Source of the DNA: Desulfuromusa sp.
Lineage (GTDB): Bacteria; Desulfobacterota; Desulfuromonadia; Desulfuromonadales; Geopsychrobacteraceae
Assembly: GCA_027858895.1 (NCBI GenBank)
Contig: JAQIBX010000084.1
Location: forward strand, 1 to 32,952
Reading direction: 5' to 3'
DNA: 32,952 nucleotides
In this document: positions 1-32,952 of the stretch, in pieces
Numbering within the stretch: position 1 is the first letter of the stretch
How the letters are laid out: every line of letters starts with the position of its first letter
Made by a program: the position numbers and the translations under genes
The notes under the pieces: model-generated
What the model saw: the letters and a program-made list of their open reading frames with translations, nothing else
The model's database searches: none
What the model was told of the DNA's origin: nothing

Positions 1-861
1 CGGGATCTTCAGGCTCTTCTGGAAGCTGGTTATCCTCTGGTCAGTGAGCGCCAGGAAGATAGATTTGTTCTGTACCGTTTTGTCTCTGGTTTCAGCAAAA
101 TCCCGCCGATAACCTTCTCTCTTGAAGAGTTGATGACCCTCTACCTGTGTCGCGGACAGTTGGACTTTTTACAGGGAACCCCATTTCAGGATGATCTTGA
201 AGCTATTTTTGGCCGAGTACGTTCCAACATGCCACCGCGCAGTGTCGCTCACCTGGAACGGATCGCGGAAGCCTCATCGCCAAGATTTCACGGTTTTAAA
301 GATTATTCTCAGCAACATCAACTGCTAAAAGATCTGCGGCAGGCCTTGTTGTTACAGCAACATTGTCTGATTGATTATCGTCCCGCAAAAAGGCAGAGTG
401 AGAGCTATTTGATTGATTGCTATACTTTATTATTTTTCAATAATGGCCTCTATATCGGCGGTTATGCTCATAATCGTAAAGCACTCAGGTTGTTTGCTGT
501 AGAGCGGATAGAATCTGTTGAATTGCATAACGAGCGTTTTGAAGTCCCGGAAAATTATCGAGTGGAGATGCTCACGGGGAGCGCTTTTGGCTTAATTGAT
601 GAGGGAAAATCGCAGCAACTAGAATTATTATTCAGTCAGGATATTGCTCATCTGGTGCGGGAACGGATTTGGCACCCTGAACAGCAGATAGAGGAAGCAA
701 TGGATGGTTCGCTGATTTTACGTTTCAGTGCCAGTGGAGATAAGGAAATCCTAGCGTTGCTCTATTCATTTATCCCCTATGTGCGAGTGATATCGCCGGA
801 GTCACTGCGTAAAAAGTTTACGGCTGGATTGCAAGAGGGGTTGGCTTTTCAGGATGAGTGA
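1..861 (+). CDS. WYL-domain transcriptional regulator (YafY/DeoR-like), 5' truncated
   Basis: The reading frame is open from the first base of the window, so the true start lies upstream. The first visible residues (RDLQALLEAGYPL) resemble the end of an N-terminal helix-turn-helix region of WYL regulators, where 'RDL..L..AG.P' is typical. The middle (QHCLIDYRPAK through GGYAHNRKALRLFAVERI) matches the WYL fold: a beta-rich ligand-sensing domain with a characteristic YxP segment and a conserved R near 'FAVERIESVEL'. The last ~80 residues match the WCX extension. WYL proteins are usually cytoplasmic DNA-binding regulators responding to nucleotides or nucleic acid; no target can be deduced here. 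The stop at 859-861 is followed 72 bases later by the Maf gene start, so co-transcription is possible. Confidence 0.8.
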   Translation, partial: RDLQALLEAGYPLVSERQEDRFVLYRFVSGFSKIPPITFSLEELMTLYLCRGQLDFLQGTPFQDDLEAIFGRVRSNMPPRSVAHLERIAEASSPRFHGFKDYSQQHQLLKDLRQALLLQQHCLIDYRPAKRQSESYLIDCYTLLFFNNGLYIGGYAHNRKALRLFAVERIESVELHNERFEVPENYRVEMLTGSAFGLIDEGKSQQLELLFSQDIAHLVRERIWHPEQQIEEAMDGSLILRFSASGDKEILALLYSFIPYVRVISPESLRKKFTAGLQEGLAFQDE

Positions 862-933
862 TAGGAGTTGTTGGGGGAGTTGCTTACAGCTCTTTCAGCA
901 ATGACGATTCTAAAGTTAAAAAAGGAAATTGTT

Positions 934-1521
934 ATGCGAAAAATTGTGCTGGCATCAACCAGTCCTTATCGGCAGCAGCTTTTACGCCAGTTACGCTTGC
1001 CCTTTATTACTGCAGCGCCCAGCTTTGTTGAAGATATTGATTCCAATGTCGCTCCGGCATTACTGGTGCGTCATCTCGCTCTTGGAAAAGCTCAGAGCCT
1101 TGTAGAAAGTTATCCCGACGCTTTGATTATTGGTTCGGATCAGCTATTTGTAGATCAGCGTAGACGACCGGTCGGAAAAGCAGGGAATTTGCCAGCTGCA
1201 TTTCAGCAACTGAAACAAATGGTTGGTCGAACCCACTGTTTTTACACTGGATTGGCGTTGTTAGATAGTCGTAGTGGTACCGTGCAGACAGATTATGCAA
1301 CTTATTCAGTCAGCTTCAGAAAACTGAGCGATGATCAGATTTACAATTATTTGCAGCGGGAAAAACCGTTTGACTGTGCTGGATCTTTTAAAATTGAGGG
1401 CCTTGGAATTGCTTTGATGGAAAAAATGGAAGGCGAGGACTATAATGCATTGATTGGACTTCCTTTAATAAAGTTGGTTAGTATGCTTGAAATAGCGGGA
1501 GCCAATGTTTTGGGGAATTAG
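934..1521 (+). CDS. yceF: Maf family nucleotide pyrophosphatase, YceF-type
   Basis: A 195-residue protein with the Maf signature: an N-terminal STSPYR motif and a central IIGSDQ motif carrying the acidic active-site residue. Recalled E. coli YceF, a 7-methyl-GTP pyrophosphatase, aligns along its whole length, including the segments around FYTGLAL, CAGSFKIEGLGI and LIGLPLI; this suggests the YceF rather than the YhdE branch. The predicted role is hydrolysis of modified NTPs to NMP and pyrophosphate in the cytoplasm. I chose ATG 934 because an AGGA ribosome site sits just upstream and the protein then starts at the family's usual position (MRKIVLASTSP). A longer TTG-started version from 868 would add 22 non-conserved residues. 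Confidence 0.88.
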   Translation: MRKIVLASTSPYRQQLLRQLRLPFITAAPSFVEDIDSNVAPALLVRHLALGKAQSLVESYPDALIIGSDQLFVDQRRRPVGKAGNLPAAFQQLKQMVGRTHCFYTGLALLDSRSGTVQTDYATYSVSFRKLSDDQIYNYLQREKPFDCAGSFKIEGLGIALMEKMEGEDYNALIGLPLIKLVSMLEIAGANVLGN

Positions 1522-1559
1522 AAGATGAGTCGATATTCATTTTTTAGTTGATTTTTTTA

Positions 1560-1587
1560 TTGAGTCCAGATAACATCAGAACATAAT
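1560..1587 (+). promoter_or_regulatory. Candidate sigma70 promoter for the riboswitch leader
   Basis: TTGAGT at 1560-1565 and CATAAT at 1582-1587 with a 16-base spacer. Transcription would start about ten bases before the first aptamer. It is the best match in the 80 bases upstream, but the region is AT-rich, so chance matches are likely. Confidence 0.4.
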
Positions 1588-1604
1588 TATTATAGCGAAT
1601 AGCT

Positions 1605-1691
1605 ATCTACCGAAAGGGCAAAACCGGAGAGATCCGGTGACGCAAAGCCACGGATCCTCATTAGCAGGACAGCCGGGTTGCCGAAGAAGAT
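1605..1691 (+). promoter_or_regulatory. GEMM-I (c-di-GMP-I) riboswitch, first of two
   Basis: The conserved GEMM-I elements occur in order: GAAAGGGCAAA at the 5' side, a P2 hairpin ACCGGA-GAGA-TCCGGT with a GNRA tetraloop, the invariant GACGCAAAGCC stretch, a P3 arm carrying the tetraloop receptor (CCACGGATCC...GGAC), and the 3' core CGGGTTGCCG. ATCT at 1605-1608 can pair with AGAT at 1688-1691 to close P1. As I align it to the Vibrio Vc2 aptamer, the ligand-contacting base equivalent to G20 is G (base 1617), which favours c-di-GMP over 3',3'-cGAMP. GEMM-I aptamers control gene expression in cis. Here the output is the intrinsic terminator at 1733-1768, whose loop is complementary to aptamer bases 1677-1686. 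Confidence 0.93.
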
Positions 1692-1732
1692 TCAGCGTAC
1701 TTCTTCAAGCCTTTTTAAAATATGACTTGAGA

Positions 1733-1768
1733 AACGCTCACTTCGGCAACGGGGTGAGCGTTTTTTTT
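1733..1768 (+). terminator. Intrinsic terminator of riboswitch 1 (expression platform)
   Basis: AACGCTCA (1733-1740) pairs with TGAGCGTT (1755-1762), and the stem can extend inward by C-G and G-U pairs. A run of T at 1761-1768 follows. The loop-side segment CTTCGGCAAC (1741-1750) is the exact reverse complement of aptamer bases 1677-1686, so aptamer folding and terminator folding are probably coupled. Confidence 0.88.
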
Positions 1769-1827
1769 GCTTATGGTAAAATTGTAACAGCACGAAGAAG
1801 GGTGCTGTAGACAAGACAGTAAAATTA

Positions 1828-1909
1828 TCTCCGAAAGGGCAAAGCCAGAGAGATCTGGTGACGCAAAACCACGGATCCTCAATTTAGGACCGCCGGGTTG
1901 CCGAAGAGA
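1828..1909 (+). promoter_or_regulatory. GEMM-I (c-di-GMP-I) riboswitch, second of two
   Basis: This is a second complete aptamer with the same ordered elements: CGAAAGGGCAAA, the P2 hairpin CCAGA-GAGA-TCTGG, GACGCAAAACC, a P3 arm (CCACGGATCC...GGACCG) and the CGGGTTGCCG core. TCTC (1828-1831) and GAGA (1906-1909) can close P1. The base equivalent to Vc2 G20 is again G (1838). It differs from the first copy at many P2/P3 positions while keeping pairing, which is evidence of selection on the RNA fold. Between the two units lies a small hairpin, ACAGCAC/GTGCTGT (1787-1793 with 1802-1808). The second aptamer is followed by the terminator at 1949-1987. Confidence 0.93.
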
Positions 1910-1948
1910 ATGCAGTGCATTTTCCCAAGGACTCCGGTCTTCTTTATG

Positions 1949-1987
1949 ATGCGCTCATCTCCGGCAACGGAGGTGAGCGCATTTTTT
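1949..1987 (+). terminator. Intrinsic terminator of riboswitch 2 (expression platform)
   Basis: ATGCGCTCA (1949-1957) pairs with TGAGCGCAT (1974-1982). The helix continues inward with TCTCC (1958-1962) against GGAGG (1969-1973), closing a GGCAAC loop, and a T-run follows at 1982-1987. CGGCAAC (1962-1968) is complementary to GTTGCCG (1897-1903) in the second aptamer, the same architecture as in the first unit. It lies 36 bases before the start codon at 2024. Confidence 0.9.
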
Positions 1988-2023
1988 GTCCAGTCATTCA
2001 CGAAAGGGCATCGGGAGAAAAAA

Positions 2024-5000
2024 ATGAAAAGATTGATAATCGCAAAAATTATTCTACTGACTGTAATTACGCTAGGTTTCTCGGCTAATGTGTGGGGAAA
2101 GACAGTTACTCTTTCCTGGGATGCCAGTCCAAGTGCGGTGTCTGGTTATAAAGTTTATTATGACGCCGGATCTTCAGTCGCGCCACTGGACGGAATCGGC
2201 GCGGCGGAAGGCAGTTCGCCCATCGATGTCGGGAATGTTCTGACTTATACTGTGACCGGCTTGCCTGATGCTGAGGAACATTATTTTGCGGTTACCGCTT
2301 ATGATGCTTCGAACAATGAGAGCACATATTCCAATACTGTTACCAGCCCAGCAGTTATCAGTGAAAATAATCCACCAGTGCTTAGTGCAATCGGAAACAA
2401 ATCGATTCTTGAGGATGCGACTTTAAGTTTTACCGTTTCAGCGACTGATGCCGATGCTGACGCGTTAACCTACAGTGCCAGTGGTTTGCCAACCGGTGCT
2501 GGTTTTAACCCGGCAACGCGTGCTTTTACCTGGACTCCCGCATTGGATCAATCTGGCATCTACTCTGTGACATTTACGGTGAGTGATGGCAGCGCCAGTG
2601 ATACGGAGACAATTCAGATTACGGTGACAAACGTTGTGGTTAACCATGCACCGACCCTTTCGTTAATTGGAGATAAGAGTGTAGATGAGGGGGAAACACA
2701 GTATATTCCGATCAGTGCGACTGATCCTGAAGGCGACAGCTTGAATTACAGCTTCAGTGGCATGCCAAATGGGGCGGAATTTAATTCGCAAGAAAATATG
2801 TTTGTGTGGCCAACTAATTTTGACCAAGCTGGGGTTTATCCTATAACTGTTACCGTCAGCGATGGAGAGTTGACTGATGCTGAACAAATTTCAATCACTG
2901 TTAGAAATGTAAACAGAGCACCGGTTCTAGCGGACATTGGAAGAAAATCAGTTCTTGAGGCGGCAACATTAAGTTTTACCGTCTCAGCGACCGATGCCGA
3001 TTCTGACACTTTAACTTACAGCGCCAGTGGTTTGCCAACCGGTGCTGGTTTCAACCCAGCAACCCGAGTTTTTACCTGGACTCCCACATTGGATCAATCT
3101 GGCATCTACTCTGTGACATTTACGGTGAGTGATGGCAGCGCCAGTGATATGGAAACAATTCAAATTACGGTAACAAATGTTGTGGTTACCCATGCTCCGG
3201 TGCTTTCTCCTATCGGTACTAAAACAGTTTCTGAGGGTTCTCAACTGACCTTTACCATCATTGGCAGCGACCTTGATAATGATGCTCTGAGTTATAGTGC
3301 TGAGGGTTTACCTGAAGGTGCGACCTTCAATCCGACAACGCGTTTTTTCAGTTGGACCCCAGAGTTTCAGATATCAGAAAATACCCTTATTTATCCGGTT
3401 ACTTTCAAGATCAGTGATGGGGTAGCACAAGATTCTGAAATTGTTACGATCAATGTCACTAACGTCAACCGTGCGCCGGTTATGGAATCAATCGGAAGTC
3501 AAACATTAACTGAGGGAGATTCTTTTAATCTGATCATTAATGCTAGCGATCCAGATAATAATCCACTGATCTATAGTGCAAGCACCCTGCCTTCGAGTTC
3601 CGTATTTATTCCGTCAACTCGTTCATTCAGCTGGATTCCAGGCAATGATCAGGCCGGTTCCTACAATGTTACATTTACTGCCAGTGACGGCTCTCTCAGT
3701 GATTCAGAAACAGTCACCTTTACCGTTAGCAATGGCAACGAAGCACCGGTTCTGAATCCCATCGGCGCCAAAGTGATTGCGGAAAATTCGCAGCTGATGT
3801 TTGTGGTGACTGCAAGCGATGTGAATAGTGACAGTCTAAGTTACAGTGCTTCCGGACTTCCGGTCGGAGCTGAATTTGATGCTGCTCAGCAGCGTTTCAC
3901 CTGGACCCCTGATTATACTCAGTCGGGTAACTTTACTGTTACCCTCAGTGTGACGGATGGAACAACAAGTGATTCCGAAGCTGTTGCAATAACGGTCACG
4001 AACAGCAATCGAACCCCTGTCATCAGTGGTTCTCCTGATGGTTCGGTTATGGCCACAACCAGTTACTCTTTTACGCCGGTTGCCAGCGATCCTGATAGTG
4101 ATCCCCTGACTTTCTCCATTGTTAATCAGCCAAGTTGGGCAACTTTTAGTCTTACCACTGGTGAACTGAGTGGTACGCCGACAGAAGCCCAGGTGGGTAA
4201 CAATGTCGATATAGTTATCAGTGTTAGCGATGTTACCAACAGTGCTTCTTTAACCCCCTTTTCCGTTGGCGTTATTGCCTATGTTCAGCAGGACTCGGAT
4301 GGGGATGGAATCCTTGATCATCTGGATGCTTTCCCGGATGATAGCAATGAATGGGCGGATACCGATGGTGATCAAGTTGGTAACAACAGTGATCTCGATG
4401 ATGATAATGACGGAATTGCTGATGTGCGAGATGGCTTTCCACTGGATGCTACCCAGTCTGGTTGGGTCATTTCGGCAACTGCAGGCGCTGGTGGTTATTT
4501 AAGTCCAGAGGGAGAAACCTCCGTGCTCTATGGCGGTTCGCAGGGTTATCAACTGACGCCAATGGCCGGATATTACATTAATGATTTATTGGTAGATAAT
4601 GTTTCTGTCGGTTTGGTGGCCGATTATGAATTTGAAAATGTCAGTGATCACCACAGCATTGCCGCGATTTTTGCCCCGGTTCCTGCTGGCCTCAGTTATG
4701 ATCTGACCGCGTCTGGGCTGATCGGAGTTGAGCGAGTCGATGGCGGTGATGACAGCCGCAACCTGGTTGATAGCAAGCCGAAGCAGGATCTTGATTACCG
4801 ATTCCGGATTGTGCTGCGCGATTCTGTGGCTGCCGATCAGCGGAAGGTTTTCCTGATGTTGGATGGTTATAAATATGAGATGGTCATTGATCAGGGTGCG
4901 ATTGCCAGCGGTGCTGACTATGTCTTTACCACCCGCTTAGGGGCTTCCTTTTCGCATCGATTCTATTTCAGTGCCGAAGATGTGTCCGGCAATCCAATGT

Positions 5001-5593
5001 GGCGTTACCCGCAGAGTGGCGATTTGCCAGGTCCTGCAGTTGAACTTCTCAACGGTAAGAATGTTGTCGGTATTGCTGCCAGAATCAATGCTTATGCCCT
5101 GAGTGCAATTGAAGCTTTTAATGATGATCAAGTGTATCGCTGGGCTCCCGATTCAGGAGTCAGTGGGGAGTTTGAATTGACGGGATCAGGCGTGCCGATT
5201 GCGTCTGGTGAAGGCTATGTTTTGAAGCGTGCTGCCGGCTCGACCCTAGCCAATCTTAGTATCTATGGTGAGATTACCGATTATGTACATGAATTTCAGA
5301 TCAAATCAGGCTGGAATTTGATTAGTAATCCGTATGGCGGAAATGTTGCTCTAGCAGATATAGAAGTTCGGTTTGGCGCTGCTGCCCCAGTTTCCTGGTT
5401 GACTGCCGCAACCAATAATCTGGTTGTTGATGCAATTTATTCCTACCTCGGAACCGATTGGGGTAATGGAAATGAATTTGCCAGCGCCGCGGGAACCGAC
5501 TCGGCAATCCTGGTTCCATGGATTGGCTACTGGATTTATGTGAATCCAACTGAACAAGAAATTTCGTTAATAATTTCAAAGCCTTTACAGTAA
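2024..5593 (+). CDS. Large secreted Ig/cadherin-like repeat protein under riboswitch control
   Basis: The protein has 1189 residues. Residues 1-25 form a Sec signal peptide (MKRL..., hydrophobic core, NVWG before the mature end). A fibronectin type III-like domain spans ~26-112 (SWDASPSAVSGYKVYYD, FAVTAYDASNNES). From ~118 to ~755 there are seven Ig/cadherin-like (He_PIG-type) repeats of about 91 residues with 'LTYSASGLPTGAGFNPATRxFTWTP' cores and 'VSDGSASD' ends. Residues ~757-815 are a Ca-binding thrombospondin type 3-like stretch (DSDGDGILD, DTDGDQ, DDDNDGIAD). The remaining ~370 residues include a 'GGYLSPEG' beta repeat and an unfamiliar C-terminal region (GWNLISNPYGG). No sortase motif or membrane anchor is visible, so it is probably an exported adhesin or matrix protein. 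I chose ATG 2024 (GGGAG upstream); the in-frame start at 1898 lies inside riboswitch 2 and would remove the signal peptide from the N-terminus. Confidence 0.85.
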   Translation: MKRLIIAKIILLTVITLGFSANVWGKTVTLSWDASPSAVSGYKVYYDAGSSVAPLDGIGAAEGSSPIDVGNVLTYTVTGLPDAEEHYFAVTAYDASNNESTYSNTVTSPAVISENNPPVLSAIGNKSILEDATLSFTVSATDADADALTYSASGLPTGAGFNPATRAFTWTPALDQSGIYSVTFTVSDGSASDTETIQITVTNVVVNHAPTLSLIGDKSVDEGETQYIPISATDPEGDSLNYSFSGMPNGAEFNSQENMFVWPTNFDQAGVYPITVTVSDGELTDAEQISITVRNVNRAPVLADIGRKSVLEAATLSFTVSATDADSDTLTYSASGLPTGAGFNPATRVFTWTPTLDQSGIYSVTFTVSDGSASDMETIQITVTNVVVTHAPVLSPIGTKTVSEGSQLTFTIIGSDLDNDALSYSAEGLPEGATFNPTTRFFSWTPEFQISENTLIYPVTFKISDGVAQDSEIVTINVTNVNRAPVMESIGSQTLTEGDSFNLIINASDPDNNPLIYSASTLPSSSVFIPSTRSFSWIPGNDQAGSYNVTFTASDGSLSDSETVTFTVSNGNEAPVLNPIGAKVIAENSQLMFVVTASDVNSDSLSYSASGLPVGAEFDAAQQRFTWTPDYTQSGNFTVTLSVTDGTTSDSEAVAITVTNSNRTPVISGSPDGSVMATTSYSFTPVASDPDSDPLTFSIVNQPSWATFSLTTGELSGTPTEAQVGNNVDIVISVSDVTNSASLTPFSVGVIAYVQQDSDGDGILDHLDAFPDDSNEWADTDGDQVGNNSDLDDDNDGIADVRDGFPLDATQSGWVISATAGAGGYLSPEGETSVLYGGSQGYQLTPMAGYYINDLLVDNVSVGLVADYEFENVSDHHSIAAIFAPVPAGLSYDLTASGLIGVERVDGGDDSRNLVDSKPKQDLDYRFRIVLRDSVAADQRKVFLMLDGYKYEMVIDQGAIASGADYVFTTRLGASFSHRFYFSAEDVSGNPMWRYPQSGDLPGPAVELLNGKNVVGIAARINAYALSAIEAFNDDQVYRWAPDSGVSGEFELTGSGVPIASGEGYVLKRAAGSTLANLSIYGEITDYVHEFQIKSGWNLISNPYGGNVALADIEVRFGAAAPVSWLTAATNNLVVDAIYSYLGTDWGNGNEFASAAGTDSAILVPWIGYWIYVNPTEQEISLIISKPLQ
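2423..2651 (+). repeat. Near-identical intragenic direct repeat, copy 1
   Basis: This segment of the repeat protein gene encodes most of Ig-like repeat 1. It matches 2969-3197 base for base apart from scattered substitutions, including silent ones. The offset is exactly 546 bases, two repeat lengths. Other repeats in the gene are clearly diverged at DNA level. Confidence 0.85.
2969..3197 (+). repeat. Near-identical intragenic direct repeat, copy 2
   Basis: Partner of 2423-2651, encoding Ig-like repeat 3. The intervening repeat 2 is much more diverged. This suggests recent duplication of a two-repeat block or gene conversion between repeats 1 and 3. Confidence 0.85.
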
Positions 5594-5606
5594 CAGGAGG
5601 ATGACC

Positions 5607-6842
5607 ATGAAAAGGTTCCTTGCAATAAATATATCTCTTTTTGCTTTACTGTCCCTATTACTGCTCTCTGCCTGTAGTGGTGGCGGAGGAGGGGATACGA
5701 CCGTAACCAGCAGAGCCGCCGATGATGGCAGTTCTACTACGGTGACAACATTATCTGGAACAGTTGCCGATGGTTATCTCACCGATGCCCGGGTCTTTCT
5801 TGATCGGAATAACAATAGAGTTTATGACAATGGCGAGCCGATGGCACAATCCACATCTGGAGGGGCTTACACGTTAGTAGTTAATCCGGGAGAAGGCGAG
5901 CTTTATCCCGTTGTGGCGCAGGTTATTGCCGGGCAAACGATTGATGCAGATACCGGGGTTCCGGTTGCTGCAGGTTACCTGCTGGAAACATTGCCTGGGC
6001 GCTGGGGATTTATTTCTCCTTTGACAACCTTGGTTAAGCTGGAAAGTGATAAAAACCCATCTCTTACTGTGCAACAGGTTGAAATAGCGGTTCGGTCACA
6101 ACTTGGGATTGCAGATTCAGTCTCACTTTTTACTGACTATATTGCGCCTGCCAATGTGGATGCAACTGTCGTTGCAGAACACAGTCGTGCCCACAGTGCC
6201 GCCCAAATCGTTGCTAGTCTTATGGGCAGTTTACGGGTCAGTATTTCTCAAAATTTAGGTGGGATAATTCAAGATGCAGAGCAATTGTTGGTCTCTTATA
6301 TGGTTGGTGATCAGATTCTCTGGCAGGCGCCGCTGATTGAACAGGCTCTCGACAACGAACGAAACCAGGGTTCGGTGATTGATGTTTCTGCCTTGTCCAT
6401 TGCTATTACCGAAGAAATCAATACTGGTGGTTTAGATATGGATATGTTGGCTCTTTACGCGCAAAGATTGGAACAGGACATTGAAGTATGGGATATGCAG
6501 CCGCCACAGATACAGAGCCAATCCCCTTCTGCAAATGACACTGCTTCGGTCAATACGATTGTTTCGCTATCGTTTGATGAATTGCTTGATGAAACTTTAC
6601 TGAATAACGGCATCATTGAGCTATCGGGGCCAAATGGTTTAATGTCCGGTAGTTTGGGTTATGATTCCGAACATATCCGTCTAACCTTTACCCCAAACCA
6701 GTTCCTGCTGCCGTTCAGTAATTATCAGGTGACAGTGAAGGGTGTGCTTGCTGATACCCTCGGTAATCCATTGGGAGAGGATATCACTTGGGCGTTTACC
6801 ACAATTTTTGATCAACAGCCACCAGCTCTTCCCAATTTTTAA
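5607..6842 (+). CDS. Lipoprotein with SbsA-type Ig-like (Big_5) C-terminal domain
   Basis: A 411-residue protein beginning with a lipoprotein signal; the lipobox LSAC puts the lipidated Cys at residue 23, followed by a Gly-rich linker. Residues ~48-120 (LSGTVADGYLTDARVFLDRNNNRVYDNGEP) look like a SdrD-B/carboxypeptidase-regulatory-like beta domain. The last ~100 residues (PPQIQSQSPSANDTASVN through DITWAFTT) match the SbsA Ig-like fold. The middle is helical and unassigned. It follows the repeat protein by only 13 bases, so the two are probably one operon under the c-di-GMP riboswitches; a surface-anchoring or assembly partner is a reasonable guess. The AGGAGG at 5595-5600 abuts ATG 5601 but lies six bases before ATG 5607, so I prefer 5607. 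Confidence 0.8.
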   Translation: MKRFLAINISLFALLSLLLLSACSGGGGGDTTVTSRAADDGSSTTVTTLSGTVADGYLTDARVFLDRNNNRVYDNGEPMAQSTSGGAYTLVVNPGEGELYPVVAQVIAGQTIDADTGVPVAAGYLLETLPGRWGFISPLTTLVKLESDKNPSLTVQQVEIAVRSQLGIADSVSLFTDYIAPANVDATVVAEHSRAHSAAQIVASLMGSLRVSISQNLGGIIQDAEQLLVSYMVGDQILWQAPLIEQALDNERNQGSVIDVSALSIAITEEINTGGLDMDMLALYAQRLEQDIEVWDMQPPQIQSQSPSANDTASVNTIVSLSFDELLDETLLNNGIIELSGPNGLMSGSLGYDSEHIRLTFTPNQFLLPFSNYQVTVKGVLADTLGNPLGEDITWAFTTIFDQQPPALPNF

Positions 6843-6879
6843 GCTGTGGCGGTCATCCCGTGAAAACAGCTGTATTTTC

Positions 6880-8226
6880 CTATGATGCAGCTGGTTTCGG
6901 TTTATCTGCAGTTTCCTCATTTGTATCTTGATCCTTGATCAGCTTGTTCTTAATACGACGAGTGACCAGCCAAATCGTGGTCAGAACCACAGGAATAGAG
7001 CCGGCGAGCAGAACGTTTTTATCCAACCCCCACTGCTGGAGTGGAAGGCCGTTGAACAGGTAACTGAGCAGTCCAATTGCATAATAACTGATTGCAGCTA
7101 TGGAAAGCCCTTCCACGGTTTCCTGCAGGCGGAACTGTAACTTGCTGCGTTGGTTCATTGCTGAGAGCTGGGAGCGATTCTGTTCTTGCAGGTTCAGGTT
7201 GACTCTTGTTCTCATTAAGTCACTAGCTCGCTCAATTCGTTTGGACAGATCTTCCATCCATTTTTGTATTGATTCACTGGTTCTTAAGGCTGGATTTAGC
7301 CTTCGATTGATAAACTCCCCAATTGAAAGATGCTCCTCAATCTTCTCTTCATTGATCCGCTCCAGTCGATCTTTAACCAACTGATGATAGGCCCGTGTTG
7401 CAGAAAAGCGATGCGTAGTCTCAGCTCGATAGGTTTCCAGCTGGGCTTCAATCGTGGTTAGTTTTCCCAGTAGTTGGCGCTCACTGCTGGCCGTATCGAG
7501 ATCTGCAACAGCTGTTAGAATTTCAGCCAACAGGTTATCCATATTGAGCAATTGCGGGGCAATCCGCTTGGCAATCGGCAGGGAAAGCAGGGACAGTAGC
7601 CGGTAGGTTTCCAGATCCATCAATCGCCGGGATAACCGCCCAGTTTGTAACTCGCTCATTCCTAGATTGTTGATAATGAATCGACCGTAACCATCCCCAT
7701 GCAATTTAAAAGCGGTGTAAATATTTGCTTTTCCAGCATAAGTGCTACCTCGCATCACCGAATGCCCCTCAAAGCTCCGAACTAGAGAGTGAGTATCATA
7801 ATCAAGTTGTTGGTCATCAATGATGATGTGAAATGCAGCTATGATCTGCCCGGGAAGCTCTCTCATCCAGTCAGACGGTAATAAGTCAACTGCTGTGTGC
7901 TGAAACGGCTCACCTATAGATGGTGCGGGTTGCAGGATTGTCAAAGAATAAAATTCAACATGCCGCTCCCAGTTAATGATGAAATCGCCAAAATTTTGGT
8001 GGTAGGTTACGGCGTCGTTCTGTGGGGGATTGATTCCATAACGCTTACAGAGTTCACAGAGGAGATCGTAAGATTTCTTAAGATCTTCCGGACTGGTACA
8101 ACATGCCGCTAAATGGGTGATCTGTTGCGGCGATTCCAGTGAGTGAAAAGGTCGTATATGCAGCTCGTTGTAGAGAGTGTCGCGTAACGGGTGGAGCCGA
8201 TATTCTATGCGGCTGCATTTGGCCAT
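6880..8226 (-). CDS. DUF3422 family membrane-anchored protein
   Basis: A 448-residue protein. The start, LHPLRDTLYNELHIRPFHSL, is the hallmark of DUF3422 (COG4949), whose members begin 'LR..L.NELHARPF'. A long alpha-helical middle, with a predicted coiled coil around TRVNLNLQEQNRSQLSAMNQ, precedes two C-terminal membrane segments (SIAAISYYAIGLLSYLF and LLAGSIPVVLTTIWLV). The C-terminus is a charged tail (KNKLIKDQDTNEETADKPKP). The function of the family is unknown. ATG 8226 has an AAGGAAG ribosome site; an in-frame TTG at 8304 overlaps the guaC stop but has no well-placed site and would add 26 residues. It follows guaC by 74 bases, so they are probably co-transcribed. Confidence 0.85.
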   Translation of the reverse strand: MAKCSRIEYRLHPLRDTLYNELHIRPFHSLESPQQITHLAACCTSPEDLKKSYDLLCELCKRYGINPPQNDAVTYHQNFGDFIINWERHVEFYSLTILQPAPSIGEPFQHTAVDLLPSDWMRELPGQIIAAFHIIIDDQQLDYDTHSLVRSFEGHSVMRGSTYAGKANIYTAFKLHGDGYGRFIINNLGMSELQTGRLSRRLMDLETYRLLSLLSLPIAKRIAPQLLNMDNLLAEILTAVADLDTASSERQLLGKLTTIEAQLETYRAETTHRFSATRAYHQLVKDRLERINEEKIEEHLSIGEFINRRLNPALRTSESIQKWMEDLSKRIERASDLMRTRVNLNLQEQNRSQLSAMNQRSKLQFRLQETVEGLSIAAISYYAIGLLSYLFNGLPLQQWGLDKNVLLAGSIPVVLTTIWLVTRRIKNKLIKDQDTNEETADKPKPAAS

Positions 8227-8300
8227 ATTCGCTTCCTTGCTTTCAATGTTCAGATACGGGGCTGGTTGGTGTTTTTTCTTTCGTAGTCGTGAAAAAACTT

Positions 8301-9338
8301 TCAAGAAAAGGTTCTATTCTCCTGTTCTTGGACACGAATGAAGGTTGTACGCTTGGTCAGTTCTTTAAGTGCGGCAGCGCCAACATAAGTACAGCTGGAA
8401 CGGACACCGCCGAGGATATCTTTAACCGTAGCTGCGACTGCTCCTCGATAAGGAACCTCCACTGTTTTCCCTTCTGAGGCACGATACTCGGCCACGCCAC
8501 CAGCATGCTGCTCCATTGCTGTTTCTGAACTCATGCCATAAAATTGTTTAAACTGCTGACCGTCCCGTTCAATTAACTGACCACCACTTTCATCATGGCC
8601 GGCGAACATGCCACCGAGCATGACAAAATCTGCACCACCACCAAACGCTTTGGCAACATCCCCTGCACTGGTACAGCCACCATCTGAGATGATGCGGCCG
8701 CCCAGCCCGTGAGCTGCATCGGCACATTCAATCACGGCTGAAAGTTGCGGGTATCCAACCCCGGTTTTAATCCGAGTGGTGCAGACTGACCCTGGCCCGA
8801 TACCAACTTTAACAATGTCAGCCCCGGAGAGAAGCAATTCTTCAACCATTTCTCCGGTGACCACGTTACCGGCTACAATTGTTTTGTCCGGGAAACTGTC
8901 ACGGCATAGCTTGACAAACTCAACAAACGACTCGGCATAGCCATTGGCGACATCAATGCAGAGAAACTCAAGTTGCGGGTGCTGTGAAAGAATCTTTTTT
9001 AGATGGTTGAAGTCGGCTTTAGCGGTGCCGGTGCTGACCATAATTCGTTGATAAATGGTATCGTCTTGGTGGATAAGAAAATTCTTCCACTCTTGCAGGC
9101 TGTAGTGTTTATGAATTGCAGTCAGTAGGCCGAAATCGGCAAGAACTTTCGCTAGCTCAAAAGTTCCAACCGTGTCCATATTGGCCGCAATGACCGGTGT
9201 CCCTGTCCATTTTCGTTGGCTATGAAGAAAAGTGAAATTCTGCGCTAAGTTGACCTGGGAGCGACTATTCAGGGTTGATCGTTTGGGGCGAATGAGGACA
9301 TCTTTAAAGCCGAGTTTTAGATCAGATTCAATACGCAT
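8301..9338 (-). CDS. guaC: GMP reductase
   Basis: A 345-residue protein of the IMPDH/GMPR family that reduces GMP to IMP with NADPH and releases ammonia, part of purine salvage. E. coli GuaC (347 residues) matches throughout: the start [34 protein letters not shown], the catalytic-Cys loop [18 protein letters not shown], the phosphate-binding [32 protein letters not shown], and the flap segment [16 protein letters not shown]. No CBS domains are present, which fits GMP reductase rather than IMP dehydrogenase. ATG 9338 has AAGGA upstream. The gene is divergent from dnaE. Confidence 0.96.
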
Positions 9339-9362
9339 CAGGTTTCCTTATTTATTTTGACT

Positions 9363-9389
9363 ATTGAGTGGTCAGATTGATCATTGAGT
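9363..9389. promoter_or_regulatory. Direct heptamer repeats upstream of guaC
   Basis: ATTGAGT occurs at 9363-9369 and again at 9383-9389, 20 bases apart (about two helical turns), 25-51 bases upstream of the guaC start. They flank TGGTCAGATTGATCA. This could be an operator for guaC, but short AT-rich matches may be chance. Confidence 0.2.
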
Positions 9390-9458
9390 AGCTAAAGTAT
9401 TCTGCGAAAATAGCGCAAATTGAGTTTCAGGGAAAGGGTAGATTCAGCTTGAAGATTA

Positions 9459-9488
9459 TTGACCATCGAACTCCGGCGGTGCTAAGAT
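9459..9488 (+). promoter_or_regulatory. Candidate sigma70 promoter of dnaE
   Basis: TTGACC (9459-9464) and TAAGAT (9483-9488) are separated by 18 bases. Transcription would begin near 9495, giving a leader of about 105 bases. It is the clearest promoter-like match in the 264-base guaC-dnaE intergenic region, which otherwise holds nothing I recognise. Confidence 0.5.
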
Positions 9489-9602
9489 TTCGCAACTGAT
9501 TATCGTCCAGATCTTTGTGCCTGGAAGGTAGTTTCATGGTCGCAAATTCAGTTTGTATCAGTTTTCCCAGTTAATATTCCCCTTTCGGAAAATATATCAC
9601 TT

Positions 9603-12600
9603 ATGGAACACTCCAATTTTGTTCATCTTCATTTGCACAGCCAATACAGCCTGCTTGACGGGGCGATCAAGCTTGATGAATTGGTGTCCAGGGCCAAAGA
9701 ATTTAAAATGCCGGCTATCGCGGTGACCGATCATGGCAACATGTTTGGTGCTGTTGAGTTTTACAGTAAAGCGATGAGCGCTGGAATTAAGCCAATTATT
9801 GGCTGTGAGGTTTACGTTGCTCCGGGATCCCGATTCACTAAAGGGAATGCGCGTGGTTCATCGGAGGCTTCCTATCATCTGGTTTTGCTCTGTATGAACC
9901 GGATTGGGTATAAAAATATCTGCCATCTGGTTTCTGCTGCTTATCGTGAGGGATTTTATTACAAACCTCGGATCGATTGGGACCTGTTGGCTCAGCATAA
10001 TGAAGGCTTAATCGCTCTTTCAGCTTGCCTGGGTGGGGAGCTGCCGACGTTGATTAATCTCAACCACCCCGAGGAGGCTCTGGCACGTGCTGGTCAGATG
10101 GCACAAATCTTTGATGACCAGCGCTTTTATCTTGAATTACAGGAAAATTTTTTACCGGAACAGGCTAAGGCAAATGCTGGTTTGATGTCGATTGCCAAAG
10201 AGTTAGATTTGCCTCTGGTTGCGACCAACGATTGTCACTATCTATCCCGTGAAGATTCTTTCGCCCATGAAATTCTGCTCTGCATCCAGACTGGGAAAAC
10301 GATGGATGACCCGAAACGCATGCGGTTTCCCAATGACGAATTCTATGTCAAATCGTCGCAGGAGATGACCCGGCTGTTCCCGGAGCAACCGGAGGCCATT
10401 GCCAACACGATTCAGATTGCAGAACGCTGCAACCTCGATCTCGATTTTGATACTTACCATTTCCCGCAATATGAAAAACCCCCGGGCAAGTCTCTTGATG
10501 ATATCCTCGAAGAGCAAAGTCAGATCGGATTAGAAGAACGTCTCAATGATATTCGCAAGCTGCGTGATTTGGGTGAGGAAGATGTTCAACGATATCAGGA
10601 TCGGTTGACTGAAGAATTAACATGTATTAAGGAAATGGGCTTTCCCGGATACTTTTTGATTGTTGCTGATTTCATCAACTGGGGGAAGGAACAACATATT
10701 CCAGTTGGTCCAGGACGTGGGTCGGCGGCGGGGAGTCTGGTTGCTTATGCAATTCGAATTACCGATATTGATCCAATCCCGTACAATCTTTTGTTTGAAC
10801 GGTTTTTAAATCCGGAACGGATATCAATGCCTGATATCGATGTCGATTTCTGTATCTATGGACGTGAACGGGTTATTGAGTATGTTCGGCAGAAATATGG
10901 GTCGGAAAATGTCGCCCAGATCATTACGTTTGGTACGATGCAGGCCAAAGGTGCGCTGCGTGATGTGGGTCGGGCATTGAATATCCCTTATGGTGAAGTC
11001 GATAAAATCGCCAAACTTGTACCAACTGTGCTGGGTATTACCTTAAAGCAGGCGGTTGACCAGGAGCCACAATTAAAGGCTCTGGTTGAAAAAGACCCTA
11101 AGATCAAAGAGCTGGTGAAAATTTCACTGGCCCTTGAGGGTTTGACTCGCCATGCATCTACCCACGCTGCCGGGGTTGTGGTGACTCCAAGACCGCTTAC
11201 TGAATATCTTCCTTTGTATGTTGATCCCAAATCCGGGGGGCAAGTCACTCAGTACCCGATGAGCTACGTAGAAAAGATTGGACTGGTTAAGTTTGATTTT
11301 CTTGGCTTAAAAACCCTGACCGTGATCGAAAATGCTGTTCGCCTGATTCGTGAAGGTAAGGATCCCGATTTTAACCTGCGATTAATTCCCGATGATGACA
11401 AGAAAACCTTCGACCTGCTTAGCCGTGGTGAAACAACCGGAGTGTTTCAACTTGAATCGAGCGGAATGAAAGAATACCTGGTTAAGCTAAAGCCCAACTG
11501 TTTTGAAGACTTGATCGCGATGGTCGCTCTATATCGCCCTGGACCGTTGGGCTCAGGGATGGTTGATTCGTTCATCAAAAGAAAGCATGGAACCGAGCAG
11601 TTCAAATATGATTTCCCTCAGCTTGAAACGCTCCTTAAAGACACTTATGGAGTTATTGTTTATCAGGAGCAGGTCATGCTGATAGCCCAGACTCTGGCCA
11701 ATTATAGTCTGGGCGCTGCTGATTTGTTACGCAGGGCAATGGGGAAAAAGAAGCCTGAGGAAATGGCCAAGCAGAAAAAGATATTTCTTGCGGGGGCCGC
11801 TGAAAACAAACTGAATATAAAAAAAGCGGAAGCCGTTTTTGACCTGATGGAAAAGTTTGCCGCCTACGGTTTCAATAAGTCCCATTCAGCGGCCTATGCG
11901 CTGATTGCTTATCAAACGGCTTATCTTAAAGCGCATTACCCAGTTGACTTTATGGCTGCGTTATTGACCGAGGATATGGAAAATACCGATAAGGTGATTA
12001 AGAATATCAGCGAAGTGCGCGCTATGGGAGTCGAGGTTCAACCCCCGGATATCAATGCCTCTGCTCGTTCATTTACCGTTGCAGAAGATGTTATGCGTTT
12101 TGGCCTGGGTGCCGTCAAGGGAGTTGGCTCTGCGGCTCTCGATTCGATTCAGCTGGTCCGTAAAGAAAAACAGTTCAATTCATTGCAGGATTTCTGCGAG
12201 CGCGTCGATTTGCGCAAGGTCAATAAAAAGGTCGTTGAAGCACTGATCAAGTGCGGTGCCTTTGATACTCTGGGAGGCAAGCGAGCTCAATTTCTTGCTG
12301 GTCTCGAGGAATCGATGGACATCGGTCAGCGATCGCAGCGCGAGCAAGATTCGGGTCAGGAATCTCTGTTTGGCAGCAAGGAAATTCTATCTGTTGGCGG
12401 TAATGGTTATGGCACTCTTCCAGATATTGAGGAGTGGGACGAAAAAACCTTGCTGAGTTATGAAAAAGAGGCGCTTGGTTTTTATGTTACTGGGCATCCG
12501 CTGGCGCGGTACAGTGATTCAATCAAACGTTTTGCAACCTGTGAAGCGGCCGGGTTGCCAGAACGTACAGATAAAGAGCAGGTGCGAGTATGCGGAATCG

Positions 12601-13073
12601 TATCCGGGATTAAAGAGTTGATCACCAAAAAAGGTGACCGGATGGCGTTTGTCATGCTGGAAGATCTGAGCGGCTCGGTTGAAGTCGTTGTGTTTCCTGA
12701 GGTTTACACTGCAGCAATGGAGTTCTTGAAAGGGGAGGATCCATTATTGGTCAGCGGTGAACTAGATGTTGGGGAAGAGGCCTGTAAGATACTTGCGACA
12801 GAAGTGGCATTGTTGCGTGATGTTAAGGAGACGATGGCCAAGCGGGTTCATATTAGATTGACGACCCCTGGGTTGGATGAGATGCAGATGCGGCAACTTA
12901 AGGGTATTGTGCAGCGCTATCGAGGCAATTGTGAAGTGCAATTGCACATTGTTATACCAAATCGCAGTGAAACGACGATTGCTCTGCCCAAACAATTAAA
13001 AATGTCAGCCACTGATGCAGCTATGGCTGATGCAGAGGCTTTATTTGGTTATAATGTGATGAATTTTGAGTAG
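9603..13073 (+). CDS. dnaE: DNA polymerase III subunit alpha
   Basis: A 1156-residue replicative polymerase of normal DnaE1 length. The N-terminal PHP domain has FVHLHLHSQYSLLDG and AVTDHGNMFGAVEFY. The C-family polymerase core has GRGSAAGSLVAYAI, the catalytic acidic motif PDIDVDF (D411 and D413, equivalent to E. coli D401/D403) and the third Asp in KFDFLGLKTL. The fingers/helix-hairpin-helix region is around GLGAVKGVGSAALDSI. An OB-fold follows (VRVCGIVSGIKELITKKGDRMAFVMLED). The enzyme synthesises both chromosomal strands as part of the holoenzyme. The ribosome site is weak (CGGAAAA, 13 bases before ATG), but the N-terminus fits the family. The accA gene follows after 120 bases with its own promoter candidate. 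Confidence 0.98.
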   Translation: MEHSNFVHLHLHSQYSLLDGAIKLDELVSRAKEFKMPAIAVTDHGNMFGAVEFYSKAMSAGIKPIIGCEVYVAPGSRFTKGNARGSSEASYHLVLLCMNRIGYKNICHLVSAAYREGFYYKPRIDWDLLAQHNEGLIALSACLGGELPTLINLNHPEEALARAGQMAQIFDDQRFYLELQENFLPEQAKANAGLMSIAKELDLPLVATNDCHYLSREDSFAHEILLCIQTGKTMDDPKRMRFPNDEFYVKSSQEMTRLFPEQPEAIANTIQIAERCNLDLDFDTYHFPQYEKPPGKSLDDILEEQSQIGLEERLNDIRKLRDLGEEDVQRYQDRLTEELTCIKEMGFPGYFLIVADFINWGKEQHIPVGPGRGSAAGSLVAYAIRITDIDPIPYNLLFERFLNPERISMPDIDVDFCIYGRERVIEYVRQKYGSENVAQIITFGTMQAKGALRDVGRALNIPYGEVDKIAKLVPTVLGITLKQAVDQEPQLKALVEKDPKIKELVKISLALEGLTRHASTHAAGVVVTPRPLTEYLPLYVDPKSGGQVTQYPMSYVEKIGLVKFDFLGLKTLTVIENAVRLIREGKDPDFNLRLIPDDDKKTFDLLSRGETTGVFQLESSGMKEYLVKLKPNCFEDLIAMVALYRPGPLGSGMVDSFIKRKHGTEQFKYDFPQLETLLKDTYGVIVYQEQVMLIAQTLANYSLGAADLLRRAMGKKKPEEMAKQKKIFLAGAAENKLNIKKAEAVFDLMEKFAAYGFNKSHSAAYALIAYQTAYLKAHYPVDFMAALLTEDMENTDKVIKNISEVRAMGVEVQPPDINASARSFTVAEDVMRFGLGAVKGVGSAALDSIQLVRKEKQFNSLQDFCERVDLRKVNKKVVEALIKCGAFDTLGGKRAQFLAGLEESMDIGQRSQREQDSGQESLFGSKEILSVGGNGYGTLPDIEEWDEKTLLSYEKEALGFYVTGHPLARYSDSIKRFATCEAAGLPERTDKEQVRVCGIVSGIKELITKKGDRMAFVMLEDLSGSVEVVVFPEVYTAAMEFLKGEDPLLVSGELDVGEEACKILATEVALLRDVKETMAKRVHIRLTTPGLDEMQMRQLKGIVQRYRGNCEVQLHIVIPNRSETTIALPKQLKMSATDAAMADAEALFGYNVMNFE

Positions 13074-13095
13074 CAGTCGGTTATGTGGCTTATAC

Positions 13096-13124
13096 TTGAC
13101 CTCTACACTCCGAAGATTTATTAT
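13096..13124 (+). promoter_or_regulatory. Candidate sigma70 promoter of accA
   Basis: TTGACC (13096-13101) and TATTAT (13119-13124) are separated by an optimal 17 bases. The predicted start near 13131 leaves a leader of about 60 bases before accA. Confidence 0.55.
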
Positions 13125-13193
13125 GGGACGCTTTTAAGAATTAATTAGAAATACAAGTTGATCAATGTCCGTTGCCGGGCAGGGAGAAAATAG

Positions 13194-14153
13194 ATGAATC
13201 AATATCTTGATTTTGAACAGCCAATTGCTGATCTTGAAACGAAAATTGGTGAATTACGCGAGTATTCGACTGCTAATGTTGACTTTTCCAGTGAGATAAA
13301 AAAGCTTGAAAAGAAAGCGGATAAGCTGAAAAAAGAGGTCTATTCTAATCTCACCCGTTGGCAAAGAACTCAGTTAGCTCGGCATGCCAAGCGTCCCCAT
13401 AGTCTTGATTATATCGACCGAATTTTTACCGATTGGTCTGAAGTTCATGGTGATAGAAATTATCGTGACGATCCCGCCCTGGTTTGTGGTTTTGCCAGAA
13501 TAGATGGGAAACCCTGTTGTGTTATCGGTCATCAAAAAGGGCGTAACACCAAGGAGAAGGTTCACCGGAATTTCGGCATGCCAAACCCTGAAGGTTATCG
13601 TAAGGCTTTACGCGTCATGCAGATGGCCGATCAGTTTGGTTTGCCGATTTTTACTTTTGTCGACACCCCGGGAGCTTTTCCCGGTATTGGTGCAGAAGAG
13701 CGTGGTCAGGCTGAAGCAATCGCTCGAAATTTACGGGAAATGGCAATGTTGCGTGTTCCGGTGATTGTCACAATTACCGGTGAAGGTGGGTCTGGTGGTG
13801 CATTAGCTATTGCCGTTGGAAACCGGGTGCTGATGATGCAGTATTCGGTTTATGCGGTTATTTCACCGGAAGGTTGTGCGGCTATTCTTTGGAGTGATGG
13901 AACCAAAGGGCCACAGGCGGCGGAGGCATTGAAGCTGTCAGCACAGGACGTCGATAGTCTGGGTACTGTCATTGATGAAGTCATCCCTGAACCGCTCGGA
14001 GGAGTTCATCAGGATCATGATCTGGCTGCGACAATTCTTAAAGAGCATTTGTTGAAGCATCTTTCTGAATTGGAAGAGTATTCTCCTGAAGGCTTAATCG
14101 AGCAACGCTATCAGCGCTTCAGACAAATAGCAGTGTTTGAAGAACCAAAATAA
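13194..14153 (+). CDS. accA: Acetyl-CoA carboxylase carboxyltransferase subunit alpha
   Basis: A 319-residue protein matching AccA in length and sequence: the N-terminal coiled region ([18 protein letters not shown]), [44 protein letters not shown], the crotonase-like core [23 protein letters not shown], and [20 protein letters not shown] with [10 protein letters not shown]. With AccD it transfers the carboxyl group from biotin to acetyl-CoA, the first committed step of fatty-acid synthesis. GGGAG lies eight bases before ATG. accD is not in this window. The RlpA gene starts eight bases after the stop. Confidence 0.98.
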
Positions 14154-14160
14154 TTGCTCC

Positions 14161-14925
14161 ATGATTTTGTTTTGTAGAACCTTTCGCTCATTGATTTACC
14201 TGGCTTTTATTTTAATTCTTTCAAGTTGTGGTGGTCACACCACCAGGGTGATTGATACGCCGGAAACCCGTGAGTTGAAAGGGTGGCAAAAGCCATATGA
14301 GGTTGATGGCCAACGCTATCTTCCCCTGCGAGATCATCAGGGTTTTCAGCAGCGTGGTGTTGCTAGCTGGTATGGAAGAAAATTTCATGGCCGTAAAACC
14401 AGCAATGGTGAGGTTTATGATATGTACGGAATGAGTGCAGCGCATAAAACCCTGCCAGTGGGGGTTTTTGTCAAGGTGACCCATTTAGGAAATAATCGAC
14501 ACGTTATTGTGCGAATCAATGATCGGGGGCCTTTTGTCGCCGGGCGTATTGTCGACCTGTCATATGGTGCTGCTAAACAGTTAGGAATTGTCGACTCCGG
14601 TACCGCACAGGTTAACCTTCAAGCTCTTGGGTATCAGCTAACTGATCAGAGCGGGCGGGCCACTTCCAGCACGCCGAGAAATTATGATTCCATCAGCTTT
14701 GCCGTGCAAATAGGGGCTTTTTCGAACTCTGATAGCGCATACCGTTTGGCAGCAAAAATGCGTAGTGATTATGGTAAGGCCGCAGTGTCAACGGCAACAG
14801 TTAGAGGCCAGCAAATATACCGGGTACGGGTCGGTCATTTTAACTCTCTGGAACAAGCAGAAACAGCAGCGCATAATTTTATTTCAGGGGGTTTTTCTGG
14901 AAGTTATGTTGTGGCATTTGATTGA
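14161..14925 (+). CDS. rlpA: RlpA-family septal lytic transglycosylase lipoprotein with SPOR domain
   Basis: A 254-residue lipoprotein. The signal ends in the lipobox LSSC. A double-psi beta-barrel domain (GVASWYGRKFHGRKTSNGEVYDM through RINDRGPFVAGRIVDLSYGAAKQLGI) carries the conserved His and Asp residues of RlpA. A linker leads to a C-terminal SPOR domain (FAVQIGAFSNSDSAYRLAAKM...YRVRVGHFNSLEQAE), which binds denuded peptidoglycan at the division site. RlpA cleaves glycan strands lacking stem peptides. I chose ATG 14161 because the lipoprotein signal then has the usual length. No clear Shine-Dalgarno is visible, and a TTG at 14137 inside the end of accA would add eight residues; translational coupling to accA is possible. 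Confidence 0.9.
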   Translation: MILFCRTFRSLIYLAFILILSSCGGHTTRVIDTPETRELKGWQKPYEVDGQRYLPLRDHQGFQQRGVASWYGRKFHGRKTSNGEVYDMYGMSAAHKTLPVGVFVKVTHLGNNRHVIVRINDRGPFVAGRIVDLSYGAAKQLGIVDSGTAQVNLQALGYQLTDQSGRATSSTPRNYDSISFAVQIGAFSNSDSAYRLAAKMRSDYGKAAVSTATVRGQQIYRVRVGHFNSLEQAETAAHNFISGGFSGSYVVAFD

Positions 14926-15021
14926 TTCGCGACTCTTATTGTCGATTTCTGTGGTTCTTAGCAATCAACAATTTAATGTGTTGATAAAAGAAAATTAAAA
15001 TAAATGATCTAATGGGTTGAT

Positions 15022-15134
15022 TTGACATTTTATCCATGCTAACTTCCTTCGCATCAGATCCAGTTTGTGTAGATTATTTTACTGTTAAGTCAGATAAGAA
15101 CCGCACAGACCAATAGGGCTGGGTGGTTTTTTTT
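15022..15134 (+). promoter_or_regulatory. Structured leader of the cold-shock gene with terminator-like hairpin
   Basis: The 272-base gap before the csp gene has a consensus -35 TTGACA at 15022-15027, without a convincing -10 at normal spacing. At 15099-15104 AACCGC can pair with GTGGTT (15123-15128), directly followed by eight T (15127-15134), which is terminator-like. CAGACCA (15106-15112), inside its loop, is the exact reverse complement of TGGTCTG (15148-15154) further down, so alternative folds are possible. Long folded leaders are known in cspA-type mRNAs, where they act in temperature-dependent expression; the mechanism here is inferred. Confidence 0.4.
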
Positions 15135-15197
15135 GATTTGCAGGCACTGGTCTGCATCACGTAACTCCCGCAGGGGACCAAGTAAGGAGAAAGTAAA

Positions 15198-15398
15198 ATG
15201 GCAGAAGGAACAGTTAAATGGTTTAATGATTCTAAGGGGTTTGGTTTTATCGAGCAGGATAACGGCCCAGACGTTTTCGCACACTTTTCAGCAATTACTG
15301 GAGAAGGTTTCAAGTCTTTGTCTGAAGGCTCACGCGTCAGCTTTGATGTTGTTGATGGTCAAAAAGGACCTCAAGCAGCCAACATTGTCCGGGTTTAA
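15198..15398 (+). CDS. Cold-shock protein (CspA family)
   Basis: A 66-residue single cold-shock domain of standard length. It starts [18 protein letters not shown], with the RNA-binding motifs RNP1 (KGFGFIEQ) and RNP2 (VFAHFSAI). It binds single-stranded RNA and DNA and melts mRNA structure in the cytoplasm. AAGGAG sits about 10 bases before ATG. The gene is monocistronic, bounded by the long leader and by a strong terminator 23 bases after its stop. Which of the CspA paralogues it is cannot be told. Confidence 0.96.
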
Positions 15399-15421
15399 AA
15401 TAGTATCACTATTTTAATTTT

Positions 15422-15455
15422 AAAGGCTCCATGGGAAACCATGGGGCCTTTTTTT
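15422..15455 (+). terminator. Strong intrinsic terminator after the cold-shock gene
   Basis: A 13-bp stem (15422-15434 with 15439-15451, one G-U pair) closes a GAAA tetraloop and is followed by a T-run through 15455. Confidence 0.95.
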
Positions 15456-15564
15456 GTTTCAGAAAGAGATTCAACAGCGCTATAATCAAATATGTTCTGG
15501 TCAGGACTGTTCTGGTATTTTAATCAGGCGAATAAGTCTATTAAAGCATGGAAAGGATCAAATT

Positions 15565-15786
15565 ATGCCATATGTTGAGCTCAATCTAACCAAAGGTGCG
15601 ACAAAAGTGCAAAAGGCGCAGCTAGTTGAGGGGATTACCGATTTGTTGGTTAATATTCTCGACAAAAACCCATCCTCAACCCAAGTTGTCATCAAGGAGA
15701 TCGAGCCCGACAGTTGGGGGATTTCTGGTCGTTCAGTTAAAGCACTGCGTAAAGAAGGTAAAACAGCAAATATTTCCAAAAACTAA
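15565..15786 (+). CDS. 4-oxalocrotonate tautomerase-like protein
   Basis: A 73-residue protein starting Met-Pro; after Met removal Pro1 would be the catalytic base of the tautomerase superfamily. The body (YVELNLTKGATKVQKAQLVEGITDLLVNIL, then VVIKEIEPDSWGISGRS) fits the beta-alpha-beta 4-OT fold, and 'SWGISG' corresponds to the usual 'NWGIGG'. Small tautomerases of this kind convert enol and keto acids; the substrate cannot be inferred. AAGGA is placed well before ATG 15565. The gene stands alone between two terminators. Confidence 0.88.
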   Translation: MPYVELNLTKGATKVQKAQLVEGITDLLVNILDKNPSSTQVVIKEIEPDSWGISGRSVKALRKEGKTANISKN

Positions 15787-15879
15787 TATACGCATTTAAG
15801 TGCCGTTAAGCAGTCAAGAATCCAATAATGACTATGACCCTTGAGTCCTTTTGGGCACTAGCCTGACAGGGATATTGTG

Positions 15880-15911
15880 AAGGAGCCTTTTTTTGCTGGC
15901 TCCTTTTTTTT
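15880..15911 (+). terminator. Intrinsic terminator after the tautomerase gene
   Basis: AAGGAGCC (15880-15887) pairs with GGCTCCTT (15898-15905), and the T-run continues to 15911. The loop is itself T-rich. Confidence 0.92.
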
Positions 15912-15935
15912 GTTTTTCTTTATGGATAAAGCTAT

Positions 15936-16907
15936 ATGTCTGACATTAAATCCCCTAAAGCAGGCTGGACAGCTGAGAATGCTGTTTTGTGCAAATCTCC
16001 CCGACAGGAATCCAGAAAAGGGATAATGTATGGTTTTTTCGCTTATCTGATTTGGGGCTCATTTCCAGTTTTTTTTAAATTACTACCAGATGCAACACCG
16101 TTAGAAATTGTTTCCCATCGAATTTTCTGGTCAGCAATTTTTTTGTTGATTTTGGTGTTGCTTCGGCGGCAAGTCGGCAAAATTCGTCAAACATTATCAG
16201 ATCGGAAAGTTTTATTCACTTTGTGTGGTTCAACTCTGCTGATAGCTACTAACTGGTTGACTTTTCTATTTGCTATTCAAAGAGGCGAGGTGTTGCAATC
16301 TAGCTTGGGTTATTTTATTACGCCGTTGCTGAGTGTCTTGCTTGGTTTTGCTTTTCTAGGTGAACGGTTAGGGGGCTGGCAAAAGCTAAGCGTGCTATTT
16401 GCTTTCTCGGGGGTTTCTTACCTGGTTTTTGAGTTTGGTCAGGTTCCCTGGATAGCTTTGATTCTAGCTACTTCTTTTGGTTTTTATGGCTTGCTACGCA
16501 AAGTGGCTCAGATTGATGCTTTAATCGGGTTGACTGTTGAAACATTGTTGTTAGCTCCCATCGCCGGAGTTTATCTTCTTTATTTGTCATCTTCTGGACA
16601 GTCAGTTTTTTTGAACGGTTCAACACATTATAATGTCCTGTTGCCTCTGGCAGGTGTTATTACTGCAATTCCACTATTGTTTTTTATCGCATCTGCTCGT
16701 CGATTGCAGTTGGCAACCATTGGATTCTTACAATATATTACCCCAAGCTTACATTTTGTGTTAGCTGTGGTTGTATTTGCCGAACCATTTTCCGGGAAAC
16801 AATTTTTCAGCTTCCTATTAATTTGGGTGGGGTTGGCTGTTTATTCGCTTGATGCTATTTGGAAACATCGTCAAGACCGTGTGCTTTTATCTCGGGAAGT
16901 TTGTTAG
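15936..16907 (+). CDS. rarD: RarD/EamA-family transporter (DMT superfamily)
   Basis: A polytopic inner-membrane protein with about ten hydrophobic segments arranged as two EamA halves. The start of the conserved part, MYGFFAYLIWGSFPVFFKLL, and the SHRIFWSAIFLLILV, NWLTFLFAIQRGEVLQSSLGYFITPLLSVLLGF and LQYITPSLHFVLAVVVFAEPFS segments are typical of RarD. Substrates of this family are poorly known. The call uses the first ATG (15936, 323 residues). ATG 16026 with AAAAGGG just upstream would give 293 residues, nearer the usual RarD length, and is a good alternative. The terminator at 15880 isolates it from the upstream gene. Confidence 0.85.
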   Translation: MSDIKSPKAGWTAENAVLCKSPRQESRKGIMYGFFAYLIWGSFPVFFKLLPDATPLEIVSHRIFWSAIFLLILVLLRRQVGKIRQTLSDRKVLFTLCGSTLLIATNWLTFLFAIQRGEVLQSSLGYFITPLLSVLLGFAFLGERLGGWQKLSVLFAFSGVSYLVFEFGQVPWIALILATSFGFYGLLRKVAQIDALIGLTVETLLLAPIAGVYLLYLSSSGQSVFLNGSTHYNVLLPLAGVITAIPLLFFIASARRLQLATIGFLQYITPSLHFVLAVVVFAEPFSGKQFFSFLLIWVGLAVYSLDAIWKHRQDRVLLSREVC

Positions 16908-17017
16908 ACCTACAACCAGTAAAGCTGAAAAATCTTTACATTTATAAATCCATATATAATAATGTATTTTAAGTATATGATATTGGATTTGATCAACCGT
17001 GCAAAGGGACAAATGCT

Positions 17018-18433
17018 ATGACAAATTATGATTACGACATCTTGACGATCGGGGTTGGACCAGCAGGGATGGTGGTTTCAGCTATGGGCGCTGAAATGGG
17101 CTTGAAGGTCTGTGCTATTGAGAAAAACAAACTTGGTGGTGAATGTATGAACGTCGGTTGTATTCCGAGCAAGGCATTGTTGCGGATGGCTAAGATACGC
17201 CATGCTGTGACAAAATTTTCCGATTTTGATATGGAGGAGATGCCGTTACCCGCAGTTAAAAACCCCTTTCCACACATTCAGGAAAAACTTGATTATATAA
17301 ACAATAAGAAATATGCAGTTAAGTTTGAAAAAGTGGATAAAGTGCTTCGTCAGGGATCGGCTAGTTTTGTAGATTCCCATACTGTTGCCGTAGGTGATCG
17401 CAAAATTACGGCGAAACGAATTTTTATCTGTACCGGAACCAAACCCTCAAAGCCACCCATCCCCGGGCTGGACACTATTGATAATATTTTGACGAACGAA
17501 AATTTGTTTAATTTAGAATCAATCCCGGAGAGCATGCTGATTATTGGTGGTGGAGCTATTGGATCGGAGATGGCGCAAGCTTTTTCCCGCTTAGGCTGCA
17601 AGACCACTATTGTTCAGATGGATCCTCACTTGTTACCTTTTGCTGATCGTTTTGCCGGTGAGGAATTGGAAGCGACCTTCAAAAAAGAGGGGATTGAGGT
17701 TTATAACAGCCGTTCGATCAGCCAGGTTGAAGCAAAAAATGGCCGAGTCATCTTGAAAACCAAAGAGGGCGAAACCCTGAAAGCTGAACGACTGTTGCTG
17801 GCGGCAGGACGGGTTCCTACCCTTGATGGGCTGAACCTGGAAAAAGCCGGTGTCAATTACAGTCCCAAAGGGATTCCGGTCAATGGCAATTTAGAAACCA
17901 ATGTCAGCCACATTTACGCGGTTGGTGACTGTAACAGTAATTATCTGTTTTCCCACGCTGCCATGCATCAAGGGATGATCGCGCTGATGAATATCATGCG
18001 TCCTTGGCCGTTCAAAAAAGATTTCAGAAAATATGTTGTCCCATGGACTGTTTTTACCGAGCCGCAGGTTTCCTCGGTCGGAATGAAGGAATCTGAGTTG
18101 ATTGCCCCCGGCATCAAATATGACGTCATCGAAGCGAAACATGCCGACTACGGCGCTGCGATTGCCGAGCAGGTGACTACCGGTTCAGTCCGGGTGCTAG
18201 CCAGTAAAATGGGTAAAATTTACGGTGTTTCGGTTGTCGGTGAAGGCTCAGCAGAAATGATCAACGAGTGGGCGTTGGCAATTCAGAAGAAAATCCGGCT
18301 TGCTGATATTATGTTGCTGCAGCATTCTTTCCCGAGTATGTCGTTTATGAACAAGTCAATCGGCGAAAGCTGGATGATGAACATGTTGAAAAATTCCACG
18401 ATGAAAAAGATGATGGGATTTATGATGCGCTAA
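17018..18433 (+). CDS. Dihydrolipoyl dehydrogenase/mercuric reductase-like flavin disulfide reductase
   Basis: A 471-residue pyridine nucleotide-disulfide oxidoreductase. The N-terminus has an FAD dinucleotide motif (GVGPAG) and the redox-active pair C43/C48 in GGECMNVGCIPSK. A second Rossmann motif for NAD(P) is GGGAIGSEMAQAF, and AVGDCN is the second FAD contact. The dimerisation domain is present (VVPWTVFTEPQVSSVGMKE), but where dihydrolipoyl dehydrogenases have the catalytic HPTxxE, this protein reads FPSMSF (438-443), so the His/Glu base is absent. The last 32 residues contain ten Met. It is therefore not a standard lipoamide dehydrogenase. No 2-oxoacid dehydrogenase, glycine-cleavage or mer genes are adjacent. 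Substrate unknown. Confidence 0.85.
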   Translation: MTNYDYDILTIGVGPAGMVVSAMGAEMGLKVCAIEKNKLGGECMNVGCIPSKALLRMAKIRHAVTKFSDFDMEEMPLPAVKNPFPHIQEKLDYINNKKYAVKFEKVDKVLRQGSASFVDSHTVAVGDRKITAKRIFICTGTKPSKPPIPGLDTIDNILTNENLFNLESIPESMLIIGGGAIGSEMAQAFSRLGCKTTIVQMDPHLLPFADRFAGEELEATFKKEGIEVYNSRSISQVEAKNGRVILKTKEGETLKAERLLLAAGRVPTLDGLNLEKAGVNYSPKGIPVNGNLETNVSHIYAVGDCNSNYLFSHAAMHQGMIALMNIMRPWPFKKDFRKYVVPWTVFTEPQVSSVGMKESELIAPGIKYDVIEAKHADYGAAIAEQVTTGSVRVLASKMGKIYGVSVVGEGSAEMINEWALAIQKKIRLADIMLLQHSFPSMSFMNKSIGESWMMNMLKNSTMKKMMGFMMR

Positions 18434-18460
18434 AATTCGCGCCACTTTCCTATTATTCTA

Positions 18461-18503
18461 AATCAAGGCGGACTGACGTATGGCAGTTCGCCTTGATTTT
18501 TTT
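18461..18503 (+). terminator. Intrinsic terminator after the disulfide reductase
   Basis: A 15-bp stem (18461-18475 with 18484-18498, one G-U pair) with an eight-base loop is followed by T through 18503. Confidence 0.95.
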
Positions 18504-18644
18504 GCGTCTATAATGTTGACTGTTGAGACTTAGTCTCTACTGTGATATTAACGGGTTGGCCACTGAGAGTGAACCGTCATCAGGATGACCAGGTTACAGG
18601 TTGATTCAAAAATATCCACATTATCAAGCAACGTGAAAGATACC

Positions 18645-19322
18645 ATGACTGCCTGGCAACTTCTCGATACAGCAAAAATCCCCGGGACTGAAAACGAACT
18701 TTGTCTCTACCAGAGTGAGGGTCACTTTTCGATCAGCATCAATAGCGGGGGGCAATTGATGAACACCGTTGAACATGCCTCTGAGGATTCGCTGGCTAAA
18801 CTGACCTGTAGTAAAATCGTCAATCGTTCCCAGCCTCGCGTGTTGATCGGTGGCCTCGGTATGGGTTTTACCTTGGCAGCAGCACTACGACACCTTGGAG
18901 CTAATGCCGAAGTGGTGGTGGGCGAACTTGTTCCGGCAGTTGTGACCTGGAATCGGGGGCCTCTTGGTGAGCATGCAGGATATCCGCTGCAGGATGCTCG
19001 AACCACAGTTCACGAGGGAGATGTTGCAAAAATACTGCGCGCAGAACGACAAGCTTTTGATGCAATCCTGCTTGATGTTGATAATGGCCCTGAGGGATTA
19101 ACCCGGAAGAAAAATAATTGGCTCTATAGCATGGATGGGTTGACTGAGTCCTACACCGCACTCCGTCCAGAGGGTATTCTAGCCGTGTGGTCGGCTGGAC
19201 CAGACCGTAACTTCATGGAACGTTTGCGAAAGGTCGGTTTTACGGTAAAGCAGGTACGAGTGCGGGCGGCCGGCAAGAAAGGCGACCTTCATGCTATCTG
19301 GCTCGCAGAGCGTGGTACTTAG
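18645..19322 (+). CDS. Spermidine synthase-like SAM-fold protein
   Basis: A 225-residue class I methyltransferase-fold protein resembling the polyamine (spermidine) synthase family. It has the glycine-rich nucleotide loop VLIGGLGMGFTLAAALRHL, VVVGELVPAVVTWNRGPLG and the acidic LLDVDNGPEGL segment. The usual polyamine synthase N-terminal beta domain seems shortened. Proteins of this size are often annotated 'spermidine synthase' or 'spermine synthase' without proof, and neither speD nor speA is nearby. ATG 18645 matches the start I recall for relatives (MTAWQLLDTA); ATG 18585 would add 20 residues and neither start has a strong ribosome site. Confidence 0.72.
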   Translation: MTAWQLLDTAKIPGTENELCLYQSEGHFSISINSGGQLMNTVEHASEDSLAKLTCSKIVNRSQPRVLIGGLGMGFTLAAALRHLGANAEVVVGELVPAVVTWNRGPLGEHAGYPLQDARTTVHEGDVAKILRAERQAFDAILLDVDNGPEGLTRKKNNWLYSMDGLTESYTALRPEGILAVWSAGPDRNFMERLRKVGFTVKQVRVRAAGKKGDLHAIWLAERGT

Positions 19323-19417
19323 GCAAAATCATGTAAAAAATATCAATACCTGCTGGCGACTGTTTGTGCTGGTGGAAAATTTGTTCTTTATTAAACGTTC
19401 TGTAGGAGGATTGCACG

Positions 19418-20446
19418 ATGAAAGCACTGGTTAAAAGAGAATCTGCACCTGGACTCTGGCTGGAAGATCTGCCTGAACCAGAAATCGGCATCAACGATGT
19501 CCTTATAAAGGTCAAACGGACCGCTATCTGCGGAACGGATATGCATATCTATAACTGGGATGCGTGGGCACAAAAAACTATACCTGTACCGATGGTTGTG
19601 GGGCATGAGTTTGTCGGGGAGATCGTTGCAGTCGGTTCCAATGTCATTGATTTCAGATCAGGACAGATTGTCTCCGGTGAAGGGCATGTGGTTTGTGGTC
19701 GCTGCCGTAACTGCATGGCGGGGCGTCGTCATCTCTGTGCTCATACAAGCGGTGTTGGTGTGAATCGACCCGGGGCTTTTGCTGAATATCTGGCTTTACC
19801 GATGTCCAATGTCTGGGAACATCGCGCGGACATCGATCTGGATGTAGCGGCACTATTCGATCCTTTGGGCAATGCGGTGCATACCGCCCTGCAATATGAC
19901 CTGCTCGGTGAAGATGTACTGATTACTGGTGCTGGTCCCATCGGTGTCATGGCTGCTGCAGTATGTCGTCATGCTGGCGCCCGCCATGTCGTGATCACCG
20001 ATATCAACTCCCAACGACTTGAGTTGGCCAAAACTTTGGGGGCAACTTACACTGTGGATGTCACCCGGGAAAACATCGCCGAGGTGCAGAAGAAGCTGGG
20101 CATGGCGGAAGGTTTTGATGTGGGTTTGGAAATGTCCGGCAACCCTGCTGCTTTTAAAGATCTGTTGGCCAATATGTGTCACGGGGGCAAGGTCGCAATG
20201 CTGGGGATTCCTGGTGATGATGTGGCCATCGATTGGAATACGGTGATTTTCAATATGCTCACTCTGAAAGGTATTTACGGTCGTGAAATGTACGAAACCT
20301 GGTACAAGATGTCGGTGATGATTGAGTCGGGGCTGGATATTTCACCGGTTATCACCCACCGGCTGGATTATACCGAGTTTGAGCAGGGCTTTTCTGCCAT
20401 GAATGCTGGTGAAGCGAGTAAAGTTATCTTGAACTGGGAATATTAA
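19418..20446 (+). CDS. tdh: L-threonine 3-dehydrogenase
   Basis: A 342-residue zinc-dependent medium-chain dehydrogenase oxidising L-threonine with NAD+ to 2-amino-3-ketobutyrate. The catalytic zinc Cys is in [13 protein letters not shown] and the zinc His/Glu in GHEFVGE. The structural zinc loop is [15 protein letters not shown], and the Rossmann motif is [12 protein letters not shown]. Length and sequence match E. coli Tdh (341 residues). An excellent AGGAGG precedes ATG. The product is unstable and is handed to Kbl, encoded 51 bases downstream, so the pair forms the tdh-kbl threonine-degradation operon. Confidence 0.97.
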
Positions 20447-20497
20447 CGGTAAAACAGCCTGATAAATCGTAACCTTTGTCTTTTAGGGAGAAAAGCC

Positions 20498-21688
20498 GTG
20501 TACGGTAAATTTCAAGACTATTTAAGTGCCGAACTGGAAGACATTGAATCTGCCGGTTTGTATAAACGTGAACGTTTCATCACCACCCCGCAAAGTGCCC
20601 ATGTGGGTGTCAGTAGCGGCGGCGAAATGTTGAATCTCTGCGCCAACAACTACCTTGGCCTCGCCCAGCACCCGGAGGTGAACGCTGCCGCCCAACTTGC
20701 TCTGCAGGAATGGGGTTTCGGCATGGCGTCGGTTCGTTTTATTTGTGGAACCCAGACTTTGCACAAAAAGCTCGAAGATAAACTCAGCGAGTTTTTGGGT
20801 GCCGAAGATACCATCCTCTATCCATCCTGCTTTGATGCCAATGGCGGTCTGTTCGAAACCCTGCTTGGCAAAGAAGATGCGGTCATTTCCGACGAGCTTA
20901 ACCACGCCAGCATTATCGATGGGGTGCGTTTGTGTCATGCCGTGCGCTACCGCTACCACAACAGCGATATGCTCGATCTGGAGGCGCAGCTGCAGACTGC
21001 CGATAAAAACGGTGCACGGTTTAAATTGATTACCTCCGATGGGGTTTTCTCCATGGATGGTTATATCGCCCGGATTGATGAGATCTGTGCCCTGGCAGAA
21101 AAATATAACGCCCTGGTGCATGTCGACGATTCCCATGCCACCGGTTTTATCGGAGCTGGTGGTCGTGGCACCCCTGAGTATCGGGGCTGTATGGAGCGGG
21201 TTGATATCATTACCGGCACTTTGGGGAAAGCTCTGGGAGGAGCTAGCGGTGGTTTTACTAGTGCACGCAAGGAGATTGTTGATCTACTGCGGCAGCGCTC
21301 ACGGCCTTATCTTTTTTCCAATTCAGTAGCGCCGCCAGCGGTGGCCGGAGCGTTGAAAGCGATTGAACTGGTGAGCGAATCCAGTGCTCTGCGCGATCAG
21401 TTGCGAGAAAACACGGCGGTCTTTCGCCAGGGGCTGGAAAGGCACGGCTTTGAACTCTTGCCGGGTGAACATCCCATTGTTCCGGTGATGTTGCAAGACG
21501 CCGTGGTCGCCGGGAAGTTTGCCGATGCCATGTTGGAGCAGGGTATTTTTGTGGTGGCTTTTTCCTATCCGGTGGTGCCGAAAGGCAAAGCACGTATTCG
21601 CACTCAGATGTCGGCAGCCTTGACGCCGGAGGATCTGGAATTTGCGATTGAAGCCTTTGGTCGGGTAAAGAAACAGTTACGTCTCTAA
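20498..21688 (+). CDS. kbl: Glycine C-acetyltransferase (2-amino-3-ketobutyrate CoA ligase)
   Basis: A 396-residue PLP enzyme of the alpha-oxoamine synthase family that splits 2-amino-3-ketobutyrate with CoA into glycine and acetyl-CoA. Seen motifs: [10 protein letters not shown] near the start, [34 protein letters not shown], and the PLP lysine in [15 protein letters not shown]. The start is GTG 20498 with AGGGAG seven bases upstream, giving [13 protein letters not shown] as in relatives. It is the partner of tdh in the same operon. Confidence 0.97.
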
Positions 21689-21718
21689 CTTGCTTCCAAT
21701 AAGAGCCCGGCACTGCCG

Positions 21719-22348
21719 CTAACCGCGCTTAAACGTAGCCATTTGCGTCGAGCTCCCGTATCTCGGATCGACTGTTCCAATGTCGTCAAAGACGACCAGG
21801 TAATTGTTGCGCTTGGCGACCCCTCCAGCCCAAGCTCTAAATTTGGTTCGTGACCATTCGAAATAGTGATCACGATGTCGAAGCGCCCCTTCTGGCAAGC
21901 CATGGAGAGTGTTATATTCATAGTTTGGAGTGGTTATCAAAACAACTTTGGGACGATACCCGATAAACACCGCTCGCTCCACAGCGGACAGGCGTTTGGG
22001 TTCAATATGTTCGATAGTTTCTACCATGACTGCAGCGTCAAACTTGGCAAAATCTTTGTCAAAATCTGTGAACGAGGCATGACAGAGACTGAAGCGGTCA
22101 GCATCATAACCGCCTTTTCCCACGGTCAGCCGCTGTCTCGCTGCAGTTAGTGCCTCTATAGAAGTATCCATGCCAACGATTCTTTTGAATTGTTTCTCAC
22201 AGGCAAGGCGTGTCAGTAGTTCCCCTTGGCCACAGCCGAGATCAAGGATGTGTTCTGCGGCGCAGGTCAATAAAGTCTGCACCACTTTTTCCAGGCGTTG
22301 CTGGTGCAATGAGGTGACATTCCAATATTCATCATCAGAACATCTCAT
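21719..22348 (-). CDS. Hen1-like RNA 3'-end 2'-O-methyltransferase, stand-alone domain
   Basis: A 209-residue SAM methyltransferase: motif I ILDLGCGQGELL (DLGCG at 36-40), acidic VGMDTS at 58-63. Beyond this generic fold it has the Hen1 signature: VETIEH (E110, E113, H114) and RHRDHYFEWSR (H161), matching the ExxEH plus distal His metal site of plant HEN1 and bacterial Hen1. ITTPNYEYN, the FEWSRTKFRAWAGGVAKR stretch and the TQMATFKRG end resemble the human HENMT1 sequence I recall. Such enzymes methylate the 2'-OH of RNA 3' ends using Mn2+/Mg2+. Bacterial Hen1 normally has an N-terminal extension and acts with Pnkp in RNA repair; both are missing here. It lies 55 bases downstream of tgt, probably co-transcribed. 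ATG 22348 is preferred; TTG 22354 is closer to AGGAG. Confidence 0.8.
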   Translation of the reverse strand: MRCSDDEYWNVTSLHQQRLEKVVQTLLTCAAEHILDLGCGQGELLTRLACEKQFKRIVGMDTSIEALTAARQRLTVGKGGYDADRFSLCHASFTDFDKDFAKFDAAVMVETIEHIEPKRLSAVERAVFIGYRPKVVLITTPNYEYNTLHGLPEGALRHRDHYFEWSRTKFRAWAGGVAKRNNYLVVFDDIGTVDPRYGSSTQMATFKRG

Positions 22349-22403
22349 AACCAAGCCACTCCTGACATGTTCAAAGGGATGCTGACTTCAAACAGTAGCA
22401 TGA

Positions 22404-23516
<1,113 letters not shown>

Positions 23517-23548
23517 TCAGTTGATCTCCCTTATTGTTTGCATTTGGC

Positions 23549-23578
23549 TTGCATTAGGTCTTTAGGGTAGGATATAGC
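23549..23578 (+). promoter_or_regulatory. Candidate promoter of the Cas6-like gene
   Basis: TTGCAT (23549-23554) and TATAGC (23573-23578) with an 18-base spacer lie in the 100-base divergent region between tgt and the Cas6-like gene. The match is modest. Confidence 0.3.
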
Positions 23579-23616
23579 AAAATCTCGCTCAGGGTGCAAT
23601 TTAATCGGAGGTTTAA

Positions 23617-24570
23617 GTGGTATATCATGCTCCGTTTCCGGCAGATCTGCAACAAGTGGAATATGTAAAACTTTATTTTCACTTGGAAATCAATCATTAC
23701 TTTGATCTGCCGGTTCTTGGTTTGTTGCAGCTGCGGCGTGAGTTGTTACAGGCATTGAAAACGATTCCTGATCAGAATAAAAATGGTTTTGTCGAGCAGT
23801 TGAAGCAACTTTTGCAACCTGATCTGCCAGATGATCCGGTCTTGCTGCGACAGATTCAAAAACCTGCTCCGGCGTTAGTCATATCCCCGGATATCACGCA
23901 GTACGGGCTGATTGAACCGAAACAGCGGATTGTTCTGCCGGTTCTTTTTATTGGTTCTGGAATCAATGTGATCGATCCCTTTGTTTGTCTTATACAGCAT
24001 TTAGGGACGCAGGGGCTCTGTCATGGTTCTGGACAGTTTATGTTGGAAGGGGTTGAGACCGAGGATGGCAGTGGGGTTAGGTCAATGCTCTGGTTCGCTG
24101 GGAAGCAGCTTGGTAAGCTGACTCCGCCAGTCTGTGATTTGTCCTGGTGGCTGGAACGGCAGGCCTATTCAGGTGATTCAATCCAGTTTGAAATTATCAG
24201 TCCATTGCGTCTTCTACATCAGGGCAAACCACTGTTTAAAGCTGAATTCGCAACTATTTTCCCCTTTCTCTTGCGTCGGGTAACCACGTTGTTGGCCGGT
24301 CACGCCGGGGTCGAATTGATTTACGATCCGGCGCGTTTAATCTCTCTGGCAAGTCGGGTGGAGTCACTTGGAAATAAGTTGTACTGGAAGGATTGGCGTG
24401 CACTTATACAGGACCAAGGGGCGCAGAAGCTGGGTGGATTAATGGGGAACTTGACAATTGGCGGAGACAACTTGGCAGAGTTGATGTGGATTTTACAACT
24501 TGGCAGCTTTTTCAACTTTGGTAAGGGGGCAGCTTACGGGGCTGGACAATATCGCTTGAAATATAGTTGA
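23617..24570 (+). CDS. Cas6-like RAMP protein, orphan
   Basis: A 317-residue protein. The C-terminal ~45 residues (GGLMGNLTIGGDNLAEL...LGSFFNFGKGAAYGAGQYRL) match the end of Cas6 (PF10040-type RAMP) proteins: a beta strand with GG, then 'L.LG....GKG...G.G.Y' (Gly-rich loop at 302-312). The preceding 'FEIISPLRLLHQGKPL' is also typical of Cas6 (SPLRL). Cas6 enzymes cut CRISPR repeat RNA. No array or other cas gene is within the window, so this copy may have a different RNA substrate or serve a distant locus. The catalytic residue cannot be fixed by eye; H22, H27 and H231 are candidates. The start is GTG 23617 with CGGAGG six bases upstream. A perfect 13-bp palindrome begins 12 bases after the stop. 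Confidence 0.75.
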   Translation: MVYHAPFPADLQQVEYVKLYFHLEINHYFDLPVLGLLQLRRELLQALKTIPDQNKNGFVEQLKQLLQPDLPDDPVLLRQIQKPAPALVISPDITQYGLIEPKQRIVLPVLFIGSGINVIDPFVCLIQHLGTQGLCHGSGQFMLEGVETEDGSGVRSMLWFAGKQLGKLTPPVCDLSWWLERQAYSGDSIQFEIISPLRLLHQGKPLFKAEFATIFPFLLRRVTTLLAGHAGVELIYDPARLISLASRVESLGNKLYWKDWRALIQDQGAQKLGGLMGNLTIGGDNLAELMWILQLGSFFNFGKGAAYGAGQYRLKYS

Positions 24571-24581
24571 ATGGTTTTAAC

Positions 24582-24610
24582 CCTATTTATTGTCAGCGAC
24601 AATAAATAGG
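24582..24610. repeat. Perfect 13-bp inverted repeat with 3-base spacer
   Basis: CCTATTTATTGTC (24582-24594) and GACAATAAATAGG (24598-24610) flank AGC. No T-run follows on either strand, so this is not a standard intrinsic terminator. It lies between the Cas6-like stop and the ribosome site of the zinc-ribbon gene. It may be an operator for a dimeric regulator or an RNA hairpin that is processed. Confidence 0.9.
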
Positions 24611-24631
24611 CGAGAATCTGGAGGCAGATTA

Positions 24632-24928
24632 ATGACAGATGCTTGGGAAGACCGTAAAAAGGCGCTTGAAAATGAATATTTCCACAAAAAAGAACAGGAA
24701 ACTCTGGCAAAGATGAAACAAGAGGTAATAGAAGAAGCCTGCTTGGGACATTGTCCTAAATGTGGCAAAATTATCCAGTCAATGACTTTTTATGGTGTCC
24801 CCCTTGATCAATGCTCCGGGTGTGGTGGTGTCTGGCTTGGCCCAAATGATTTAAAAATTCTGGCCGCGAAAGATCATCGTAGCTGGTTTGAACGGTGGTT
24901 TAATCGGGATGATGAAAACACAAACTGA
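24632..24928 (+). CDS. Small zinc-ribbon protein (zf-TFIIB type)
   Basis: A 98-residue protein. An N-terminal charged helix (residues ~5-36) precedes a zinc ribbon with CPKCG (C41, C44) and CSGCGGVWLG (C61, C64). The spacing and the 'C.GCGG.WL...DL..L' tail match the zf-TFIIB family (PF13453). The C-terminus is charged. Function is unknown; such proteins often accompany membrane or proteostasis genes. ATG 24632 has GGAGG seven bases upstream and makes the family domain complete; the longer frame upstream runs through the palindrome and is not favoured. The next gene follows after 13 bases. Confidence 0.85.
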   Translation: MTDAWEDRKKALENEYFHKKEQETLAKMKQEVIEEACLGHCPKCGKIIQSMTFYGVPLDQCSGCGGVWLGPNDLKILAAKDHRSWFERWFNRDDENTN

Positions 24929-24941
24929 TTTGGAGGATTAA

Positions 24942-25349
24942 ATGTTCTGGTTTATTGTTCTGTTATTGGTCGTTGGTGCCGGGTTCTATTTTTATCAGAA
25001 AATGATGACGATTGAGCGGGAGGTTCGTGCCGAACAAGAAATGGAAAAGGTACAGACTCCGGCGGCACAAGAGCCTAAAAAACAGCAGGAGAAAATCCCT
25101 AAAGCTACGGTGTTTGATGCTGGAAATAGTTTAGCTGCAGTTGTCCCTGAGACATCAGATCCCACGACTTTAAAGGGGGCGGTTCTTGCTGAAGTGACCA
25201 AACAAGCAGGGATGAAACAGACTGAACTGTACCCGCTTTTTGCGGAGACAAGCAAAAAACAACTCCAGCATTTGCTTAAAGAGATGGCTGATGACGGAAT
25301 ATTAAGACGGGAAAAACAGGGCAGCAGTTATTTGCTTTATCCAGCATAA
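24942..25349 (+). CDS. Membrane-anchored winged-helix-like protein
   Basis: A 135-residue protein. One N-terminal membrane segment (FWFIVLLLVVGAGFYFY) is followed by a charged, Glu/Lys/Gln-rich linker (~20-60). A C-terminal domain (~78-135) has the pattern of a winged helix: three helices (LKGAVLAEVTKQ, KQTELYPLF, KKQLQHLLKEMADDGIL) and a short hairpin (LRREKQGSSYLLYP). It resembles the wHTH seen in small regulators, but I cannot name the family. GGAGG lies upstream of ATG. It probably forms an operon with the zinc-ribbon gene and perhaps with the Cas6-like gene. A hairpin follows directly after the stop. Confidence 0.72.
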   Translation: MFWFIVLLLVVGAGFYFYQKMMTIEREVRAEQEMEKVQTPAAQEPKKQQEKIPKATVFDAGNSLAAVVPETSDPTTLKGAVLAEVTKQAGMKQTELYPLFAETSKKQLQHLLKEMADDGILRREKQGSSYLLYPA

Positions 25350-25383
25350 AAAAACTGAGGACGGAATTCAATTCCGTCCTCAG
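25348..25383 (-). terminator. Terminator between eno and the winged-helix gene
   Basis: A perfect 13-bp stem (25355-25367 with 25371-25383) with a TCA loop. On the minus strand it is followed by seven T (complement of 25348-25354), so it terminates eno. It may also stop plus-strand transcription, where a weaker T stretch follows at 25389-25392. Confidence 0.88.
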
Positions 25384-25390
25384 CAGGGTT

Positions 25391-26695
<1,305 letters not shown>

Positions 26696-26823
26696 TCAGG
26701 TGTAAAAAGTTATCGTCCTGGCTGCAAAGTCAGGATCGACGAAGTGTAAAAATACAGAGTCAATAGTAACATACGTTTGATCGATGTGAACGGTTTTTTC
26801 GACTCCAAATGGTTACGGATAAA

Positions 26824-27891
26824 ATGACTAAAGTGCAACTAAGTATCATTGTTCCGATTCTTAATGAACGTTCTCAATTGCCGGATTTTTTTGCAAATTT
26901 GAGCACTCAGCATGATATCAATCTAGAACTGGTGGTGTGTGATGGTGGGTCAGGCGATGGCAGTTGGGAATGGCTGCAACAACAGCATCCCGATTGGGCA
27001 GAATTGAAAGTCATTCAATGCCTGGCAGGACGTGGTCGTCAGTTGAATACTGGTACCGAAGCCGCAACTGGTGAATGGTTGTTATTTCTGCATGTTGATA
27101 GCCGTTTTACCGATTCGTTGGCACTGAACAACGGATTAGATCATCTGTCCCGGAGCGGGAGTAAAAATGTCGCAGGACATTTTGCCTTGAAGTTCTGTCG
27201 AGAAGCTAATTCTTTTCCAGGTGGTTATTATTTTTATGAATGGAAAGCACGCTTGGGACGCCCGGAAACCATTCATGGTGATCAGGGGTTCTTTCTTCAT
27301 CGATATTTGCTGGAACGAGTTGGCAACTTTTGTGAAGATCTTCCCGCGATGGAAGATACCGATTTCGCAGAGCGACTGCGACTAGCGGGACAGTGGCAAT
27401 TGCTGCCTGCCGAAATCAGCACTTCGGCACGCCGTTTTGAGACAGAAGGTCTCTGGCAGCGACAGTTGCTCGGCTCCTTGATCATGTGCTTCAGAACCAT
27501 CGGGTGGAATCAATTCTTTGAGATGGCCCCAGATATTTATCGTCAACAGCAAAACAGCGAAAAACTACTGGTACACCCTTTTTTTCAGTTGATCAGAAGG
27601 CTGATGCATGAATTGCCCGTAAAGGAACGTTGGGCAATCTGGTGGCAGGGTGGTTGCTATATCCGTCAGCATGCCTGGCAGTTGTTTTTTGCTGTCGATG
27701 CGCAGCGTGCGTTGCGTAAAAGTTTGCCGGTTGGAACAGGCAATTGTCGCTGGCTTAACTTTTTTGAGCCGATTTACAATTTTTTAACAGATAATCCGCT
27801 GGGTCGATTATGTGCAACTGTCTTGTTACGGAGCTGGTTTGAAATAACCGCTTTGTGGCTAGCCAGGAAAGAAAAGAAGACAGTCGCATAG
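26824..27891 (+). CDS. Family 2 glycosyltransferase, TIGR04283-like, with C-terminal extension
   Basis: A 355-residue protein. The first ~225 residues are a GT-A fold resembling TIGR04283: [28 protein letters not shown], the family hallmark [27 protein letters not shown] (the DxD-like HVDSR), and [19 protein letters not shown] with [15 protein letters not shown]04283 members are described as arsenosugar-related glycosyltransferases, but that role is not shown for most; no arsenic genes are nearby. About 130 further residues (from '[18 protein letters not shown]') are not part of the usual domain and look helical with one hydrophobic segment. ATG 26824 is chosen (GGA eight bases upstream); ATG 26809 would add five residues. 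ahcY follows. Confidence 0.8.
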
Positions 27892-27973
27892 CTTTCGTAT
27901 GGCTTGTTTGTCAATGGCAGATTATGCTAAACAGGTTTTTCGTGAATTCAGATTTTGTCAAAGGAGAAATACA

Positions 27974-29413
27974 GTGTCAAATTTTACTGATTTTAAAGTG
28001 AAAGACCTTTCGTTGTCAGAGTGGGGTCGTAAAGAAATTCTGCTCGCTCAAGTTGAAATGCCTGGATTAATGGCTTTGCGCGAAGAGTATGCTGGCCAAT
28101 ATCCACTGAAAGGTGCGCGAATTTCTGGTTCTCTGCATATGACAATCCAGACAGCTGTTCTGATTGAAACCTTGATCGAACTGGGGGCAGACGTACGTTG
28201 GTGTTCATGCAATATTTTTTCTACCCAGGATCATGCTGCAGCTGCAGTTGCCGTCGGTCCCAAGGGGACGATAGCAGATCCACAAGGTATTCCGGTTTAT
28301 GCCTGGAAAGGGGAGACTCTGGAAGAATACTGGTGGTGTACCGAACAAGCATTGACCTGGCTGAACGGGGAATATCCCAATATGATCCTCGATGATGGCG
28401 GTGATGCCACCATGTTTGTGTTGAAGGGGAACGAATGGGAGAACTCGAGCCTTCCTGAAGTTTCTGATGCGGATCCTGAAGATTGGTTCGAGTTGGTCAA
28501 GGCCCTGGGAAGATCAATTGCTGCAACGCCAGGCAAATGGACTCAGACGGCTGCTTCGATCATCGGAGTGACTGAAGAGACGACGACCGGCGTCCATCGT
28601 CTTTACCAGATGGAAGAAGAGGGCAGCTTGTTGTTCCCGGCAATGAACGTTAACGACGCGGTGACCAAGTCGAAATTCGACAATGTCTACGGCTGTCGCC
28701 ATTCTCTGGTCGATGGCATCATGCGTGCGACCGATGTGATGATCTCGGGTAAAGTTGCCGTTATCTGTGGCTATGGTGATGTCGGGAAGGGTTGCTGTCA
28801 GTCGTTACGGGGTCAAGGCGCCCGGGTGATTGTGACGGAAATCGACCCAATCTGTGCTTTGCAGGCATTGATGGAGGGTTATGAAGTCAAGCGGGTGGAG
28901 GATGTGCTTGATTACGCCGATATTTACGTAACAACCACAGGGAATAAGCATGTCATCACTCTAGAGCATATGCGGCAGATGAAAAACAATGCCATCGTTG
29001 GTAATATTGGTCACTTCGATAACGAAATAGAAATGATTGCCGTTGAAAGAGATTCTTCGGTCATAAGGGAAAATATTAAACCGCAAGTTGATCGTTGGCT
29101 TTTCGAGGATGGCCATGGGGTTATTGTGCTGGCCGAAGGGCGTTTGCTGAACCTGGGTTGCGCGACCGGTCACCCAAGCTTTGTTATGTCCAACTCATTT
29201 ACCAATCAGGTCATGGCCCAAATTGAATTATTTAATCAACCCGATAACTATGAAAATAAAGTTTATGTCTTGCCGAAGCTGCTTGATGAAAAAGTAGCAA
29301 GGCTGCATTTGGATAAATTGGGTGCTAAATTGACGGTATTGACAGATGAACAATCAAAATATCTGGGTGTGCCAACCACCGGACCTTATAAGCCGGATAC
29401 CTATCGGTACTGA
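27974..29413 (+). CDS. ahcY: Adenosylhomocysteinase
   Basis: A 479-residue enzyme hydrolysing S-adenosylhomocysteine to adenosine and homocysteine, which relieves product inhibition of methyltransferases. Motifs: [51 protein letters not shown], the NAD loop [39 protein letters not shown], the bacterial insertion that places the length near 480, and the C-terminal KPDTYRY with the conserved Lys and Tyr that contact NAD of the neighbouring subunit. The start is GTG 27974 with AAGGAG seven bases upstream; the longer in-frame start at 27899 adds 25 unconserved residues. A long hairpin separates it from convergent lptG. Confidence 0.98.
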
Positions 29414-29432
29414 AAATTTTCTACAAAAATGG

Positions 29433-29476
29433 TTAAGCAGGAAAGCCCCGGCATTGTCCGGGGCTTTCCTGCTTAA
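29433..29476. terminator. Bidirectional hairpin between ahcY and lptG
   Basis: A perfect 19-bp inverted repeat (29433-29451 with 29458-29476) with a CATTGT loop between two convergent genes. The T-runs on either side are weak or absent, but the position and stability suggest termination of both. Confidence 0.8.
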
Positions 29477-29482
29477 TAATGG

Positions 29483-30565
29483 TTATTCTTTCACATTCAG
29501 TAGCAGCCATATCCCCAACAGAAAAAAGATAAAATTTGTCGTCCATGCCGCCAATAGTGGTGGTAGGGCGTTCGAATAGCCGAAGGCGGTCACAAGCGAT
29601 TGGATAATAAAATAGACAACTCCGATTCCCAGGCTGAGCCCGATACCCAAGGCGATATTACTGTTCCTTCCTCTTTGTAGCGCGAAAGGAACCCCTAAAA
29701 ATCCCATAATCAAACAGGTAAAAGGCATCGCTATCCGGTTGTGCATGTCGACCCGTTGTCGAGTTGAATCGTAGCCTTCCTGCGCCAGTTTTTTCGCCAT
29801 AGTAGAGAGTTGTCGAAAACTCAACTCATTATTTAGATTCTCCTGACCAGAAAAATCTTCCGGTGCCCTATCGAGATTAAGTGCCATATTTTTAAGATCA
29901 TGCACCTTAACCATGTCGCCAGATTTAGAATCAAAAATCCTTTCAATCAGGACTGACGTTTGCCAGGTTCCGTTCTCATAGTTTGCAAGGGCTGTTTCCT
30001 GCCTTTTTTCGATTTTTTGATGATCATCAAAAGTAAAGATTATGACCCCTTGCAATTGTTGTTTTTGTGGGTTTGCCACTGCGATGTTGATAATTCGGTT
30101 GTTGCTGCGGTACCAGATTTCATTTCGGGTTAGTTGACCTTGCTCTTTTCCTTTCAGCTTTACTTCTAAAAGATAGTTAAGTTGTTTGTTATTCCAGGGA
30201 AGAGCAAATTCGTTTACCAATAAAAGCAGAAACGAAAGTAACAGCGCTAATGACATCAATGGGAGCACGATCTGCCAAAGGCTGATTCCGCAGGCGCGCA
30301 GGGCAGTGACTTCATTGGTTCGGCTGAGACCTCCGAGAGTTAGGACCATGGTTGTCAGGATTGCCAGAGGCAGAATTTGGACAAATATAAAAGGAATACT
30401 GTTGGTCAGGTAAGTGAAGTAGTCCCAGAGGGCTGCTTTGTGGTCAATAAAATCATCGACTTTTTCAAAAAAGTCGACCAACAAGTAGATACCAATAAAA
30501 GCAGCTACGCATAGCGATAGAATACGGATGAAATGTATTAACAGGAACCGGTTGAGAATTTTCAT
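29483..30565 (-). CDS. lptG: LPS export ABC transporter permease LptG
   Basis: A 360-residue YjgP/YjgQ-family permease. Membrane segments lie at both ends (LLIHFIRILSLCVAAFIGIYLLVDFFEK, then FIFVQILPLAILTTMVLTLGGLSRTNEVTALRACGISLWQIVLPL) with a periplasmic beta-jellyroll domain between and three C-terminal segments (IAMPFTCLIMGFLGVPFALQRGRNSNIALGIGLSLGIGVVYFI). 'TNEVTALRACGIS' is the coupling helix contacting LptB. It extracts LPS from the inner membrane in the LptB2FG complex. ATG 30565 overlaps the lptF stop by ATGA, so translation is probably coupled. Confidence 0.95.
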   Translation of the reverse strand: MKILNRFLLIHFIRILSLCVAAFIGIYLLVDFFEKVDDFIDHKAALWDYFTYLTNSIPFIFVQILPLAILTTMVLTLGGLSRTNEVTALRACGISLWQIVLPLMSLALLLSFLLLLVNEFALPWNNKQLNYLLEVKLKGKEQGQLTRNEIWYRSNNRIINIAVANPQKQQLQGVIIFTFDDHQKIEKRQETALANYENGTWQTSVLIERIFDSKSGDMVKVHDLKNMALNLDRAPEDFSGQENLNNELSFRQLSTMAKKLAQEGYDSTRQRVDMHNRIAMPFTCLIMGFLGVPFALQRGRNSNIALGIGLSLGIGVVYFIIQSLVTAFGYSNALPPLLAAWTTNFIFFLLGIWLLLNVKE

Positions 30566-31752
30566 GAATCCTCTCCGGGCTTGGTGGAACCAGAGCGCAA
30601 TCGTTTCAATAGTCGCTGAGGAAAATTGAACAATTGAAGTGGTTTTTCAACCGCGGCACGATGCAGAAACCAGGATCCCCCAAGTAAAAAACAGAGATTA
30701 GGCAGCCAGAGAATAACAGCTGCTGGTACGAACCCTCCCTCAGCAATGGTGCCGGCGAAACTCAATAGCACGTAATAGACCAGAAAAATCATCAGAGCCA
30801 GAGAAAATCCAGCCCCCTTGCCAGAGCGCTGGGATTGTAATCCCAGAGGGATGCCAACTAGAACCAGCACTAAAGGAGCAAATGCAATAACAATACGTTC
30901 ATGTTTTTCTGTCTGATAATAAAAACGAGACCTGTCTTTAGTCGCTTTATCGATGGCAAGGTTCAACTCTCTCCAAGACAGCTCACCCCGTGAGCGATGA
31001 CGTTCTTGGTTCCCTTTTAGTTGACCACCAACATCAAGATTAATATCGTAATTAGTAAAGCGGATAATCTGATAGGTCGCATGTTTTTCTCCAGTAGGCC
31101 GCCGGTGAATATTGCCATTGCTAAGTCGTAGCGTCAGGCTGTATTGATTTGGGTCGGAAATGAAACGACCTTGCTGCGCAGTAATGGTTGCAGGCGTTTC
31201 CCCTTCACGCTCATCGGAAATAAAAACATCCTGCATGATTCCACGGTTATCATCCATGCCACGGGCATAGAGAACGATGCCGTTAAATTCATCATTAAAT
31301 ATTCCCGGTTTAACACTGACACTGGCACTGCTGGCAGCAATCTGAAACAGTTGACTGCGAAAGGCGGTTTTGCTGGCTGGTTCTATGCTGGTGGTGATCC
31401 ATGCGGTCAGTAAGCTGAAAAAAAATGCCAGGAGAAAAACCGGTTTCACGAGGTTGTAAAGGCTGATTCCGGATGCTTTGAGAGCGATAAACTCGCTGTC
31501 GGCAGAAAAGCGCCCAAATGCCAGAAGGATACCTAATAAAAAAGAGAGGGGGATGGTGACACTAAAAAATGTTGGTAGCAGGTAGCTGAAAAGCTGCAGG
31601 ATTTTTGCTGCTGGCATCCCCTTATTGATGACAAGTTCAGCAAGTCGAGGGATTTTCCCCATCAATAGAACAAAGGTAAAAATCAGTAAGCTTAAAAGGG
31701 TCGGAACACTGATTTCCTTAAGTATATAGCGATGAATACGTAGGCTTGACAT
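30562..31752 (-). CDS. lptF: LPS export ABC transporter permease LptF
   Basis: A 396-residue YjgP/YjgQ-family permease, first gene of the lptFG pair. It has the N-terminal IHRYILKEISVPTLLSLLIFTFVLL segment, SFLLGILLAFGRFSADSEFIALKASGISLYNLV (coupling helix), a periplasmic jellyroll (~130-270), and C-terminal membrane segments (IAFAPLVLVLVGIPLGLQSQRSGKGAGFSLALMIFLVYYVL). With LptG and the LptB ATPase it drives LPS transport. ATG 31752 has no obvious Shine-Dalgarno, so the start is less certain. Divergent from rpsB. Confidence 0.95.
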   Translation of the reverse strand: MSSLRIHRYILKEISVPTLLSLLIFTFVLLMGKIPRLAELVINKGMPAAKILQLFSYLLPTFFSVTIPLSFLLGILLAFGRFSADSEFIALKASGISLYNLVKPVFLLAFFFSLLTAWITTSIEPASKTAFRSQLFQIAASSASVSVKPGIFNDEFNGIVLYARGMDDNRGIMQDVFISDEREGETPATITAQQGRFISDPNQYSLTLRLSNGNIHRRPTGEKHATYQIIRFTNYDINLDVGGQLKGNQERHRSRGELSWRELNLAIDKATKDRSRFYYQTEKHERIVIAFAPLVLVLVGIPLGLQSQRSGKGAGFSLALMIFLVYYVLLSFAGTIAEGGFVPAAVILWLPNLCFLLGGSWFLHRAAVEKPLQLFNFPQRLLKRLRSGSTKPGEDS

Positions 31753-31857
31753 GGAGGCGTATGTTAGTACGCTAGCTTGATCCTGTAAACTCTCTTTTTT
31801 ACTAGAAAATGAGTTGTTTTCCGGTGATTTAATGGTTTGTGGCCCATGCTTTTTGTC

Positions 31858-31887
31858 TTGCTTGAGTCACTGGAGTAGTGTTATATG
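31858..31887 (+). promoter_or_regulatory. Candidate promoter of rpsB
   Basis: TTGCTT (31858-31863) and TATATG (31882-31887) with an 18-base spacer. It would give a leader of about 115 bases, which contains a small GGTC/GACC hairpin. S2 leaders are autoregulated in some bacteria; I see no clear match to a described S2-binding motif here. Confidence 0.4.
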
Positions 31888-32008
31888 TTCGCAGTTAATC
31901 AAATCACACGCTTCAGGATTCGGACAGGATGGTTCTCGGTCAAAGATTGAGACCTGCCGAAGAGGATCGGGGCGGAGGAACTAAACCAAGCTCTAAGGAG
32001 AAACAAAA

Positions 32009-32952
32009 ATGGCACAAATCACCATGAAACAAATGCTTGAAGCCGGCGTACACTTTGGTCATCAGACCAAGCGCTGGAACCCCAAAATGAAACCCTATAT
32101 CTTTGGTGCGCGCAACGGTATCTACATAATTGATCTACAGAAAACCGTACGTTATTTCAGAACTGCTCATCAATTTATTCAGGATACAGTCGCTAACGGC
32201 GATAAGGTTTTGTTTGTTGGGACCAAGAAACAGGCACAAGACGCTATCAAAGAAGAATCTCTGCGCTCTGACCAGTTTTTTGTCAATAATCGTTGGTTGG
32301 GCGGGATGTTGACCAACTTTACCACAATTAAAGCGAGTATTGATCGCCTGAAAAAAATTGAAGCAATGGTGGCAGATGGCACTATTGAGCAGTACACTAA
32401 AAAGGAAGCTCTGGAGCTTGAGCGTCAGCGCGAAAAGCTGGAGAAGAACCTTGGCGGAATCAAGAATATGACCAAATTGCCCGGCGCCATTTTTATCATC
32501 GATCCTAAAAAGGAGGGGATTGCGGTTCAGGAAGCAAATAAGCTTGGTATCCCAGTGGTTGCCGTGGTTGACACCAATTGTGATCCGGACAATATCGATT
32601 ATGTTATTCCGGGTAATGATGATGCAATTCGCGCAATTCGTTTATTTGCGTCACAGATGGCGGAAGCCTGTGTGGAAGGTGACCAGTTGCGCAAGGATAA
32701 GAAGCAAACTGCAGCAGAAGGCAAGGATGAGCCGGTTGCCTCAGCCCCAGTCGTTGCTCCGAAAAAGAAAGAAAAAGCGGCCCCTGAAGTTGCTAAAACC
32801 CCTGACGTTGCTAAAACCCCTGACGTTGCTGAAACCCCTGAAGTTGCTGAAACCCCTGACGTTGCTGAAACCCCTGAAGTTGCTGAAACCCCTGAAGTTG
32901 CTGAAACCCCTGAAGTTGCTGAAACCCCTGAAGTTGCTGAAACCCCTGAAGT
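32009..32952 (+). CDS. rpsB: 30S ribosomal protein S2, 3' truncated by window end, with repeat extension
   Basis: Open from ATG 32009 (AAGGAG eight bases upstream) to the end of the window, 314 codons plus two bases without a stop. The first ~225 residues are a standard S2: [139 protein letters not shown]2 normally ends at 230-260 residues. Here a Lys-rich linker ([20 protein letters not shown]...PKKKEKAA) leads from residue 259 into tandem hexapeptides such as PEVAET. The total length is unknown. tsf usually follows rpsB but lies outside the window. Confidence 0.97.
32783..32952 (+). repeat. Tandem 18-bp minisatellite within rpsB
   Basis: Nine complete 18-base units (32783-32944) and the start of a tenth reach the window edge. 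The consensus is CCTGAAGTTGCTGAAACC, with GAC for GAA and AAA for GAA as the only variants, so each unit encodes P-(E/D)-V-A-(E/K)-T. The later units are identical to one another at DNA level, which indicates recent slippage or recombination. The array continues beyond the window. Confidence 0.97.

Follow-up and report, generated by a model that had tools for sequence, protein, structure and literature searches.

The window analyzed here is a 32,952-nucleotide stretch of DNA from a Desulfuromusa sp., and the region of interest is the leader of a two-gene operon that lies downstream of a Maf-family gene. This leader carries two full aptamer-terminator units that share a ligand class and have no gene between them, as would be expected of a pseudo-cooperative tandem. 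The features, in window coordinates, are as follows.

1548 to 1576, + strand: likely leader promoter, TTGATT-17-TAACAT, with 8 of 12 consensus letters
1608 to 1686, + strand: predicted c-di-GMP-I aptamer 1 (cmscan, RF03167, 65.8 bits, E = 1.3e-13), with G20, A47, and C92 (position 1681)
1677 to 1686, + strand: 3' strand of aptamer 1 and putative antiterminator strand of unit 1, an exact complement (10/10) of 1741 to 1750
1694 to 1698, + strand: putative second antiterminator strand of unit 1, pairing with 1734 to 1738; less conserved (82.5% of cells)
1729 to 1768 including the T-run, + strand: intrinsic terminator 1 (stem 1729 to 1766, 17 pairs), whose 5' arm and loop contain 1741 to 1750
1774 to 1782, + strand: candidate extended -10 element (TGGTAAAAT) that may mark an internal promoter, right behind terminator 1
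1829 to 1906, + strand: predicted c-di-GMP-I aptamer 2 (cmscan, RF03167, 61.2 bits, E = 2.7e-12), with G20, A47, and C92 (position 1901)
1897 to 1906, + strand: 3' strand of aptamer 2 and putative antiterminator strand of unit 2, pairing with 1959 to 1968 (9/10)
1914 to 1921, + strand: putative second antiterminator strand of unit 2, pairing with 1948 to 1955 (8/8 including G-U; 95.8% of cells in 12 homologues)
1948 to 1987 including the T-run, + strand: intrinsic terminator 2 (stem 1948 to 1983, 16 pairs), whose 5' arm and loop contain 1959 to 1968
2001 to 2017, + strand: third copy of CGAAAGGGCA, the 5' word of the aptamers, which extends into the probable ribosome-binding site
2024 to 5593, + strand: controlled gene 1, with its ATG at 2024, a secreted protein with He_PIG, Big_9, and cadherin-like repeats and a weak fn3 stretch (Pfam)
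5607 to 6842, + strand: controlled gene 2, a Big_5 lipoprotein (Pfam)

A preliminary description of this DNA had proposed two GEMM-I aptamers, each with its own terminator, ahead of a secreted repeat protein and a lipoprotein, and had called for a covariance search with RF01051. That search gave 68.7 bits for aptamer 1 and 63.7 bits for aptamer 2 against a family cutoff of 35. Both aptamers were also full length in cmscan and passed the cutoff (59 bits) of their best-E family, RF03167 (c-di-GMP-I-GGC), and the P1 helix of aptamer 1 reaches from about 1605 to 1691. A terminator scan of the window returned three sites against 0.5 expected, one on the minus strand and two on the plus strand, one of these behind each aptamer with its stem before a T-run. 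Pfam agreed with the account of the two genes, and the coordinates and wording of the description hold. The description had also stated that the arms of the two copies diverged while keeping their pairing; we saw this for P2, which differs between the copies by one pair (G-C to A-T on both sides).

Next, we examined how each terminator relates to its aptamer. Both terminator stems are located 3' of their aptamers and can therefore coexist with them, as in the Cd1 type of switch. In each unit, the terminator holds in its 5' arm and loop a complement of the aptamer 3' strand GUUGCCGAAG, a strand that contains C92 and part of P1. The antiterminator pairs were kept in 93.8% of cells for unit 1 and 93.1% for unit 2 (12 homologues per unit). 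When the partner was slid by 1 to 3 columns, only 29 to 51% of cells paired in both units, a control biased toward any structure that was derived from a member of the alignment. Two-sided changes were found in the unit 2 antiterminator of G004 and G008 (G-C to A-U) and in the unit 1 antiterminator of G021 (U-A to C-G), most other changes being one-sided, and covariation measures did not clearly exceed those of shuffles (51/500 at best, 12 homologues per unit). Because there were too few double changes for covariation to serve as proof of the antiterminator, we relied on conservation, the slid control, and a null set of unrelated hairpins. By complementarity and conservation, then, the putative antiterminator would capture the aptamer strand that carries the ligand-pairing C, as in the Cd1 type, with weak covariation.

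Folding of unit 1 gave the antiterminator nearly the whole ensemble at transcript lengths of 153 to 161, and in unit 2 a different fold was the more stable by about 3 kcal/mol at lengths of 154 to 158. At full length, both units favored the terminator by about 10 kcal/mol irrespective of the aptamer, and energy alone was therefore rejected as proof. The aptamer fold stood 13 to 14 kcal/mol above the ensemble at lengths of 154 to 157 and was poorly rated at all lengths because tertiary contacts and ligand are outside the folding model. We counted 59 nt in both units between the end of P1 and that of the antiterminator. In the parts of PMC9262584 available to us, the binding window is 61 nt for Cd1 of Clostridioides difficile and 25 nt for pilM; the distance here is thus near that of Cd1 and unlike that of pilM, although the measures are not exactly alike.

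These features suggest the following mechanism. Without ligand, the aptamer 3' strand with C92 and part of P1 would pair with the terminator that follows, in its 5' arm and loop, and the second short helix would support this antiterminator. The antiterminator could form before the 3' arm of the terminator is made, and RNA polymerase would read through. With c-di-GMP bound, the strand would be held in the aptamer, the terminator would fold, and transcription would stop. A transcript started upstream would have to pass two gates, and therefore c-di-GMP should repress both genes more steeply than it would through one gate. In a simple product model with two OFF units, the 10 to 90% span narrows from 81-fold to 40-fold, with a half-point of 0.41 KD. 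On balance, we read the locus as a homotypic c-di-GMP-I doublet whose two units would both be complete transcriptional OFF-switches of the Cd1 type. c-di-GMP more often favors adhesion than opposes it, which counts against an OFF reading; still, we consider it likely that c-di-GMP represses through both units because the layout matches the Cd1 OFF-switch. As far as the available text of PMC9262584 goes, Cd1 likewise has a separate terminator and an antiterminator that captures both the aptamer strand and the ligand-pairing C, and it is OFF; unlike the window, it is a single unit, whereas we find a doublet with a second antiterminator helix.

To place the two units among their relatives, we used a census of Desulfuromonadales in which 113 G20/A20 units were read by script. 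Among the 89 G20 units, 78 had a separate terminator (52 with complementarity), 3 had an overlapping one, and none was found for 8; the 24 A20 units divided into 18 (12 with complementarity), 3, and 3. Complementarity was present in 64 of the 96 separate-terminator units versus 23 of 268 unrelated terminator-like hairpins (Fisher p = 7.6e-28), the latter being hairpins not linked to GEMM-I and many of them probably inside genes. With the doublet family excluded, the count was 32/59 (Fisher p = 4.2e-14). Within that family, 32 of the 37 units with a found terminator passed the complementarity threshold and 5 failed (unit 2 of G013, G006, and G010; unit 1 of G016; and L076). In a sister group (same class, other order), 8/15 G20 and 0/3 A20 units passed, which is too few to judge. 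The census draws on the matches listed, so further doublets are possible, and its coverage is partial, since for 32 of the input loci the pattern did not read any aptamer; a stricter version drops further loci, such as L005 of the window's own genome, and reads few sister-group loci. Four GAT and three CAC order-level units were excluded from the main counts, and three L193 rows were removed as duplicates of L230. We suggest tentatively, at somewhat less than even chances, that most terminator-bearing GEMM-I units of Desulfuromonadales, of both the c-di-GMP and the cGAMP types, are Cd1-like OFF-switches and that the doubled two-promoter version is an old cassette, movable before different surface operons (an FN3 repeat protein or minor pilins). 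If this is true, c-di-GMP shuts down surface structures here, in contrast to the ON control that has been reported for pilM of Geobacter and that c-di-GMP-I tandems are supposed to show.

The same census bears on whether the units could instead be ON-switches, as in Geobacter pilM or the Bacillus thuringiensis triplet, with c-di-GMP preventing the terminator. In the accessible parts of the papers concerned, c-di-GMP-I tandems are regarded as ON-switches: the triple tandem Bc3-5 of B. thuringiensis was tested (PMC4759541), and PMC12452182 supposes that both units must bind to promote transcription, whereas we predict OFF. Bc3-5 resembles the window in being a c-di-GMP-I tandem ahead of cell surface genes, but it has three units and its terminator takes aptamer strands, hence ON, according to the available text (PMC4759541). 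Some A20 and G20 units in the order do overlap their terminators. However, the window terminators exclude the aptamer strand, and a pilM-like terminator that takes it was found at neither unit and in only 6/113 order-level G20/A20 units, a class that changes with the permitted hairpin length (L003 falls among the separate or the overlapping units accordingly). We therefore regard ON control at this locus as unlikely.

The pocket letters of both aptamers are G20, A47, and C92, in what we take to be the standard numbering of these positions. The same three letters were read in 40/40 units of the doublet family, and the ligand is very probably c-di-GMP, as the preliminary description had proposed from the aptamer class; a mixed c-di-GMP/cGAMP doublet was rejected because all 40 units read G20. 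In the available parts of PMC6274999 and PMC7288161, a G20A change allows GEMM-I to take cGAMP, and A20, the mark of GEMM-Ib, is absent from both window copies. That the pair binds cGAMP or another dinucleotide is accordingly quite improbable, even though the window's own genome holds A20 aptamers (L001 and L003, and by eye L004 and L005) together with a Hypr-like GGDEF domain (L090) and the best-E Rfam family of the pair is a named variant. The variant label itself was rejected as a sign of another ligand, since the RF03167 consensus has G where both copies carry A47 in the cmscan alignment. The two A20 aptamers L001 and L003 (G000:C28:2513 and 6863) are about 4.3 kb apart and precede near-identical gene starts. 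L090 (G000:C150:9648-10109) has a GGDEF domain with the GGDEF motif and a serine at the selectivity position, which marks Hypr enzymes according to the accessible text of PMC6456294; it is a candidate cGAMP synthase among the 18 of 21 GGDEF loci, some of them overlapping, for which selectivity letters were obtained. Because A20 aptamers and a Hypr-like GGDEF share a genome with the G20 pair, the organism may use both messengers, with the window pair of the c-di-GMP type.

The preliminary description had further inferred two independent decision points in series, and the main doubt about this comes from a possible internal promoter, if it works. The leader-promoter pattern was present in 15/19 loci (shuffled mean, 0.48; largest, 4), the pattern having been written after the sequences were viewed. 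The promoter scan gave TTGAGT-16-CATAAT at 1560 to 1587 instead, the element at 1548 to 1576 being missed because it has only 8 of 12 consensus letters. Behind terminator 1, TGnTAnnnT was found in 11/18 loci versus 0/16 behind terminator 2 (shuffled mean, 0.94; largest, 5), although this pattern too was written after viewing and the loci are related. In 9 of the 11 loci it lies 4 to 8 nt behind the T-run, variation between loci sits at letters that a -10 can spare, and the element is kept in G002 and G007, both of which are without unit 2. Transcripts from a promoter at about 1774 to 1782 would encounter unit 2 alone, so that the locus would be two promoter-riboswitch modules: every transcript would be gated by unit 2, and just the long ones by unit 1 as well. 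Against this, the elements of G013 and G006 (2 of the 11) are elsewhere in the spacer and look weak, the extended -10 is absent from G010, G012, G022, G019, G016, and L077, the promoter scan gave no promoter at 1774 to 1782, and the word TGNTANAAT, taken by itself, is no rarer in the window than other words of its kind would be (3 copies versus 4.63 expected). We rate the two-module arrangement just short of an even chance. Given the possible internal promoter, some transcripts may be controlled "in series" and others not, and whether transcripts meet both gates in all cases is to us an even question.

To examine the history of the doublet, we compared related genomes. A GEMM-I search gave matches in at least 36/41 genomes, and doublets with a spacing of 221 to 282 nt were present in the window's genome and in at least 8/13 other genomes of the genus, as well as in at least 5/11 genomes of the same family (G016, G018, G019, G021, and G022). 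Pfam was run on the window genes, and the downstream genes of relatives were named by eye. On that basis, 6 of the 9 same-genus doublets among the matches listed (window included) stand ahead of an FN3-like protein. The doublets of G006 and G013 (L038 and L037) precede a type IV minor-pilin/PilY1-like operon at another place in the genome, with a carbamoyltransferase-like upstream neighbor in G006 and a transposase-like one in G013 (by eye). The G010 doublet has other genes downstream, also by eye, and keeps maf upstream. A scan with the lipoprotein alignment found 21 loci, including Desulfuromusa kysingii DSM 7343 and several Desulfuromusa MAGs; of the further lipoprotein loci with enough upstream DNA, 7/7 had at least one GEMM-I upstream and 3/7 had a doublet.

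In a tree of 37 units, the copy labels needed 4 changes versus about 12 in shuffles. In the main group, copy 1s and copy 2s were mostly apart with moderate support (92/88 and 90/87, neither starred), the copy 1 of G018 grouped beside copy 2s, and G019, G016, and L077 formed a separate group with both copies. Because copies group by label across relatives, the main duplication probably predates the genus, and another duplication or a conversion would have taken place elsewhere. Unit 2 is missing from G002 and G007, which retain unit 1, and since they are sisters in the unit tree (100/97), a single loss is likely. This loss, along with terminators that win at equilibrium, would fit one or both units having decayed or having become fixed attenuators that no longer switch. 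We consider this very unlikely, because 12 homologues per unit preserve the pocket letters, the pairs of P1, and most pairs of the antiterminator. Both units are probably functional, as the preliminary description had supposed.

The tandem layout itself is already known, and the window adds one more case. In the accessible parts of the surveys, c-di-GMP-I tandems number 347 doublets and 12 triplets and are discussed as more digital switches (PMC9481103), and tandem c-di-GMP riboswitches are enriched in Thermodesulfobacteriota (PMC12452182). The window resembles them in its two complete same-class aptamer-terminator units before one operon and in coming from the enriched phylum; the locus is not named in those parts of either survey. 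The doubled layout and the idea of a sharper response are unsurprising because both are in print (available text of PMC9481103, PMC4759541, and PMC12452182). A GEMM riboswitch before an outer-surface FN3 protein, as in the window, is described for Geobacter in the parts available of PMC2996986 and PMC13194489, which give no doublets with separate terminators and no control direction. Four details were not found in the portions of the literature consulted: the predicted OFF control, the antiterminator in two parts, the relocation of the cassette, and the second promoter that may lie between the units. Open-access papers, supplements aside, yielded none on c-di-GMP riboswitch terminators in Desulfuromonadales or on a tandem c-di-GMP riboswitch with a second promoter, and the accessible parts of PMC3543383 and PMC4914508, from the Desulfuromusa riboswitch literature, hold nothing on this locus.

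The prediction gives a testable control direction, repression, for a conserved tandem riboswitch, and it cautions against transferring the ON logic of Geobacter riboswitches untested to a neighboring order. The genus is culturable, and D. kysingii DSM 7343 carries the doublet. Natural one-unit (G002 and G007) and three-unit (G045, at another locus) variants make the benefit of doubling testable. The latter locus, L228 (G045:C2:145600-146900), was among the matches listed and has three c-di-GMP-type units in tandem, 254 nt apart, every one with the same terminator complementarity.

Finally, CGAAAGGGCA occurs three times in the window versus 0.10 expected, and words resembling it precede the start codon in many homologues (by eye). 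The copy at 2001 to 2017 is possibly the relic of a third unit. In G002 and G007, what remains of unit 2 is its first letters, followed by a tail of the CGAAAGGGCA type.
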